64,000 nucleotides of DNA, taken from assembly GCF_008033235.1 (NCBI RefSeq), contig NZ_CP042432.1:3472001-3536000 (forward strand), written 5' to 3'. The DNA is from Anseongella ginsenosidimutans. GTDB taxonomy: Bacteria > Bacteroidota > Bacteroidia > Sphingobacteriales > Sphingobacteriaceae. Position 1 is the stretch's first letter. The number at the start of each line of letters is the position of its first letter. The notes under the pieces were generated by a model. The model ran no database searches. It worked only from the letters and a program-made list of their open reading frames with translations, and was not told the origin of the DNA. The position numbers and the translations under genes were made by a program. Below, piece by piece: positions 1 through 64,000 of this stretch.

Positions 1-2
1 AT

Positions 3-98
3 GTGGGGAAAGAGGTTCTGTCTTCGCCTGAGATTGAAAAAAAACTTATATTGGCGCTAAAACGCTTGCAACAGGAATATGATCAAAAAAGCGCTTAA
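3..98 (+). CDS. rnpA: Ribonuclease P protein component, C-terminal end (partial)
   Basis: Only the last 31 codons are in the window; the reading frame enters from the left edge and stops at TAA 96-98. The tail (VGKEV, then [16 protein letters not shown]) resembles the conserved C-terminal end of Bacteroidota RnpA, the protein subunit that helps RNase P process tRNA 5' ends. The assignment is supported by the next gene, yidD, which overlaps it by 20 bp, because rnpA-yidD is a widely conserved pair. The body of the gene and its catalytically relevant RNA-binding motif lie outside the window, so the call rests on a short tail plus context. Confidence 0.75.
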
Positions 99-303
99 TT
101 CGCTTCTGATCGGCTTTATCCGTGCTTACCAACTCCTTCTTTCCCCTTTATTGGGCGGGTCCTGCCGGTTCACTCCAACCTGCTCCCAGTACGGGATTGA
201 GGCGATCCGGAAACACGGGCCCTTTAAAGGGCTTTGGCTCACGATTAAGCGGATTGGCCGGTGTCATCCCTGGGGCGGGCATGGAGAAGACCCTGTACCC
301 TGA
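79..303 (+). CDS. yidD: Membrane protein insertion efficiency factor YidD
   Basis: A 74-residue protein of the YidD (UPF0161) family, which associates with the inner membrane and assists insertion of proteins by the YidC route. The sequence shows the family core: an N-terminal amphipathic stretch ([12 protein letters not shown]), the cysteine-containing [15 protein letters not shown] segment at about 29-43, and the [13 protein letters not shown] ending. Length is typical. The ATG at 79 lies inside the 3' end of rnpA, a translationally coupled arrangement. The downstream S41 protease starts 45 bp after its stop and is probably in the same operon. Confidence 0.95.
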
Positions 304-347
304 CTATCCGCCCGTCCGGGGCCTGAACATGACAAAAAAATGATCCG

Positions 348-2006
348 ATGAACATCAAAAAGAACCTGCTGATCCGTTTTTTCCTGCCAGCCATACTCCT
401 GCCGGTTGCCGGAGGCTTTGCGGCTTTTACCCTGCTTCCGGACCTCTTTGAAATTCGCAAGAATAAGGAGATACTTTCAACACTCTTCGAAGAAGTAAAT
501 CTGGAGTACGTGGATGAGGTATCGCCTTCGCGGCTCATGCGCACCAGTGTAGAAGCTATGCTATCTTCCCTCGACCCCTACACGGTTTATTTTTCCGAAT
601 CGGAAGTGAGCGATGCCCGTATGGAAAACGCCGTGGCTTTCGGGGGGATCGGCGCTTCCCTGCATCAAAAGGAAGACTTCGTCGCCATTGGGACAGTTCA
701 TGAAAACGGAGCCGCTCAGGCGGCCGGGTTGCTTCCCGGCGACCTTATTGTTGCAATCAATGGGAGAAACGCCAAAGGGCGAACGGTGGAACAGGTAGAA
801 GCTTTCCTCAACGGTCAGGCGGGCGCCGCCATCCGCCTGACCCTGACCAGGAACGGACAGCAAGTGGAAAAGACCCTTTCCAGGAAAGAGGCTTCCAGAA
901 GCAACCTTGCCTGGCACGGAATGATTGATGAAAATACCGGTTATATTAAGTTATCACATTTTGGCCCGGGAACGGCCGGCGAATTCGGAAAAGCCCTTAC
1001 GGAACTCAAAACGAAATCGCTTGAAAACCTGGTGATCGACCTCCGGGATAACCCGGGCGGTATTCTGCAGGAAGCGGTTGGCCTCTGCAACCTTTTCGTG
1101 GAAAAAGGTCAGCTGATTGTCAGCACAAAGGGGAAAAACCCGGCGAACAACCGCTCGTTTTCCACCATGGCCGAGGCGATTGATACAAACATTGCCATCA
1201 GCGTACTGCTTAACAGCCGCTCTGCTTCCGCTTCGGAAATTGTTGCCGGCGCCTTCCAGGACCTGGACAGGGCCGTGATCGTGGGCCAGCGCTCCTTTGG
1301 AAAGGGGCTGGTGCAGGTAAACAAACCGCTTCCCTATAATGCACAGCTGAAAGTTACGATTGCCAAATATTATATTCCCAGCGGGCGCTGTATCCAGGCC
1401 CTTGATTATACCCACCGGAACCCGGATGGCAGCGTGGGAAAAGTTCCGGATTCTTTGGTGAGCGACTTTAAAACAAGGAACGGCAGGCTGGTCCGGGATG
1501 GAGGAGGAATATTACCTGATATAGTTGTTGACAGGCCTTCGGCGCCCGCCGTCGTGCAATCCCTCCTTGACAAAGGGCTTATTTTTGATTACGCGACTCT
1601 TTACAGGCAGCGCCATGACAGCATTGCCCGGCCCCGCGACTTTGAACTTACCGAAAAAGATTATAAGGATTTCACGGATTTCCTTTCCGGCAAGGACTAT
1701 TCCTATACGACGGAAAGCGAGCGCTTGCTTGAAAAGTACCGGGAAACCGCGGTTACCGAGGATTATTTTGACGCTCTTGAAGATGATTTTGATTCCATGC
1801 GGCAGCAGCTGGCCGGCGCCAAGAAATATGACCTGCAGCACCACCGGGAAGAGATCAAGAATCTGCTCGAAGAAGAAATAGCAGCGCGTTATTATTATCA
1901 AAGCGGGCGCCTCCAGGCATCCTTTCCGGAAGACAGGGAATTGCAGCAAGCGCTGAAGGTTTTAGATAATCCGGCCAGCTATTCAGAAGTACTGACCGTA
2001 AAATAG
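348..2006 (+). CDS. C-terminal processing peptidase, S41 family (CtpA/Prc-like)
   Basis: A 552-residue periplasmic serine protease that degrades or trims proteins from their C-termini. An N-terminal hydrophobic segment (about 8-30) is a signal peptide or membrane anchor. A PDZ domain follows at about 95-180, with the ligand-groove segment GGIGAS and the GLLPGDLIVAINGR strand. The S41 catalytic core at about 190-370 contains the SASASE motif (292-297, nucleophilic serine) and the catalytic lysine K319 in SFGKGLVQ. The C-terminal 170 residues are charged and helical, as in many Bacteroidota homologues. It follows yidD by 45 bp and precedes the TauE-like permease by a few bases. Confidence 0.93.
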   Translation: MNIKKNLLIRFFLPAILLPVAGGFAAFTLLPDLFEIRKNKEILSTLFEEVNLEYVDEVSPSRLMRTSVEAMLSSLDPYTVYFSESEVSDARMENAVAFGGIGASLHQKEDFVAIGTVHENGAAQAAGLLPGDLIVAINGRNAKGRTVEQVEAFLNGQAGAAIRLTLTRNGQQVEKTLSRKEASRSNLAWHGMIDENTGYIKLSHFGPGTAGEFGKALTELKTKSLENLVIDLRDNPGGILQEAVGLCNLFVEKGQLIVSTKGKNPANNRSFSTMAEAIDTNIAISVLLNSRSASASEIVAGAFQDLDRAVIVGQRSFGKGLVQVNKPLPYNAQLKVTIAKYYIPSGRCIQALDYTHRNPDGSVGKVPDSLVSDFKTRNGRLVRDGGGILPDIVVDRPSAPAVVQSLLDKGLIFDYATLYRQRHDSIARPRDFELTEKDYKDFTDFLSGKDYSYTTESERLLEKYRETAVTEDYFDALEDDFDSMRQQLAGAKKYDLQHHREEIKNLLEEEIAARYYYQSGRLQASFPEDRELQQALKVLDNPASYSEVLTVK

Positions 2007-2020
2007 TATGTTTGCCTGAA

Positions 2021-2845
2021 ATGGACCCGGGCGATTTATTTGTACTTTTACTTTCGGGATGTGTCGGAGGCTTCCTTGCAGGATTGCTGGGAATAGGCGG
2101 GGGAATTGTATACGTCGTCATTTTTTCCATGTATCTTGAACGCCTTGGCATACCTTCGCAATTGATGGTCCCGGCAATCGTTGCCAATTCCATGCTGGCC
2201 ATCCTCTTTTCCAGCATCTCAGGAACCATAAAGCATATCCGCAAAAAGAACTTCTTCCCGGCGGAAATCCTGGGCATGGGCATTCCTGCTGCGATATGCA
2301 GCGTCCTGGGAACCCGTCTTATCCAGATGGGCACCTGGTACACAAAAGACCGTTTCACCCTATTATTTATTGTTATCCTGCTATACACCGTTATCCGCCT
2401 TTTCCTGCAAAAGGATGTATCGGTTCCGCTGAAGCCGGAGAAAAGCTCCCTGCCGCTGAACATCATCATTGGCTGCCTGGGAGGCGTGCTGGCCGCCCTG
2501 TCCGGCCTGGGAGGAGGAATTATAATGATTCCCCTGATGTCCAACGTCCTGCACTTCAGTCTAAAGAAAGCAACCACAATATCGCTGGGAGTCATTGTAA
2601 TCATTACGCTGGTTCATTCGGTTTACAGCATGGCAACCGAAGCGGGGGATGCCTTACAGGTCCCCTACTCTATTGGCCTGATTTGCCTGTCGGTGGTATT
2701 GCCGGTGTCCCTGGGAAGCATTATCTTTTCGCCCCTTGGCGTTACGGCCGCCTTCAGAGCCTCGGCAAGAACTTTGCGTATTTCTTTCGGTATACTGATA
2801 ATTTGCGTGATCGCAAAAATGATATATTCACTTATCCAAACCTGA
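2021..2845 (+). CDS. TauE/SafE family membrane transporter (probable sulfite/anion exporter)
   Basis: A 274-residue integral membrane protein with about eight hydrophobic segments in two related halves. Each half begins with the glycine-rich TauE/SafE signature: GGFLAGLLGIGGGIVY near the N-terminus and GGVLAALSGLGGGIIMIP near residue 155. The family moves sulfite, sulfoacetate or other small anions; the substrate here is not evident. I chose ATG 2021 (MDPGDLF) over the upstream TTG at 2012 because the first membrane helix starts right after it and the preceding stop is at 2006. tsaB begins 2 bp after the stop, so the two are probably cotranscribed. Confidence 0.88.
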   Translation: MDPGDLFVLLLSGCVGGFLAGLLGIGGGIVYVVIFSMYLERLGIPSQLMVPAIVANSMLAILFSSISGTIKHIRKKNFFPAEILGMGIPAAICSVLGTRLIQMGTWYTKDRFTLLFIVILLYTVIRLFLQKDVSVPLKPEKSSLPLNIIIGCLGGVLAALSGLGGGIIMIPLMSNVLHFSLKKATTISLGVIVIITLVHSVYSMATEAGDALQVPYSIGLICLSVVLPVSLGSIIFSPLGVTAAFRASARTLRISFGILIICVIAKMIYSLIQT

Positions 2846-2847
2846 TC

Positions 2848-3726
2848 GTGGCATTAATTTTACACCTGGAAACTGCAACACCCACCTGCTCGGTCGCCCT
2901 GTCAGAAGGGGGCGTACTGCTTTCGCTCAAAGAAAAAACGGCGCAGAATATTCATGCCAGCGTTATTACTCTTTTTATTGAAACCGTGATGCAGGAGGCA
3001 GGGAGGCAGCTGGCTGAACTGGACGCAGTCTCCGTAAGCAAAGGGCCGGGATCCTATACTGGCTTGCGCATTGGGGTATCCGCTGCCAAAGGCCTTTGTT
3101 ATGCCCTGGACAAACCGCTCCTTGCCGTCAATACCCTGGAAGCGATGGCCAGCGGGCTCCTGAACGAGCAAAAAGCACCTGCGAATTCCCTGCTTTGCCC
3201 CATGCTGGATGCACGGCGTATGGAGGTTTTCATGGCCATCTACCGCGCAACGCGCGGCGGAACGGGAAGAAGCTTCGTAAGGGAAAGCGGCGGGAGTGCA
3301 GAAAGCGGCGGGAGTACAGAAAGCGGCAGGGAAACGGACCGCAGCAGAGGTACAGAAAGCGGCCGGGTCGCAGACAGCAACCCGCTGACAGGTAAGGCCA
3401 ATACCGGGTATAACACCCACATTGATTTGCAGGAAACAGAAGGGCCGCGGGCGCAGATAATGGAAGAAGATTCCCTGGATCCCTGGCTGGAAGGGAATGG
3501 GAAGAAGCTGCTGCTCTTTGGCACCGGGGCGGAAAAATGCCGGGAACTTTATAAAAACCGGCAGGAAATTGAAATTATTCCTGATTTCAGGCAATCGGCT
3601 GCCAACCTTTTATTACCGGCAGAAAGAAAATTCGGGAAACAGCAATTCGAAGATGTGGCCTATTTTGAGCCTTTTTACCTGAAGGACTTTATCAGCACAT
3701 CCTCCCTTCGGGAAGCTAAAAAGTAA
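2848..3726 (+). CDS. tsaB: tRNA threonylcarbamoyladenosine biosynthesis protein TsaB, with a repeat insertion
   Basis: TsaB is the ASKHA-fold partner of TsaD in forming N6-threonylcarbamoyladenosine at position 37 of ANN-decoding tRNAs. The start is GTG 2848, giving VALILHLETATPTCSVAL, the usual Bacteroidota N-terminus; the frame stays open further upstream but only overlaps the permease gene. The conserved SKGPGSYTGLRIGVSAAKGL segment (positions 3036-3095) and MLDARRMEVF are intact. About 80 extra residues (132-210) interrupt the protein after MEVFMAIY. They include five copies of an 18-bp repeat (ESGGSA-like) and a polar stretch. The sequence then resumes with KKLLLFGTGAEK. The 292-residue length is well above the roughly 230 expected. 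The gene ends 11 bp inside the 3' end of the convergent outer-membrane gene. Confidence 0.9.
   Translation: MALILHLETATPTCSVALSEGGVLLSLKEKTAQNIHASVITLFIETVMQEAGRQLAELDAVSVSKGPGSYTGLRIGVSAAKGLCYALDKPLLAVNTLEAMASGLLNEQKAPANSLLCPMLDARRMEVFMAIYRATRGGTGRSFVRESGGSAESGGSTESGRETDRSRGTESGRVADSNPLTGKANTGYNTHIDLQETEGPRAQIMEEDSLDPWLEGNGKKLLLFGTGAEKCRELYKNRQEIEIIPDFRQSAANLLLPAERKFGKQQFEDVAYFEPFYLKDFISTSSLREAKK
3283..3372 (+). repeat. 18-bp coding minisatellite in tsaB (5 units)
   Basis: Five consecutive in-frame 18-bp units (3283, 3301, 3319, 3337, 3355) read GAAAGCGGCGGGAGTGCA and variants, followed by a partial sixth. The first two units differ at one base; the others diverge more. The encoded peptide repeat is ESGGSA, ESGGST, ESGRET, DRSRGT, ESGRVA. 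The unit is a multiple of three, so gain or loss of copies would keep the frame. Confidence 0.9.
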
Positions 3727-5128
3727 AGCACTCTTCCTTGCGGCGTTTGCCCCGTTTGTCGCGGAGGTTGAGCCAGTCCGCATTCAGGAAATTACCGACG
3801 CCTTCGCAGGGACCCAGCCTGAGGGCAAAGCCAAAATTCATATTTGCGGCTGTACGGCTATCGTAATGGTACCCTTCATTGTTGATCTGCCGGTTCACTT
3901 TTATGGAAGGAAGCAGGTTATCAGATCCGATAAAAAAGTCCACCCTGGGGGAGCGTATTAAGAAATTAAGGCCAACCAGCAGGTTCTCGTAGGTATTATA
4001 GCCGGCGTTAAGGATCAGGTGAAAGTCCTGGTATTTAAAATCATTGATCAGGTTCAGATCGGCCCGCTTGTATTTCGTAAAGTATCCAACCAGTACATTA
4101 GCGGTGTAATTGGGATGAACATTCAGGGAAGCGCCGGCTTCAAAACGGGTGGGAAGCGCCGTACGGTAGGTATGGGCTTCTGCATACTGCGCCCGGATAT
4201 CATCAATTTCCGCTTCGGCCCGGTTTTTTGTCAGCACGCTGAAGTTCTCCACGCTGATGACGTCCTCAGGCGCGAGGATCACCTGTTCCCCTTTTTCCTT
4301 CCAGTTGATCAAGCCCAGGTCCTTGATCCCCAGCGTAAATTTGAAGGTCTCGCTCATCTTTTTTTCGATCCCCCCCGAGATACTGAAACCGGGATTCCGG
4401 AAAGAAGGCAGGAAATCGCTTATTCCCAGATCATTCGAGTAAGTGGTATATTCCGCTTGTCCCCGCATCATAAATTCCATCTCATCGGTACCGGGATAAT
4501 AGACTCCCTCGGAATAGCCGATGCCTGCATCCATGTGAGCAATCCCGCTCAGGTAGGACAGCTTTATCCCCGCAGCAAACGTTTCGTCAAAACGCCGCCG
4601 CACACCCAGGCTGGTTTCCGCATACAAATAATGGAACAAGTTCATATTCATGGGGCCCATATCCGATGTGTAGGGAGTTGAACTGATGAATCCCTCCCCC
4701 TGCGCCAGGTTTACCGTCATATTCTTGACAGTTGCTGCGCTCATGCTTTTCACGGAATGATCAAAAAGAAACTCGGTTTGGTTGGCTTTGTCAAAAAGGT
4801 ATTTGATGGTGATCACATTCATATGGCCATAGACGTTCAGGTGATTCTTGCCCTGGGGATCACTAAGCGGTTCTTCAAGTTTCTCATTCCAAAAAAGGAA
4901 ATTCCTTCCCGCTTCAGCGCCGTCCCCCTGCAGGAAGCCGTCACCGTTCACAGTAGGAATAAAAAAATTGGAGGCCACTATGCCGCAGGCGTCTTCAAAT
5001 GCCGATACCCAGGGATTCTCTACCGACTCAGCGAGTGTCCTGGAATTATAGAGGGAATAATGCTGCGCCTGAATACTGCCGTAACCCAATATAAGAAGGA
5101 AGAGAAAAATGCTTGCCTTTATTCTCAT
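3716..5128 (-). CDS. Outer-membrane beta-barrel protein, DUF5723-like
   Basis: A 470-residue secreted protein with an N-terminal signal peptide (hydrophobic core at about 6-19, probable cleavage after IQA-Q). The remainder alternates polar and hydrophobic residues, is rich in aromatic girdle residues and has many short strands such as FAAGIKLSYLSG and FHLILNAGYNTYENLLVGLNF, as expected for an outer-membrane barrel of the Bacteroidota DUF5723 type. Function is unknown. The C-terminus is unusual: a basic, Lys/Arg-rich tail (RDKRGKRRKEECFTF) follows the last predicted strand instead of a typical terminal aromatic strand. It converges on tsaB with an 11-bp overlap. Family assignment is from general appearance. 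Confidence 0.65.
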   Translation of the reverse strand: MRIKASIFLFLLILGYGSIQAQHYSLYNSRTLAESVENPWVSAFEDACGIVASNFFIPTVNGDGFLQGDGAEAGRNFLFWNEKLEEPLSDPQGKNHLNVYGHMNVITIKYLFDKANQTEFLFDHSVKSMSAATVKNMTVNLAQGEGFISSTPYTSDMGPMNMNLFHYLYAETSLGVRRRFDETFAAGIKLSYLSGIAHMDAGIGYSEGVYYPGTDEMEFMMRGQAEYTTYSNDLGISDFLPSFRNPGFSISGGIEKKMSETFKFTLGIKDLGLINWKEKGEQVILAPEDVISVENFSVLTKNRAEAEIDDIRAQYAEAHTYRTALPTRFEAGASLNVHPNYTANVLVGYFTKYKRADLNLINDFKYQDFHLILNAGYNTYENLLVGLNFLIRSPRVDFFIGSDNLLPSIKVNRQINNEGYHYDSRTAANMNFGFALRLGPCEGVGNFLNADWLNLRDKRGKRRKEECFTF

Positions 5129-5191
5129 TAGACTTTATTCTAGCACGTTTTTGCTAACTTAGACCCCATAAAAGTAAGAGTTTATAAGCAG

Positions 5192-5572
5192 ATGCTGAAA
5201 AAACAGTTGTGGATTTGTTCAATTACCGGCGCACTTGCGGTTATTTTTGGGGCCCTGGGAGCGCACCGGCTGCAGCCTCTTCTGAGCAATGCTGAATTAA
5301 GCACCTGGGAAACGGCGGTCCAGTACCATTTTATTCATGCCCTGGCGCTGCTGGTAATTGCTACGGGCAACCGGAATTACAAATTTCTGAACTGGTCATT
5401 TACCTTTTTTGCCTTGGGTATCCTGTTTTTCTCAGGTTCTCTTTACTTTCTTTCGGTAAAATCGCATCTTGGAATTGAACAAACGGGGCTCCTGGGCGCA
5501 TTGACTCCCGTTGGCGGTCTTTTCTTTATTATCGGATGGATCATGATCATTTTTCACAGGACGGGGAAGTGA
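5192..5572 (+). CDS. DUF423 family small membrane protein (YgdD/TMEM256-like)
   Basis: A 126-residue protein with four hydrophobic segments. The DUF423 hallmarks are visible: an N-terminal helix ending in GALGAHRL, the segment WETAVQYHFIHALALL, and FFSGSLYFL then TPVGGLFFIIGW near the end. The family is widespread and its function is unknown. The TGA stop overlaps the GTG start of priA by 4 bases (GTGA), so the two are translationally coupled. Confidence 0.92.
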   Translation: MLKKQLWICSITGALAVIFGALGAHRLQPLLSNAELSTWETAVQYHFIHALALLVIATGNRNYKFLNWSFTFFALGILFFSGSLYFLSVKSHLGIEQTGLLGALTPVGGLFFIIGWIMIIFHRTGK

Positions 5573-8010
5573 ATTTATTTGCAGAAGTAATTCTTCCGCT
5601 GGCGCTACCTGTTAATTACACCTACCGCATCCCTTCGCATATGGTCGGAGAAGTGGTTCCCGGCAAACGTGTGGCCGTGCAGTTCGGCAAAAGCAGGATG
5701 TATTCCGCCCTGGTACGCCGCGTCACTGATACTTTTCCCGCACGTTACGCCCCCAAGGAAATACTGGAAGTGCTGGACGACTCTCCCATGGTAACCCGTC
5801 AGCAATTCGGCCTTTGGGATTGGATGGCCTCCTACTATCTGTGCAGCGCCGGCGAAGTCATGATGGCGGCCCTGCCGGCTTCCCTTAAATTATCCAGTCA
5901 GACGAGGATCATCCTCAACCGGGATTCCCACGGACAGGAGATCAAGCTTAATGAAAAGGAATCACTGGTCCGCCAGGCACTGGAACAGCAGCACGAACTC
6001 ACGGTAAACGATCTGGCAAAGTTACTGGGGCAGAAAACCGTCATGCCCCTGATAAAGTCACTGATCGACAAGGAACTCGTTTACGTTTCGGAACAAATAA
6101 CAGGGGGATATAAACCCAGGACGGCGGCCTACCTGGAACTGGACCCTGTTTACCAGGATAAGGAACAATTAAGGGAATTATACCAGCTGCTGGAAAGAGC
6201 GCCTCGCCAGCTGGACGCACTAATGACTTTTATCCGCCTGGCGAAGGACAAAGGCCGCGTGCCGAAAAAGGAGTTAATGGAAGAAAGCGGGGTAAGCAGC
6301 AGCGTGATCAATTCCCTGGTAGAAAAAGAAGTGTTCATTCCCGTAACGCAGGAAGTAAGCCGGCTGCAGCAGGAAGACGTCGCAATACTGCTGGAACAAC
6401 AATTTTCCGCTGCCCAGCAGGCAGCCTATGAAGAAACCAGGAGTTTGCTGGAAAGCAAAGAAGCCGTACTCCTTCACGGGGTAACCGCATCGGGAAAAAC
6501 GCTTCTTTATATAAAACTCATAGAAGAATACCTTGAAAAAGGACAGCAGGCCCTTTACCTGCTTCCGGAAATTGCGATTACAGAACAAATGACCCAACGG
6601 CTAAGGTCGCATTTCGGGGACAGCCTGGCCGTTTACCATTCCCGCTTTAACGATAATGAGCGCGGTGAAATCTGGAAGAAGGTACTGCAGGGCACCTGCC
6701 GGATCATCGTGGGCGCACGTTCCGCACTATTCCTTCCCTTTCAGGACCTTGGCCTGGTGATCGTAGATGAGGAGCATGAGAACTCCTACAAGCAATTTGA
6801 TCCTGCTCCCCGCTATCATGCGAGGGACAGCGCCCTTTACCTGGCCGGCCTGTATAAAGCTAAAACCATCCTCGGTTCGGCGACCCCTTCTTTGGAAAGT
6901 TATTACAACGCCCTGCAGGGAAAGTATGGCCTGGTAACGCTGCAGCAGCGTTATGGAGAGGTTATGCTGCCGGAAACGCTGATCGCAGATATGCTCCGGG
7001 AAAATAAAAAGAAAACCGCCCATTCTCATTTCAGTTCCCAGCTTGTTGAAGAAATAAAAAGGAGCCTGGAAAATAAAAAACAGGTGATCCTGTTCAGGAA
7101 CCGGAGAGGGTATGTTCCGCTGCTGCAGTGTCATACCTGCGGTTATGTCCCGCAATGCATGCATTGTGATATCAGTCTGACCTATCACCGGAGCAGCGGG
7201 AAACTGGTATGCCATTACTGCGGCTATTCAGAAAAGCTGCTTTCTTCCTGCCCTGCCTGCGGAAGCCTGCACCTGGAGCAAAAGGGGTTCGGCACGGAAA
7301 AAGTAGAAGATGAGCTGAAGATCCTGCTTCCGCAAGCCAGGATTTCGCGGTTGGACCTGGACAACACCCGAAGTAAATATGCCTTCCAGCAAATACTGAA
7401 TGATTTTGAGGACGGGAACATCGATATCCTGGTAGGCACTCAAATGGTAACCAAGGGGCTTGATTTCAGCAACGTGACCCTGGTGGGCATATTGGATGCC
7501 GACTCTCTTTTCCGTTATCCCGATTTCAGGGCCTTCGAGCGAAGTTATCAGCTGATGGTACAGGTCAGCGGGCGGTCCGGCCGCAGGAGCGAAAGAGGCA
7601 AAGTGATCATCCAAACCGCCAGCCCGCGCCATAAGATTATAGGCATGGTTCTTCAAAACGATTATAAAGCATTTTATCAATCGGAAATTGACGAAAGAAG
7701 GCAATTCAACTATCCGCCATTCTATCGCCTTATTAATATTCACCTGAAACATAAAAACGAGGAGTATCTGGCAGAAACCGCAGCCGGTTTTGCCTCCCTT
7801 TTAAAGGCCCGCCTCGGGAAACGGGTGCTTGGGCCGCAGATCCCGGTGGTGGCCCGGGTAAGAAACCAATATATCCGCGATCTCCTTATTAAAATTGACA
7901 GAGAAAACGATTCCATCAGTAAAGTTAAGGAGATCTTCAGCATATGCCTGGCCGAACTGAAGACACGGCACAAAAGCCTGCTGGTCCAGGTCGATGTGGA
8001 TCCCCTGTGA
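5569..8010 (+). CDS. priA: Primosomal protein N' (replication restart helicase PriA)
   Basis: PriA recognises stalled forks and D-loops and reloads the replicative helicase. The protein is 813 residues from GTG 5569, which overlaps the DUF423 stop and gives VNLFAEVILPLALPVNYTYRIP, the normal PriA N-terminus; an in-frame ATG further upstream lies wholly inside DUF423. In order: an N-terminal 3'-DNA-binding domain, a winged-helix region, Walker A HGVTASGKT near residue 305, the DEEH Walker B box near 400, and paired zinc-binding cysteines between about 520 and 565 (CHTCGY, CMHCD, CHYCGY, CPACG). The helicase C-terminal motifs (GTQMVTKGLDF, QVSGRSGR) follow. All key residues appear present. Confidence 0.97.
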   Translation: MNLFAEVILPLALPVNYTYRIPSHMVGEVVPGKRVAVQFGKSRMYSALVRRVTDTFPARYAPKEILEVLDDSPMVTRQQFGLWDWMASYYLCSAGEVMMAALPASLKLSSQTRIILNRDSHGQEIKLNEKESLVRQALEQQHELTVNDLAKLLGQKTVMPLIKSLIDKELVYVSEQITGGYKPRTAAYLELDPVYQDKEQLRELYQLLERAPRQLDALMTFIRLAKDKGRVPKKELMEESGVSSSVINSLVEKEVFIPVTQEVSRLQQEDVAILLEQQFSAAQQAAYEETRSLLESKEAVLLHGVTASGKTLLYIKLIEEYLEKGQQALYLLPEIAITEQMTQRLRSHFGDSLAVYHSRFNDNERGEIWKKVLQGTCRIIVGARSALFLPFQDLGLVIVDEEHENSYKQFDPAPRYHARDSALYLAGLYKAKTILGSATPSLESYYNALQGKYGLVTLQQRYGEVMLPETLIADMLRENKKKTAHSHFSSQLVEEIKRSLENKKQVILFRNRRGYVPLLQCHTCGYVPQCMHCDISLTYHRSSGKLVCHYCGYSEKLLSSCPACGSLHLEQKGFGTEKVEDELKILLPQARISRLDLDNTRSKYAFQQILNDFEDGNIDILVGTQMVTKGLDFSNVTLVGILDADSLFRYPDFRAFERSYQLMVQVSGRSGRRSERGKVIIQTASPRHKIIGMVLQNDYKAFYQSEIDERRQFNYPPFYRLINIHLKHKNEEYLAETAAGFASLLKARLGKRVLGPQIPVVARVRNQYIRDLLIKIDRENDSISKVKEIFSICLAELKTRHKSLLVQVDVDPL

Positions 8011-8080
8011 AAGCAAATTAAAGCTGCATTTCTGGTAAAATAACGGTATTTTTACGGGTCGGATATTTAGCTAAAAAACA

Positions 8081-8737
8081 TTGACACCGCTTAAAGACAC
8101 ATACAAGCATAAAGGGCTTCGCAAGGTATTGGTTAAAACCCTGCGTGAGAAGGGGATAAAGGATGAATCAGTTCTGGAGGCAATCGGCCGGGTTCCCCGT
8201 CATTTTTTTATCCAGAAATATACGGCTGAAAAAGCCTATGAAGATACGGCGCTGCAGATCGACGCCGGGCAAACAATCTCCCAGCCTTTCACCGTAGCGT
8301 ATCAAACAGAATTGCTGAACATCAAGCCGGGGCTAAAGGTACTGGAAATCGGCACAGGTTCCGGTTACCAGGCCGCCATTCTTGCTGAAATGGGCGCAAA
8401 AGTGATCACCGTTGAAAGGCAGGAAGAATTGTACCGCAAAACCGCGAAATTTCTCGCCGAAATGGGCTACACGTCCGTTAAATGCCTCCTTGGCGACGGC
8501 TCCGTCGGGTTCCCGGCCCAGGCCCCCTATGACAGGATCATTGTCACCGCCGGCGCACCTTCCGTTCCCCAACCGCTGCTGAAGCAGCTGAAAAAGGGAG
8601 GAACCCTGGTCATTCCCGTTGGCGACGAAAAGATCCAGAAGATGATCACCGTCCTGAAGATCTCCGAAAAGGAATACGAAAAAATCGAGCTGGACGCCTT
8701 TAAATTCGTCCCGCTGATCGGTGAAGGAGCGTGGTAG
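8081..8737 (+). CDS. pcm: Protein-L-isoaspartate O-methyltransferase
   Basis: Repairs isoaspartyl residues in aged proteins by S-adenosylmethionine-dependent methylation. The 218-residue protein has the family N-terminus (HKGLRKVLVKTLREKGI, then VPRHFF), the substrate-facing GQTISQPFTVAYQTELL segment at about 63-79 and the SAM-binding motif VLEIGTGSGYQAA near 87-99. The start is TTG 8081: an in-frame stop lies at 8072-8074 and the first in-frame ATG is far inside the fold. Its TAG stop directly abuts a GTTGC-TTC-GCAAC hairpin that begins the 8.7-9.0 kb repeat region. Confidence 0.94.
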   Translation: MTPLKDTYKHKGLRKVLVKTLREKGIKDESVLEAIGRVPRHFFIQKYTAEKAYEDTALQIDAGQTISQPFTVAYQTELLNIKPGLKVLEIGTGSGYQAAILAEMGAKVITVERQEELYRKTAKFLAEMGYTSVKCLLGDGSVGFPAQAPYDRIIVTAGAPSVPQPLLKQLKKGGTLVIPVGDEKIQKMITVLKISEKEYEKIELDAFKFVPLIGEGAW

Positions 8738-9037
8738 TTGCTTCGCAACGGTTTAAAGTTTAAAGTTAATAGTTTAAAGTTCGAAGTTTAAAGGTCGAAG
8801 CTTAAGGTTCGAAGGTTAAAGTTCAAGGTTCTGGTTTGCGGGTCAACGTTTCGAGAGCTTAAGGAGGGGATTTTATGAACCGGAGGCTCTTCTCCAGTTG
8901 AAGCTTTTTTTTGAAATTGAAACCTTATCTGAAAGCGGAACCTTTATCTAAAATGGAATACTAAATGCCCCGAAGCAATATAAAACTTTAAACTGTTGCG
9001 AAGCAACTGAAACTTGAAACCGTTTGCGCAAGCAAAC
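8737..9037. repeat. Intergenic hairpin/heptamer repeat region, copy 1 (pcm-gldC gap)
   Basis: The whole gap between the convergent stops of pcm and gldC is repetitive and non-coding. At its left end (8737-8749) the hairpin GTTGCTTCGCAAC touches the pcm stop and is followed by degenerate TTTAAAGTTT heptamers. Near its right end, AAACTTTAAACT leads into the opposite orientation of the hairpin (GTTGCGAAGCAAC, 8995-9007). A related hairpin GTTTGC-GCAA-GCAAAC (9022-9037) touches the gldC stop. The middle 150 bp shows degraded TTAAGGTTCGAAG-like units. The arrangement suggests a bidirectional 3'-end element. Confidence 0.8.
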
Positions 9038-9363
9038 TATTGGCTGAGTTTCATTTTTTCGGAAAAATGGGCGCAGTAATCGCGGAGGTCTTCCGTGATA
9101 TTCTTTTCCCCGGTGGCCCGTTCAAAGGTGTCGGCCATGGTCATCAGGCTCTCGTAAAAGAATCGCTTCATTTCATCTACCGGCATGTCTTTGGTCCAGA
9201 GATCCACACGCAGCGTATTCTGCCTTTGATGATCCCATACAGCCAGCATCACAGACTTGCATGACTGAAACTCGCCGGTTGAGTCGGTTGCCTTCCAATT
9301 GATCTTCTCGGGCAAATGCTGGTCGTCGAGTTCCACCTCGAAAACTATTTCGGCTTTTCTCAT
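9037..9363 (-). CDS. gldC: Gliding motility-associated protein GldC homologue
   Basis: A 108-residue soluble protein matching the GldC pattern: MRKAEIVFEVELDDQHLPEKI at the start, INWKATDS, then LAVWDHQRQNTLRVDLWTKDMPVDEMKRFF and a helical C-terminus. GldC was named from gliding Flavobacterium but homologues occur in many Bacteroidota whether or not they glide; its biochemical role is not established. The ATG overlaps the stop of the upstream DEAD-box helicase by 4 bases (ATGA), so the two form a coupled operon. No gldB partner is seen nearby. Confidence 0.85.
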   Translation of the reverse strand: MRKAEIVFEVELDDQHLPEKINWKATDSTGEFQSCKSVMLAVWDHQRQNTLRVDLWTKDMPVDEMKRFFYESLMTMADTFERATGEKNITEDLRDYCAHFSEKMKLSQ

Positions 9364-10904
9364 CTTTTATCCTTATCGTTTTTCTTTTTCTTGTCATGGA
9401 AAGCGCCCTGAAAATCAGGGTCTTCTTTGCGCCGCTGGTGGTCCATTTCCCTCGCCATGGCCTGCTGTTCTTCAAAAGGCGTTTTGCTGACCTCCACTTC
9501 CGGCGGCAGGGCCTTCACCGGGATCTTCTGCCGGATCAGCTCCTGGATCTTTTCCAGGTGATATATTTCGGAAGGGCTGCAAAAACTGATTGCATCGCCT
9601 TCGCGGTGCATGCGTCCCGTTCGTCCTATGCGGTGGACGTAATCTTCATATACCAGTGGAATATCAAAATTGATCACATGACTAACACCAGTGATGTCAA
9701 TTCCGCGGGATACCACATCGGTAGCCACCAAAACAGCTACATTTCCTTCCCTGAAATCATTAATGGCGTTTATGCGGGTATTTTGGGCTTTGTTGCCATG
9801 AAGGATCCTCACCTGCTCTTCTCCTTTTTTTCGCACCAGGTACTTGCCGATATTGGTGGCGGCCTGCTTTGTTTTGCAGAAAATAATGATCCGCTGCGCT
9901 GCGGAAGGCTTTTCTGCTTCGTCCGGAAGGCTTTCCGCTTCTGAAGAGTTTTCCGCAACCGTTATCTCTGCCTCAGCCGGCCCATCGGTTCCGGCGGTAA
10001 CACCTGTTTCCCCGAAAGTATCCGTTTCCCCGGGCGAATCCCTTTCCGCGGCCTTGCCCCTTTCGGCAGGTTCACCCTTTTCCGCAGCCTCATCCCTTTC
10101 GGTAGTTTGACCCTTTTCCGCAGCCTCATCCCTTTCGGCAGCCTTGCCCCTTTCGGCAGGGACTTCGATCTCCCCTTCCAGCAAGTGCATTAAAAGCGCC
10201 AGTTTGGTTTTGAAATTTGGCACATGATACAGGCATTGGCGAACTTCGGGAGCCGGTGTGGACTGCGGCGACACTTCAATCTTAACGGGAAATTTGAGGA
10301 AATCGCCGGCGAGCGCTTCTACTCTTGGTGGAAAGGTAGCCGAGAACAGCAGATTCTGACGCTTCCGGGGAACCACTTCCAGTATCCGGTTAATGGCAGG
10401 AAGAAAACCCATATCCATCATTTTATCGGCTTCGTCTATCACCATGAATTGCAGCTTTTTCAGGGGCAAATTACCGCCAAGATAAATATCCATGAACCTG
10501 CCCGGCGTAGCTACCAGGATGTCCAGGCCTGCCTCTACCTCTTCAATCTGCTGCCTGGGGCCCGTCCCCCCGTAAATGACAACCGTGCGCAGGCCGGTAT
10601 ATTTACCCAGCATGCGAATATGGTCGCCAATCTGCATGGCCAGCTCCCGGGTAGGCGCTAATACCAGGGCGCGCACCTCGTTTCCCTGCGGAAAATTAAG
10701 CTTGCGAAGCAGCGGAAGTGCGTAGGTAGCCGTCTTTCCGGTTCCCGTGGGCGCGACCCCTATCAGGTCCTGGCCCGAAAGTACCGGGCCCAGTACCTTT
10801 TCCTGGACCGGCGTCAATTCGGTATAGCCGGCTTCGGCAATGGCATCGAGCAACTGCTTATTCAGTTTAAAATCCGTAAAACCCTTCCGCTGTTTTGAGA
10901 GCAT
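9360..10904 (-). CDS. DEAD-box RNA helicase with a minisatellite-encoded linker
   Basis: A 514-residue ATP-dependent RNA helicase of the RhlE/DeaD type. Visible motifs in order: Q motif (ELTPVQEK), Walker A APTGTGKTA, PTRELA, TPGR, DEAD (VIDEADKMMDMGF), SAT (FSATFP), then after a long linker IIIFCKTK, RGIDITGV and HRIGRTGR. Between the two RecA lobes, at about residues 245-335, there is a roughly 90-residue charged low-complexity insertion built on hexapeptides such as AERGKA and AERDEA; it is encoded by 18-bp repeats. The C-terminus is a short basic Lys/Arg/Asp tail, common for RNA-binding DEAD-box proteins. It is divergent from pyrC with a 35-bp gap. Confidence 0.95.
   Translation of the reverse strand: MLSKQRKGFTDFKLNKQLLDAIAEAGYTELTPVQEKVLGPVLSGQDLIGVAPTGTGKTATYALPLLRKLNFPQGNEVRALVLAPTRELAMQIGDHIRMLGKYTGLRTVVIYGGTGPRQQIEEVEAGLDILVATPGRFMDIYLGGNLPLKKLQFMVIDEADKMMDMGFLPAINRILEVVPRKRQNLLFSATFPPRVEALAGDFLKFPVKIEVSPQSTPAPEVRQCLYHVPNFKTKLALLMHLLEGEIEVPAERGKAAERDEAAEKGQTTERDEAAEKGEPAERGKAAERDSPGETDTFGETGVTAGTDGPAEAEITVAENSSEAESLPDEAEKPSAAQRIIIFCKTKQAATNIGKYLVRKKGEEQVRILHGNKAQNTRINAINDFREGNVAVLVATDVVSRGIDITGVSHVINFDIPLVYEDYVHRIGRTGRMHREGDAISFCSPSEIYHLEKIQELIRQKIPVKALPPEVEVSKTPFEEQQAMAREMDHQRRKEDPDFQGAFHDKKKKNDKDKR
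10003..10164 (-). repeat. 18-bp coding minisatellite in the DEAD-box helicase (about 9 units)
   Basis: Seven clear 18-bp units run from 10039 to 10164 on the plus strand (for example CCCTTTTCCGCAGCCTCA and TCCCTTTCGGCAGCCTTG), with two more diverged units at 10003-10038. A 36-bp higher-order unit is present twice (10075 and 10111) with 28 consecutive identical bases. On the coding strand each unit encodes a hexapeptide of the type AERGKA or AEKGEP. Confidence 0.9.
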
Positions 10905-10939
10905 GCCGCAAAGATAAGTTAAAAGCGTAATTTTGCGGC

Positions 10940-12292
10940 ATGAGCAGCATTCTTATAAAAAATGCCAGGGTGGTAAACGAGGACATTCAACTCAATGCCG
11001 ATGTTTTTATTAACAAGGGGCGGATTGAACGAATCGATCCTGTTTTATCGAATATCAGTGCGGACAGGGAAATAGACGCCAGCGGGAAGTTCCTGCTGCC
11101 GGGCATGATCGATGACCAGGTACATTTCCGCGAACCGGGTCTTACGCACAAGGCGACGATCGCGTCCGAATCAAGAGCGGCCGTCGCCGGAGGCATTACG
11201 TCCTTCATGGAAATGCCCAATACCATTCCCAATGCCCTGACCCAGGAGCTGCTTGAAGATAAATACCGCATTGCAGCGGCCTCTTCCCCGGCCAACTATT
11301 CCTTTTACATGGGCGCCTCCAACGACAACCTGGAAGAAGTGCTGAAAACCAACCCGGAAACCGTATGCGGCGTAAAGGTATTCATGGGCTCCTCCACAGG
11401 CAATATGCTGGTGGACGAAGAATCCGCGCTGGAAGGCATTTTTTCGCAGGTCCCGCTGCTCATTGCCACGCACTGTGAAGACGAAAGGACTATTCGCCGA
11501 AACCTGGAGAGTTACCGGGAAAAGTTCGGCGATGATATTCCAGTCACCGCCCACCCGCTGATCCGGAGTGCCGAAGCTTGTTATCTTTCTTCGTCAAGGG
11601 CGGTTGAACTGGCTAAAAAGCACGGTACACGCCTGCACATTCTCCATATTTCCACAGCAAAGGAAACTGAACTGTTTGACAATTCCATTCCCCTGAAGGA
11701 TAAAAAGATCACGGCGGAAGCTTGTGTACACCACCTTTGGTTTGACGATACCCGTTATGAGGAACTCGGGAACCTGATCAAATGGAATCCCGCTATTAAA
11801 AGGCCGGCCGACAGAAAAGCTATCCTGGAAGCAGTAATTAGTGACAAGATAGACGTGATCGCTACCGATCATGCTCCTCATACGCTGGAAGAAAAATCGC
11901 AGCCTTACCTGAAGGCGCCTTCCGGAGGCCCGCTTGTCCAGCATGCGCTGCCGGCCCTGCTGGAATTGTATTGCCAGCATAAGATCAGCCTGGAAACCAT
12001 TGTCAGGAAAACGGCGCATAATGTAGCTGACTGTTTCCGGATAAAAGAAAGAGGATATATCCGGGAAGGTTATATGGCTGACCTGGTACTGGTTGACCCT
12101 TCGCAGCCGCATACCGCCAAAAAAGACAACCTGCTTTATAAATGCGGCTGGAGCCCCTTTGAAGGATACCGCTTCAGTACGGCTATCACTCATACCTTCG
12201 TAAACGGCAACCTGGTATATGAAAACGGTACGGTGCATGAGGGAAATAACGGCCATCGCCTGGAATTTACTTCTTTGGAAAAAAAATCCTAA
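10940..12292 (+). CDS. pyrC: Dihydroorotase
   Basis: Cyclic amidohydrolase (about 450 residues, class I type) that closes carbamoyl aspartate to dihydroorotate in pyrimidine synthesis. The TIM-barrel signatures are visible: IDDQVHFREPG near 57-67, GGITSFMEMPNT, VKVFMGSSTGNMLV, THCEDE, LHILHIST and ATDHAPHTLEEK near 308. The first metal-binding motif, normally H-x-H, reads Q-x-H here, while the later histidines and the aspartate are kept; from memory this Gln is common in Bacteroidota dihydroorotases. A related amidohydrolase such as allantoinase is less likely given no neighbouring purine genes. It is transcribed away from the helicase. Confidence 0.85.
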   Translation: MSSILIKNARVVNEDIQLNADVFINKGRIERIDPVLSNISADREIDASGKFLLPGMIDDQVHFREPGLTHKATIASESRAAVAGGITSFMEMPNTIPNALTQELLEDKYRIAAASSPANYSFYMGASNDNLEEVLKTNPETVCGVKVFMGSSTGNMLVDEESALEGIFSQVPLLIATHCEDERTIRRNLESYREKFGDDIPVTAHPLIRSAEACYLSSSRAVELAKKHGTRLHILHISTAKETELFDNSIPLKDKKITAEACVHHLWFDDTRYEELGNLIKWNPAIKRPADRKAILEAVISDKIDVIATDHAPHTLEEKSQPYLKAPSGGPLVQHALPALLELYCQHKISLETIVRKTAHNVADCFRIKERGYIREGYMADLVLVDPSQPHTAKKDNLLYKCGWSPFEGYRFSTAITHTFVNGNLVYENGTVHEGNNGHRLEFTSLEKKS

Positions 12293-12355
12293 TTTTATTG
12301 CCCTTTTGGGAACAGAAGCAAATTTTACGCCCTATCCGCGAGAAATAAGCATGGC

Positions 12356-13159
12356 ATGAAATCAAATTCCTATTTTTTCGACCGCTTTATGGGATCCATC
12401 ACCCTGGTGAACGGCGTGATCCTGTCAGTTGTATTGTGGTATTTCAGTTTTAACTTCATCAGCAAGATCTTTACTGGCAGCATACTCATTGCCGCCATCC
12501 TGGCCCTTGCCGTGGAAATCACCAAGATCATTACCAACTACTATGCGAGTTCTTTCTCCATTAAGGGGATTGAATCTATCAGCGGACGGGTTCTCAATAA
12601 CTTTCTCCGCATTTTCGCCGTCGTATTGAGTTCCGTATTCTGCCTTTCGGAAGTTTCTCATATGAGCAATAAGCCGAATATAGAGAAAGCCCTGACTTCA
12701 GAGGTGGCCCAGGTACAGGACCAACTCAAAAGCCGCCGGGAAGTATTAGTGGAGAGTTATAGCCGCAGGAAGGAAGCTATTTACGAGCAAATAAAAATCC
12801 TTTCCGACCTGCGCTACCCAACCCAGGCTCAGCAGCAGCGGCTCAGCGAACTGGATCAGCAGTTGATTTCCGTTAATGAGGAGGAAGAGGAGATGCTTCG
12901 GCAGAGCAATATGGAACTGGTAAGCCGGCAAGGCACCATTCAAAAACAACTTGTCAATGATCCTTCGGCGAATAACCAGAAGATCAATGACATACTTTTT
13001 GCCATGGGAGTCGCCCCAGGCCCCCAGTACACCAGCTATTACCGGTACTTCACTTTGATTTCCAGTATTTTATTAACGGTCTTCCTGGAATTCGCTTCCA
13101 TTACAACAATACGCAACTTCACCAAATATCTTTACGATACCAAACGCTATAAATTGTAG
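12356..13159 (+). CDS. Unknown membrane protein with central coiled coil
   Basis: A 267-residue protein I do not recognise. Hydrophobic segments lie at about 14-36, 40-58 and 82-100; then a long charged Gln/Glu/Lys/Arg-rich stretch (about 108-205) with heptad-like spacing predicts a coiled coil; a last membrane helix (ISSILLTVFLEFASITTI) lies near 228-250. The layout of membrane bundle, coiled coil and final helix recalls DUF4407-type proteins, but this is only a resemblance in architecture. It starts 63 bp after pyrC and ends 23 bp before the large PmoA/cytochrome fusion gene, so it may be in an operon with one or both. Confidence 0.6.
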   Translation: MKSNSYFFDRFMGSITLVNGVILSVVLWYFSFNFISKIFTGSILIAAILALAVEITKIITNYYASSFSIKGIESISGRVLNNFLRIFAVVLSSVFCLSEVSHMSNKPNIEKALTSEVAQVQDQLKSRREVLVESYSRRKEAIYEQIKILSDLRYPTQAQQQRLSELDQQLISVNEEEEEMLRQSNMELVSRQGTIQKQLVNDPSANNQKINDILFAMGVAPGPQYTSYYRYFTLISSILLTVFLEFASITTIRNFTKYLYDTKRYKL

Positions 13160-13182
13160 CCTGTATTTACTAACCAGTAAAG

Positions 13183-16100
13183 ATGACTAAACCAATTGCA
13201 GCCGTGCTGCTGTTATTAAGCGCCGCGGTCTTCTCCTGCGTTTTCCGGCAATCCCCTAAGCAGGGCTCATTGCCTGAAGAAGGGCCGGCATCAGCGGACA
13301 CCATTTTTCACATTAAATACGATGAGGAAGCCGGAACCATTTCGGTTTTCAGGGGTAATGAAAGCTCGCCCGTACTGACACAGAACGCCCGGGAAAATTT
13401 TCGCCCCTATATTCACCCTATTGCCGCCCCGGACGGAAAAGGCACGCTTACCGAGTATAGTCCCGGCCATCATAAGCATCAAACCGGGCTTTATTGGGGC
13501 TTTACCCGCCTGAACGGCCGCGATTATTTTCATCATCCGGGCGAAGATCACTGGCGAAGGGTAGCAGCCCGGGTAATTTCAGGGGAAGGATCGCTGGTCA
13601 AATGGCAAACGGTTTATGACCTGCTGGATGAAAACGGCGAGGTGGTATTAACGGAAACCCAGAACTGGAGCATGCAGCTGCGTGAAGGAAAATATATCCT
13701 GGACCTGGAATGGAAGGGGGAAGCGCGGAAAGAAGTGACCATCGGGAAATACGATTATGGCGGATTATTCCTGCGTATGCCCTGGAAAGAAGGTATCCGC
13801 GGGCAAGTCGTAAATACAGCCAGGCAACGCAACGAAAAAGCGGAAGGGCAGCGGGCCATGTGGGTTGACGTAGGAATGCAGGTGGAAGGTCGTTCGGACC
13901 TTGCCCATATTGCGATTTTCGATCACCCGGACAACGGCGGTTATCCTCATGCATGGCGTGTAGATCATCAAATGGGTATCGGGCCTGCCCGGTCGCGGGA
14001 AGCGGACTGGAAAATTGCTCATGGAGCAACCGAAATTATCCGGCACCAGCTAGTGGTATATACCGGGGAACTGAACGACGTGAAATTAAACAAGGCCTGG
14101 GCTGAATTCAGCGGCAAGGAGCCTACCTACGCCACCTCTGCTCTTTGGGCAATTGCTCAAAAGGAAGGATTGGATGCAAAATTCCTTACGCCGGAAGAAG
14201 CCGTAAAAAGCATGAGTCTGATTGAGGGCTTCGCAGCAAACGTCTGGGCTTCCGAACCGATGATTACCCAGCCTATGGCTTTTTGCTGGGACAGCCGCGG
14301 AAGGCTTTGGATTGCAGAGAACAGGGATTACGAATCCCGCTCGCATGGTTTTTCGAATTCCGGCGACAGTCGTATCCTTATCCTGGAAGACACCGACCGC
14401 GACGGGAAAGCAGACAGTAAGAAGGTGTTTATGGAAGGCATTGCTTTTCCCGCCGCCATTGCGGTTGGCTTTGACGGCGTATTTATCGGCGCTCCCCCCA
14501 ACCTCCTTTTTGTCCCGGACAGAAACAGGAATGACAAGGCCGATATGGATGATATTGAAGTCAGGCTTACTGGTTGGGGGATTCGTGACCGGCACGAAAC
14601 CCTGAACAGCCTGCATTGGGGCCCGGACGGCTGGCTATATGGTCTGCAAGGCTTTGCCACCCCTTCCCGCGTGCGGAAGCCTGCCGGAGAAGGCAGGATC
14701 TACGGGCATAAAGATCCTTTTCCGGAAGAAGAAATACTCTCGGGAGAAGGGACAGATATAAACGGCGGTGTATGGCGCTACCACCCGCTGGAAGATAAAT
14801 TTGAGGTCGTCGCTCACGGCTTCAGTAATCCATGGGGCATCGATTACAATGCAAAAGGGCAGCTTTTTATTACGGCCTGCGTAATCCCGCATCTCTGGCA
14901 TGTGATTCCGGGTGGGATCTATCACCGCCAGGGCGGGCAGCACTTCAATCCCTATACGTATAACGATATTAAAACCATTGCCGATCACAGCCACCGCTCG
15001 GCGCACGGGGGTGCCCGGATTTACCAGTCGGACGCCTTCCCGGAAGAACAGCAGGGACGTATTTTTATGGCGAATATCCATGAACATGCTATCTTGTCGG
15101 ATATTCTTGAGCGCAAAGGCTCCGGTTATACCGGGAAGCACGGGGAAGACGTAATGACAGCCAATAATGCGCAGTGGGTAGGATTCAGCTTGGAAATCGG
15201 ACCGGACGGGGCTTTGTACGTACTTGACTGGCACGATGCGGACATCTGCGGAAAAGAGGTACTGAACCACGAGACCGGCAGGATCTTCCGGATCAGTCCG
15301 GAGCATTCCCTGGCGGAAAACTGGGAAGGACGCTACGCCAACCTTGAAGAAATGGCCGATGAACAACTGGTAAGCCTCCAAACCAGCAAAAGCGACTGGC
15401 ATTCGCGCCGGGCGCGCCTGGAACTTCAAAACCGCGCCGCCAAAGGAAAATTAAGCACCGGAACTCATGCACAACTGCGGGAAATCTTTTTGAAGGAGAA
15501 CAATCCCGACTGGCGCCTGCGCGCGATGTGGACGCTGCATGTAACCGGCGGTTTTACGATGAATCAGCTGATAAGCGCCCTGGAGGATGAGGATGAATAC
15601 GTCCGCGCCTGGGCTATTCAGCTCATTTGCGAAAAAAAGCAGGTTCCGGTAAAGGCAATGGCCAAATTCTATCGCATGGGCGCCGGCGATCCTTCAGCCG
15701 TCGTCCGTTTATACCTGGCTTCCGCCCTGCAGCGCATCAATGTTTTCTCCCGTTTCACGCTTGCCGGGGAACTGGTGAAACATGCGGAGGACAGCAGCGA
15801 CCATAACCTGCCCAAGATGATCTGGTACGGCATTGAACCATTAATGAAGGTAAGCCCTGGCCGGACGCTGGATATTGCGCTTAAAAGCAGGATACCACTT
15901 ATAACCCGGTATATCGCGCGTCGCGCCGTGGACGCCGACGCCCTGGAAGCCCTGGTTGCCTGCATAGGAAAGGAACCGCCGGTACTGACTGACTTGCTGA
16001 AAGGCATGCAAAACGGCCTGGAAGGACGCATTGACCTGGTGAAGCCCGCCGGCTGGGACCAGGTGTACGCCCGCCTCCTGGACCAGGGCGGTGAAGTAGA

Positions 16101-17013
16101 GGAACTGGCCATCCATATTGCGCAATATTTCGGGGACAGGGAAGCCGTCCGCCAATATTTCAGCACGCTGAAGAACAAAAATGCCCCCGCAGCCGATCGC
16201 GCAAAAGCGCTCGAAGCCCTGGCCGCCCAGCAACGCGAAGAACTGGTTCCTGAACTGCCAGCTCTCCTGGAAGATCCCGGCTTGCGCGGCGCCGCCATAA
16301 GCGCTATTGCTGCCTATGAAGAAGAGCATCTTGGCGAACTTCTCCTGCGCCGATACCCGCAATTCACTTCCGAAGAAAAGCTCCGGGCCATTCATACCCT
16401 GTCATCACGCCCCGCTTACGGCTGGCAGCTGACCCAGGCCATAAAAAACGGCCGGATTACAAAACGTGAGGTTCCCGTAGATGTTGCCCGCCAGTTGAGA
16501 CGTGTCGTTGGAAGTGGATTCGTAGAAGTCTGGGGGCCCATTGACCAGCTACCCTCCGTAGAAAAAGCTTATAAGGAGTACCGCGGCCTGCTCAGCACAG
16601 CGGCCCTCGCCGGAGCCGACCTTGAAAAAGGCCGGACCCTGTTCATGCGTACATGCGGAAGCTGTCACAAAATGTACGGCAAAGGCGCCGAAATCGGCCC
16701 TGACCTGACCGGATCCAACCGTTCAGATATCGATTATTTATTATTCAACGTCCTGGAACCCAGCAGCGAAATACAGGATGATTATAAACTGGTGGTAATC
16801 ACCACCCGCGACGGACGCACCTATTCCGGCAATATCATCGGCGAAAATGACCGGCAAATAACACTGCGCATGGTGGGGCAGGAACCCGTGATCATCAACA
16901 AATCAACCATACAAACCCGGGAAACCACTCCCCTTTCCATGATGCCCGCCGGCTTGTTTGAACCGCTCACCGACCAGGAGATCATTGACCTTGTCGCCTA
17001 CCTGAGAAGCTAA
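13183..17013 (+). CDS. Fusion of PmoA-like (DUF6807) domain, PVC-type beta-propeller dehydrogenase, HEAT-like repeats and cytochrome c
   Basis: A 1276-residue exported protein with an N-terminal lipoprotein-like signal (LLSAAVFSC). Residues about 40-310 resemble the PmoA/DUF6807 domain (SPGHHKHQTGLYWGF, DYFHHPGEDHW, FDHPDNGGYPHAW). From about 345 comes a PVC-type membrane-bound dehydrogenase propeller (MAFCWDSRGRLWIAENRDYE, LEDTDRDGKAD, HSHRSAHGGARIYQSD). About 720-1100 is helical HEAT-like repeat. The C-terminus has a c-type haem site CGSCH at 1158-1162 and the IIGENDRQITLR/MMPAGLFEPLTDQEIIDLVAYLRS ending. Such proteins are thought to oxidise sugars or related compounds in the periplasm. The N-terminal fusion makes it longer than the usual family member. 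Substrate unknown. Confidence 0.85.
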   Translation: MTKPIAAVLLLLSAAVFSCVFRQSPKQGSLPEEGPASADTIFHIKYDEEAGTISVFRGNESSPVLTQNARENFRPYIHPIAAPDGKGTLTEYSPGHHKHQTGLYWGFTRLNGRDYFHHPGEDHWRRVAARVISGEGSLVKWQTVYDLLDENGEVVLTETQNWSMQLREGKYILDLEWKGEARKEVTIGKYDYGGLFLRMPWKEGIRGQVVNTARQRNEKAEGQRAMWVDVGMQVEGRSDLAHIAIFDHPDNGGYPHAWRVDHQMGIGPARSREADWKIAHGATEIIRHQLVVYTGELNDVKLNKAWAEFSGKEPTYATSALWAIAQKEGLDAKFLTPEEAVKSMSLIEGFAANVWASEPMITQPMAFCWDSRGRLWIAENRDYESRSHGFSNSGDSRILILEDTDRDGKADSKKVFMEGIAFPAAIAVGFDGVFIGAPPNLLFVPDRNRNDKADMDDIEVRLTGWGIRDRHETLNSLHWGPDGWLYGLQGFATPSRVRKPAGEGRIYGHKDPFPEEEILSGEGTDINGGVWRYHPLEDKFEVVAHGFSNPWGIDYNAKGQLFITACVIPHLWHVIPGGIYHRQGGQHFNPYTYNDIKTIADHSHRSAHGGARIYQSDAFPEEQQGRIFMANIHEHAILSDILERKGSGYTGKHGEDVMTANNAQWVGFSLEIGPDGALYVLDWHDADICGKEVLNHETGRIFRISPEHSLAENWEGRYANLEEMADEQLVSLQTSKSDWHSRRARLELQNRAAKGKLSTGTHAQLREIFLKENNPDWRLRAMWTLHVTGGFTMNQLISALEDEDEYVRAWAIQLICEKKQVPVKAMAKFYRMGAGDPSAVVRLYLASALQRINVFSRFTLAGELVKHAEDSSDHNLPKMIWYGIEPLMKVSPGRTLDIALKSRIPLITRYIARRAVDADALEALVACIGKEPPVLTDLLKGMQNGLEGRIDLVKPAGWDQVYARLLDQGGEVEELAIHIAQYFGDREAVRQYFSTLKNKNAPAADRAKALEALAAQQREELVPELPALLEDPGLRGAAISAIAAYEEEHLGELLLRRYPQFTSEEKLRAIHTLSSRPAYGWQLTQAIKNGRITKREVPVDVARQLRRVVGSGFVEVWGPIDQLPSVEKAYKEYRGLLSTAALAGADLEKGRTLFMRTCGSCHKMYGKGAEIGPDLTGSNRSDIDYLLFNVLEPSSEIQDDYKLVVITTRDGRTYSGNIIGENDRQITLRMVGQEPVIINKSTIQTRETTPLSMMPAGLFEPLTDQEIIDLVAYLRS

Positions 17014-17131
17014 AATTCTTTATCATCCACCACTCCCGGGGGTTCCGTTTTTTTGGCAAACCGCCCATATCTGATCAACGCTGCAACCTTCCCATCTTTT
17101 TGCTGCGCCGGCGTGTTAGAAACATAGCGGC

Positions 17132-17169
17132 AAAAAAAAAGCCGGCTCCCTGATTTTGGAGACGGCTTC
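17132..17169 (-). terminator. Rho-independent terminator of tRNA-Arg
   Basis: Read on the minus strand, GAAGCCGTCTCC, a short loop (AAAATCA) and GGGAGCCGGCTT form a stem with one mismatch, followed by a run of nine T. It lies about 20 bases beyond the 3' end of the tRNA gene. Confidence 0.8.
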
Positions 17170-17190
17170 TTCCTTTAGTTTTAAAACCTG

Positions 17191-17263
17191 TGATCCCGAG
17201 AGGATTCGAACCTCTGACCGACTGCTTAGAAGGCAGTTGCTCTATCCACTGAGCTACGGGACC
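17191..17263 (-). tRNA. tRNA-Arg (anticodon TCT)
   Basis: On the minus strand a full 73-nt cloverleaf can be folded: acceptor arm GGTCCCG/CGGGATC with one G-T pair and discriminator A, D-arm with AGCTCAGTGGATAGAGC, anticodon stem ACTGC/GCAGT enclosing the loop CTTCTAA (anticodon TCT, reads AGA/AGG), and a T-arm with GGTTCGAATCC. The CCA end is not encoded. No integrase or attachment-site duplication is seen next to it. Confidence 0.97.
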
Positions 17264-17330
17264 GCAAGGCTAATTTTTAGCTGCCCGCAAAGGTACAAAA
17301 ATTCTTTAATGGAATACGGTGCAAGAGCCG

Positions 17331-17831
17331 TCATTCTTCACTTGAAACGGTACCGTCGGGATAAAGGGATTTATTTTGTTTCAGGGAACCGTTCGCCAGG
17401 TGGAATATAAAATCCTCCGGGCTTCCGGCTTTGCCAATGATCTTCCGGAGGTTAATCTTTAAAAGGAATTCGGCGGAGGGCTGGCAAATGTCGTGTGCGG
17501 GCTCATGGGTCAGCGCCAGGTAAACCTGGCCGGGGTGAGACTCCGCGATGGCGCCGTTCCAGATAATTTTATAAGATTCTTCGGAGCAGCCACCAAGTAC
17601 GCGAATAAACAGGGAATCATCCTGTCTTTTTACTTCCTGGATGGCAAAGGCGGCATTTTCGCCTGTTTGACGGGAGTTAAGCACCTTTTGGTAGGCGGTT
17701 TCGCTTCTTAGCAGGTTATCGTCAAGGAGTACGTCCTGCTGCTCGTCCCCTTTTTTCTCACAGGCAACAAGCACGGCGAATAGCATACACAAGGAAAATG
17801 AGATCCGGAGGAATGAGTAAATATTATTCAT
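17331..17831 (-). CDS. Hypothetical lipoprotein
   Basis: A 166-residue protein with a clear lipoprotein signal: hydrophobic core followed by the lipobox LVAC with Cys24, then an acidic/lysine linker (EKKGDEQQDV). The mature part contains two cysteines (GGCSEESY and DICQPSAEF) that could pair, and a beta-rich pattern (SLFIRVLGG, GQVYLALTHE). I do not recognise a family. It lies upstream of tRNA-Arg on the same strand and 64 bp beyond the stop of the ABC exporter. Confidence 0.7.
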   Translation of the reverse strand: MNNIYSFLRISFSLCMLFAVLVACEKKGDEQQDVLLDDNLLRSETAYQKVLNSRQTGENAAFAIQEVKRQDDSLFIRVLGGCSEESYKIIWNGAIAESHPGQVYLALTHEPAHDICQPSAEFLLKINLRKIIGKAGSPEDFIFHLANGSLKQNKSLYPDGTVSSEE

Positions 17832-17895
17832 ACTATCTGGTTATGGGTTATTGCTGCCAGTACGAAGAAACCCGGATTATCGCTACAGGTACACC

Positions 17896-19638
17896 TTATC
17901 TCCTTTCTCCGACCTGCTGGCGCCACATGGCATAGTATAGCCCTTTTTGTTCCAGAAGTTCCTCGTGGGGGCCGGATTCGGAGATCTTTCCTTTTTCCAG
18001 CACATGGATCGCATCCGCATGCATAATGGTAGAAAGCCGGTGAGCGATGAGAATGGTGATGCGCACACGGCTCAGCGATACATCCCGGATTGTATTGGTT
18101 ATATCTTCTTCGGTCAGGGAATCCAGGGCGGAAGTGGCTTCGTCAAAAATAAGGAGCCGGGGATTTCGCAGGAGTGCGCGGGCAATAGAGATACGTTGTT
18201 TCTCGCCGCCGGAAAGTTTAATGCCGCCTTCCCCAAGCAGGGTATCAATGCCCTTTTCGGACCTGGACAGGAGGTTCGCGCAGGAAGCTTTGTTCAAGGC
18301 TTCCTCTAGTTCCGAACCGCTTGCATGGGGCTTCACGAACAGGAGGTTTTCCCTGATTGTTCCGGCAAATAACTGGGTATCCTGGGTCACCAGCCCGATC
18401 TGCCTCCGCAGTTCATTATAACGGATCTCCGCCGAGGGAATTTCATTAAAGAGAATGGCGCCCGAAACAGGGCGGTAGAGCCCGGCCAGCAGTTTCACCA
18501 GGGTTGACTTTCCCGATCCGGAGGGGCCGACAAAAGCAATGGTTTCACCCGACTTCACTTCAAAACTTATTCCGTCTATCGCGCGGGTACTTGCTGAACG
18601 ATGCCTGAAAACAACATTGTCGAACCGGATATTTTCCAAAGGCCCGGTTTTACGGGGTACTTCGGGCCTTCGTTCAATGGGTTTCTGCATCAGCTGATCA
18701 AAATTCTGCGTAGAGGCTTCCACTTCCCGGTAATGGAGAATGATATTACCCAGATCCTGCAAGGGCCCGAAAATAGAGGTAGAAATAAATTGCATACTGA
18801 TGAGTTCCCCGGTTGTCAGTTCCTGCCGGAAGATCAGCCAAAGCAAGATAAACAAGATCGACTGCTTTAGAAGATTGAGCGCGGTTCCCTGGAAAAAGGA
18901 AAGCGTTCTCACCCGTTTTGTTTTTATCATTTCGAGGTCATAGATCTCCCGGGTATGCACTTTCAGCCGGCGGATCTCGGAAAACGTAAGTCCAAGGCTT
19001 TTCACCAGTTCAATATTGCGGAGCGATTCGGTGATGACCCCTGCCATTTTATTGGTTTCACGGTTAATCGAGCGCTGGACGGTCTTGATCTTTTTGCTTA
19101 GCAGGCCGGTAAGGGAGCCCAGCAGCAGGATGCCGACCACAAAAACGGGGACCAGCAGCCAGTTCTTTGTTACTGAATACCAAACCAGGAATCCAAGGCC
19201 TACAACAGATGAAAAAAGGATATTGATAAAGGAATTCAGAAAGCGTTCCGTGTCGGTACGTACTTTCTGAAGAATGGAAAGGGTTTCGCCGCTGTGCTGT
19301 TCTTCGTATTCCTGGAAGGAAAGCCGCAGGGTTTGCCGGAGCCCGTCATTGAATATCTGCATTCCGAAGCGCTGGACAGCCAGCCGTGTAAAATAGTCCT
19401 GGAAGGCCCTCGCCACCCTTGCTGCCATTGCGACGGCGACTGCTATTGCCAGCCAGTAAAGTACGCCATTGACAAGCTCCTGCCGGGAAAGCTCTCCCGG
19501 ATTCATCGCGTAGTCATCAATTATCTTCCCGAAAATGACCGGGTCGATCAGGTTCAGCAGCTGCGCAATGCCGGCAAGGAACAAGGCAAGCGCGATCCAC
19601 CATTTTTGCTGCCGGAAGTATTTCCAAAGAGTTCGCAT
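17896..19638 (-). CDS. ABC exporter, fused permease and ATPase
   Basis: A 580-residue half-transporter of the MsbA/MDR type. The N-terminal 320 residues contain about six membrane helices (for example WIALALFLAGIAQLL and WLLVPVFVVGILLLGSL). The ATPase domain has Walker A GPSGSGKST near 374, the Q-loop VTQDTQLFAG, signature LSGGEKQRISIARALL near 478, Walker B LLIFDEATSALD near 500 and the H-loop AHRLST. Lengths and motifs are complete. Substrate cannot be read from the sequence; lipid, peptide or drug export are all possible. It starts 3 bp downstream of the quinone-oxidoreductase-like gene and is probably in its operon. Confidence 0.93.
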   Translation of the reverse strand: MRTLWKYFRQQKWWIALALFLAGIAQLLNLIDPVIFGKIIDDYAMNPGELSRQELVNGVLYWLAIAVAVAMAARVARAFQDYFTRLAVQRFGMQIFNDGLRQTLRLSFQEYEEQHSGETLSILQKVRTDTERFLNSFINILFSSVVGLGFLVWYSVTKNWLLVPVFVVGILLLGSLTGLLSKKIKTVQRSINRETNKMAGVITESLRNIELVKSLGLTFSEIRRLKVHTREIYDLEMIKTKRVRTLSFFQGTALNLLKQSILFILLWLIFRQELTTGELISMQFISTSIFGPLQDLGNIILHYREVEASTQNFDQLMQKPIERRPEVPRKTGPLENIRFDNVVFRHRSASTRAIDGISFEVKSGETIAFVGPSGSGKSTLVKLLAGLYRPVSGAILFNEIPSAEIRYNELRRQIGLVTQDTQLFAGTIRENLLFVKPHASGSELEEALNKASCANLLSRSEKGIDTLLGEGGIKLSGGEKQRISIARALLRNPRLLIFDEATSALDSLTEEDITNTIRDVSLSRVRITILIAHRLSTIMHADAIHVLEKGKISESGPHEELLEQKGLYYAMWRQQVGERR

Positions 19639-19641
19639 AGG

Positions 19642-20598
19642 TCAGGAAAGAGGATGGCTTTCATTGATGATAATGACATTTTTTCCCCGGGTGCCGTGGG
19701 ATTCCATCGCCTGGTTTGCTTCAACGATCTTTTCCAAAGGGAACTTATTGTGAATTTCGACCTGCAGTTTACCTTCTTCCAGCAGCTTGGCGATCAGCAG
19801 AAGCTGATCTCTTTCCGGGTGCATCATTGGCCATATCAGGCGAACGTTTCGCTCACGCGCAAGGGCTATCGCCTTCGGATCATTTTTTGTAAAAGAGGGC
19901 AGGCAAACTACGCGGCCGCCTGGCTTTACGCAGGAAATAGAACGGTATAATACCTCCCCGCCCATTGCATCCAGCACAGCATCCACGCCTGCGGCCTTTT
20001 CTTCAAATTTCTCCGTTTTATAATCAATGGGCTGATCTGCTCCCATTTTTACCAGGAAAGGAGCGTTGTCACCAGAGGCTGTGCCGCTCACGCGGGCGCC
20101 GGCCATTTTTGCGAATTGAACCGCCAGGTGCCCTACCCCACCTGCAGCTGCCTGGATCAGCACGTGTTCCCCTGCAGCAAGTTCCAGATGTTCGTGAATC
20201 GCCTGGCAGGCCGTCATTCCCGCCAGCGAAACAGAAGCGGCTGTTTCAAAGGGTACGTTCTCAGGTTTTTTTACCACCAGGCTAGCATCAGCTGAGGCAA
20301 ATCCGGCAAATCCGCCATTCGAAGGCAAAAATGCAAAAACGGGGTCGCCGGGAACGAGGCCGGACACCTGCCCGCCCAGGGCCGCGACCCTGCCGCTTAC
20401 TTCTTTGCCCGGCACGGCAGGCAATACCAGGTCTTTACAGGAAATATGCGTTCCCGCCCTGATCTTCGTATCCACTGGGTTCAACCCGGCGGCCACTACC
20501 CGGATAAGAACATCCTTTTCGCCAATAGCAGGGCGGGCCGTATTCTCCACCCGCAGCACATCTGCAGGGCCGAAGCGGTAAAACAGCGCCGCATTCAT
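19642..20598 (-). CDS. NADP-dependent zinc-free alcohol dehydrogenase / quinone oxidoreductase family (MDR)
   Basis: A 318-residue medium-chain dehydrogenase/reductase without the catalytic zinc ligands. Visible are the N-terminal GroES-like domain (FYRFGPADVLRVE, GLNPVDTKIRAG), GKEVSGRVAALG, and the Rossmann motif AAAGGVGHLAVQFAK. I place the start at ATG 20598, which overlaps the stop of the upstream GNAT gene as ATGA, rather than at the in-frame starts 5 or 18 codons earlier. Typical activity is NADPH-dependent reduction of quinones or enones. It sits between a GNAT acetyltransferase and an ABC exporter, a three-gene detoxification-flavoured operon. Confidence 0.88.
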   Translation of the reverse strand: MNAALFYRFGPADVLRVENTARPAIGEKDVLIRVVAAGLNPVDTKIRAGTHISCKDLVLPAVPGKEVSGRVAALGGQVSGLVPGDPVFAFLPSNGGFAGFASADASLVVKKPENVPFETAASVSLAGMTACQAIHEHLELAAGEHVLIQAAAGGVGHLAVQFAKMAGARVSGTASGDNAPFLVKMGADQPIDYKTEKFEEKAAGVDAVLDAMGGEVLYRSISCVKPGGRVVCLPSFTKNDPKAIALARERNVRLIWPMMHPERDQLLLIAKLLEEGKLQVEIHNKFPLEKIVEANQAMESHGTRGKNVIIINESHPLS

Positions 20599-21128
20599 AC
20601 GATCTTGTTCCATCTGTTCCACTCCTCCCGGTTTAGCTGGTACACCTTGCAAAGATCATCGCCGAATTGTCTTTTTTTCACGAAACGAAAGCCAAGCCGT
20701 TCATAAAAACGATGCGCGCGCAAATTGCTTTCCAGCGGATCAATGAGTATCCCGGTAATGGCTTTCTTCTTAAAACATCGTTCGAGCGCGGCCTGCATCA
20801 TTGCGGTGCCGTATCCCTTTCCAAGATCCGCTTCTTCGCCGATCCAGATATCAATGGCGCGAAGGTTTGCGGGGACGTCGCCCCAGTAATGCGAATCTTC
20901 AAGGGCGGGGTCAATGATTTGCAGAAAGCCAATGGGCCTTCCATCGAGTTCTGCTATCAGCTGTTCCCGCCAGTAAGGATCACGTACGAGTTCCGTCTCC
21001 CATTGCCAGTCATCATTCGGGTCGCATGCGATAACATGCGGCTGCTTGTCCCAATGGCGCAGGAGGGAAAGGTCATTCAGGCTGGCCTTCCGCAGCCGCA
21101 AATCTGTTCCGGAATGCTTACTTTTCAT
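20595..21128 (-). CDS. GNAT family N-acetyltransferase (AAC(6')-like)
   Basis: A 177-residue acetyl-CoA-dependent acetyltransferase from ATG 21128 (MKSKHSGTDLRLRKAS); the frame remains open 20 codons upstream but that part looks non-coding. The sequence resembles the aminoglycoside 6'-acetyltransferase-like branch: LRLRKASLNDLSLLRHW, DPYWREQLIAELDGRPIGFLQIIDP, and the acetyl-CoA loop DLGKGYGTAMMQAALERCF, then FYERLGFRFVKKRQFGDD. Whether it acts on an aminoglycoside, a metabolite or a protein cannot be told. It is coupled to the downstream oxidoreductase by a 4-base overlap. Confidence 0.87.
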   Translation of the reverse strand: MKSKHSGTDLRLRKASLNDLSLLRHWDKQPHVIACDPNDDWQWETELVRDPYWREQLIAELDGRPIGFLQIIDPALEDSHYWGDVPANLRAIDIWIGEEADLGKGYGTAMMQAALERCFKKKAITGILIDPLESNLRAHRFYERLGFRFVKKRQFGDDLCKVYQLNREEWNRWNKIV

Positions 21129-21218
21129 CAGATGTCTTGTATTTAGCCAAAAATAAAGATATGAGAATTCCCGAAGACCGTGAAACATCCTTATGGGTGT
21201 AACAATACTGCCATCAAT

Positions 21219-22442
21219 TCAAGCCTTTAATTTTTTTTGAATGCTTTGTTTGTCTCCTTTGGTTTTGGCCAGTGAAAGGGCCCTAAGGTAGTGTGACCGG
21301 GCTTTGCTGTCATCGATACCGGTATAGAGCGCGCCAAGCAAAGTATAATAATAATGATTATTAGTTAATGGCAGCTTTTCAGCCTCCCTGATCGCCGCCA
21401 CGCGCCCATGTACCTTTGAAAAAGCATAAGTACGGTTAAGGGCCGCAACAGGCGAATAGCGGACCAGCAGCAGCAGGTTGTACAGGTTTAAAACTTCCTT
21501 CCACTTTTCTACGGTGTCTGTTTTATTGGTATAATGGAAAGCAATGGCGGCTTCGAGGTGATAAGGGGAGATCTGATTTCCGCGAGCGGCTTTTCGCAGC
21601 AGTTCTGCTCCCCTGGAAATTAATTCGCGGTTCCAGAGGCTTTCGTCCTGGTCCCGGAATAAGATCATTTCGCCGTTATCATTTTGCCTGGCGGCAAACC
21701 GCGAAGAATGAAAGCACATCAGGGCTAGCAACGCGCTTACTTCCGGCCGGGCGGTAAGCGGCGTATCAAGCAGCAAAGCGGCCAGGCGCATGGCTTCAAG
21801 GCAGAGATCCCTGCGCAGCGTCATGTTATTACTTTCGGAATAATACCCTTCGCTGTACAAGAGATATATCGTGGTAAGGACGGCATCAAGACGGACGGAA
21901 ATTTCAGCTTCCCGGGGAAATTCCACCGGGGCTTTTTCCTGTTTCAGTTTTTCTTTCGCCCTGAAAAGCCGCTTATTGATCGTTTCCTTGTTGCTCAAAA
22001 AAGCGGTAGCAATTTCTTCGATGCCAAATCCGCAAAGAATACGCAGCGCCAGCGCCACCTGGGATTCCCTGCCAATTGCCGGGTGACAGATGGCAAACAG
22101 CATCCGCAGCTGGCTATCCCTGATCTTTTCTTCGGAAAAATCTATTTCCATTTCTTCGGACGAGCTGCCACCTTTCAGCTCGCCCGCAATTTTATCTGTG
22201 AAAAGCCGGCTGCGGCTAAACTGGTTTCGGGCCTTATTTTTGGCGACGGTGTATAGCCAGGCAGCCGGATTTTCAGGAATACCCTTTCGGGGCCAGGTTT
22301 CAAGAGCTGCAATAAATGTTTCGCTTGCAATGTCTTCCGCCAGATCCATATTTACCATGCCGAAGTGGCTGCAAAGCGTTGCCGCTATTTTCCTGAACTC
22401 CGTCCGGAACAGATGGGGTATTAACTCCTGCTGTTTCATCAA
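21219..22442 (-). CDS. ECF sigma factor of the ECF42 type with C-terminal TPR-like domain
   Basis: A 407-residue protein. The N-terminal 165 residues are a sigma-70 region 2 and region 4 pair (VNMDLAEDIASETFIAALETWPRKG and LALRILCGFGIEEIATAFLSNKETINKRLFRAKEKLK). The remaining 240 residues form a helical extension (DUF6596-like) containing the conserved YLLYSEGYY and LLVRYSPVAALNRTYAF segments. This architecture belongs to ECF42, which has no classical anti-sigma factor; the extension is thought to be needed for activity. The start overlaps the stop of the YCII/DGPF gene, the standard ECF42 partner. The target promoter is probably the operon itself. Confidence 0.92.
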   Translation of the reverse strand: MMKQQELIPHLFRTEFRKIAATLCSHFGMVNMDLAEDIASETFIAALETWPRKGIPENPAAWLYTVAKNKARNQFSRSRLFTDKIAGELKGGSSSEEMEIDFSEEKIRDSQLRMLFAICHPAIGRESQVALALRILCGFGIEEIATAFLSNKETINKRLFRAKEKLKQEKAPVEFPREAEISVRLDAVLTTIYLLYSEGYYSESNNMTLRRDLCLEAMRLAALLLDTPLTARPEVSALLALMCFHSSRFAARQNDNGEMILFRDQDESLWNRELISRGAELLRKAARGNQISPYHLEAAIAFHYTNKTDTVEKWKEVLNLYNLLLLVRYSPVAALNRTYAFSKVHGRVAAIREAEKLPLTNNHYYYTLLGALYTGIDDSKARSHYLRALSLAKTKGDKQSIQKKLKA

Positions 22443-22783
22443 TGCCGCAGGATTTTGCGCACTTCCACACTGTTCCCTTCGCCTTGCAAAACCGGGCTTC
22501 CCTTGGCAAAATCCACTGCCTCCTCCAGGGACGCTGCCCGGAGAATCACATAGCCTCCGATAGTTTCCTTAATATCCCCAAAAGGCCCGTTAATAACCAC
22601 ATTGCCGTGCTTTACCACCCGGCTGGCATCAAATGAAAGCCCGTTTCCCTGGTTCACCAGCTTATTTTGAGCGGCGATACCACCCAGCCAGTCCATGGTT
22701 TGCTCCATCCAGACCTGGATCTGTTCGGGAGAAGCAACCTTGCTTCCATCTTCGTGTCTGAAAATCAACATAAATTCGTCCAT
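22439..22783 (-). CDS. YCII/DGPF domain protein
   Basis: A 114-residue ferredoxin-like-fold protein of the YCII-related (DGPF) family. The characteristic motif reads NGPFGDIKETIGGY at about 64-77, preceded by an N-terminal strand MDEFMLIFRHEDG and followed by the C-terminal VEVRKIL strand. YCII proteins are genetic partners of ECF42 sigma factors, and here the 3' end overlaps the sigma-factor start by 4 bases. It may sense a small molecule or act as an enzyme under control of the sigma factor; its biochemical role is unknown. Confidence 0.92.
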   Translation of the reverse strand: MDEFMLIFRHEDGSKVASPEQIQVWMEQTMDWLGGIAAQNKLVNQGNGLSFDASRVVKHGNVVINGPFGDIKETIGGYVILRAASLEEAVDFAKGSPVLQGEGNSVEVRKILRH

Positions 22784-22862
22784 GGTGTTAAATTTAATGG
22801 TTAACTATTCATTCACATCCATGACAAACAGCCCGCCCAAAATTGGACAGCATTCCACGGGA

Positions 22863-24134
22863 TTATTCAAGCTGGTAAATCAGTACGTCTCCCGGGGCTA
22901 TAAGCTGCTTTTCGGAATAAAGAGAAGCGGGCGCCAGGCTGCCGTCCTTCATAACCCGTTTTACTTCTCCTTCAAACGACAATCCCAGGGCCAGGCGTTC
23001 CCGAAAATCGCGGTTAACGATTACCAGGTAACGGTGCAAACCATTTCGCAGTTCCGAAACCAATGCGCCTTCAGACTGCGGTCCCCTTCCGGACCCTGTT
23101 TTATTTATCTTGTCAATCACTTCCAGGCGGCTAACGTTAGCAGGCAAAGCAGATAAACGGTTGGTGTGCGACGGGATTTGATTACCTATATGGCCTGCCT
23201 GAATTAGTTCTGCGCCGAGGAATACGGGCGTTAATGCAATTATTTCCTGATTCAGGGCAGTTATCTTATCATAAACATCGGTGCGTTTGCCGTCAAGCCC
23301 GATAGGCCCGTGATGGAAATTCCAGTTTGGGTTCTTTCCCGGGGTCCAGTATGTAAAATATTGCAGTCCCTGGGCACCGTATGCCAGGTTACTGAACTGC
23401 TGAAGGCGCATTTGGGCAACATCGGGGATGGGATAAGGATCATGGGCAACAGCCAGCGAAAATGCCCAGAAAGGCTTACCCGCCTTCCTGGCTTCATCCG
23501 AAAAAATCTCCAGGTTCTCATAATAATTATCACGCAGATGGTAGCCGGTTTCATCTTCTACGACCGGGTAATGATCGAATGAAAGCACCTGGGTGGGAAC
23601 TTCTTCTATATACCGGTGAACGTAGTCCCGGTAGCTGCTGGCTTGCAACTGCTCCAGACTGGCGTACGTGGGCAAAAGATTCAGATAACAAAAATGCTCC
23701 CTGTCAACTTTCTGTATTTCGCGGGCCCATGCGCCCAGATCTGCAAATTCACCTGCGGAAGGCTCGTCACGCAGGTAATAGCCTGCCAGCGCAGGATGCT
23801 TCATAAAACGCTTTACGGTCGCTGCAGTTTCCGTCCGTAATTCAGGACAGGCGATGATCAGCTTCACCCCGGCTTTTTTCGCGGCATCCAGCGCCTTTTG
23901 TACAGCTTCCGCATTGGGATAATTGGTAAAAGAGTGATTTATACCAGTCTCTTTCAATTCCCTGAAGCGCGCCGCGCTGGTTTCTTCCGCCGGAATGCTA
24001 TACCAGGCCAATATGGGCATTTCCGCCGAAGGGCTTAATTTTGGATAGGCGTTTTGGCCGGTTCTCTGGCCATTGATCGCTCCACAGCCACTAAGGAGGA
24101 AAGCGAAGAGATAAAGGAAGGAATTAAGTTTCAT
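22863..24134 (-). CDS. Secreted TIM-barrel glycoside-hydrolase-like lipoprotein
   Basis: A 423-residue exported protein with lipobox LLSGC (Cys17). The mature region looks like a (beta/alpha)8 barrel of the GH42/GH-A type: ILAWYSIPAEET, FRELKETGINHSFTNYP, AKKAGVKLIIACPE, HPALAGYYLRDEPSAGEF near 115-130 (a DEP acid motif typical of this superfamily), VLSFDHYPV, then GKPFWAFSLAV and GAQGLQYFTYWTPG. A small beta domain follows (HRYLVIVNRDF). A second catalytic acid cannot be assigned with confidence. It is divergent from the orphan sigma-factor gene across a 160-bp gap. Confidence 0.72.
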   Translation of the reverse strand: MKLNSFLYLFAFLLSGCGAINGQRTGQNAYPKLSPSAEMPILAWYSIPAEETSAARFRELKETGINHSFTNYPNAEAVQKALDAAKKAGVKLIIACPELRTETAATVKRFMKHPALAGYYLRDEPSAGEFADLGAWAREIQKVDREHFCYLNLLPTYASLEQLQASSYRDYVHRYIEEVPTQVLSFDHYPVVEDETGYHLRDNYYENLEIFSDEARKAGKPFWAFSLAVAHDPYPIPDVAQMRLQQFSNLAYGAQGLQYFTYWTPGKNPNWNFHHGPIGLDGKRTDVYDKITALNQEIIALTPVFLGAELIQAGHIGNQIPSHTNRLSALPANVSRLEVIDKINKTGSGRGPQSEGALVSELRNGLHRYLVIVNRDFRERLALGLSFEGEVKRVMKDGSLAPASLYSEKQLIAPGDVLIYQLE

Positions 24135-24303
24135 ATGCTATTATAGGTTTAACCGGCCTAATATAAGGATGTCTCTGGAAACTGCTTTCAAAATGCTTCT
24201 TTTGCTTATTTCCGATTTGATTTCACTTTCAAATTCGTAAATTCGAAACTAATTTCCAAGGCCCGGCGACAGCGGTACAGAAGGGATAAATAAAGTGACG
24301 ATC

Positions 24304-24870
24304 ATGGCAGATGAGCAAAGCTATTGGCATAACTTCATTGCCGGAAAGGAGGCTGCCTTTCGCATGCTTTACGATCGTTATATTGATCAGTTATTTTCTT
24401 TTGGAAGCAACTATTGTAACGAGCGAGAAACAATAAAAGACGCAATTCATGACCTGTTCATTGATCTTTACCGGTACCGGTCCAATCTCAACCCCCAAGT
24501 AAACATAACCGCCTACCTCTATTCTTCTTTGCGCCGGAAATTAGCTTTACTGCTGAAGAAGACCAGCCAGCAGGAAACACTCGGAGAGCAACATGCAGAT
24601 CTTGACTTTCTCCTGGACGGGAACAAGGAAGCCAGTATGATACGGGACGAAAAAGAAAGGGAGCTGCTGGAATTGCTTTCGAAAGAAATACAAAAGCTTC
24701 CTGCGCGCCAGCGGGAAGTGCTTTATCTCCGGTTCACGCTTGAACTGTCTTACCAGGAAACAGCCGAAATAATGGATATTTCCATCGCGACCGCCAGAAC
24801 GCTTGTATACCGGGCGCTCAGGCAACTACGCAGCAATATGGAAGAAGAAAAAGTACCTCTTTTACCTTAG
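24304..24870 (+). CDS. ECF RNA polymerase sigma factor (FecI-like), no adjacent anti-sigma gene
   Basis: A 188-residue sigma factor starting at ATG 24304 (MADEQSYWHNFIAGKEAAF); a GTG three codons upstream is possible. Region 2 (FRMLYDRYIDQLFSFGSNYC, IKDAIHDLFIDLYRYR) and region 4 (LPARQREVLYLRFTLELSYQETAEIMDISIATARTLVYRALRQLR) are complete. It belongs to the Bacteroidota FecI-like group, which normally sits next to a fecR gene. None follows here: the next gene, 23 bp on, is a convergent luciferase-like oxidoreductase. It is therefore an orphan, possibly controlling the divergent TIM-barrel lipoprotein. Confidence 0.92.
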   Translation: MADEQSYWHNFIAGKEAAFRMLYDRYIDQLFSFGSNYCNERETIKDAIHDLFIDLYRYRSNLNPQVNITAYLYSSLRRKLALLLKKTSQQETLGEQHADLDFLLDGNKEASMIRDEKERELLELLSKEIQKLPARQREVLYLRFTLELSYQETAEIMDISIATARTLVYRALRQLRSNMEEEKVPLLP

Positions 24871-24893
24871 CACTATGTTACGACAGTGCAATG

Positions 24894-25934
24894 TTACGAT
24901 CCCTGAAGCGCCTTTTTTACAGCTGGTACCACTTCGTTTGCGAAAAGCGCTATTGACTCCTTCATAGCCTCGTGGCCCGGGTCCCCTACGTCCATATGTG
25001 CAATAAAGCGGGTAAGGCCAAACATCTTACTGACTTTGATTATTTTATCCGCTACTTCCTTCGGTTCTCCCATAAACAAGGCGCCATGAGAACTGACCCC
25101 GGCTTCGAACTGCGAACGGGAATAAGGAGGCCACCCCCGGGAACGCCCTACCCGGTCCATCTGGGCGGCGTAGGAAGGAAAATAATCAGATAGCAGTGAG
25201 GAACCGGAAGCCGCGACAAAGGTATGTGAATGAACGCCGAGTTGCAGGTTATCAAGCGAATGCCCGCTATCGGTATATATTTTCCGGTAGTATTCTACAT
25301 GATCCCCGAACTGGGCCGGGGTACCGCCAATAATGGCCAGCATCATGGGTAGTCCAAGAATACCTGCCCGGCGTATCGAAGCCGGTGTTCCGCCAACGGC
25401 GATCCAAACTGGTATTTGGCGGCCGCCCAACGCTCTTGGATAAATTTCCTGTTCCTGCAGTGCTTGCCTGAATTTTCCCCGCCAGCTTACTGTTTTATCG
25501 CGGTTAACAGTTAATAGCAATTCCAGCTTCTCGGAAAATAACGCGTCGTAATCTTCCAGGCGATAACCATATAAGGGAAAGGATTCGATAAAGCTACCGC
25601 GGCCGGCAATGATCTCCGCACGGCCGGATGAAAGAAGATCAAGCGTAGCGTAGTCCTGGTACACCTTTACCGGGTCTGCCGAACTCAATACCGTCACACC
25701 GCTGGCGAGCTTTATATTCTTTGTAACACTCGCGAGCGCCGCCAGCATCACTTCGGTGGAAGCAATGGCATAATCCGCGCGGTGATGTTCACCCAATGCC
25801 ACCACATCCAGGCCAAGCTGATCAGCCAGCTTAATTTCTTCCACCATTTCCGCCAGCCGCTGCTCCGCAGGGCGAAATTTGCCGGACTGCCCGCTATAAG
25901 CCAAATCCCCAAACATCCCGATTCCGAATTCCAT
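24894..25934 (-). CDS. LLM class flavin-dependent oxidoreductase
   Basis: A 346-residue bacterial-luciferase-like monooxygenase. The family pattern is clear: MEFGIGMFGDL at the start, AEEIKLADQLGLDVVALGEHH-type helix and strand, STEVMLAALASVTKNIKLASGVTVLSSADPVKV, LDLLSSGRAEIIAGRGSF, and a substrate-side IPVWIAVGGTPASIRRAG segment. These enzymes use FMNH2 or F420 supplied by a reductase. No partner reductase is seen next to it. Substrate unknown. Confidence 0.92.
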   Translation of the reverse strand: MEFGIGMFGDLAYSGQSGKFRPAEQRLAEMVEEIKLADQLGLDVVALGEHHRADYAIASTEVMLAALASVTKNIKLASGVTVLSSADPVKVYQDYATLDLLSSGRAEIIAGRGSFIESFPLYGYRLEDYDALFSEKLELLLTVNRDKTVSWRGKFRQALQEQEIYPRALGGRQIPVWIAVGGTPASIRRAGILGLPMMLAIIGGTPAQFGDHVEYYRKIYTDSGHSLDNLQLGVHSHTFVAASGSSLLSDYFPSYAAQMDRVGRSRGWPPYSRSQFEAGVSSHGALFMGEPKEVADKIIKVSKMFGLTRFIAHMDVGDPGHEAMKESIALFANEVVPAVKKALQGS

Positions 25935-25982
25935 CTTTCAATAATTAAATCCGTAAACAAAATTAATTCACAGCAAGCCTGC

Positions 25983-27130
25983 TTATTTTAAAGGTTTGCC
26001 TTCCCGCCCCGGCTCCCTCCTTCCTGAAGACAGCTCAGGTACGATCTCCTCCGGCGTTTTCCGGGAGATACCAAAATAGAACTTTTGTCCGGGGTAATAG
26101 TTTTCCCTCAGCTCAAAATTCTCAAACGCCGCCCCTCCGGGAATTTCCACATACCTGCTTTTATCCCCGCTGCCACCGCTCCAGTAATAGGTTCTTCCGT
26201 TTACGCGCGCGTGCAGGGAAGGGTCAAACCGGGAACTTTCCTTGCGCCAATATTGGGTTAGTTTAAAGAATGGACGATAACGCCAGTTCCGGCGGGAAAA
26301 ATAAGCAGGTTCCTGCGGCCAGGAAGCGAGTTCGGCAAAAGATTCATCCGTGGCAGCCATTACGATAAGATCTCCGTTCTCGTCTTTCAGGAACTCAGTT
26401 GCCGGGTAAGCTTCTTTTTCCACGAAATGAATGTCCTTATAATCGCTGTAAAGCTCGCGGGCATTGATGATGCTGTCTTTCAAATACAAAAGGCGCAGCC
26501 GGGAATAATTGCCCATGGTAGCCGTCAGCGCACAGCGCTCCATCTCCGCGCTATTGTCGTGGTGGAATATCTCGAAGCCGATCTCCTCCGGGCGGTCACT
26601 GCGGATAGAGATTTTAAGATAGGGATGTGCGCCATTTAGGAATTGTTCCATAAACAGGTAAAGGGAAAGCTGCTCCACCTCCGGATTCGCGGCATCAGGA
26701 TGACTAATCACACCCTTGCTTATCGCTGAAGGATGATAAGGAGGCACCTTTTCATTATCTCCTGCCCAAAGAAACTTACCCCATTTTCCGTCCACCCGCG
26801 AGGGCGAAATCTCACTGAACTCCGTTTTACCGGCCACCACAGGCTCAATAGCTATAAAATTGATCATATAAACCTGCCCCTGGAATTCATAACCCAGCCT
26901 TATCAGCCCCTGGGGCCACCTCCTGTTTCTTCGCTTCCCGTTTCAATGCCATAAGGCCAGAGGCCGAATACAATGCCATTGCGAATTCCCCAGACAGCCG
27001 GATCATTTTTTTCCGCGGGCCGGATCCAACGGTTATTCAATGCGGGATCCTGTGCCTTGCTCCCGATAGGAACAAGAGAAGCACAAGCCGTCAGGCAAGC
27101 AATCAGCAGGCATTTCTTATGATAAGTCAT
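25983..27130 (-). pseudogene. Secreted protein of unknown family, interrupted by one frameshift
   Basis: Two abutting frames read as one protein. The upstream piece (26903-27130, 75 codons) has a signal peptide (CLLIACLTACASLVPIGSKA) and ends NGIVFGLWPYGIE, then GGGPRG and TGA. The downstream frame continues without a gap as LIRLGYEFQGQVYMINFIAIEPVV and runs to 25983. Restoring one G in the run of four G (26907-26910 on the plus strand CCCC) gives GPRG-LIRLGYEF and a protein of about 380 residues. The downstream half contains KWGKFLWAGDNEKVPP and YFSRRNWRYRPFFKLTQYWRKE; I recognise no family. It is either a recent mutation, a phase-variable tract or a sequencing error. Confidence 0.75.
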
Positions 27131-27149
27131 GTATATAAAGCATTTCAGA

Positions 27150-27731
27150 TCACCCGTGGATTTTTTCGGTTTTTCCGTAAGACAGGATTAATTTTCCTTC
27201 AAACTCCAGCCATTCCTTCCATCGCTGCTCCACGTCCAGGTCAATCGCAAACTTGCGTGCAAAATTCAGGAATGTGGTATAATGATTGGCTTCGGATATC
27301 ATCAGTTCACGATAAAATTCCGCCAGTTCCTTGTCGCGGATATTTTGGAACAATACCCGGAAACGCTCGCAGCTCCGCGCTTCGATCATCGCCGCAAAAA
27401 GCAAGCGATCAATGAATGCGGCATGACGCCCTTCCCCTTTCCTGCTGAATTTCATCAGCTGGTTTACATAATCATCCTTTCGTTCCGGACCAAGCGTATA
27501 TCCCCGTTTCTTAATAATTTCAATGACCATCTGAAAATGCTGCATCTCTTCAATCGCAATGGCCGTAAGTTCATGCACCAGTTCTTCCTTTTCCGGATTA
27601 TTAATGATCAGGGTAATAGCATTCGACGCTGCTTTCTGTTCACACCAGGCATGGTCAGTAAGGATTTCGGCCAAATTCGCTTCCGCTATGTTGGCCCAGC
27701 GGGGATCGGTCAATAATTTCAGTCCAAGCAT
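27150..27731 (-). CDS. miaE: tRNA-(ms2io6A) hydroxylase MiaE
   Basis: A 193-residue ferritin-like diiron enzyme that hydroxylates the isopentenyl group of ms2i6A at tRNA position 37. The diiron ligand motifs are visible in two halves: EQKAASNAITLI and AIEEMQHFQMVIEII (E-x-x-H) and then IEARSCERFRVLF and SEANHYTTFLNFA (E-x-x-H). Length is typical of the short MiaE group. The start (MLGLKLLTDPRW) overlaps the 3' end of the upstream PH-domain gene by 13 bases. Together with tsaB and mnmE it is one of three tRNA-modification genes in the window. Confidence 0.93.
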   Translation of the reverse strand: MLGLKLLTDPRWANIAEANLAEILTDHAWCEQKAASNAITLIINNPEKEELVHELTAIAIEEMQHFQMVIEIIKKRGYTLGPERKDDYVNQLMKFSRKGEGRHAAFIDRLLFAAMIEARSCERFRVLFQNIRDKELAEFYRELMISEANHYTTFLNFARKFAIDLDVEQRWKEWLEFEGKLILSYGKTEKIHG

Positions 27732-28150
27732 ATCACGGTAACCTTGTTGTTTATTTTAAGTATCTCTTCCACAAACAAATCCTTGTTTCGGGGCGAAATA
27801 TAAACCTCGTCATACTTATTGTACTTAACAATGATCCCACGGGTAGCTAGTGCAGGCTTCATCCCATTCCAAAGTGTTTTGTTTTTGATCAGCATATGTA
27901 TTTCGCTGATCTTTACGGACCCGCTTATCGGACCTGACCTGTAGATTAGTTTACCGTCTCTTATAAGGTAATATGTCCCAAACCAGAACCAAAGAAAAAA
28001 AGCGGCAATCAGGAGGATAAAAATCCGGCCAGCATTAAAATCCAGGCTTGCGTCCTTAATCACATCAAAAAAGACGATTATTAAAAGAGTAAAGGCCGTG
28101 CCCAGGAAGGCAATGCCAAAAAGCGGGCTTTTCGCAGAATGGAATTTCAT
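27719..28150 (-). CDS. PH domain-like membrane protein
   Basis: A 143-residue protein with two membrane segments close to the N-terminus (FGIAFLGTAFTLLIIVFF and IFILLIAAFFLWFWFGTYYLI) followed by a small beta-rich domain (GKLIYRSGPISGSVKISEIHMLIKN, YDEVYISPRNKDLFVEEILKINN). This is the layout of bacterial PH-domain (bPH/YdbS-like) proteins. Role unknown. It overlaps miaE by 13 bases. Confidence 0.72.
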   Translation of the reverse strand: MKFHSAKSPLFGIAFLGTAFTLLIIVFFDVIKDASLDFNAGRIFILLIAAFFLWFWFGTYYLIRDGKLIYRSGPISGSVKISEIHMLIKNKTLWNGMKPALATRGIIVKYNKYDEVYISPRNKDLFVEEILKINNKVTVICLD

Positions 28151-28220
28151 AGTTGCGGGGTATTTATTCGCAATCTTTCAAATATCATAAACGATTAAGA
28201 GGATACAAAGCGGAAAGTCT

Positions 28221-28228
28221 TAAATTTG
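28221..28228 (+). promoter_or_regulatory. Probable -7 promoter element of the sigma/fecR/susC locus
   Basis: TAAATTTG matches the Bacteroidota -7 consensus TAnnTTTG and lies 39 bp upstream of the ATG of the ECF sigma gene, leaving a leader of roughly 30 nt. I do not see a good -33 TTTG at standard spacing, so this is a moderate call. Confidence 0.45.
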
Positions 28229-28244
28229 ACAATAGTGATTTAGA

Positions 28245-28289
28245 ATGACGGCGGTGAAAACGAACGATGGCGGTGAAAACGACAAATGA
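28245..28289 (+). other. Out-of-frame upstream ORF and duplicated translation start
   Basis: ATG 28245 opens a 14-codon frame (MTAVKTNDGGENDK) that ends at TGA 28287-28289, overlapping the sigma-factor start by 22 bases in another frame. The first codons duplicate the start of the real gene (ATGGCGGTGAAAACGAC versus ATGACGGCGGTGAAAACGAA), offset by 22 bp, suggesting a short tandem duplication across the start codon. Confidence 0.55.
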
Positions 28290-28851
28290 AAATCCCTTCT
28301 CTGATGAGCAATTACTGGAACGGCTGAAGAACGGCGACCAGACCGCCTTTGCCATGATCTATGACCGTTATGCCGCCGATCTGATCTGGTATGGTTCAAA
28401 AAAACTTTCTTCACTGGAAGAAGCAAGAGATCTTGTGCATGACCTTTTCGTTGAATTCTGGGACAAACGCGAACGGATCCACATCAATAGTTCGTTCAAA
28501 TCCTACCTCTTTTCAGCCGCCCGCTACCGCATTATTGATCATATCCGAAAAAACGCCCGCAGGGATTATTATGCAGCGGTCATTAACCTCCTGGATTTAG
28601 AAACGGATGATTCCACCCATGATGACATTTTATTCCGGGACCTCAGTAAGATTGCGGAGTCGGAAATAGATAAGCTTCCGCCAAGGACGCGGGAAATTTT
28701 CCGCCTTAGCCGGCAGCGACAGCTCTCCGTCAGAGAAATTGCCCGGGAACTAAACCTTTCCGACCAGACCGTTAAGAATCAATTAAGCGCTGCTTTGCGG
28801 AAGTTAAAACCCGCCATCCAAAAAATTGCGAAAAATTTCATTTTCCTATAG
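28267..28851 (+). CDS. ECF RNA polymerase sigma factor (FecI-like) of the SusC/D locus
   Basis: A 194-residue sigma-70 factor. Region 2 (NGDQTAFAMIYDRYAADLIWYGSKKL, DLVHDLFVEFWDKRE) and region 4 (LPPRTREIFRLSRQRQLSVREIARELNLSDQTVKNQLSAALRKLK) are complete. It is followed 48 bp later by fecR and then susC/susD, the standard trans-envelope signalling order: substrate binding to the STN-bearing SusC is relayed by FecR, which frees this factor to transcribe the uptake operon. Start ATG 28267; note the competing upstream ATG at 28245. Confidence 0.94.
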   Translation: MAVKTTNENPFSDEQLLERLKNGDQTAFAMIYDRYAADLIWYGSKKLSSLEEARDLVHDLFVEFWDKRERIHINSSFKSYLFSAARYRIIDHIRKNARRDYYAAVINLLDLETDDSTHDDILFRDLSKIAESEIDKLPPRTREIFRLSRQRQLSVREIARELNLSDQTVKNQLSAALRKLKPAIQKIAKNFIFL

Positions 28852-28899
28852 TACCTCCCGGGTAGCTTATTCGACTTACCTTATAACGGAAGTTAAAAT

Positions 28900-29907
28900 A
28901 TGGATCAGCGAAACACAGAGGCATTATTCGAAAAATATCTTCAGGGCAAGAGTACGCCGGAAGAAACAGAGCGGATCCATGCCTGGCTCGAACAGCTGAA
29001 CAACGATGAGGAGAAATGGTCGGGGAAACGCGGGCAGGAACAAAAAGAATACCTTGCCGGCCTGTATGAGGATGTCCGGCATTCAATAATGAAAAGGGAA
29101 GAAAATAAGCGGCGCGGGAAAGGCCGCAGCATACCCTTCAAATTAACTTTTCCCCGTATTGCCGCAGCTTTGGTCCTGCTCTGCGGATTATCCTTCCTGT
29201 TTTATATAAACCGCCCCGCAGACAAGGTAGCTCCCAACGAATATATTGTTGAGGCCACAACCGGTGAAGATATAAAAGAACTCCGGTTGAGCGACGGCTC
29301 CGTGGTCTGGTTGAACAAGGGAAGCTCCCTGCAGCATTCTGAAGAATTCACCGCCGGACCAAGAGAAGTTTTTCTGGAAGGAGAGGCTTTCTTCCAGGTT
29401 GCCCCGGATGCTTCCCGGCCTTTTATTATTCACACCGGCGGAATGAAAACCCGGGTACTGGGGACAAGTTTCAATGTGCAGGCTTACAAGGGGGAAAAAG
29501 AAATGCGCGTCGTGGTAGTTACGGGACAGGTAGAAGTAAGCGCGCCTTCGGGGCAGAACGACAAAGTGCTGCTAACAAGCAAGCAAATGGCGACTTATAC
29601 CCCGGATGAAAAACAGCTAAACAAGAAGACCATCCAAAGTACGGAACAGTATACCGCCTGGAAAGATGGAAAGCTGCTTTTCAGGCAAACCCCCATGTCC
29701 GAGGTTGCTGCTCAATTGGAACGCGCCTTCGGATTGAAAATAAAAATGGAAAACTCCGCGATCAGGCATTGTAAAATAACCGGCCGCTTTGACCGGAGCC
29801 AGGCGGCCAGCCTGACCATTGAAGCCATATGTAAGTCCATTGAGGCACGGTTCAGGATCAAAGACGGAACGGTCTTTATCGACGGCCAGGGATGCGGGAA
29901 AAAATAA
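28900..29907 (+). CDS. FecR family anti-sigma factor
   Basis: A 335-residue inner-membrane regulator. The cytoplasmic N-terminus (about 1-80) has the LFEKYLQGKSTPEETERIHAW segment typical of Bacteroidota FecR proteins; one membrane helix (about 87-106, AAALVLLCGLSFLFYI) follows; the periplasmic FecR domain carries LRLSDGSVVWLNKGSSL and REVFLEGEAFFQV and VLGTSFNV; the C-terminal DUF4974 region (PMSEVAAQLERAFGLKI, ITGRFD) is the STN-like part that contacts SusC. It is cotranscribed with the sigma-factor gene. It presumably holds that factor inactive until the substrate signal arrives. Confidence 0.94.
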   Translation: MDQRNTEALFEKYLQGKSTPEETERIHAWLEQLNNDEEKWSGKRGQEQKEYLAGLYEDVRHSIMKREENKRRGKGRSIPFKLTFPRIAAALVLLCGLSFLFYINRPADKVAPNEYIVEATTGEDIKELRLSDGSVVWLNKGSSLQHSEEFTAGPREVFLEGEAFFQVAPDASRPFIIHTGGMKTRVLGTSFNVQAYKGEKEMRVVVVTGQVEVSAPSGQNDKVLLTSKQMATYTPDEKQLNKKTIQSTEQYTAWKDGKLLFRQTPMSEVAAQLERAFGLKIKMENSAIRHCKITGRFDRSQAASLTIEAICKSIEARFRIKDGTVFIDGQGCGKK

Positions 29908-29999
29908 ATTAAAATTAATATAACCTAGATTAATAATGATGATACAAGTACCCTCACCAACCTAAGCAGGCAGACCTTAATACTTTACAGTAAGGATGT

Positions 30000-30042
30000 A
30001 AAAAAGCCCCCCGTGCGAGCGCCAACCTGCACAAAAGGGGCT
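30000..30042 (-). terminator. Minus-strand terminator-like hairpin in the fecR-susC gap
   Basis: Read on the minus strand: AGCCCC, an unpaired TTTT, GTGC, a 12-nt loop, GCAC, unpaired GG, GGGGCT, then TTTTTT. The six-T tail makes it a terminator for leftward transcription, yet no minus-strand gene lies to its right. On the plus strand there is no T-run after the stem. It could end an antisense RNA (see the ncRNA candidate) or act as a processing or attenuation hairpin in the plus-strand mRNA. Confidence 0.65.
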
Positions 30043-30060
30043 ATTGTGAAACGTTTATAA
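30000..30060 (-). ncRNA. Candidate antisense small RNA opposite the susC leader
   Basis: A leftward transcription unit can be drawn. A minus-strand -7 box TACATTTG (plus-strand CAAATGTA at 30067-30074) matches TAnnTTTG and would start RNA near 30060, ending at the T-tailed hairpin at 30000-30042. The RNA of about 60 nt would be complementary to the susC 5' leader. In Bacteroides fragilis, antisense RNAs such as DonS occupy this position in sigma/anti-sigma-controlled susC loci and repress them. A -33 TTG is present but spaced slightly long (23 nt). The call is inference. Confidence 0.35.
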
Positions 30061-30073
30061 AACATTCAAATGT

Positions 30074-33000
30074 ATGATTTTTATCAGATTTCTTGATCAA
30101 TCAATTCCTCTTATCATGCGAGGATCCTTCGTTGCCCTGATGATTACCCTCCTCTCCCTGCAGATGGTGCATTCCAGTACAGGAAAAGCCCAGGGAATAT
30201 TGGACAGGAAAATAAGCATTTCCATAGAAAACGCTTCGCTTGCCGAAGTGCTGGAACAAATCAGGGAGAAAACAGGGGTAGAATTTCTCTTCAGTTCCAA
30301 GATCAACAGCAAAAAGGAAGTCAGCCTGGAGATCAAAAGCGCACGCGTCAGGACAGCGCTGAAACGCCTGTTGCTTCCGGCAGGGCTCACCTATGAAGTG
30401 GTGGGCGAACATATTGTGATCATGAATGACCGCGACACGCCTGAACCCCTTTCCATGATATTGGAACTGCAGGAATACACGGTAAGCGGAACAGTAACCG
30501 ATGCGGAAACCGGCGAACCGCTTCCCGGGGTAAACGTTACGCTGAAAGGCGGGAACTCGGGCGCGACTACCGGCCCCGACGGTGCCTACAACCTGGAGGT
30601 TCCCGAAGCGGAAAACGAAGAACGCGTACTGGTGTTCACCTTTATCGGATACCTGGGCAGGGAAGTACCTCTTAACGGCCAAACCGAGGTTAATGTAACA
30701 TTGCGGCAGGATATTGTGGGGCTTGACCAGGTGGTCGTGATCGGGTACGGGACGCAAAAGAAAAGCGACCTTACCGGTTCCGTTTCACAGGTAAAAGCTG
30801 AAGAAATTAATGCTTACCCTTCCGCTAACGTACTGCAGGCTTTGTCCGGCAGGGCAGCAGGCGTGCAGGTCTTACAAACTACCGGCGCTCCGGGGTCGGG
30901 CCCCAATGTCCGTATAAGGGGGCAGAATTCCATCCAGGGGGAAAATGAACCGCTTTACGTAGTCGACGGCTTTCCGGTTTCAGGCAGCAATCCCACGCTG
31001 CTTAACAATTCAGATATTGAAAGTATAGAGATCCTCAAAGACGCATCCGCCACTGCCATTTATGGCTCCAGGGGTGCGAACGGCGTCGTACTGATTACCA
31101 CAAAACAGGGACGGGCCGGGAAGACAATGGTAGATTTCGAGACCAGTTATAGCAGCCAGCGCATCCGGAATAAACTGGAATTGATGAATGCCAGGGAATA
31201 TGCCCTCCTGGCAAATGAACAAGCGGAAAATGACAATATAGCTCCTTACTTTTCCCAGGAAGAAATAAATGGGCTGGGCGAAGGATTTGACTGGCAGGAC
31301 CTTGTATTTCAAACCGCCCCGATGAGAACGACTTCTTTAAATGTCCGGGGCGGCAATCAAAAGACCCAATTCGCCCTTTCAGGCAGCGTTTTCGGACAGG
31401 AAGGGATTGTTAAAGGGAGCGACTACAATCGCTATTCCCTTCGCGCCAATGTAAATCACCAGGTCAGCGATAAGTTCCGGGTAACCCTTTCCAGCACCAT
31501 GTCCAAACTAAAAACGGAGCGGAAAGATAACGGCGGCGGGTCCCGCGGAAATTCCATGATCGGAGCAGCTATTTCGGCGCCGCCCATCCTGGAACCCTAT
31601 GAAGAAGACGGCTCCTATACGGTGCTGTCGGAAGAATATCCCTTCATACCGGTTGACCTGGTCAACCCGCTTAACTTCCTTAATGAACAGCATGGTGAAA
31701 TAAAAGCCAATGTAGTTCTGGCCAATGCTGCCTTGATCTATAACCCGGTCAAGGAACTGACTATTAAGATTTCCGGGGGTGTTGAAAACAGGGATGAGCG
31801 GACGGATAGTTATACAACCAGAAATTTCTATAATTCTACCGGCAGGGCAAATATCAATACTAAACAATTTACCAGCCTGCTGAGCGAGAACATTATCAGT
31901 TATACAAAGACCTTTAACGACAGGCATGATTTCTCGGCAATGGCCGGGTTTACTTATCAGGACTTTGTCAATACTTCCCTGGAAGCCAGCGGGGTGGGGT
32001 TTCTTTCTGACGCCTTTGAAACGCATAATATCGGCGCCTCCCAAACTCCCGGCATACCTCGTTCCGGTTATTCCAAATCGGTGCTGCTCTCCTATTTAGC
32101 CAGGTTAAATTATACGCTGGACAGCAAATACCTGTTCACAGTCAGCTTCCGCTCCGATGGTTCTTCCCGTTTCAGCGAAGGCAACAAATGGGGCTATTTC
32201 CCCTCAGGCGCCTTTGCCTGGAGGGCTTCTGAAGAAAACTTCTTAAAGGATCACCCGCAGATCTCCGAGCTGAAAGTCAGAACCAGCTGGGGGCTGACAG
32301 GCAGCCAGGCGATTGATCCTTACGCGACGCTCAATAACCTTAGCGCAGGTAACACCATTTTTGGCGACCAGATGTACAATACGTTTGCTCCCGGCACGGA
32401 ATTACCCGGCGAGCTTAAATGGGAAACAACCGAGCAGTTTGACGTCGGGGTCGATTTAGGCTTATTCAAGAACCGCCTGTACCTGACAGCCGATTATTAC
32501 GTCAAAAACACCCGGGACCTGCTGAACACCGTACGGCTGCCGAGTTCCATGGGCTTCACCACCACGATTCAGAACGTAGGTAAAATGCAGAACCGCGGAA
32601 TAGAACTGGGCATTGATGCAAAGGCCATGACCGGTGATTTTAAATGGGATTTGTTCGGAAATATTTCCTTCAATAAGAACGAAGTAGTAAAACTTCACAA
32701 CGGGGAAGATATTCTGGGCAATTTCATCAATGTGCTGGTGGTAGGCGATAATTTCTCCATTTTACGCGAAGGGAGGTCCGTGGGGCAGTTCTGGGGATAT
32801 AAAGAAGAAGGATATGACGAAAACGGCAAAATAACCTACCAGGACCTGAACGGAGACGGCGCTATATCGAATGATGATAAAACCTATATCGGGAATCCGA
32901 ACCCGGATTTTATTTACGGGCTGACCTCCGATATGTCCTATAAAAATTTCCAGCTATCCATTTTTGTCCAGGGAACCCAGGGAAATGACGTTTTCAATGT

Positions 33001-33397
33001 GAGTTCCATTCCCAGCACCATGGATTACGGTCAGGGACTCAATATGCCAAGAGAGGTATTCCTTGACCACTGGACTCCCGGAAACACCGATGCAAAGTAT
33101 CCGGTTATCAGCCGGAATTATTCCGTCAGGGTTTCGGACAGGTGGGTAGAAGACGGCTCCTTCCTGCGCCTGAAAAACGTTCAGCTGGCCTATAACTTCC
33201 CGATGAATGACCTGGGGGTAAAATGGCTGAATAGCGCGCAGATTTATATAAGCGGCCAGAACCTGCTGACCCTGACCAATTATTCCTGGTGGGACCCCGA
33301 AGTGAACTCCCGCGGCGCAGGCACCCAGCAGGGAATCGACCATTACAGTTACCCGGTAGCGAAAACCTTCACCATTGGCCTGCGGGCAGGGTTCTAG
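30074..33397 (+). CDS. SusC/RagA-family TonB-dependent outer-membrane transporter with STN domain
   Basis: A 1107-residue outer-membrane importer. In order: signal peptide (about 10-38), STN signalling domain (about 47-120, ISIENASLAEVLEQIREKTGVEF in two parts: ISIENASLAEVLEQ and IREKTGVEF), a CarboxypepD_reg-like beta-sandwich (about 136-215, YTVSGTVTDAETGEPLPGV), plug domain (about 225-345, GTQKKSDLTGSVSQVKAEEI and LYVVDGFPV), then the beta-barrel to the C-terminal FTIGLRAGF with terminal aromatic. The STN domain shows this is a signalling transporter that pairs with the upstream FecR/sigma system. It forms a complex with the next gene's SusD lipoprotein. The substrate is unknown; no glycoside hydrolase is linked. 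Confidence 0.97.
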   Translation: MIFIRFLDQSIPLIMRGSFVALMITLLSLQMVHSSTGKAQGILDRKISISIENASLAEVLEQIREKTGVEFLFSSKINSKKEVSLEIKSARVRTALKRLLLPAGLTYEVVGEHIVIMNDRDTPEPLSMILELQEYTVSGTVTDAETGEPLPGVNVTLKGGNSGATTGPDGAYNLEVPEAENEERVLVFTFIGYLGREVPLNGQTEVNVTLRQDIVGLDQVVVIGYGTQKKSDLTGSVSQVKAEEINAYPSANVLQALSGRAAGVQVLQTTGAPGSGPNVRIRGQNSIQGENEPLYVVDGFPVSGSNPTLLNNSDIESIEILKDASATAIYGSRGANGVVLITTKQGRAGKTMVDFETSYSSQRIRNKLELMNAREYALLANEQAENDNIAPYFSQEEINGLGEGFDWQDLVFQTAPMRTTSLNVRGGNQKTQFALSGSVFGQEGIVKGSDYNRYSLRANVNHQVSDKFRVTLSSTMSKLKTERKDNGGGSRGNSMIGAAISAPPILEPYEEDGSYTVLSEEYPFIPVDLVNPLNFLNEQHGEIKANVVLANAALIYNPVKELTIKISGGVENRDERTDSYTTRNFYNSTGRANINTKQFTSLLSENIISYTKTFNDRHDFSAMAGFTYQDFVNTSLEASGVGFLSDAFETHNIGASQTPGIPRSGYSKSVLLSYLARLNYTLDSKYLFTVSFRSDGSSRFSEGNKWGYFPSGAFAWRASEENFLKDHPQISELKVRTSWGLTGSQAIDPYATLNNLSAGNTIFGDQMYNTFAPGTELPGELKWETTEQFDVGVDLGLFKNRLYLTADYYVKNTRDLLNTVRLPSSMGFTTTIQNVGKMQNRGIELGIDAKAMTGDFKWDLFGNISFNKNEVVKLHNGEDILGNFINVLVVGDNFSILREGRSVGQFWGYKEEGYDENGKITYQDLNGDGAISNDDKTYIGNPNPDFIYGLTSDMSYKNFQLSIFVQGTQGNDVFNVSSIPSTMDYGQGLNMPREVFLDHWTPGNTDAKYPVISRNYSVRVSDRWVEDGSFLRLKNVQLAYNFPMNDLGVKWLNSAQIYISGQNLLTLTNYSWWDPEVNSRGAGTQQGIDHYSYPVAKTFTIGLRAGF

Positions 33398-33433
33398 GCC
33401 GTTATCGTTTACCGTACACTTAAAAAATGAATC

Positions 33434-34867
33434 ATGAAAAAACCAGCTATATTTCTTTCGCTGCTTTTAATGTTTTCTTCCTGTGAGAATTTACTTGAAG
33501 AAAATCCGAAAGCTGTTGCGATCGAGAATTTCTATAATACTGCCGAAGAGTTGGAAACGGCCGTCAATGCGATCTATGTCCCCCTCCGATCGGTCCGGGC
33601 GGAACAGATCTGTATCCTGGATGCACATACCGACTGGGGCTACGGCAGGGGCAGCCGGGCGCAGTACAATGATTTTGCCGGCCTGAATACAACCAATATC
33701 AACACCGCGGGAGGCCGCTGGCGAAGTTTTTACCTCGGTATCCGGAACGCCAACCTGGTAATTGCGCACGCACCCGCTGCTACCAGTATCAGCCCGGAAG
33801 ACCTGGCTCAAAATATAGCCGAAGCAAAATTTCTGCGCGCATGGGCTTATTTTGACCTGGTAAGAAACTGGGGCGGGGTTCCTCTGAGAACAGAAGAGAA
33901 CCTGGAGGAAACGGACGTAGAAAGAAGTTCGGCAGAAGCGGTATATGAATTGATCCTTGCAGATCTGGCGGAGGCGGAAGCCGGCTTGCCGGACGAGCCG
34001 AAACACGTCGGACGCCCCTCTAAGGTTGTAGCGAAAACGCTGCTGGCGGATGTTTACCTGACCTTAGGCCGGTACGAGGAAGCCCGTGATAAAGCGGACG
34101 AGGTGATCCAGTCCGGCAAATTCGCTCTTGTCCCTGTGAGTTCCTTTGAGGATTTTCAGCAGGATATCTTCGGACCCGAGATCGTTACCAGCACGGAAGA
34201 AGTCTTTTACATGAAATTCTCCCGCGAACAGGGCCAGGGGAATTATATTCTGTGGATACTGAACCATCCGAGTACGGGTTTGTACAACTACGGAGGCGCT
34301 TATGCGCATTACAGCGATGCCAGCAATCCGTTTTTCATAGAATGGGATGATAATGATATCAGGAAGCAATTATGGGATCAGATTGATTTCGGAATAAGCC
34401 CTACTACCCTGGTCAGCAAAAAGTATGTTGATCAGAAGGCGGTGAGCAATGACGGTTCCGGAAACGACCTTCCCATTTACCGCTACGCAGAAGTGCTGCT
34501 GTTGTTCGCGGAAGCGGAAAGCAGGGTATCCGGAGGCCCTACCCCGGCAGCGGTGGAAGCCCTCAACAAGGTACACCGGCGCGCCTACGGTTACGATCCG
34601 GAAAGTGCGTCGCCGGTAGATTTCAACATTGCCGATTACAACGCCGAAACATTCATCGAACTGGTACTCCAGGAAAGAGCTTATGAATTCCAGTTTGAAG
34701 GAAAAAGATGGCTGGACCTGAAACGCACCGGTAAAGCGGCGGAGATGATCTCGAAATACAAAGGCCTGAGCATTGCTGAGGCTCACTACCTCTGGCCCAT
34801 CCCTATTGACGAACTGAATTTTAATAATGCAATGGATCCCGCAACTGATCAAAACCCGGGATATTAA
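33434..34867 (+). CDS. SusD/RagB-family substrate-binding outer-membrane lipoprotein
   Basis: A 477-residue lipoprotein (MFSSC lipobox, Cys17) that caps the SusC barrel and binds the imported ligand. Typical SusD features: FYNTAEELETAVNAIY near the N-terminus, AEAKFLRAWAYFDLVRNWGGVPL, TPR-like helices (TLLADVYLTLGRYEEARDKADEVI), and the C-terminal LPIYRYAEVLLLFAEAESR, RAYEFQFEGKRWLDLKRTGKA and HYLWPIPIDELNFNNAM. Slightly shorter than average for the family. It begins 36 bp after susC and its stop overlaps the region ahead of the FAD oxidoreductase gene. Confidence 0.97.
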   Translation: MKKPAIFLSLLLMFSSCENLLEENPKAVAIENFYNTAEELETAVNAIYVPLRSVRAEQICILDAHTDWGYGRGSRAQYNDFAGLNTTNINTAGGRWRSFYLGIRNANLVIAHAPAATSISPEDLAQNIAEAKFLRAWAYFDLVRNWGGVPLRTEENLEETDVERSSAEAVYELILADLAEAEAGLPDEPKHVGRPSKVVAKTLLADVYLTLGRYEEARDKADEVIQSGKFALVPVSSFEDFQQDIFGPEIVTSTEEVFYMKFSREQGQGNYILWILNHPSTGLYNYGGAYAHYSDASNPFFIEWDDNDIRKQLWDQIDFGISPTTLVSKKYVDQKAVSNDGSGNDLPIYRYAEVLLLFAEAESRVSGGPTPAAVEALNKVHRRAYGYDPESASPVDFNIADYNAETFIELVLQERAYEFQFEGKRWLDLKRTGKAAEMISKYKGLSIAEAHYLWPIPIDELNFNNAMDPATDQNPGY

Positions 34868-34877
34868 CAGATTTGAG

Positions 34878-36236
34878 ATGAAGAGAAGAGAAATGTTAAC
34901 ATCGATGGGGGCTATTTCGGTAGGAATAGCCGCTCCATCTCTTTCTAAGGGCGAAACGTTTGCGCCTCCCTATAAAACCAGGAAACAGATCCTGACCACC
35001 GATATCGTGGTAGTTGGCGGCGGAACAGCCGGCACCATTGCAGCCATACAGGCCGGAAGAGCAGGCCGGAAAACAGTACTGATTGAAAGCGGAAGCCAGC
35101 TTGGTGGAACGACCACAATCGGCGGCGTTTCCTTTCCCGGAATATTTTTTGCCTGGGGCAAACAGGTGATCGGCGGGATCGGATGGGAACTCGTGCAGGA
35201 AGCGGTAGCGCTGAACGATGATACCCTGCCCAATTTTTCCATTCCTCACGGCCGGCAGCACTGGCGGCATCAGGTGCGATTGAACGGGCATTTATATGCG
35301 ATGCTGGCGGAAGAGAAAGCCCTGGAAGCAGGTGTAGACATCCGTTATTACGAAACTCCGCTGAAGATCACTTTCCGCAAGAACAATTGGGAGATAGAAA
35401 CGGTCGGCAAAGGGGTTCATTCTACCATTGTCTGTAACCAGCTGATCGACTGTACCGGGAATGCATTACCGGCTGCCATGGCAGGATACGATGTATTGAG
35501 GGAGGAAGAAATACAGCCTGGCACTTTGATGTTTAAACTCGACGGCTACGACCTTCAAACGCTGGACCAGGAGTTGATCAAACAGCGTTATAAAGAAGCG
35601 CTGGACAAGGGTGAATTTACCAGGGAAGAATTCCGCGGCAATATTATGGGCCTGCTCAGCAGCCGCGGAGACAATATTCAGCATATCATGGGAGCTGATT
35701 CCACTACTTCAGAAACCCATACGCTGGCCAATATTCACGGCAGGAAGTCATTGCTCAGGCATTTACGTTTTCTAAGAACGCTTCCGGGCTGCGAAAAAAC
35801 GAAATTGGTGGATATGCAAACCGAAACCGCTACGCGGGAAACCTTCCGCATCGACGGGCATTATAAGATCACACATGAAGATTACGTGACCGGCAAGCTC
35901 TTCGATGATGCCGTTTCTTATTCCTATTACCCTATTGACCTGCATGACGCACATGGCGTAATTCCGGATCATCTTCAGGAGGGAGTCGTAGCTTCTGTTC
36001 CCCTGCGGGCCCTGGTACCTAAAAAAAGCCGGAACTTCATTGTTGCCGGCCGCTGTTTAAGCAGCGACCGGCTGGCCAATTCCGCGCTTCGGGTACAGGC
36101 CTCTTGCATGGGCATGGGGCAGGCCGCGGGAGCAGCGGCAGCGCTGGCCAACATTCAGAACATCAGTCCGCTGGAAGTTCCCTTAAAAGAGTTGCGGCAA
36201 CTAATTGAAAGTCATGGTGGGATCGTACCGGCCTAG
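34878..36236 (+). CDS. Exported FAD-dependent oxidoreductase (PF12831-type)
   Basis: A 452-residue flavoprotein. I choose ATG 34878 (MKRREMLTSMGAISVG), 10 bp after the susD stop, because it gives a twin-arginine-like export signal; an in-frame start 17 codons earlier overlaps susD. The Rossmann FAD motif DIVVVGGGTAGTIAAIQAG is at about 38-56, followed by ESGSQLGGTTTIGGVSFPG. The C-terminal half keeps NFIVAGRCLSSDRLANSALRVQASCMGMGQAAGAAAALA, the typical FAD-closing segment of this family (two parts: NFIVAGRCLSSDRLANSALR and VQASCMGMGQAAG). Its place directly after susD suggests it oxidises the imported compound. Cofactor partner and substrate are unknown. Confidence 0.9.
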   Translation: MKRREMLTSMGAISVGIAAPSLSKGETFAPPYKTRKQILTTDIVVVGGGTAGTIAAIQAGRAGRKTVLIESGSQLGGTTTIGGVSFPGIFFAWGKQVIGGIGWELVQEAVALNDDTLPNFSIPHGRQHWRHQVRLNGHLYAMLAEEKALEAGVDIRYYETPLKITFRKNNWEIETVGKGVHSTIVCNQLIDCTGNALPAAMAGYDVLREEEIQPGTLMFKLDGYDLQTLDQELIKQRYKEALDKGEFTREEFRGNIMGLLSSRGDNIQHIMGADSTTSETHTLANIHGRKSLLRHLRFLRTLPGCEKTKLVDMQTETATRETFRIDGHYKITHEDYVTGKLFDDAVSYSYYPIDLHDAHGVIPDHLQEGVVASVPLRALVPKKSRNFIVAGRCLSSDRLANSALRVQASCMGMGQAAGAAAALANIQNISPLEVPLKELRQLIESHGGIVPA

Positions 36237-37413
36237 TATTGCGATCACGAGTGTTACGATCACGAGTGTTGCGCTTCTGGCCGCTTTGCTGTTGTCCGGT
36301 TCCGCCGATCCCGGGAAAAGGCGTTTCTTCCTGGAACCGACGCTCCGGCTGCCGGCCGATACCGTGCATCAGTACCTCGTGCTGCAAGAGGACTCCATTC
36401 CCAACGATACCTTATTCCAGATCAGGTCCCGGGAAGGATTCCCCCTTGCCTATTACCGGAAAGTAAATACCAATGTTTGCTTTGATGGTAAATGCCGGAT
36501 GCTGGACGTCTGGCTTTACTGGAACATTACCGGCCGCTACCTGGGTATTGAGCTTCCCCCGGGGGAATTCCTGAGTAAATCGGACCATGAACGCTTTAAC
36601 CACGCCGAATATGACCGGATGAACAAGTTGCTGGCAGATTCCCTCTCGCCGCTCGCGGATTTTACGTTCGAAGAACTGGTGCCTTCTTCCGGAGACCCGT
36701 TCCCCTCTTCCGGAACGAATGAGCTGACAGGTTTCACGGCCGATGCCGTTACCTCGCCCACAGCCCCGGCAATGAAGGAATACGTCGTGGAAGGAGCTGC
36801 TTATACCACCTACCGGCTATGGCATTTCGTGTACGGGCCTTCCCGGGAGGAAATCATCCGGCTGACGGAAGAAGCGCTCAGCCCTCCCCTGCTTCAGAAG
36901 ATCCTGGAAAGCCCCGACAAGAGCGACGTGGCCTGGGCCCTTCAGCGGATGCAAGGATATACAGGACTCAGTACCGGGCTGCAGAAAACCGTTCTCGGCT
37001 TTATCAGAGATGAGGATTATTCAATGGCGAACATGGCTATCAAAGCCCTTAATCCGGCAGACCTGGCCTCGGCATCCCTGCAGCATGCCCTGCTGGAAAA
37101 GTTACCCGGGCTTAACTATAGCCTGAAAAACAGGATCATTGACAAATTAAAAGAAGCGCCCGACCTGGATGAAAAGGTAAAAATAAGGCTGGCAAATAAC
37201 CTGGCCGCGGCCGAAGGCTCCTTCCTGACCAATATCCTGGACCTTTTTGACAGGCAAAGCGTTGACGATGATGAAACATGCAGGGTCCTTTCCGGCTTGC
37301 TGCAGCATGCGAACCAATTTGTGGCAGGGAAGATCTTTAATTTCCTTGAAAAGGCCGGAAGCGAGGATGAAACCGTCCGGGAACGCATGGCACAGTATAA
37401 ACAAAAGAATTAA
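36214..37413 (+). CDS. Unknown exported protein of the SusC/D locus
   Basis: A 399-residue protein I cannot place in a named family. ATG 36214 lies inside the end of the FAD-oxidoreductase gene, so the two are coupled. A signal-like segment (about 9-32) contains a 15-bp perfect tandem repeat (AITSV TITSV). The mature part has NVCFDGKCRMLDVWLYWNIT (two cysteines), then LSKSDHERFNHAEYDRMNKLLADSLSPL, a DAVTSPT segment and EGAAYTTYRLWHFVYGP; from memory, similar segments occur in proteins of Planctomycetes and Bacteroidota of unknown role. The C-terminal 190 residues look like helical HEAT-type repeats. The DAVTSPT segment faintly recalls the FMN attachment motif of NqrC-type proteins, but this is weak. 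Confidence 0.6.
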   Translation: MVGSYRPSIAITSVTITSVALLAALLLSGSADPGKRRFFLEPTLRLPADTVHQYLVLQEDSIPNDTLFQIRSREGFPLAYYRKVNTNVCFDGKCRMLDVWLYWNITGRYLGIELPPGEFLSKSDHERFNHAEYDRMNKLLADSLSPLADFTFEELVPSSGDPFPSSGTNELTGFTADAVTSPTAPAMKEYVVEGAAYTTYRLWHFVYGPSREEIIRLTEEALSPPLLQKILESPDKSDVAWALQRMQGYTGLSTGLQKTVLGFIRDEDYSMANMAIKALNPADLASASLQHALLEKLPGLNYSLKNRIIDKLKEAPDLDEKVKIRLANNLAAAEGSFLTNILDLFDRQSVDDDETCRVLSGLLQHANQFVAGKIFNFLEKAGSEDETVRERMAQYKQKN

Positions 37414-37466
37414 ATCCCCTGGCATAGCTTTTGTTTTTCTAAAGCCTTGATCAACAAAAAGGAATC

Positions 37467-37847
37467 ATGAAAAATAAAAGTAAACTACTCGGGATATTGA
37501 TAATGACAGCGGTCCTATTTGCCGGAACCGCCTGCAGTAAAGATGACGACCCGGCCGATTCGGATATTTTTATCGGAACTTACCGGGGAAGTATTTCATT
37601 CACAGACGGTGAAGAGAATATTTCCGACGCCGACGGACGGGTAACGGTAGCCAAGGTAGGAAATTCCTATAATTTTGATTTTGGCACCGGCATACCCAAT
37701 ATAACCGGCGTCAGATTTGAAAAGGACGATGACGGCACGTATGTCAGTATCGGCGAAGGCTTAACGGGAATTACCATTTCTGCAGGTTCTTTAAACATGC
37801 TGGTTACTAACGAGCGGGGAACCTGGACCGCTGATTGCAGCCGCTGA
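37467..37847 (+). CDS. Small hypothetical lipoprotein
   Basis: A 126-residue protein with a lipoprotein signal (lipobox AGTAC, Cys23) followed by the acidic linker SKDDDPADSD. The mature part is a short beta-rich domain (IFIGTYRGSISFTDGEEN, RVTVAKVGNSYNFDFG, TGITISAGSLNMLV) that may be a small lipocalin- or calycin-like barrel. No family recognised. It lies 53 bp after the unknown exported protein of the SusC/D locus and may be its last gene. Confidence 0.7.
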   Translation: MKNKSKLLGILIMTAVLFAGTACSKDDDPADSDIFIGTYRGSISFTDGEENISDADGRVTVAKVGNSYNFDFGTGIPNITGVRFEKDDDGTYVSIGEGLTGITISAGSLNMLVTNERGTWTADCSR

Positions 37848-37866
37848 TAGCTGGATATCTTTCCGG

Positions 37867-38490
37867 CTATTTCTTCAATATAAGCGCATTGGCTATTTCA
37901 ATTTCGTCCGGGGAGACGGTATGGGGCCTGTTTTCGTAGATTTTCAGCGTGACGCTGCCATCCATTTCTTCCAGCATGCGTGCGCTTTCCTTTACCCGTC
38001 CCAAAGGCACATGCGGGTCAGGATTGCCGCTGCCGATAAAAATGCGCGTATCTTCAAAATCGCCGGAATAGTTTTCGCAGTTCACCTTATCACCGATCAG
38101 ACCGCCGGTAAAAGCGATAACGCCGCCGTAGCGGCGTGCATTCCGGGCAACAAATTCCAGGGTCAGGCAAGCTCCTTGTGAAAAGCCCAGGAAGTAACAA
38201 TTAGCGGCCGGGATTCCGGCTTCGACCACCTCATCAAGCGTTTCCTTCAGGACTTCCAACGCCGAAGTGAGCCAGGGCTCATTTTGCTCAGAATTTGCCA
38301 TGAAGGAATAAGGGTACCAGGTATTATTAGTTGCCTGGGGAGCGAGCAGGGCAAATCCTTCCACGTCTAAATGCCGGGCCAGTCCAAGAATGTCCTGCGC
38401 ATTGGATCCGCGGCCATGAAGCATGATGAGCGCCTTGTCTGCATCCTTCAGGGGCTTTCCCGCCGAAATTATTTCCTTGCTATGCATCAT
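37867..38490 (-). CDS. Alpha/beta hydrolase, phospholipase/carboxylesterase family (MhqD-like)
   Basis: A 207-residue serine hydrolase. The nucleophile elbow GFSQGACLT, the aspartate in GSGNPDPHVPLGR and the histidine in NRPHTVSPDE are visible, as is the N-terminal ALIMLHGRGSNAQD oxyanion loop. In Bacillus, MhqD of this family is encoded with the ring-cleaving dioxygenase MhqO and gives resistance to quinones. The same pairing occurs here: the dioxygenase gene is 14 bp upstream on the same strand. Natural substrate unknown. Confidence 0.9.
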   Translation of the reverse strand: MMHSKEIISAGKPLKDADKALIMLHGRGSNAQDILGLARHLDVEGFALLAPQATNNTWYPYSFMANSEQNEPWLTSALEVLKETLDEVVEAGIPAANCYFLGFSQGACLTLEFVARNARRYGGVIAFTGGLIGDKVNCENYSGDFEDTRIFIGSGNPDPHVPLGRVKESARMLEEMDGSVTLKIYENRPHTVSPDEIEIANALILKK

Positions 38491-38504
38491 CGTTTTGTAT
38501 TTAT

Positions 38505-39443
38505 TCAGGCCTGAATTTCCGGCAATACGTTTTCTATTCTTTCCCTGAATCCTTCATATTGCCTGGGTAATTTCAGCTTGCTGCCAAGTTCTGCGATTGT
38601 TTCGTCTGTAGTAAACCCGGGGTTGTCCGTGGCAATTTCAAATAAGACGCCGCCCGGCTCCCGGAAGTATAGCGAGAAGAAATAATCCCGGTCAATCTTC
38701 TCCGTGATGGAAAGGCCCCGTTCCAGGATCTTCTCCCGGAAAGCCATTTGTACTTCTTCATTTTCCACCCGGAATGCAACATGATGATTGGTGCCGCCCG
38801 CATTAATACCCCTTTGAGCCCCGGGAGATTCCAGCAGATCCACCGTCGCAGCGTTTTCAATAGCATCGGTTTGGAAGCGGAATAAATTTCCATCCTGTGC
38901 CATAAACTTATAGCCGAAAACTTCAGTCAGGATAGCGGCGGTAGCTTTGATGTCATTTAAGGTCAGGATCACCGTATGAAACCCTTTAATAGCTGCCTCC
39001 GCATTAATTTCAGGTGTTTCCCAGCCTTCCCGGCTGTCTTTCTCCCTCGATTCGATCAAAGCAAGCCAAAGCCCGTCCGGATCCCGGAAAGGCAGGTACT
39101 TTTCTCCGAACCTTTCACCGATCCCTTCATGACGAACGTTAAGCTGCTCAAAGCGATTCTTCCAGAATACCAGGCTCCCTTCCGGCACGGAATAGCCAAT
39201 CTCAGTGGCCATGCCCGCGCCGTTTTTTCCTTGTCTAACCCCCGGCCATGGAAAAAAAGTAAGGATGGTTCCAGGCGTACCGGTTTCGTTGCCAAAATAG
39301 AAATGGTAGGTCTCCGGGTCATCAAAGTTGACCGTTTTCTTAACCAAACGCAAACCGAGTACTTTGGTATAAAAATCATAATTACGCTGTGCATCCCCTG
39401 CTATAGCAGTAATATGATGCAATCCGGCTATTCTATTTTCCAT
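38505..39443 (-). CDS. Ring-cleaving dioxygenase, VOC superfamily (MhqO/MhqA-like)
   Basis: A 312-residue protein of two glyoxalase-fold (VOC) modules. Module 1 has GLHHITAIAGDAQRNYDFYTKVLGLRLVKKTVNFDD (two parts: GLHHITAIAGDAQRNYDFY and TKVLGLRLVKKTVNFDD) and GTILTFFPWPG; module 2 has FHTVILTLNDIKATAAIL, GGTNHHVAFRVEN and FREPGGVLFEIATD. The HH, H and E residues are the expected metal ligands. Family members cleave or inactivate quinols and catechols. Operon neighbours are YceI, an MhqD-like hydrolase and a Crp/Fnr-type regulator, so a quinone- or electrophile-stress role is likely. Confidence 0.92.
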   Translation of the reverse strand: MENRIAGLHHITAIAGDAQRNYDFYTKVLGLRLVKKTVNFDDPETYHFYFGNETGTPGTILTFFPWPGVRQGKNGAGMATEIGYSVPEGSLVFWKNRFEQLNVRHEGIGERFGEKYLPFRDPDGLWLALIESREKDSREGWETPEINAEAAIKGFHTVILTLNDIKATAAILTEVFGYKFMAQDGNLFRFQTDAIENAATVDLLESPGAQRGINAGGTNHHVAFRVENEEVQMAFREKILERGLSITEKIDRDYFFSLYFREPGGVLFEIATDNPGFTTDETIAELGSKLKLPRQYEGFRERIENVLPEIQA

Positions 39444-39472
39444 GACCGTTTATTTTGAGCCTGTTCTTTTAT

Positions 39473-40012
39473 TCAGGCCTGTTTTACAAACTGCACTTCG
39501 GCATTTAAGCGCACCTCGTCGCTTACCATAACGCCCCCGGTTTCCAGGGCAGCATTCCAATTCAGGCCCCAGTCTTTACGGTTAAGTTTACCGCTTACTG
39601 AAAAACCAACCTTTTCATTTCCGTAAGGATCCTTTACAAATCCGCCGAAGTCAACATCCAGCACGATTTCTTTTTTTTCTCCTTTCATTCCCAGCAGTCC
39701 TTTTAGCTGATAATTGTCTTCATCCAGCTTGGTCAACCCGGTACTTTCAAAAGTGATTTCCGCGTTGTTTTCAGCGTCGAAAAAATCAGCGCTTTTTAAA
39801 TGGGCGTCGCGGTCCGTATTGTTGGTATCGATTGAACCGGCATCAATGGTAGCCGATACTTTAGCATTGCTGAAATCGGAGCCATTGCTTTCCACCGATG
39901 CATTGAATTTCCGGAATTCGCCTTTCACGTTCGTGATCATCAGGTGCTTTACTTTAAAAGTCAGCTCGCTGTGCGTAGGATCCAGGATCCATTTTGTTAC
40001 TGCAGTGTTCAT
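39473..40012 (-). CDS. YceI family protein
   Basis: A 179-residue lipocalin-like protein from ATG 40012 (MNTAVTKWILDPTHSELTFKVKH). The frame is open 38 codons further upstream, but that part looks non-coding and covers the promoter gap. The family core is complete: WILDPTHSELTFKVKHLMI, NVKGEFRKF, and KVGFSVSGKLNRKDWGLNWN near the end. YceI proteins bind isoprenoid-like lipids and are often stress-induced. There is no signal peptide, so it is probably cytoplasmic. It lies 29 bp upstream of the dioxygenase gene. Confidence 0.93.
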   Translation of the reverse strand: MNTAVTKWILDPTHSELTFKVKHLMITNVKGEFRKFNASVESNGSDFSNAKVSATIDAGSIDTNNTDRDAHLKSADFFDAENNAEITFESTGLTKLDEDNYQLKGLLGMKGEKKEIVLDVDFGGFVKDPYGNEKVGFSVSGKLNRKDWGLNWNAALETGGVMVSDEVRLNAEVQFVKQA

Positions 40013-40109
40013 ATTCTTGTTTATTAAATTATAATACAAAGGTCGTGCAGGAAACCCCGGTTTCCATTCACCTATGTTAAGAAAGGAATGTTTGCTTTTT
40101 TTGCTGTAA

Positions 40110-40688
40110 TCAGTCCTTGCGGGCAATTTCCTTACGGATTCTGCTTAGCGATTGGGGCGCTATACCAAGGTAGGACGCAATCAAATATTGGGGAATACGC
40201 TGAATAAAATGCGGATATAATTTTGAAAAAGCCAGGTACCGGTGGGCGGCATCTTCGCTGTTGGTTTTTGCAATCCGGTAATGCAAATGAGCCAGCGTAT
40301 TCTGGAGCAACATACGAAAATACCGGTCAAGCAAAGGATGCGCTTTACAAAGCAGATCAAAATTTTGTTTGTTAAGCAGCAATGCTTTGACAGGCTCCAG
40401 GGTCTCAATGGTAGAAACAGCAGGTTTGCCGGCAAAATAACTGGCTGCATCCGTAATCCAATAATTCTCTATGGCCAATTGGATGACGTTCTTATCTCCT
40501 CTTTCATTGATATAATAAGAAAAACAGGAACCTTGTAAAATGAAATATTGATAGTTACAGGCGCTTCCCGGCTCGGCAAGAAGCTCCTTCTTATCAAAAG
40601 ATTTTTCAAACGCCAGCTCCATGAATTTTTCGTAAGCCGCATTCGGTATTTTTTCCCCGAGCGTTTTTTCTATATTCTGTCTGAGCAT
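40110..40688 (-). CDS. Crp/Fnr family transcriptional regulator
   Basis: A 192-residue regulator with an N-terminal cyclic-nucleotide-binding-like beta-barrel (GSACNYQYFILQGSCFSYYI, then a short jelly-roll) and a C-terminal segment with HTH character (FIQRIPQYLIASYLGIAPQSLSRIRKEI in two parts: RIPQYLIASYLGI and APQSLSRIRKEIARKD). This is the common Bacteroidota Crp/Fnr branch with LGIAPQSLSRIRKE at the end. It lies 97 bp upstream of yceI on the same strand and is the probable regulator of the yceI-dioxygenase-hydrolase operon. Confidence 0.9.
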   Translation of the reverse strand: MLRQNIEKTLGEKIPNAAYEKFMELAFEKSFDKKELLAEPGSACNYQYFILQGSCFSYYINERGDKNVIQLAIENYWITDAASYFAGKPAVSTIETLEPVKALLLNKQNFDLLCKAHPLLDRYFRMLLQNTLAHLHYRIAKTNSEDAAHRYLAFSKLYPHFIQRIPQYLIASYLGIAPQSLSRIRKEIARKD

Positions 40689-40860
40689 TTACATCCGGTG
40701 GTTCTTCAGCATTCTAAATAACAAAAATTTTATCGTTTCCCGATACTCCTTTTCGCCGCATGGCGAAATCCGGCAATACACTTGATCAAAGTCCGGGAGG
40801 AAGTACAAAACGTGTCGTCCGCAGGGTAGATCCGCGATAGTTTCTTTAAGGATGGCCGGA

Positions 40861-41832
40861 TTACTGATTCCTGTTCAACACGCTAATCACCAATTTCTTT
40901 ACAGTGTCCATTTCTTCCGGTTTACTGGCCGCGACAAACAGGGCCAGGCTTGCCAGCGCCTCGTTACTGATGATAGGCTGTAGATTATTCGTATAGAGCA
41001 GCCGGTTTTTCTCCAGGAAAAGCAGGAAACAGGCTGCTGCTATGCGCTTGTTGCCATCTACAAAGCCGTGATTCTTAATGACCAGATATAACAATGTGGA
41101 TGCTTTTTCTTCAATAGAAGGATAAAAGTCTTCATTTCCAAAGCCTTTAGAAATTTGCGCCACGGCGCTTTGAAAGCTCCCATCCCTCTCCTTTCCAAAC
41201 ACAGCCGATTCAAAGTCGGCTCTCATGGTATCGATCATCATTTGATAATCCTCCATCTCAGGGTATACTGTTTCTCTTTGAGTTAATCCCTTCCTGTCCA
41301 GTCTCTCATGGTCGTAGTCATCGAGCAATTCAAGCCCTTTTGCAAAGCGGTTTAACCAATCAAAATCCGAATCATTGGCTTTCTCTTCAATGGCACGGCT
41401 CAAAATACGAATGCCGTCTTTCAGAGTTTGTACTTCCTGCTGCTTTTGAGCCAATCGTTTTTCATTGATGGTATAGCCCTGCAAGAGGTGATCTTTGAGA
41501 CGCTGGGTGGCCCATTGGCGGAACTGGGTACCACGTTTGGAGTTCACCCGATATCCCACCGAAATAATAGCGTCAAGGTTGTAAAATTTAATCCTTCTAC
41601 GGACGCTGCGTGTACCTTCTTGTTGAACTACCGAGAAATCCTCGGTAGTTGCCCCTTCATCCAGTTCTCCTTCTCCATATACGTTCCGCAAATGCAATCC
41701 AATGGTATCGGTATCCTTCCCAAATAATTCGGCCATTTGTTTTTGATTCACCCAAATGGTATCCTGTTCAAACTTAACTTGAATCTGCGTTTGGCCATCA
41801 TTGCCTTGATAAATTTCAATTTGATTTTGCAT
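40861..41832 (-). CDS. RhuM-Fic/Doc fusion protein (possible toxin or phage-related protein)
   Basis: A 323-residue protein with a RhuM-like N-terminus (about 1-150: DTIWVNQKQMAELFGKDTDTIGLHLRNVY, DEGATTEDFSVVQQEG, YNLDAIISVGYRVNSKRGTQFRQWA; given here as WVNQKQMAELFGKDTDTIGLH and ISVGYRVNSKRGTQFRQWAT) and a C-terminal Doc/Fic domain with the motif HGFVDGNKRIAA (about 255-267), which has the H-x-F-x-D-x-N-K-R residues of Doc kinases. RhuM-like proteins are scattered on genomic islands. No antitoxin gene is adjacent, so a toxin-antitoxin pair is not shown. Neighbouring genes are ordinary; it may be a single-gene acquisition. Confidence 0.88.
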   Translation of the reverse strand: MQNQIEIYQGNDGQTQIQVKFEQDTIWVNQKQMAELFGKDTDTIGLHLRNVYGEGELDEGATTEDFSVVQQEGTRSVRRRIKFYNLDAIISVGYRVNSKRGTQFRQWATQRLKDHLLQGYTINEKRLAQKQQEVQTLKDGIRILSRAIEEKANDSDFDWLNRFAKGLELLDDYDHERLDRKGLTQRETVYPEMEDYQMMIDTMRADFESAVFGKERDGSFQSAVAQISKGFGNEDFYPSIEEKASTLLYLVIKNHGFVDGNKRIAAACFLLFLEKNRLLYTNNLQPIISNEALASLALFVAASKPEEMDTVKKLVISVLNRNQ

Positions 41833-41954
41833 TGACGATGTGTTTAATGCAAACGTACAAACTATTCCATGGAAATTAACCCCTTAAAACCAAAGGGTTT
41901 AAGAAAGTTAAAATCGGCCATAGACCATCAAGCTCGCCGGCTATAATTATGATT

Positions 41955-42401
41955 TTATTCTGGAAAATCTAGTCGATCCCAGCGTTCATTATAGAAAACC
42001 TTTGTGTTATTTCCGGACGGATTAACCATTTCTACGTTTCCCTTTAATCTAAGCTGGTCGCCTTCCCGGTAGAAAACAATAGTATAGCTGTCGCCGATCA
42101 AGCCGGTGTTGGTCGCTTTCACGATCGTTTCCGTATAAACGCTATCGCCTTGAATTGAATACGTCCCAGCCATGGTTTGAACAGATCTGCGATCACCCGG
42201 AACAATTATGTAGGCGTTAAACGTGCTATCAGCGCGATATTCCTTTAACTGCGTAATTTGCGGATTCGTAGCGTTCTGACCATTGTAAACAGAAAGGCCC
42301 AGTTCCCAGATACCAAGAAACGGATTAACTGGCTTTTCCTGAGCAAAGCTGAAAGTGGTTAACAGAAACGAAAATAATAAGGTTAAGTTGATTTGCTTCA
42401 T
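41955..42401 (-). CDS. Secreted small protein, lipocalin-like (DUF4488-like)
   Basis: A 148-residue protein with signal peptide (about 1-20, TLLFSFLLTTFSFAQE). The mature part begins with NPFLGIWELG and ends with TKVFYNERWDRLDF, the pattern of small calycin-like Bacteroidota proteins with a W-L-G start and W-x-R end. Function unknown. It is separated from the RhuM-Doc gene by 122 bp. Confidence 0.65.
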   Translation of the reverse strand: MKQINLTLLFSFLLTTFSFAQEKPVNPFLGIWELGLSVYNGQNATNPQITQLKEYRADSTFNAYIIVPGDRRSVQTMAGTYSIQGDSVYTETIVKATNTGLIGDSYTIVFYREGDQLRLKGNVEMVNPSGNNTKVFYNERWDRLDFPE

Positions 42402-42479
42402 CGTCGGTTTTTTCCTAAAAATAACAAATATTTTGTCCTGCTGAACAAACCCCGGGTGATTAATGCCGTGGCCAGGAGC

Positions 42480-42860
42480 TTACCTGAGCAATAGGTACCA
42501 AACCAGGAAACCAGCAGCCAGGCTAAAGGTGAGAATTATAACTGAATGCCAGCCTATAGGTTGAAAAAAGTAAGTCAGCAATAACCCCAGGCCTGCGGCG
42601 CTGAACAGGCAGCACCATTTAAGAGCGAGGCTTTTCTGGTTATTTTCCCGGGCTAGCAACTGCATAATAAGGTCCTGTGAAACTCCTTTCGCAATTAGTG
42701 ACTTTTTCAAAAATAGCCGAACCAGTGTCAGCAGAAATGCTGAAGCAAGATAAATGATCAGCAACACGGCAATGACGCTTAATGCGGCCATTGCTATTGT
42801 TATTTTCTCCGAGGTACCTAATTCAGGCTGTGCGGCGATAATAGAAGTAATTGTTTTCAT
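42480..42860 (-). CDS. Small membrane protein of the sigma/anti-sigma operon
   Basis: A 126-residue protein with about four hydrophobic segments (about 18-45 broad, 85-103 and 107-125) and a soluble loop FLKKSLIAKGVSQDLIMQLLARENNQKS. I recognise no family. It starts 12 bp after the anti-sigma gene stop and is the last gene of the three-gene operon with the 43.3-43.9 kb sigma factor, so it is probably a component or target of that regulon. Confidence 0.7.
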   Translation of the reverse strand: MKTITSIIAAQPELGTSEKITIAMAALSVIAVLLIIYLASAFLLTLVRLFLKKSLIAKGVSQDLIMQLLARENNQKSLALKWCCLFSAAGLGLLLTYFFQPIGWHSVIILTFSLAAGFLVWYLLLR

Positions 42861-42871
42861 CTGGATATCTT

Positions 42872-43342
42872 TTATTTCAATAACTGATGAGACCGGTCAC
42901 CGAAAATAAGGTTGCGCTTGTATTCTTTTATGTAAGCGGAACACTGAAGAAGAAAGGTAACTGAAGTTGGTATTACTACCATGTATAATCCGATCCCCGG
43001 CAGACGGCGAAACAGCACAGCAAGCTGTGGACTGTAAACCCATACCATCAGCGCCACGAACGCAGTTCCAATACAGGCGCATAAAACAGCCGCCCAATAG
43101 TATTTCGATTTGGGAGCGGAAATCCGGCTCGGAGGAAGCTGCCCGACAACCAGGGGAGCAAGATCAAAATCAAATGCCGGCTTTTCCATCGCGTTCAAAC
43201 CTGCATACAGCAGCGTATAATTTCTTACCCGCAACCGGCAGCTTTCACATTTACTGATATGTAGCATTTCCTCCGGACCCAGGTTATCCGGGACCTCTGC
43301 AAACTCCTGCAACTGCTTGTCAGTTAAATGCACGGTGGTCAT
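42872..43342 (-). CDS. Zinc-finger anti-sigma-like membrane protein
   Basis: A 156-residue protein whose N-terminus has the anti-sigma zinc motif HISKCESC (His, then Cys-x-x-Cys, at about 28-35), preceded by LTDKQLQEFAEVPDNL. Two hydrophobic segments follow (YYWAAVLCACIGTAFVALMVWVY in part, about 82-103, and IGLYMVVIPTSVTFLLQ, about 117-134). Its start overlaps the stop of the upstream sigma factor by 4 bases (ATGA). This is the standard sigma/anti-sigma layout, with the zinc domain expected to bind the sigma factor in the cytoplasm. Confidence 0.85.
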   Translation of the reverse strand: MTTVHLTDKQLQEFAEVPDNLGPEEMLHISKCESCRLRVRNYTLLYAGLNAMEKPAFDFDLAPLVVGQLPPSRISAPKSKYYWAAVLCACIGTAFVALMVWVYSPQLAVLFRRLPGIGLYMVVIPTSVTFLLQCSAYIKEYKRNLIFGDRSHQLLK

Positions 43343-43947
43343 AATTCCTCCCTTTTATATTTAGCCAATAAATATGTTTTCAATTGCTTTCTTGCCCTGA
43401 AGAGATAATTTTTAACCGTCCCTTCAGGAAGCGAAGTGATCTCACCAATTTCTTTCATACTTAGTTCTTCCTGATGATATAAAGCAATCAATGTCTGATA
43501 TTGCGGAGACAAAAGGCTGATTCCTGTCTTCAGTATCATCTGCAGCTCACTTTCAAATAATTTCGTTTCAGTTTGATTGACATGTCTATGCTGTTTTTGC
43601 ATTAACAGCTCAAGCGAATCTTCTTCAATATCTGAATGTGCCAAATTTTCCAGCAGGAATGGCCGCTTTTTTTCAAGGTAATGAAGACAGGTATGATAGG
43701 TAATTTGACCGATCCAGGTTGACAATTTAGACTTGAATTTAAAGTCTTTCAAATTTATATAGGCTTTCAGGTAAACCTCTTGCGCAATGTCCTTACGGTC
43801 GGCGGGACTCGGAATCATGTTAAAAACCAGTTGCGCAACAAGCCCTTCCGTATTTTTCACCAGTACACCAAAAGCATCATGGCTGCCTCCCAGTATTCGT
43901 TTTACCAGGTCCCTATCTGTCTGCTTTAGTTCAGGTTTTGTTTTCAA
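43339..43947 (-). CDS. ECF RNA polymerase sigma factor
   Basis: A 202-residue sigma factor. Region 2: HDAFGVLVKNTEGLVAQLVFNMI, DRKDIAQEVYLKAYINLKDF, STWIGQITYHTCLHYLEKKR. Region 4: LLSPQYQTLIALYHQEELSMKEIGEITSLPEGTVKNYLFRARKQL. It is the first gene of an operon with a zinc-finger anti-sigma-like protein and a small membrane protein. The signal it responds to is unknown. Confidence 0.93.
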   Translation of the reverse strand: MKTKPELKQTDRDLVKRILGGSHDAFGVLVKNTEGLVAQLVFNMIPSPADRKDIAQEVYLKAYINLKDFKFKSKLSTWIGQITYHTCLHYLEKKRPFLLENLAHSDIEEDSLELLMQKQHRHVNQTETKLFESELQMILKTGISLLSPQYQTLIALYHQEELSMKEIGEITSLPEGTVKNYLFRARKQLKTYLLAKYKREEL

Positions 43948-43972
43948 TATTGGATAAGACCGGTAACTCTTC

Positions 43973-44332
43973 CTAAGGTTGCAACAGCCGCTCGTTGAGT
44001 TTCATGATCTCTTGCAGCATGTATCCCGCGGCCCGTTAGTTGGGCTTACGTTGATCTCTTCTGCTTCGTTATGCGGCGGGTAGTCGAACATCCGCATGGC
44101 TGCCAGGGGAACTTTATTTTTTTCTATGGAGGCCAAAAGCTCCATGTAGGGCTTACCGTTCAACAGGAGTTCACTTGAGACGGAAACAGAAAGGCCGGGG
44201 TAATTATCTTTCATTGGAGGCACGTCCTCCTGACGGGAACAGGCAGGAACCTTGCCCTTCTTCCCAGACATAAGAAATGCTGCATATCAATGCAATCCCG
44301 GTAAGAATCCATAAACTTTTCGTCCTGAACAT
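43973..44332 (-). pseudogene. Decayed lipoprotein gene (apparent frameshifts)
   Basis: No intact gene fits this segment, but three frames join into a plausible one. ATG 44332 opens a signal-like frame (MFRTKSLWILTGIALICS). The next frame supplies ACSRQEDVPPMKDNYPGLSVSVSSELL, NGKPYMELLASI and MFDYPPHNEAEEI (the 44002-44271 ORF). A last frame gives AGYMLQEIMKLNERLLQP and stops at 43973-43975. Two shifts are needed. It may be a degraded lipoprotein; family not recognised. It could also be a short intact gene with the rest being chance. Confidence 0.4.
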
Positions 44333-44344
44333 ATAGCATGTAAA

Positions 44345-44977
44345 TTATCTGTCTTCAGAATTGATAGATTTTAATATAGGCAGATGGATATGAAACTTCA
44401 CAGCAATTATGCGAATTACGATCACCGTTAATGCAGCAATCACTTCGGATACAGCATCCGGGAATTGGAATTGATAACAAAGGAAATAAATGATACCTCC
44501 CGTTATGCTTGCGAGTGCATAAATGTCCTTACGAAAAATCAAAGGCACCTCGTTGATAATAACATCTCTGAAGACACCTCCTACCGTTCCGGTAACGCCA
44601 CCCATTACAATACAAACCCAGAAAGGCAATTCTGCCTCAAGGCTTACGCTAATACCAACGATGGTAAACAGTCCAAGCCCGATGGCATCAAATAAAAATA
44701 GTGTATTGCCCCATCTGAGCAACCTGTCTTTAAACAACAAAGCGGCTATCAGCGCAACGCCAGTGGTAATAAAGTACTTTGCATCCAGCATCCAGAAAGG
44801 CGTTACTCCGAGCAGGAGGTCTCTCGTGGTTCCTCCGCCAATGGCCGTCACTAACCCGACAATGTACGCACCAAACCAGTCGATATTTTTACCCGAAGCC
44901 AGTCGGATGCCGCTTATGGCAAAGGCAAAGGTCCCCATCAGGTCTAAAACCGTGGTAATATTTATATCAGCAAACAT
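44345..44977 (-). CDS. TRIC-type cation channel family protein (UPF0126)
   Basis: A 210-residue membrane protein with seven hydrophobic segments in two related repeats. The conserved glycine/arginine motifs are visible: LMGTFAFAISGIRLA, GLVTAIGGGTTRDLLLG in the first half and GVTGTVGGVFRDVIINEVP in the second. Prokaryotic TRIC homologues are trimeric potassium/cation channels. Length is normal. It stands alone, divergent from the phosphoesterase gene. Confidence 0.92.
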   Translation of the reverse strand: MFADINITTVLDLMGTFAFAISGIRLASGKNIDWFGAYIVGLVTAIGGGTTRDLLLGVTPFWMLDAKYFITTGVALIAALLFKDRLLRWGNTLFLFDAIGLGLFTIVGISVSLEAELPFWVCIVMGGVTGTVGGVFRDVIINEVPLIFRKDIYALASITGGIIYFLCYQFQFPDAVSEVIAALTVIVIRIIAVKFHIHLPILKSINSEDR

Positions 44978-45098
44978 TTCCCAGGTAAATATATCATTTG
45001 CGGACCGGTCCTGCTATATATTATTAATATCAGCTTCGCTTAACGTTCAGGAAACATTCAAATGGCACCTTTGTGCGATGAAATGATCGCCTAAATTA

Positions 45099-45106
45099 TA
45101 TCTTTG
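45099..45106 (+). promoter_or_regulatory. Probable -7 promoter element of the phosphoesterase gene
   Basis: TATCTTTG matches TAnnTTTG 53 bp upstream of the ATG at 45160. A TTTG at 45070-45073 could be the -33 element, though 25 nt separate them, which is longer than the usual 19-21. Confidence 0.4.
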
Positions 45107-45159
45107 GGCGTTCCGGGTAAATTCATAAAGATCAATATATATTCAAATAAAAGCGATTC

Positions 45160-46722
45160 ATGAAAAAACAGGTAATCATTGGCAGTTTAGGTCTTATGTT
45201 CATCTCCTTTACAGCTTTTGCGCAGGAAATTGCAAAAGGGTATGTTTACGAAGATGTAAACCAGAATGGGGTTAAGGAAAGAAGAGAAAAAGGAATTCCG
45301 GGTGTTTCCGTAACTAACGGCATCCAGGTTGTGCAAACCGACGACAAGGGACGGTATGAACTCCCCGCAGGAAATGATCAGATCATTTCGGTGATAAAGC
45401 CCGGCACGTATAACGTAACGGTAAATGATCAGCAGCTTCCGCAATTTTACTATATACATAAGCCCCAGGGGTCGCCCGAGCTGGAATATGCGGGGGTGGA
45501 GTCAACGGGTGATCTGCCTAAAGAGGTCAATTTCGGCCTGAAGAAAAATGAGGTAACGGAAAATTTCAAAATGATCCTTTTCGGCGATCCGCAGGTATAT
45601 ACCCTGGACGAGGTTTCCTATTACCGGAATGCAGTAATTAATGAACTTCGCGGAGTGGAAGGATTTGAATTTGGAATGAGCCTGGGTGATTTGGTAGGGA
45701 ATAAACCTACCTTGTTCAATCCATATATCGAAGCAACCAGTGAAGTGGGGATTCCCTGGTTTAACGTGATGGGAAATCATGATATTAATTTCGATGTGGA
45801 AGCAGATTCATTGTCTGACGAGTCCTACGAAGCTCATTTTGGCCCGGCCAATTATGCCTTTAACCACGGAAAAGTTCATTTCATCGTGCTGGACGACATT
45901 ATTTACCCGGATCCGCGTGATAAAAAAGGTTATTGGGGAGGCCTGAACGATCAGCAACTTGAGTTTATTAAAAACGACCTTCAGTTTGTCCCAAAAGACC
46001 ATTTGATCGTATTGGCCTTTCATATTCCCATTTCCCACGAAAATTCCTTCCGCACGGAAGACAGGGACCGTCTCTTCGAACTATTAAAAGATTTTCCCTA
46101 CACCCTTTCTTTGTCAGCCCATACGCACAGGCAAACCCATTTCTTCATGGATCGCCGGCAAGGCTGGTTGCAGGACAAGCCTCATCATCACTTCAATTCA
46201 GGAACCACTTCCGGCAACTGGTATAGCGGGCGGCTGAATGAAAAAGGAATCCCCTACTCCATGATGGCCGATGGCACTCCAAAAGGCTATTCCTTTATTA
46301 CGTTTGACGGCAACCAGTACATAATCGACTATAAAGCAGTGGATAAACCTGCGGAACACCAGATAGGAATTTATGCACCGAAAGTGACCGGGTATAAGGT
46401 AAAAGGTTCTTCACCGGTTTATGCGAATTTTTACATGGGCAGCGCGGATGATGAGGTAATGATGCGGGTCGACAATGGAGAATGGAAAGAAATGAAAAGA
46501 GTCGAAGAATTTGACCCAACCTTTATCGCCAAGCAGGTAGCCTGGGATATGACGGAAGAATTATGGGAAGGAAGAAGGCCCGGCGCCGCAGCGATCAGCG
46601 ATCACCTGTGGAAAGCGTCTCTTCCGGATGATCTGCCCAGGGGCACGCATACGATAGAAATAAAAGCAACCGACATGTTTGGCCGAACATTTATCGAGAA
46701 ACGGTCTTACAGAATTGAATAG
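45160..46722 (+). CDS. Secreted calcineurin-like phosphoesterase (three-domain)
   Basis: A 520-residue exported enzyme with signal peptide (about 5-21). Domains in order: an N-terminal SdrD-like beta-domain (about 22-120, GYVYEDVNQNGVKERREKGIPGVSVTNG in two parts: GYVYEDVNQNG and KERREKGIPGVSV), a metallophosphoesterase core (about 135-340) with the metal-binding motifs FGDPQ, GDLVGN, MGNHD and SAHTHRQTHF, and a C-terminal beta domain (about 390-520) as in the MetallophosN-Metallophos-Metallophos_C group. All expected metal ligands are present. Substrate is unknown; such enzymes act on phosphodiesters or phosphomonoesters outside the cell. Confidence 0.92.
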   Translation: MKKQVIIGSLGLMFISFTAFAQEIAKGYVYEDVNQNGVKERREKGIPGVSVTNGIQVVQTDDKGRYELPAGNDQIISVIKPGTYNVTVNDQQLPQFYYIHKPQGSPELEYAGVESTGDLPKEVNFGLKKNEVTENFKMILFGDPQVYTLDEVSYYRNAVINELRGVEGFEFGMSLGDLVGNKPTLFNPYIEATSEVGIPWFNVMGNHDINFDVEADSLSDESYEAHFGPANYAFNHGKVHFIVLDDIIYPDPRDKKGYWGGLNDQQLEFIKNDLQFVPKDHLIVLAFHIPISHENSFRTEDRDRLFELLKDFPYTLSLSAHTHRQTHFFMDRRQGWLQDKPHHHFNSGTTSGNWYSGRLNEKGIPYSMMADGTPKGYSFITFDGNQYIIDYKAVDKPAEHQIGIYAPKVTGYKVKGSSPVYANFYMGSADDEVMMRVDNGEWKEMKRVEEFDPTFIAKQVAWDMTEELWEGRRPGAAAISDHLWKASLPDDLPRGTHTIEIKATDMFGRTFIEKRSYRIE

Positions 46723-46736
46723 AAATTCCTTTTGCG

Positions 46737-47687
46737 TTATTTATCGTCCACTTCCCATATTGCGTCCCCAAACCAATGTTTGCTGTCGCAGAAGGTGGTG
46801 AGCGGCCTGAAACCGCTGGTGAGTGCCAAAGCAAGGATCTCGTCCCGGGAGTATTTCTGAGAAATCTCCATAAAAACCGGCTCGTAGGGTTCAAAGCAAA
46901 AGCTTTCGCCAGCTGTTTTCATGTTCACGCGCTGCTGTTTAAGGCTGATCAGGAAACTCCGGCAGGCCCCGCTTACCGGATCATAAACGGGAAAGTGCTT
47001 AAAAGCTGTAAGATCGAAGTCAGCTTCGAACTCGCGGTTTATCCGCTTCAGCAGATTCAGGTTGAATGCTCGTGTGAGTCCGGCCTTATCATTATAGGCC
47101 GATAAAATAATATCCGGATCCTTCTTCAGGTCAAAGCCGATGCATAGCAAGTCTCCCTTTTTAAGCGTTGCTCGAATCTGTGCCAGGAATATCCCGGTCT
47201 GGTCTTTTTCCAGGTTGCCGATATTGGCCCCTAAAAACAGCACGACCTTTGGACGGTCTGAAAGCTGCCGCGCCTTTTCCAGCATCGCCAGGTATTCCCC
47301 GTTCAATCCATGCAGCTTAAGACCAGGGATTGCCTCCGGCAGCGTTTGAGTTAATTGTTCAATGACGTTTGCGGAAATATCTACGGGATAAAAGGTAAAG
47401 GAAAGGTTTCGATGCACCAGCTCCTTTAGCAGAAAACGCGACTTCAGGCAATCGCCGGCTCCCAGTTCAACCAGGTCAAAAAGCGGCAAATGGCTTTGCA
47501 GCAGATCGGCAATTGCAGGAGTTTTCAAACTGAATATTTCGTATTCGCAGCGCGTCAGGTAGTATTCAGGACTGCTCATGATTTGCTGGAACAAGCGGTC
47601 GCCGGTTTCGTCATAAAAGTATTTAGCCGGAAGGTACTTGGGGCAAGCCCGCAAACCTCTTAAAATCTCGTTCAAAAAACCTTTCAT
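46737..47687 (-). CDS. egtD: L-histidine N-alpha-methyltransferase EgtD
   Basis: A 316-residue SAM-dependent enzyme that trimethylates histidine to hercynine, the first step of ergothioneine synthesis. Visible: the N-terminal CPKYLPAKYFYDETGDRLFQ, EYYLTRCEYEIF, the SAM motif DLVELGAGDCLKSRFLL and LFLGANIGNL, and GFDLKKDPDIILSAYND. Length and motifs are those of EgtD. The sulfoxide synthase EgtB, usually next to it, is not in the window: the flanking genes are a phosphoesterase and a dienelactone hydrolase. It converges on the phosphoesterase gene with a 14-bp gap. Confidence 0.95.
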   Translation of the reverse strand: MKGFLNEILRGLRACPKYLPAKYFYDETGDRLFQQIMSSPEYYLTRCEYEIFSLKTPAIADLLQSHLPLFDLVELGAGDCLKSRFLLKELVHRNLSFTFYPVDISANVIEQLTQTLPEAIPGLKLHGLNGEYLAMLEKARQLSDRPKVVLFLGANIGNLEKDQTGIFLAQIRATLKKGDLLCIGFDLKKDPDIILSAYNDKAGLTRAFNLNLLKRINREFEADFDLTAFKHFPVYDPVSGACRSFLISLKQQRVNMKTAGESFCFEPYEPVFMEISQKYSRDEILALALTSGFRPLTTFCDSKHWFGDAIWEVDDK

Positions 47688-47853
47688 AGGCTGTTATTTG
47701 GATTGCACAATAGCGTTCTTGCATCATAACGGGCGGGTTTGGTCCTCTCCAACCAGTTCCCATTTTGATGCCACAAATTATCAGTCTAAACGATCAGCGC
47801 TCAGTAAATGCGACATGCGGCATATGCCCGCAGTTTTTTTGCGGAATAGGATC

Positions 47854-48741
47854 TCAGGTTAACTTTTCATTAAAAAAATCGATGGTACGTTTCCAGGCAA
47901 GCTCTGCTGCAGCTTTATCATAACGAGGTGTTGTATCGTTATGAAAGCCGTGATTTGCTCCGGCATACATGTGAGCTGTATATTCCTTATTGTTAGCTTT
48001 TAAAGCCGCTTCATAGGCCGGCCATCCTTCATTCACACGGGTATCCAGCTCCGCATAATGCAAGAGAAGCGGCGCCTGTATTTTGGGGACATCTTCACTT
48101 TCGGGCTGCCCGCCGTAGAATGGCACAGATGCCGCCAGGTCCGGAATTCGTACCGCCATCATATTTGAAATCCAGCCGCCAAAGCAAAAACCAACCACTC
48201 CGGCTTTGCCATTGCAATTTTTGTGGTCTTTCAGGTATTCAAAAGCGGCGATGAAATCTTCCAGCATTTCATTTCTGTCACGTTTACGCTGAAGTTCCCG
48301 GCCATCGTCATCATTTCCAGGATAACCTCCTAAGGGGGTTAAGGCATCAGGTGCGATTGAAATAAATCCTGCCAAAGCAGCCCTCCTTCCTACATCTTCA
48401 ATATGCGGATTCAAGCCCCGGTTTTCATGAACAACTATGACACCTCCGAGCCGCTGTTCCGCATCCGCAGGCATGGACAATAGAGCCTTAATAGTTCCGC
48501 CGCCCTTTACGGACGGATAATTAACATATTCTGACTTTAAACGGGGATCGTCCTGCCGGATCTGAATAGCGTTCTTATAATCAGGCATAAGGAAACTCGC
48601 AAGAGACGCTACCGTGAGCCCTCCCACAGCATATGTAGATAACCTTTGCATAAATTCGCGCCGGCCGACCCGGTTATGCGCGTAATCGTCATAAAGATCA
48701 AACACCTCCTGTTTGATGTCTTCTTTCCGGATTTCCTTCAT
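47854..48741 (-). CDS. Dienelactone hydrolase family protein, probably exported
   Basis: A 295-residue alpha/beta hydrolase. The catalytic triad is visible: cysteine in GFCFGGW, aspartate in AELDTRVN, histidine in GANHGFHND. An N-terminal extension of about 60 residues includes a twin-arginine-like motif ([16 protein letters not shown]) and a hydrophobic stretch, suggesting export by Tat. Members hydrolyse dienelactone or other small esters. It lies 166 bp from egtD on the same strand. Confidence 0.9.
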
Positions 48742-48929
48742 GTTAATTTGTTTTAATTATTATGCTCAGGTTACCTGCCTGAACTTCGCCCTAATTGCTT
48801 GCATTTGTATAAAGATATAAAATTGATCAACATAATTTATGCGTCGCTTTTCGCCCTGTTATTGTCGCACACACCCTGTGAACTGTATCGTATGGTTGCC
48901 GAACTTTGTATTCAAACAAATAGCAAAAC

Positions 48930-49832
48930 ATGAATACACGAATCAAAACCGGTTTCCTGGCTGCCATTATTCTAACGGTAATAGCCTGCCGGCCTCAGCA
49001 AGACACCGTTGTAAGCCAGGAGACAAAACCTGCTGAAAGCGGGTATGCAGACATAAACGGATTAAAGATGTATTATGAAGTCTATGGTAAAGGCCAACCC
49101 ATTGTGCTGCTGCATGGCTCCTTTATGAATATACCATTAAATTGGTCGCGTATCATCCCGCTGCTGGCTAAGGACCGGAAAGTAATAGTGGCCGAAATGC
49201 AAGGCCATGGCCGCACCAAGGATATATCGCGGGAAATCAGCTATGAAGGCATGGCAGACGATGTATCCGGCCTGCTAAAGCACCTTAAAATTGACAGCGC
49301 CGACATCCTCGGGTACAGCATGGGCGGCGGCGTAGCCTTCCAGATAGCTGTGCGTCATCCGGAACAGGTACGCAGGCTCGTCATATTGTCCGGCGCCTAT
49401 GCCCACGATGGCTGGTGGCCCGATGTAGAAGCCAGCTTTGCTACCTTCACCCCGGAGATGTTTGAAAACACCCCCATAAAAAAACAATATGATAGTCTTG
49501 GAAACGACCCGGAACATTTTCCGGAATTTGTAAAGAAAGTTATCAGTATAGACCTGAAGCCTTATGACTGGTCCCGGGAGGTAAAAAATATAAAGGCCCC
49601 GATATTCATGGCCATTGGCGATGCCGACGGCGTACGATATGAGCATGCACTGGAGTTGTTCCGGGCCAAAGGCGGCGGAAAAATGGGAGATATTTACGGG
49701 CTACCGGAATCCCGCCTGGCAATTCTCCCGGGCACCACCCATATTGGCATGATGCAGCAAACAGATTGGCTGATACCAATGATCACTGATTTCCTGGATT
49801 CCGACCTTAATGCGCCGCCGCCTACATTTTAA
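48930..49832 (+). CDS. Alpha/beta hydrolase lipoprotein
   Basis: A 300-residue hydrolase with a lipoprotein signal (lipobox TVIAC, Cys20). The mature enzyme has the oxyanion-loop motif PIVLLHGSF, nucleophile elbow GYSMGGG, a catalytic aspartate candidate in MAIGDADGV and histidine in LPGTTHIGM. The HG loop and short-chain fold place it with the esterase/lactonase branch. Substrate unknown. It ends with a hairpin spanning its stop codon. Confidence 0.9.
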   Translation: MNTRIKTGFLAAIILTVIACRPQQDTVVSQETKPAESGYADINGLKMYYEVYGKGQPIVLLHGSFMNIPLNWSRIIPLLAKDRKVIVAEMQGHGRTKDISREISYEGMADDVSGLLKHLKIDSADILGYSMGGGVAFQIAVRHPEQVRRLVILSGAYAHDGWWPDVEASFATFTPEMFENTPIKKQYDSLGNDPEHFPEFVKKVISIDLKPYDWSREVKNIKAPIFMAIGDADGVRYEHALELFRAKGGGKMGDIYGLPESRLAILPGTTHIGMMQQTDWLIPMITDFLDSDLNAPPPTF

Positions 49833-49839
49833 GCGGCGC
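49812..49839. terminator. GC-rich hairpin spanning a stop codon (possible terminator)
   Basis: GCGCCGC at 49812-49818 pairs with GCGGCGC at 49833-49839 around a 14-nt loop that includes the TAA stop of the hydrolase gene. There is no T-run after it, so termination may be weak or assisted. Confidence 0.4.
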
Positions 49840-49926
49840 GGGTAGCATCCTTTATTATAGCCAAACCTAACTTCGGGCAGAAAACGCCATTTCGGCGATT
49901 CGAACATCACAGTTAATTTGCGGGCG

Positions 49927-51117
49927 TTAATATAAAAAGCCAAATAACCATAAGGGGATTTTCTGCAGAAAACCATGTTCAATGTCATCAGCAGCGATAA
50001 AGCCATTGACTATTCCCCGAAGCTGCTCAGCAGATTTATCCTTCCCCCCGATTTCAAAAACATATTCGTTATCGACGAGAAAGTCGCCCTTTTCCGGAAA
50101 GAGCAGCTGGTGTTGGTGATCCAATTGATTGGCAAAAAATGTTTCGCGTACGTTTCCGATATTTGCATTGCCCAGTATATAGGCAAGATTTGTATTTTCC
50201 AGATATATCTTATCTGGCTTCTGTAAACGACTGATGCCCGAGGCGGAGCGGAAAAGGTTACGTGTAAGTCCGATTTCCTGCAAATAATGCAAGTAAGACA
50301 GCAAGGTAGCCCGGTTGATCCCGATCTTTTCGCTGATTTTGCTCACATTTGGTATAAACGGAGCCGATTCTGCTATAATGAGCAGCAATTGTTTGATCTT
50401 GCGAATATAGCCTATATCCATTTGCCGGAGCAAAGGCAATTCTATCTCAAGCATCATATTGATAACTTCTTCTACTCGCCTGGCATACAAATCAGCCTCT
50501 TCCTGGTAGTAAGGATAATATCCGTTTTTTAGATATTGTGAGAAGTATTGTAAAGGCTTTATCTTCTTCAATACCATCGCCGACAAAGAAGAATGGTCGT
50601 GAATTATTGTCTCCAACTGAAGCGGGTCAAAGTAAACACCCTGTTCAATGGCGAGGTATTCACGGAAAGACAATCCTTGCATGTAATATATCACCGCTCT
50701 ACGGCTCAAATCTGCCCTGGCATTCAATATCTCCAGTAGCGATGAACCCGTGAAGACAACTTGAAGCATCGGATGATCATCATAGATGTTTTTCAATTCT
50801 TGAGACCAGTCAGGATATTTATGCACTTCATCGAGGAACAGATGGGTTCCCCCTCTTTTCACGAAATCTTCAGCCAGATCAACTAACTTATTATTACTAA
50901 ACCATATATCGTCAAGACTTACATACAATGTACTGTTTATATTCTCTCCTAAGTACAATTTTATATACTGGAGCATTAGCGTTGTTTTACCTACGCCCCT
51001 TGGGCCCTTTATGCCGATTAGGCGTGCCTTCCAATTGATGGCAGATATACTGCTTCTTACGAATTGCGTGGATATATGGGCAATTTTTTGTTGAAATTTT
51101 TCAAACAACTTCTCCAT
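49927..51117 (-). CDS. AAA ATPase with DUF4143 domain
   Basis: A 396-residue protein of the ATPase/DUF4143 family. Walker A GIKGPRGVGKTTL is near 34-46, Walker B THLFLDEVHKY near 90-100, sensor-like VVFTGSS near 116, then a winged-helix region (ISEKIGINRATLLSYLHYLQEIGL in two parts: ISEKIGINRATLLSY and LHYLQEIGL) and a C-terminal part with nuclease-like residues (GDFLVDNEYVFEIGGKDK). Cellular role is unknown; such genes often occur in several paralogous copies. It is preceded by three 32-bp-spaced palindromes that suggest autoregulation. Confidence 0.88.
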   Translation of the reverse strand: MEKLFEKFQQKIAHISTQFVRSSISAINWKARLIGIKGPRGVGKTTLMLQYIKLYLGENINSTLYVSLDDIWFSNNKLVDLAEDFVKRGGTHLFLDEVHKYPDWSQELKNIYDDHPMLQVVFTGSSLLEILNARADLSRRAVIYYMQGLSFREYLAIEQGVYFDPLQLETIIHDHSSLSAMVLKKIKPLQYFSQYLKNGYYPYYQEEADLYARRVEEVINMMLEIELPLLRQMDIGYIRKIKQLLLIIAESAPFIPNVSKISEKIGINRATLLSYLHYLQEIGLTRNLFRSASGISRLQKPDKIYLENTNLAYILGNANIGNVRETFFANQLDHQHQLLFPEKGDFLVDNEYVFEIGGKDKSAEQLRGIVNGFIAADDIEHGFLQKIPLWLFGFLY

Positions 51118-51120
51118 ATC

Positions 51121-51204
51121 TGTTTATTACAATAAGCAAATATACCATATTTTGTTTACTGTACTAAACAAAATGCCGATATTTTGTTTAGTAGAATAGC
51201 AAAC
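51121..51204. promoter_or_regulatory. Three 32-bp-spaced palindromic operator-like sites upstream of the DUF4143 ATPase
   Basis: The sequence TGTTTA recurs at 51121, 51153 and 51185, exactly 32 bp apart (about three helical turns). Each begins an imperfect palindrome: TGTTTATTACAATAAGCA (51121-51138); ATTTTGTTTA and TAAACAAAAT around CTGTAC (51149-51174, perfect arms); GTTTAGTAGAATAGCAAAC (51186-51204, weaker). The first site is 4 bp from the ATPase start codon. The pattern fits cooperative binding of a dimeric repressor on one face of the DNA. Confidence 0.65.
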
Positions 51205-51269
51205 ACTTACTTTATCAAACACATTATAAGTTCTATGAATGCGGGGCGGCTTGCTGGGTAATGCGATTT

Positions 51270-52925
51270 CTATTCAGCACTTATTTTCACATCCTTAAAC
51301 AAATACATATTATCACTCACCCGAAGTTTCTTGCCGCTTTCGATGGTTATGTTTTTGAGGATGACTTCCTCGGTTCGTATATGGGGATATTTTTCGACGT
51401 AGGAATCGTCGGTCATTTTGGGATTGAAATTGGCAAAGATGGCCGGACCGTGGTAATCTTCCGGATGGTTGGAATCATCGATGTGCAGGTTTTCGATGAT
51501 GATCAGCTCCGGCATATAAGTGGTATAGCCGAAATTATGCTGTCCGGAATTGGAGCCTCCGATAAGTATGGGGGTGGCCGTTCTGCCGCCTGCCGGTATG
51601 AACACACAATTCCGGATGATAAATTTTCCCTGCCAGGTACTGCCATAATCCGGGCGGAGATTGATGAGGCTTCTGCCGTTAAGGGTGGAATTTTCAATGA
51701 GAAAAGTTCCGCTGCCGATCGCGTTTATTCCCATATGCCCGAGCGTGGAATTGCGGATAGTGGCATTGGCCACACCCATATGAGCGTCAAAGCGCGAAAA
51801 GGTGCAGTGATCCAAAACCAGGTTTTTACAGAAATTGGAGCCCATAATCCCCCAGTAGGTTGGGTCGTTAATATCATTTGTCTGGCTGCAATGTTCGAAC
51901 GAGATATTGAGAGCCCGGCTGAGAGAAATGTCGTAGCTGCCCATGGAGACGGGGACACCTGCCGATCCGATGGTCCGGTAGGTTTTATGGCCGGTCAGGA
52001 TACAGTTCCGGACGGTTACATTGGCGCAATCTCGAAAATTAAGGAAGCCGCCATATGGCGCGCCGTGTTCACCTTCCCCGGTGATGCGGTGTACGAGCCC
52101 CTCCACCAGGACGTTGGAGCGCCGGATAGCGATTCCACGGCTGTAATAAGTATACTTTGACTCTGCTCTGTTAGCTATGGTAGTAAATTTTCCTCCTTTA
52201 ATGGTTAGCCTTGTCTGGTCAATGGGAATTGCGGTGATGTCCGTTATTTTATCGAAGTCCCAGATGATCGGCGCATTCATGTCCACATTGCCGACTTTGT
52301 CAACGATAAATATATCCGTCTGCGATGCGCCGTTATTTTGGTTCGGCCCAAACCGGATGTACCGTTTTACGAATGAATTGGTGACAGTGATCAGACTGGG
52401 GCCCGGTAAAGGAACATTTATTTTCTCCTGGTTCTTTTTAAGGGAGGATATCCCCCCAGGGGTGAAAGGAAGCAGCGTGGAACTCACCAGGAACACATGC
52501 AAGTTTCGATCTTTGACCTCGGTATCGTCAATGATAAATTCGGCGGTTCCAAAATCGGTTTCTGTTTGAATGACCGCTGTACGGGCCTTCCCGCCAATGT
52601 AGTAGCTTGCTCCTTCATCAGCTTTCACCGGTAAGCCCTCCTGATTCGCAAAGGCATGTGCCGCCGCAATGGCATCGATATCGTCGGTTTTACCATCTCC
52701 TTTGGCGCCGAAGTCACTATACCGGACATACCCGTTTTCTTTAAATTTCAGGAGGTCCTTTTTTGAAACGTTAATCTGCAATCCCCCCGTTTCAGTCGTC
52801 CGGACCCGGGTTTTCTCATTATTTGAGGTAATCACCACGTTTTCCTGCGGGTTGTTGGCCTGCCCCGGGGCTATACCCGATATACTGGTAAGCAGGAAGA
52901 AAAGTAAAAGCCAATGTTTCATCAT
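51270..52925 (-). CDS. Secreted right-handed beta-helix (pectate-lyase-like) protein
   Basis: A 551-residue exported protein with signal peptide (about 4-23). The N-terminal segment YVRYSDFGAKGDGKTDDIDAI (about 66-86, given as YSDFGAKGDGKTDD) is the pectate-lyase-superfamily entry motif. After it come stacked short strands such as NVLVEGLVHRI, NVTVRNCILTG, NLVLDHCTFSRF and FLIENSTLNG, the parallel beta-helix. Catalytic residues cannot be assigned, so a glycan lyase/hydrolase or a binding role remains open. No SusC/D pair is adjacent. Confidence 0.85.
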   Translation of the reverse strand: MMKHWLLLFFLLTSISGIAPGQANNPQENVVITSNNEKTRVRTTETGGLQINVSKKDLLKFKENGYVRYSDFGAKGDGKTDDIDAIAAAHAFANQEGLPVKADEGASYYIGGKARTAVIQTETDFGTAEFIIDDTEVKDRNLHVFLVSSTLLPFTPGGISSLKKNQEKINVPLPGPSLITVTNSFVKRYIRFGPNQNNGASQTDIFIVDKVGNVDMNAPIIWDFDKITDITAIPIDQTRLTIKGGKFTTIANRAESKYTYYSRGIAIRRSNVLVEGLVHRITGEGEHGAPYGGFLNFRDCANVTVRNCILTGHKTYRTIGSAGVPVSMGSYDISLSRALNISFEHCSQTNDINDPTYWGIMGSNFCKNLVLDHCTFSRFDAHMGVANATIRNSTLGHMGINAIGSGTFLIENSTLNGRSLINLRPDYGSTWQGKFIIRNCVFIPAGGRTATPILIGGSNSGQHNFGYTTYMPELIIIENLHIDDSNHPEDYHGPAIFANFNPKMTDDSYVEKYPHIRTEEVILKNITIESGKKLRVSDNMYLFKDVKISAE

Positions 52926-53209
52926 TTAAGAACAATTTTAGATAATAAGCTGATGACTAAATATCTTTATAAAACCGGGAATTCTCATTATTTCCCGCTG
53001 CAGGATTTTATTTATTTGACATACAGCAGGTTATAGAGCCATTTTATAGCACGATATATTGAACGGATGATGTAAAACTTCCTGCCGACAGCCGGTGTTA
53101 GACGATCTTAGATCGCTTAGAGCCTTGTCCGTGATGAAGAAAGCACACAACGCAATAAATCGCGTTTGCAAAAGCTGCCGATTTGTAGCATATTCGATTT
53201 GTACTATGC
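52926..53209. other. 284-bp gap between the beta-helix gene and the phosphotriesterase-like gene
   Basis: Divergent promoter region. It is AT-rich on the left and contains no repeat or RNA gene that I can name. A possible GTG-started 61-codon frame across its right end overlaps the next gene and looks non-coding. Confidence 0.5.
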
Positions 53210-53218
53210 ATGGAGGCC

Positions 53219-54253
53219 ATGAAGCGACGCGTTTTCATCCAAAAAGGATTGCTGGCCACGGCTCCGCTGGCCGGCCTTGACCGGTTTCAGTTGTTGCGGC
53301 CGCCGGACCATGTCGTCACCGTCAACGGCCCCGTTCCTACCCGCAAACTCGGTTTTATATTATCGCACGAACACATCCTGGTCGATTTCATCGGCGCAGA
53401 CCAGGTCAACCCGATGCGCTATGGGCAAGACGAGGTGTTCGACACCATGCTCCCTTTTTTGGAAGATGCTCGCCGCCGGGGCGTACGGACTTTCGTAGAT
53501 TGTACGCCGGAGTGGCTCGCCCGCGATGCCCAACTGCTTAAACGGTTGGCCGATGCATCGGGCTTGCATATCATCACCAATACCGGCTATTACGGAGCCG
53601 CAGGTGAAAAATACCTGCCACCGCATGCGTACACGGAAACCGCGGAGCAACTCGCCGAACGATGGATTTCCGAATGGCGGAACGGCATCGACAATACGGG
53701 AATCAAACCGGGCTTCATCAAAACGGGAGTAGACCGCTACCCGTTGTCGGCCGTGCAGCGCAAACTTATGAGGGCCGCTGCGCTCACCCACCTTGAAACG
53801 GGACTGACCATCTTTGTACACACCGGTGATGGGCGGGCCGCACTCGAAGAGCTGACGATTATCACCGACACCGGCGCGGCACCGGAGGCATGGGTATGGA
53901 CGCATGCGCAGAGCGAGCCGGATAGAGCCTTGCATCTCCAGGCAGCCAAGGCAGGAGGCTGGGTGGCCTTCGACGGCCTGTATCCGCAATTGGCAGACCG
54001 CTATGTGGCTTTCCTGCAAGACATGAAGGCTCGACGCCTGCTACACCGCGTCCTCATCTCACACGATGCCGGGTGGTACGAAGTAGGAAAGCCGCGAGGT
54101 GGCATGATCCGTCCCTATGTGTCCGTTTTTGAAGACCTCATTCCAGCCCTGAAAAAGGCGGGGTTTACGACGGCTGAGCGGCGTCAACTGTTCGAAACAA
54201 ATCCTGCGGAAGCACTCACCATCCGGATCAGGAAGACGCCCCCTCAATTCTGA
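53219..54253 (+). CDS. Phosphotriesterase-family amidohydrolase, probably Tat-exported
   Basis: A 344-residue metal-dependent hydrolase starting at ATG 53219 (MKRRVFIQKGLLATAPLAG), which gives a twin-arginine-like signal; ATG 53210 is three codons earlier. The metal-binding H-x-H appears in LSHEHILVDF (near 50), followed by CTPEWLARDA, IITNTGYYGA, GFIKTGVD (lysine bridge), FVHTGDG, WVWTHAQSEP and LISHDAGW. Members include lactonases and phosphotriesterases. Codons are richer in CGC/GCC/GGC than those of the neighbours, which may indicate transfer. Confidence 0.9.
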   Translation: MKRRVFIQKGLLATAPLAGLDRFQLLRPPDHVVTVNGPVPTRKLGFILSHEHILVDFIGADQVNPMRYGQDEVFDTMLPFLEDARRRGVRTFVDCTPEWLARDAQLLKRLADASGLHIITNTGYYGAAGEKYLPPHAYTETAEQLAERWISEWRNGIDNTGIKPGFIKTGVDRYPLSAVQRKLMRAAALTHLETGLTIFVHTGDGRAALEELTIITDTGAAPEAWVWTHAQSEPDRALHLQAAKAGGWVAFDGLYPQLADRYVAFLQDMKARRLLHRVLISHDAGWYEVGKPRGGMIRPYVSVFEDLIPALKKAGFTTAERRQLFETNPAEALTIRIRKTPPQF

Positions 54254-54282
54254 ACGCATTGCGTTCAATCGGGAGAGCAAAC

Positions 54283-55668
54283 CTACTTCCCGATACAAAA
54301 CTTCGAAAAAATACTATCCAGCAAATCCTCGTTACTGATGCTTCCCGTGATTTCTCCCAGGTAATGAAGCGCCTGCCGGATCTCAAATGCAAGCAGTTCA
54401 CCGCTTACCAGTTGTTCCATCATTTCCAGGGCGTTTGCGAGCGCTTCGTCCGTGCGTGTGAGGGCTTCGATGTGCCGGATGTTGGAGATGATCGTTTCAT
54501 CGCTGTCCAGCCGGGCGGCCTGGGCCTTTTCTAACAAGGCATCAGTAAGAATCGTTATATTTTGCTGTTCCCTGGCGGAGATCAGCAACAAATTTTCGGC
54601 GAATGAATAATCCGAACGTACTTTTTCGCTTTCAAGCAGGTCTATTTTATTGGCTACTGCCAGCAGGTTTTCCGGCTTGGCCATGTGTGTGCGGATCTCG
54701 TCCAATATCCCTCCCAGCTCAACCGGTGAAACTTCACGCGGATCAAACAGGTACAGCACAATGGCTGATTGTTTGATCTTCCCATAGGCACGCTCCACTC
54801 CTATTGCCTCGATTTTATCGGTAGTTTCGCGGATGCCGGCGGTATCAATGAAGCGGAAACGAATGCCGCCGATGACCAGTTCGTCTTCAATAATATCGCG
54901 GGTGGTGCCGGGAATATCGGAAACGATTGCCCGTTCTTCGTTCAGCAATGCATTCAGAAGGGTGGATTTACCCGCGTTGGGTTTGCCGGAAATGACGACA
55001 GGCAGGCCGCTTTTAATGGCATTGCCTAATTCGAAAGAGCTGATCATCCTGCCAAGTTCGAGCCGGATTTGATGCACCAGGCTGCTCAGCTGCTCGCGGT
55101 TTGCAAATTCCACGTCTTCTTCGGAAAAATCGAGTTCCAATTCTATCAGGGAGGCAAATTGGATGAGTTGTTCGCGCAATTGCTGCAGTTTCCCGGAAAT
55201 GCCGCCGCGCAATTGCTGCAGGGCTACGCGGTGGGATGCACCGGACGTGGAAGCAATGAGGTCGGCAACGGCTTCGGCCTGCGAGAGATCCAGCTGGCCG
55301 TTAAGGAAAGCGCGCTGAGTGAATTCGCCGGGCTTTGCGGCGCGGGCTCCCTCGCGGATAAAAAGCCGGATAAGCCGGTCAATAATATAGGGCGAAGCGT
55401 GACAGGACACCTCTGCTGAATGCTCTTTCGTATAGGAACGAGGAGCAATGAACAGGCTGACCAATACTTCGTCTATCAGCGTTTCGCCATCATTGATCGT
55501 ACCCAAATGCAAGGTATGAGAGGGCTGTTCTTCCAGGTTTTTCCCATGGAAGACCTTATTGACAATGCGAATTGAATCAGGGCCGGAAAGGCGGATAACG
55601 GCAATGGCGCCGGTGCCGGCGGGGGTGGCAAGGGCCACGATGGTATCATTTTGAAAGTCTTGTTGCAT
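54283..55668 (-). CDS. mnmE: tRNA modification GTPase MnmE
   Basis: A 461-residue GTPase that, with MnmG, installs the 5-carboxymethylaminomethyl group on wobble uridine. The N-terminal tetrahydrofolate-binding domain (DTIVALATPAGTGAIAVIRLSG in part), the GTPase motifs GKPNAGKSTLLNALL near 226-240, DIPGTTRD, DTAGIRETTD and NKIDLLES, and the diagnostic C-terminal FCIGK are all present. Length is normal. Confidence 0.97.
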   Translation of the reverse strand: MQQDFQNDTIVALATPAGTGAIAVIRLSGPDSIRIVNKVFHGKNLEEQPSHTLHLGTINDGETLIDEVLVSLFIAPRSYTKEHSAEVSCHASPYIIDRLIRLFIREGARAAKPGEFTQRAFLNGQLDLSQAEAVADLIASTSGASHRVALQQLRGGISGKLQQLREQLIQFASLIELELDFSEEDVEFANREQLSSLVHQIRLELGRMISSFELGNAIKSGLPVVISGKPNAGKSTLLNALLNEERAIVSDIPGTTRDIIEDELVIGGIRFRFIDTAGIRETTDKIEAIGVERAYGKIKQSAIVLYLFDPREVSPVELGGILDEIRTHMAKPENLLAVANKIDLLESEKVRSDYSFAENLLLISAREQQNITILTDALLEKAQAARLDSDETIISNIRHIEALTRTDEALANALEMMEQLVSGELLAFEIRQALHYLGEITGSISNEDLLDSIFSKFCIGK

Positions 55669-55680
55669 GCGCTAAAATAT

Positions 55681-56205
55681 TCAGATTTCCCCGCTTTGCC
55701 GGCGGGCTTTATCACGGCGGATCATCGCCCCGAAGTCCAGTCCCAGTTCCATGGCTTCTACTGTCATGGCGATGCGCCTGGTGCGGGTGGGCTCGGTTTT
55801 CGCGCCGTTGATCCAGTTGATGAAATAGTTGCGGTTGGCTTTATTGAACTTCATGAAATTTTCAAGGAGCCTTGGATCTTCGGCCAGGCAAATTTCCAGG
55901 TCAGCCGGGATGATGATTTCAAAGTCGGTATCTTCTTCCACGCTTAGGTGCAGCATATCCCCCAGCCTGGCTTCCAACGTTTTCCGGATACCGGCATTGA
56001 CGGCCAGAATAAAACCGCCGCCACCAGTAGGAATAAGGCCAAGGCCGGCGAATTCATGGCCGTTAATGGTCCCCCGGATTCTGAAAAACTGCCTGTTGCC
56101 TGCTTTGATCTCCTGAGCGGTGGCTTCGGGTATCAAAATGTAGAACCAGCCGGTCTTTTCCCCGTTCTTTTCGAAACGTGCTATTTCCGCGCTGAATTGT
56201 ACCAT
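55681..56205 (-). CDS. YdeI/OmpD-associated family protein (DUF1905 plus OmdA)
   Basis: A 174-residue protein with an N-terminal DUF1905 beta-barrel (FYILIPEATAQEIKAGNRQFFRIRGTINGH in parts: FYILIPEATAQEI and FFRIRGTINGHEF, then GGGFILAVNAGIRKTL) and a C-terminal OmdA helical part (FNKANRNYFINWINGAKTEPTRTRRI, given as NYFINWINGAKTEPTRTRRI). Function unknown; homologues are common in Bacteroidota. It lies 12 bp from the mnmE start and 8 bp from the TIGR02757 stop, likely one operon. Confidence 0.9.
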   Translation of the reverse strand: MVQFSAEIARFEKNGEKTGWFYILIPEATAQEIKAGNRQFFRIRGTINGHEFAGLGLIPTGGGGFILAVNAGIRKTLEARLGDMLHLSVEEDTDFEIIIPADLEICLAEDPRLLENFMKFNKANRNYFINWINGAKTEPTRTRRIAMTVEAMELGLDFGAMIRRDKARRQSGEI

Positions 56206-56213
56206 ATCTAGGA

Positions 56214-57128
56214 TTAAATTTCGCCGGCTACACCCATGCCGAAAAGGGCGAAATCATATTTCACCGGATCGGAAGGATCCAATTTCCGCAAATTCCTGGT
56301 TAGTTCCAAAGCCGTCTGCCAGCCTCCCCGCGGGCGCCGGATCAATTCCAGCTTCCGGGCTACGCGTTCTACGTGTACATCACAGGGACAAATAAGCGAT
56401 GCCGGAAGAATCTTCGTCCACAACCCGAAATCAACTCCTTTATCATCTTTCCGCACCATCCACCGAAGAAACATGTTCAGCCTTTTACAGGCCGAATCGC
56501 GCTCCGGAGCTGGTATATGCTTCATTGTGCGGCGTGGAAAATCCTCCAGGCTGAAGAACCTCCGGCGGAAGGCATTCAAACAGGCTTCCATGGGCTCAGA
56601 ACCACCGGATCCCGTTTCATTGGAATCTCTTTCACCGGGATTTGGTTCACCAGAAGCTGTTTTAAAGGAACCTGTTTCACCCGATTCAGTTTCATTCGAA
56701 TTTGTTTCGCCGAGAGCTGCTTTACCAAGATTCGTTTTTCCGGAACCTGTTGCACCAAACGATGAAAAACTGCCGGTAAAAGCTTCTTCCAAACTATCGA
56801 ACTCCGCATAATGACGCCGGAAGAATTCAATAAAATAAAGGGTGTCGGTCGCATTAAAGGTCCGGTGTTTAAAGCCCAGCAAACGTTTCAGATCAGATTC
56901 CTCGTGCTGCGTAATAAATTCATAAGGAGTACCGTCCATCAGCCCGATCAGTTCCCTGCACTTGGCAATGATGGTTTTCCGCTGCCCCCAGGCCAGCACA
57001 GCCGCCCAAAACCCCATGATCTCAATATCCTGTTTCCGGGTAAACAAATGCGGAATACAAACCGGGTCATTCTCAATAAACCCAGGCTGATTATACTGTT
57101 CCACCTTCGCATCCAAAAACCCCTTCAT
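56214..57128 (-). CDS. TIGR02757 family protein with a minisatellite-encoded insertion
   Basis: A 304-residue member of the TIGR02757 family, conserved in Bacteroidota and of unknown function, related to helix-hairpin-helix DNA glycosylase-like folds. Conserved segments: KVEQYNQPGFIENDPVCIPH, MGFWAAVLAWGQRKTI, FKHRTFNATDTLYFIEFFRRHY, then FSLEDFPRRTMKHIPAPERDSACKRLNMFLRWMVRKD (in parts) and SLICPCDVHVERVARKLELI. Between the two blocks, at about residues 118-180, lies a Ser/Gly/Thr/Glu-rich insertion of pentapeptide type (GETNS, NETES, GETGS) encoded by ten 15-bp units. Confidence 0.9.
   Translation of the reverse strand: MKGFLDAKVEQYNQPGFIENDPVCIPHLFTRKQDIEIMGFWAAVLAWGQRKTIIAKCRELIGLMDGTPYEFITQHEESDLKRLLGFKHRTFNATDTLYFIEFFRRHYAEFDSLEEAFTGSFSSFGATGSGKTNLGKAALGETNSNETESGETGSFKTASGEPNPGERDSNETGSGGSEPMEACLNAFRRRFFSLEDFPRRTMKHIPAPERDSACKRLNMFLRWMVRKDDKGVDFGLWTKILPASLICPCDVHVERVARKLELIRRPRGGWQTALELTRNLRKLDPSDPVKYDFALFGMGVAGEI
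56606..56755 (-). repeat. 15-bp coding minisatellite in the TIGR02757 gene (10 units)
   Basis: Ten consecutive degenerate 15-bp units run from 56606 to 56755. On the plus strand they read, for example, AGGAACCTGTTTCAC, CCGATTCAGTTTCAT and CGGAACCTGTTGCAC; most keep a GTTTCA-like end. On the coding strand each unit gives a pentapeptide of the type GETNS. The unit length keeps the frame under copy-number change. Confidence 0.88.
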
Positions 57129-57179
57129 CCCCTCAATCCCCCATTACGCAAGCCCCCGGAAATCAAAACATCACTTCTT

Positions 57180-57435
57180 ATCATTCGAAACCTTAAACCA
57201 TTGCAAACCAACTACGCGAAGCAAAAAAACTAAAAACTTTAAACTTTAAACTGTTGCGAAGCACCCTCGAGAAGCACTAAAAACTTTAAACTAAAAACTT
57301 TAAACTTTAAACTTTAAACTTTAAGCTGTTGCAAAGCACCCTCGAGAAGCACTAAAAACTTTAAACTTTAAACTAAAAACTTTAAACTTTAAACCGTTGC
57401 GAAGCAACTTCTCGAAGCAACTTCGCGAAGCAACT
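57180..57435. repeat. Intergenic hairpin/heptamer repeat region, copy 2
   Basis: This fills the gap between the TIGR02757 start and the stop of the transsulfuration gene. It consists of tandem AAACTTT heptamers interrupted by hairpin cores: GTTGCGAAGCACC at 57253, GTTGCAAAGCACC at 57328 and GTTGCGAAGCAAC at 57396, spaced 75 and 68 bp (differing by exactly one heptamer). Further GAAGCAAC half-units lead straight to the stop codon at 57436-57438. Same family as 8737-9037. Confidence 0.85.
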
Positions 57436-58575
57436 TCAAATAAGCGCCTGTTCCAAGTCCCCGATAAGGTCCTCAACATCTTCCACCCCAACACTAAGCC
57501 GGATAAGCCCATCCGTCACTCCGCTTTTCAAGCGTTCTTCCCGGGGAATAGCCGCGTGGGTCATAGAAGCCGGATGTCCCAGTAAGGATTCGACTCCGCC
57601 CAGCGATTCTGCCAGTGAAAACACCTTGGTGGCGCTTAGTACCCGCATCGCATCTTCGATCCGGTCGCCTTTCAGGCTAAAAGAAAGCATTCCGCCGAAA
57701 TCCCGCATCTGCCGGCGGGCGACATCATGATTGGGGTGATCGGGCAAGCCTGGCCAATAAACCTTGCTCACCGCAGGATGCTCGTTTAAAAACCGCGCTA
57801 CCGCGGCGCCGTTCTCGCTATGCCGCTGCATGCGCAGGTGCAGGGTTTTAATGCCTCTCAGCACCAGGAAACAATCCTGGGGGCCGGGAACAGCTCCGCA
57901 GGAGTTCTGGAGGAAGGCAATGTCCTCCGCCAGTTTATCGTCGTTGCAGACAAGAGCGCCCATTACCACATCAGAATGACCCGCCATATATTTCGTCAGC
58001 GAATGCATTACCACATCAGCGCCAAGATCCATCGGCGTCTGCAGGTAGGGCGAAGCAAAGGTATTATCTACGGCCAGCAACGCCCCGCATTGCTTTGCAA
58101 TCGCGGATATGGCGGCTATATCGTTAATTTTAAGCGTTGGATTCGTAGGAGTTTCCACCCAGATCATCCGCGTGCGTTCGTTCACAAAACTTTGCACCGC
58201 GGAAGCATCTTCCATCCCCGCAAAATGGAACCTGATCCCATATTTTTCAAACACTTTCGTGAAAATACGATAGGTCCCGCCATAGAGATCATTGGTGGCA
58301 ATAACCTCATCGCCGGGGGACAGCAGTTTCACCAGGGTGTCAATAGCCCCCATCCCGCTGCTGAAGCAGAAGCCGTGCCTGGCGTTCTCCAGGGCGGCAA
58401 TATTATTTTGGAGCTGGTGGCGGGTGGGGTTCTGCGTGCGGGAATATTCATAGCCCTTATGCTCCCCCGGAGCCGCCTGTACATAGGTAGAGGTTTGGTA
58501 AATCGGGGTCATAATGGCACCCGTGGAAGGATCGGGAAACACACCCGCGTGAATGGCTTTTGTTCCGAATTTCAT
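57436..58575 (-). CDS. Cystathionine gamma-synthase/lyase family PLP enzyme
   Basis: A 379-residue PLP-dependent transsulfuration enzyme. Signatures: FGTKAIHAGVFPDPSTGA at the start, YEYSRTQNPTRHQLQNNIA, GMGAIDTL, ATNDLYGGTYRIF, WVETPTNPTL, VDNTFASPYLQTP, the PLP lysine in HSLTKYMAGHSDV (near 195), and the C-terminal LIRLSVGVEDVEDLIGDLEQAL. It could be cystathionine gamma-synthase, gamma-lyase or a related sulfur-amino-acid enzyme; sequence alone does not settle this. The stop abuts the repeat family of 57.2-57.4 kb. Confidence 0.92.
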   Translation of the reverse strand: MKFGTKAIHAGVFPDPSTGAIMTPIYQTSTYVQAAPGEHKGYEYSRTQNPTRHQLQNNIAALENARHGFCFSSGMGAIDTLVKLLSPGDEVIATNDLYGGTYRIFTKVFEKYGIRFHFAGMEDASAVQSFVNERTRMIWVETPTNPTLKINDIAAISAIAKQCGALLAVDNTFASPYLQTPMDLGADVVMHSLTKYMAGHSDVVMGALVCNDDKLAEDIAFLQNSCGAVPGPQDCFLVLRGIKTLHLRMQRHSENGAAVARFLNEHPAVSKVYWPGLPDHPNHDVARRQMRDFGGMLSFSLKGDRIEDAMRVLSATKVFSLAESLGGVESLLGHPASMTHAAIPREERLKSGVTDGLIRLSVGVEDVEDLIGDLEQALI

Positions 58576-58671
58576 GATTCTGTTTTTTTGACGGCCAGCC
58601 GCAATACTGCTGCGAGCCCGTTATCCTAAAGGTAGCTCCTTAAATAAAGGCTGACCCTCATAGCCCCGCCT

Positions 58672-59388
58672 TTATTTGACACCTGCCTGGGCGCTGAATT
58701 TATAACCCAGCTGCTTATCGGTTTGGTAACCGGAATTCGCATACTGAAGTTGTTTGTCCATCAGGCTGATGGCTTTTATATGTTCAAAATCAGGAGCTAC
58801 CAGGTCAAATTCAATGCTATGATTGATGGCCAGTTCCACGATATTATCAATCACCAGCTTGTCTAAAACGCTTTCGCTGAAGTCCTCGTACAGGAAGGAG
58901 AACTGGCCCCGTCCTTCTACAAAAAAATGGCGCTCCTTGTTAATGAAAATACGCGCAACCAGGTAACCCGTATCGTTCGTACGGTTATATTTGATGGAAT
59001 CAGCCAGGAAATTGTGAATATGGATCACCCCGCAGTAAGCCTTGGAATTATCCTCTTTTACATAACCCGTTTTATGAATAAAATGAGCAGGATTCACATA
59101 AAACACATTGCTATGCATAGAAACGATCAGTACGTCGCTTCCAAATTTCAGCATGGACTCAAACTGGTTGATCTCCCTTAATTCGATCTCCACATCCTTC
59201 ACTTCGGCAATATCGTCTTTCAGCTTTCCACTGATCATCTCCAGGGAAGATAGCAATTCCTTGTAAACCTGGCAGACCTCCTTGTAAACGGCTTGTTTAA
59301 GGGCGGCCCGGCCTTTCAGATTTTTCAGGATTGCTTCGTAGTTTTCGTCGCGGATCTTCTTTACCAGCGCTTCTTTTTTTTCAGTCAT
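58672..59388 (-). CDS. Conserved hypothetical protein, Bacteroidota
   Basis: A 238-residue soluble protein with a helical N-terminal half (KIRDENYEAILKNLKGRAALKQAVYKEV in parts; coiled-coil-like) and a beta/alpha C-terminal half (FGSDVLIVSMHSNVFYV, GYLVARIFINKERHFFVEGRGQFSF in parts). I recognise no domain. It lies 2 bp after the proS stop on the same strand and probably belongs to its operon. Confidence 0.75.
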   Translation of the reverse strand: MTEKKEALVKKIRDENYEAILKNLKGRAALKQAVYKEVCQVYKELLSSLEMISGKLKDDIAEVKDVEIELREINQFESMLKFGSDVLIVSMHSNVFYVNPAHFIHKTGYVKEDNSKAYCGVIHIHNFLADSIKYNRTNDTGYLVARIFINKERHFFVEGRGQFSFLYEDFSESVLDKLVIDNIVELAINHSIEFDLVAPDFEHIKAISLMDKQLQYANSGYQTDKQLGYKFSAQAGVK

Positions 59389-59390
59389 GC

Positions 59391-60860
59391 TTAATATGCT
59401 TTGGCGAATATTACTCGTTGTTCCGAAGGCTTACCGGTAAGGATGCATTTCCCTTTTTCCTTCGGGTTGTTCAATGGAATACAGCGAATAGTGGCTTTTG
59501 TTTCCTCCTTAATACGTTGCTCGGTCTCGGCAGTCCCGTCCCAATGCGCCATAATAAAGCCCCCTTTTTCTTCCAGCAGCTGCTTGAATTCGTCATAACT
59601 ATCCGCCGGGCGCGTATTGGCATCCCTGAAATCTTTAGCCTTTTTATAAATATTCTGCTGGATCTCTTCCAGCAGCGCGGCAACTTTAGCCGGAGTTTCT
59701 TCCATGGAAACCGTCATTTTTTCCCGGGTATCCCTGCGGGCAATTTCTACGGTTCCTTTTTCCAGGTCACGTGGCCCTATGGCAATCCGGACCGGAATTC
59801 CCTTCAATTCATACTCGGCGAATTTAAAACCGGGACGCTGTTTGTCGCTGTCATCGTATTTTACGCTGATGCCTTTGCTTTTCAGGGCTTCCATAATCTT
59901 TTCAACCGCTTCGCTGATGGCGCCGATCTCTTCCGCTTTTTTGTAAATAGGTACGATCACCACCTGCAGGGGAGCCAGCCTCGGCGGAACAACCAGGCCA
60001 TTATCGTCTCCGTGCGCCATGATCAAAGCGCCCATTAAACGGGTGGATACCCCCCAGGAAGTAGCCCATACATGGTCCAGCTTCCCTTCACGGTCAGTAA
60101 ACTTCACATCAAAGGCCTTTGCAAAGTTCTGGCCCAGAAAATGCGATGTGCCTGCCTGTAGCGCTTTTCCATCCTGCATCAGGGCTTCAATGCAATAAGT
60201 TTCCAGCGCGCCGGCAAAACGTTCATTGGGCGTTTTTATGCCTTTCAGCACGGGCATGGCCATCCAGTTTTCCGCAAAATCGGCATAGACCTCCAGCATT
60301 TGCTCGGCTTCCTTCACCGCCTCATCACGGGTAGCATGGGCGGTATGGCCCTCCTGCCAAAGGAATTCCGCGGTGCGGAGAAATAACCGGGTACGCATCT
60401 CCCAGCGTACTACATTGGCCCATTGATTCACCAGTACGGGCAGGTCTCGGTAGGACTGGATCCATCCGCGGTACGTGTTCCAGATAATTGTTTCAGATGT
60501 CGGCCTGACGATCAGCTCTTCTTCCAGCCGGGCATCAGGATCCACGATAATGCCTTCGTCGCTGTCTTTGAGCCGGTAATGAGTTACTACTGCACATTCC
60601 TTGGCAAAGCCCTCTACATGCGAGGCTTCTTTCGCTAAAAAAGATTTAGGGATAAACAAGGGAAAATAAGCATTGGAGTGCCCGGTATCCTTGAACATTT
60701 TATCCAGGGCGCCCTGCATTTTTTCCCATATGGAATAACCGTACGGTTTTATCACCATGCAACCCCTCACTGCCGAATGCTCGGCCAGGCCCGCTTCGTC
60801 CACCAGGTCATTATACCATTGGGAATAATCCTCCTCCTTGCTCGTCAAAACATTTGCCAT
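59391..60860 (-). CDS. proS: Prolyl-tRNA synthetase (eukaryote/archaea-like, no editing domain)
   Basis: A 489-residue class II aminoacyl-tRNA synthetase. The catalytic part shows [42 protein letters not shown] (motif region), [32 protein letters not shown] and [13 protein letters not shown]; the anticodon-binding domain (VVIVPIYKK) and C-terminal zinc-like extension follow ([18 protein letters not shown]). This is the archaeal/eukaryotic-type ProS usual in Bacteroidota, which lacks the bacterial INS editing domain. Divergent from the tyrosine-rich lipoprotein gene. Confidence 0.97.
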
Positions 60861-60926
60861 AAATCTGCGCTATTATTGTATGTATGTATAAAAAATGTTA
60901 TATTTAATCTTACCCGTAAACGGAAA

Positions 60927-60934
60927 CAAATTTA
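60927..60934 (-). promoter_or_regulatory. Probable -7 promoter element of proS
   Basis: On the minus strand TAAATTTG (plus-strand CAAATTTA) matches TAnnTTTG and lies 67 bp upstream of the proS start at 60860, pointing towards it. A clear -33 element was not found. Confidence 0.4.
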
Positions 60935-60971
60935 TAAATTTAAGCGTTCTTACATCAGATATAGTTTAGTC

Positions 60972-61871
60972 ATGAAAAAGTTAGTCTACATAACAGCAAT
61001 TGGCTCTCTTTTACTCGGTTCCTGCGCTGCACCAAAATTAGCCAAAGAATCGGTGGATGACGATTTTTACGGAAAAGAATATACTCCGGAGGAATCTTAC
61101 GCATCCAATGTATCAGAGGAAGCCTACGAAGAGGATGAATACGCGTACAGGAGAAGTTATGACGATAGTTATGACGAAAATTATGAAGAAGACTCCTATT
61201 ACAACAGCTATACGCACCGTTTGAGGAGGTTCCATTCTCCTTTCTACGGATTCAGCTACTTCGATTATTACGACCCGTTTTATTACGACCCCTGGCTGAG
61301 GCCCGGTTTTGGTTTAGGCCTGAGTTTAGGGTTTGGAGGATATTACGGAGGTTACCGCCCTTGGGGGTATTATAGTTATTCCCCTTATTTTTATTCCCCT
61401 TACTATTATAGTACGCCTTATATGGGCTATAATTATGCCTCATATGGAGGTTACTGGGGAGGATATCATCCGGGTTATTACTATAGCCGCCCGATCTACC
61501 GGCCCTCAAACGGGACTTACAACCGTCCCCGGCCGCGCGTAGGCTCCGTCAACGACGGGAATTACAGCCGTCCGAGGCCCGGAAGCGGGACTATTTCGGA
61601 ACGTCCTTCTTCAAGGCCGCGTCAGACGACCCAGCCGGCAAGAAGGCCTTCCTCATCAGCCGACCGGCCAGCCGCACGCCCCGGGTCCACCGAAAGGCCG
61701 CGTACCGAACGCGCTGCGCCGCCAAGAGAAACGTCCAGGCCACAGGCAAGACCGCGCCCGCAGAGCAGGCCGACTTATTCACCGCCGCCAAGAAGCAGCT
61801 CACCGCGTTCTTCTGGCAGTTCGGGGAGGTCCGGAGGCAGTTCAGGAAGTTCTCGTCCACGGCCAAGGTAA
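60972..61871 (+). CDS. Tyrosine-rich, Arg/Pro/Ser-tailed lipoprotein
   Basis: A 299-residue lipoprotein starting at ATG 60972 (MKKLVYITAIGSLLLGSCAAPK, lipobox GSC, Cys18); the long open frame upstream overlaps proS and is not coding. The mature protein is acidic at first (EDEYAYRRSYDDSYDENY), then extremely rich in Tyr/Gly/Pro (YSYSPYFYSPYYYSTPYMG), then ends in about 120 residues of Arg/Pro/Ser repeats (RPRPGSGTISERPSSRPRQ in type). Such surface lipoproteins are widespread in Bacteroidota with unknown function. A strong terminator follows. Confidence 0.8.
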   Translation: MKKLVYITAIGSLLLGSCAAPKLAKESVDDDFYGKEYTPEESYASNVSEEAYEEDEYAYRRSYDDSYDENYEEDSYYNSYTHRLRRFHSPFYGFSYFDYYDPFYYDPWLRPGFGLGLSLGFGGYYGGYRPWGYYSYSPYFYSPYYYSTPYMGYNYASYGGYWGGYHPGYYYSRPIYRPSNGTYNRPRPRVGSVNDGNYSRPRPGSGTISERPSSRPRQTTQPARRPSSSADRPAARPGSTERPRTERAAPPRETSRPQARPRPQSRPTYSPPPRSSSPRSSGSSGRSGGSSGSSRPRPR

Positions 61872-61907
61872 TTAACGGTTCCGGCCATAATTGTCCTATA
61901 TAAATAC

Positions 61908-61948
61908 CCCGAAAGGATGCGTTAAAGGTTTGTCCTTTCGGGTTTTTT
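61908..61948 (+). terminator. Rho-independent terminator
   Basis: CCCGAAAGGA (61908-61917) pairs perfectly over 10 bp with TCCTTTCGGG (61933-61942) across a 15-nt loop, followed by TTTTTT. It closes the transcript of the tyrosine-rich lipoprotein gene. Confidence 0.93.
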
Positions 61949-61973
61949 ATTGAGCTAATAATTTGAAACACAC

Positions 61974-63467
61974 ATGAACTTTAAGCATATCAAAACGCTG
62001 GCAGCTCTTTCTTTTGCCTGTTTATCGCTGCCCGCCTTTGCACAGAATTACGAAGACGACGCCCTGGGGTATTCTCAATCGGAATTGATTGGGACCGCAC
62101 GCATTCAGGCGATTGGCGGTGCGCAGGTTGCTTTGGGAGGCGATCTGGGTACATTCGGTATTAACCCGGCTGGGATTGCATTTTACAGGAGTTCTGATCT
62201 GGGGATTACCTTTAATTTTAAAAACGTTTCCAACAAAGCAACCTATTTGGACAGCAACACGGATGATCCGTTCAGCAAATTCACGGTACCGCAATTCGGC
62301 CTGGTGATCGCTAATGCGCGGAAGGAAAACGACGGCAGCTTCAACGGCCGCTGGAATAATTTTGCTTTCGGCCTCAGCTACATGAGAACAAATGACTTTA
62401 ATAACAGGTACTCCTACCAGGGCTATAACGGAAGCAGTTCCATTACTTCTTTCTTTGCAGACCTTGCCTATAACAGGTACCAGGGCGACGAACTGCCTGA
62501 TATCAATGATCCCTTCTACCTGGAAGACGTGGCTTATGCCGCGGGGATCATTGATGATGCGGAAATAGACGGACAGCCTACCTTTATCGGGCTGAGCGAA
62601 TTCGGAGACCTCCAGCAATTCAGAGAAGTGGAAACCAAAGGCGGTATTTCGGAAACCAGCGTTACCCTGGGTGGAAATTATGGCAACCAGCTATTTCTGG
62701 GCGCGGCGCTTACTTATGTAAATGTGCGGCAGGAAAACGAGTCCTATTACACGGAGTACGATATAAATGACCCTTCCTACCCGTTCGACATTACCTCGTT
62801 CGATTATGTCAGGAATTACGAACAGCGGGGAGCAGGATTTAATGCGAAGCTGGGAGCGGTTTATCTCCCTGTTAAGGATGTCCGCATAGGACTCAGCGTG
62901 CAAACGCCTACTTTTATTAAATTCGAAGAGGATAATTACGATGAAATAGTCACGCTTGAAAGTAACGGCGAATCCTATAATTCCAGCATAGAAGGAACGT
63001 TTGACTATGATATCCGCACTCCTTTAAAAGTGAATGCCGGACTCGCCAAATTCTTCGGCGACCAGGGTTTCCTCTCAGCGGATGTGGAATTTGTGGATTA
63101 TTCCCGGATCGATTTTGACAGTGAATTCCGTGATTTTAACAACGACATCAACCAGCGCGTTTCCGACCGCTTTAAAAATGCCGTTAATTTCCGTGTAGGC
63201 GGAGAGTACAAGCTGGACGCGATCAGCCTGCGCCTGGGCTACGCTTATTTCGGAAGCCCTTACAGCAATACAGAAGAAGATTTCTCCAGAAACTATTTCA
63301 CGGGCGGCCTGGGTTACCGGTATAGTAATGTTTACGTTGACCTGGCCGGAATTTACAACCAGTCTACGACTACGCAAGTCCCTTATGAAGCCGGAGACCT
63401 GAGCCCGGTGGCAGATATTGACCACAATAAGCTCGGAATCATGCTCACCGTAGGAACTCGTTTTTAA
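61974..63467 (+). CDS. OmpP1/FadL-family outer-membrane transporter
   Basis: A 497-residue outer-membrane barrel with signal peptide (cleavage probably after LPAFAQ). The N-terminal region SQSELIGTARIQAIGGAQVALGGDLGTFGINPAGIAFYRSSDLGI (in parts: GTARIQAIGGAQVALGGDLG, NPAGIAFYR) is the FadL/TodX-like plug and hatch pattern with the NPAG motif. The C-terminus (KLGIMLTVGTRF) ends in aromatic Phe. Such channels take up hydrophobic molecules. It is followed by the start of a ubiD-family gene 36 bp on. Confidence 0.9.
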   Translation: MNFKHIKTLAALSFACLSLPAFAQNYEDDALGYSQSELIGTARIQAIGGAQVALGGDLGTFGINPAGIAFYRSSDLGITFNFKNVSNKATYLDSNTDDPFSKFTVPQFGLVIANARKENDGSFNGRWNNFAFGLSYMRTNDFNNRYSYQGYNGSSSITSFFADLAYNRYQGDELPDINDPFYLEDVAYAAGIIDDAEIDGQPTFIGLSEFGDLQQFREVETKGGISETSVTLGGNYGNQLFLGAALTYVNVRQENESYYTEYDINDPSYPFDITSFDYVRNYEQRGAGFNAKLGAVYLPVKDVRIGLSVQTPTFIKFEEDNYDEIVTLESNGESYNSSIEGTFDYDIRTPLKVNAGLAKFFGDQGFLSADVEFVDYSRIDFDSEFRDFNNDINQRVSDRFKNAVNFRVGGEYKLDAISLRLGYAYFGSPYSNTEEDFSRNYFTGGLGYRYSNVYVDLAGIYNQSTTTQVPYEAGDLSPVADIDHNKLGIMLTVGTRF

Positions 63468-63503
63468 GCTAAGAAAACCCGGCACAGCTCTTCTTCAAGT
63501 GAA

Positions 63504-64000
63504 ATGGCATATAAAAATCTGCAACATTTTATTGACACCCTGGAAAAAAAGGGTGAATTGGTACGAATCAAAGAATATGTAGATCCCCGCCTGGAGATCA
63601 CGGAGATCACTGACCGGGTCTCCAAAAAATACGGTCCGGCCCTGCTATTTGAAAATACGGGGACGGACTTTCCCCTGCTCATTAATTCCATGGGAAATTA
63701 CAAGCGCATGTGCCTGGCATTGGGTGTCAAAAACATGGACGACGTTACCCGGGAAATTGAAACGCTTTTCAAGGAGCTTACCGGCCCCAAAGACAATATA
63801 CTGGATAAACTCAAAATGCTTCCCAGGTTGGGGAAGATCGCTTCCTGGATGCCAAAAGTGATCTCCGGGAAAGGAGCCTGCCAGGAAGTGGTCATGAAAG
63901 ACCCGGATATTACCCGCTTCCCGGTGCTTACCTGCTGGCCGGAAGACGGCGGGCCTTTTGTGACCTTACCCGTTATTCATACCAAAGATCCCCGTACCGG
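63504..64000 (+). CDS. UbiD family decarboxylase, N-terminal part (runs off the window)
   Basis: ATG 63504 opens a frame that is still open at the window edge (about 166 codons). It begins AYKNLQHFIDTLEKKGELVRI and continues with PRLEITEITDRVSKKYGPALLFENTG, then PLLINSMGNYKRMCLALG and VTRFPVLTCWPEDGGPFVTLPVI-like text (ITRFPVLTCWPEDGGPFVTL), the standard UbiD N-terminus. UbiD uses prenylated FMN to decarboxylate aromatic or unsaturated acids; in Bacteroidota the usual role is menaquinone or ubiquinone synthesis. No ubiX is visible in the window. Confidence 0.9.
   Translation, partial: MAYKNLQHFIDTLEKKGELVRIKEYVDPRLEITEITDRVSKKYGPALLFENTGTDFPLLINSMGNYKRMCLALGVKNMDDVTREIETLFKELTGPKDNILDKLKMLPRLGKIASWMPKVISGKGACQEVVMKDPDITRFPVLTCWPEDGGPFVTLPVIHTKDPRT

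Follow-up and report, generated by a model that had tools for sequence, protein, structure and literature searches.

A predicted antisense small RNA gene opposite the susC leader of a FecR-controlled transport locus in Anseongella ginsenosidimutans

The 166-bp gap that separates fecR from susC in Anseongella ginsenosidimutans carries on its minus strand a hairpin with a T-tail, at a place where no minus-strand gene ends. The window is the whole 64,000-nucleotide stretch of contig NZ_CP042432.1 that was analysed (forward-strand positions 3,472,001 to 3,536,000), and all coordinates are counted from its first letter.

The locus and its minus-strand signals

The genes around the gap lie on the plus strand in the order ECF sigma factor, FecR, SusC with an STN domain and SusD, which is the classical nutrient-sensing transport arrangement. 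An ECF-type sigma factor (28267-28851; Pfam Sigma70_r2, Sigma70_r4_2 and Sigma70_ECF) is followed by an anti-sigma factor composed of FecR and FecR_C (28900-29907; PF04773, E 3.7e-19, and PF16344), by a susC-type TonB-dependent transporter with an STN domain, the presumed target of the small RNA (30074-33397; Pfam STN, CarbopepD_reg_2, Plug and TonB_dep_Rec, with a match to TIGR04056), and by a susD-type surface lipoprotein (33434-34867; Pfam SusD_RagB and SusD-like_3). An FAD-dependent oxidoreductase gene (PF12831, 34827-36236) follows susD immediately, with a 41-nt overlap between the two, and may point to the pathway of the substrate. At 24295-24870 there is another ECF sigma gene, which has no adjoining FecR and faces minus-strand genes. 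The 16S sequence shares 80.7% identity with that of Phocaeicola and 85.6% with that of Rufibacter, which sets the organism apart from Bacteroides; it is placed outside the Bacteroidales.

The plus-strand sequence of 30000-30042 is AAAAAAGCCCCCCGTGCGAGCGCCAACCTGCACAAAAGGGGCT. Read on the minus strand, it gives a terminator hairpin of 38 nt at 30005-30042 (AGCCCC..GGGGGGCT, then TTTTT-A) with a minimum free energy of -20.2 kcal/mol (z -2.4), and a T6 tract at 30000-30005, the first T of which, 30005, doubles as the last paired base. On the right of the hairpin, at a distance of 25 bp, a minus-strand TACATTTG box is located at 30067-30074, has one base in common with the susC ATG and recurs in the same register at other loci. 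The preliminary description had reported this hairpin with its T-tail, the lack of a minus-strand gene for it to serve and the -7-type box to its right, and the sequence confirmed each of these observations. A simple terminator scan of the gap did not pick up the hairpin because the loop limit of the scan was 8 nt. Rfam 15 covariance models at gathering score gave no match in the window gap or in the gaps of the tested Bacteroidales loci. A genome search returned the hairpin as a single copy, and an origin as a dispersed repeat was rejected for that reason.

In this phylum the primary sigma factor has TAnnTTTG as its -7 box, positioned at -12 to -5 (PMC9723704). Because of this spacing, the start of the putative RNA was placed 4-5 nt past the box (~30062-30063) and its 3' end at the T-run (~30000). 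A minus-strand antisense RNA of ~63 nt, at 30000-30063, is thereby predicted, close to the roughly 60 nt that the preliminary description had proposed for an RNA antisense to the susC leader.

Recurrence of the terminator and conservation of its stem

Loci for comparison were supplied by whole-genome searches of relatives, a contig search with the window FecR having yielded only one distant locus. The organism's own genome contains 20 FecR genes (L001-L020), 12 of which have a real gap before susC, and a minus-strand terminator-like hairpin was detected at the lenient setting in 11 of the 12. Under the stricter setting, a minus-strand terminator was present in 59 of the 66 FecR-susC gaps of the organism's family and a plus-strand one in 5 of 66; the control, other tandem gaps, held a minus-strand terminator in 7 of 130 cases (p about 6e-34 against 59/66). 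Gaps in other Bacteroidia families carried the terminator in 9 of 17 cases and those of more distant genomes of the same phylum in 1 of 11. Among SusC genes lacking a FecR, the terminator was found in 2 of 20 and the box in 0 of 20, and the two signals are nearly confined to gap-bearing susC loci under FecR control. Two FecR-SusC architectures are present in the organism's own genome, one with a gap of ~80-200 nt and antisense signals and one nearly gapless and without them, which suggests two modes of regulation in a single genome.

With inferred starts, the median RNA length predicted from hairpin position over the family loci is ~95 nt, against ~63 nt in the window. Independent gaps from the Bacteroidales, supplied by PLSDB entries with the labels Bacteroides finegoldii and Parabacteroides distasonis, contained the minus-strand terminator in 6 of 10 cases and the box at the start codon likewise in 6 of 10, and at the loci with both signals the hairpin positions predict RNAs of ~105-131 nt. 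DonS-type cis-antisense RNAs opposite susC, which reduce susC expression in Bacteroides, measure 78-128 nt according to PMC7366714; the predicted Bacteroidales lengths are near these published values and therefore provide an outside check of the method. Two of the PLSDB "plasmids", those of Parabacteroides distasonis and Bacteroides finegoldii TSDC17.2 (L135, L143), are probably chromosomal contigs, because they carry the housekeeping genes rnpA, tyrS and argH.

Another species of the genus has the true ortholog of the locus (L123; SusC 77% identical), on a contig that stops 127 nt before the susC gene. Its hairpin is almost identical in sequence and both the T-run and the box are retained, while the region left of the A-run is diverged. 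Loss of the hairpin and T-run in close relatives had been named in the preliminary description as an outcome that would speak against a small RNA, and both have survived here. The check suggested there, for covariation of the stem in related genomes, gave the following counts: across nine ortholog pairs of hairpins, 101 of the 104 alignable stem pairs were kept (89 unchanged, 9 with one-sided compatible changes and 3 compensatory) and 3 were broken. Terminator stems are furthermore alike between different loci of the family (CCGGGA-GTG ... CAC-TCCCGG), as if they came from a common ancestor and not from repeated invention.

Proposed action of the RNA and alternative readings

The minus strand of the gap probably contains a DonS-like cis-antisense small RNA gene of ~63 nt, which most likely acts on susC as a repressor that pairs with the leader. 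The housekeeping sigma factor would direct RNA polymerase to make the RNA from ~30063 to 30000, starting from the box that lies over the susC start, and the product would be complementary over its whole length to the susC leader, about 11-74 nt upstream of the ATG. By base-pairing to this leader in sense transcripts of every kind, read-through from sigma-fecR among them, the RNA would block ribosome loading and/or open the duplex to RNase, with low basal expression of susC-susD as the outcome. Such read-through into susC is expected because plus-strand terminators are rare in the gaps, and silencing it is a role for which the antisense RNA would be well positioned. Once the substrate had been sensed and the ECF sigma factor set free, sense transcripts would exceed the antisense RNA and the operon would be switched on. 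Inspection of the gap sequences by eye for a plus-strand ECF promoter motif gave no clear result. Head-on collision of polymerases may contribute to repression, and pairing, duplex decay and collision are alike on the present sequence data.

A related possibility is that the antisense promoter works by transcription itself, through collision or promoter occlusion at susC, the RNA being a by-product. That the promoter box coincides exactly with the susC start and points against the sense polymerase is in keeping with this; however, collision needs neither a conserved terminator nor conserved RNA folding, and northern blots of family members in Bacteroides show discrete RNAs (PMC7366714), so that a role for transcription without the RNA is considered unlikely.

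The hairpin could alternatively act as an insulator that merely halts stray antisense transcription from susC before it reaches fecR and the sigma gene, with neither a dedicated RNA nor a promoter. Consistent with this, no other element of the gaps is as regular as the hairpin (59/66), most loci are without an exact -7 box (it is present in only 37% of terminator-bearing gaps), and in gaps aligned on the -7 box no enrichment of TTG/TTTG was seen at the distance expected for a -33 element, an absence that weakens the case for a promoter more than anything else. The box is nevertheless coupled to the terminator and its register relative to the start codon is fixed: when up to one mismatch was tolerated, it was found on the susC start in 48 of the 76 gaps with a terminator (63%) and in 3 of the 32 without (9%), compared with 2 of 33 FecR-SusC pairs without room for the element (6%), 17 of 320 other starts (5%) and 1 of 20 starts of SusC genes without FecR. 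The last group is nearly free of both signals, as given above, and insulation by itself is regarded as quite unlikely. A generic A-rich start context was considered as a cause of the box and rejected, as AAAAnnTA was not enriched (5/150, against 34/150 for CAAAnnTA). The predicted +1 position prefers a purine, mostly G.

The strand on which the structure is used was assessed with hairpins chosen by Watson-Crick pairs only, after which single in-stem mismatches were counted; because wobble pairs were excluded from the selection, neither strand was favoured. Read on the minus strand, the mismatches comprised 26 G.U and 1 A.C, and the plus-strand reading gave the reverse. Owing to this asymmetry and to the conservation of stem pairs between orthologs, the hairpin looks selected as an RNA of the minus strand. 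The same counts weigh against a hairpin in the plus-strand mRNA leader, through which the fecR-susC transcript would be processed, stabilised or attenuated, with a T-run that is the mere reverse of an A-run. The plus strand does fold too, more weakly (-17.3 vs -22 kcal/mol over the same 72 nt), but plus-strand T-tails occur in only 5 of 66 gaps and the fold over a longer leader is no better than shuffles (z -0.60), which makes this alternative very improbable. Coincidence of a chance hairpin with a chance box is negligibly probable: ~10% of shuffled gaps yield a qualifying minus-strand hairpin and a single one is by itself only moderately unlikely, but the conservation in the ortholog and the recurrence across family gaps, far above shuffles and control gaps, refute a chance origin.

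Upstream of the candidate antisense RNA gene, the plus strand of the window contains a tiny ORF, MMIQVPSPT* (29936-29965), a possible leader peptide. Plus-strand ORFs of 1-11 codons between the FecR stop and the hairpin were found at 45 of the 48 loci with enough room, the expectation from dinucleotide shuffles being 19.7 +/- 3.3 of 48, and often start with ATG-AAA (second codon Lys). The ortholog L123 retains ..SPT* with synonymous changes, other ortholog pairs keep the ORF with synonymous or conservative changes (MKKRPPI*/MKKKPPI*; MDSS*/MDTS*), and the peptide ATGAAATAA is identical in L023 and L024; the ORF is missing at loci whose hairpin directly adjoins the FecR stop codon (L003/L088, L007/L084). 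Since the tiny ORF precedes the hairpin, the antisense RNA would usually run from just past this ORF to the susC start. The recurrence of the tiny ORF appears to be undescribed, and as a lead it may represent a translated leader element. A wider proposal is put forward tentatively, as possible and still doubtful: that ECF sigma/FecR-controlled susC genes throughout the class Bacteroidia share a composite leader, in which a tiny ORF (1-11 codons) is followed by an antisense gene reaching to the start codon, with the -7 box superimposed on it, and in which tiny-ORF translation together with antisense pairing would determine whether the transporter is made from read-through and induced transcripts.

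Significance and relation to known systems

Reports of antisense control over susC come from Bacteroides; what would be new here is a member outside the Bacteroidales, and the leader with its tiny ORF is possibly a new component. A literature search, for which most subscription papers were out of reach, found no description of a susC-antisense class outside Bacteroides. The preliminary description had suggested that the regulatory type extends beyond that genus, and the 16S distance of the host together with the recurrence of the terminator in its family favours the suggestion at the level of predicted genes. The data suggest that antisense control of susC is a standard part of sigma/anti-sigma uptake loci in environmental relatives, given the 11 of 12 gaps in the organism's own genome. 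If true, a few examples from the gut would become a regulatory layer that is predictable from sequence by finding a FecR gene and its gap and reading the minus strand. The proposal also offers an explanation for the difference between FecR-SusC loci with and without a gap, and names bases (CAAA before the ATG, outside the coding sequence) whose change should abolish the RNA and leave the protein untouched.

Among described RNAs, the antisense RNAs of Flavobacterium psychrophilum share with the window element a host of the same phylum outside Bacteroides and the TAnnTTTG motif at -12 to -5, but the available sections of PMC9723704 report pervasive antisense transcripts and describe no susC-leader class; the authors only suggest that work of that kind could set out from their antisense list. 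The GibS and FopS RNAs of Bacteroides are likewise small regulatory RNAs tied to polysaccharide utilisation, but they are mostly trans-acting, FopS being multicopy with only four antisense members (PMC11697453), whereas the window element gives no sign of a trans target.

The closest likeness is to the DonS family, comprising DonS of B. fragilis and the DonS-like RNAs of B. thetaiotaomicron, in which ten further RNAs in the DonS orientation were detected (PMC7366714). The window RNA differs in its predicted length (~63 nt, against 78-128 nt in Bacteroides) and in a host that lies outside the Bacteroidales; of the signals of an autonomous gene, the terminator and the -7 box are present and a -33 element was not found. 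In common with the family, it would be a small RNA with its own terminator, antisense to the 5' region of susC, where its signals bracket 30000-30074, and an ECF sigma/anti-sigma pair adjoins the susC-susD locus. The DonS-type position assigned in the preliminary description is supported by this sigma/FecR/susC order, and the same layout is found in the Bacteroides finegoldii and Parabacteroides loci.
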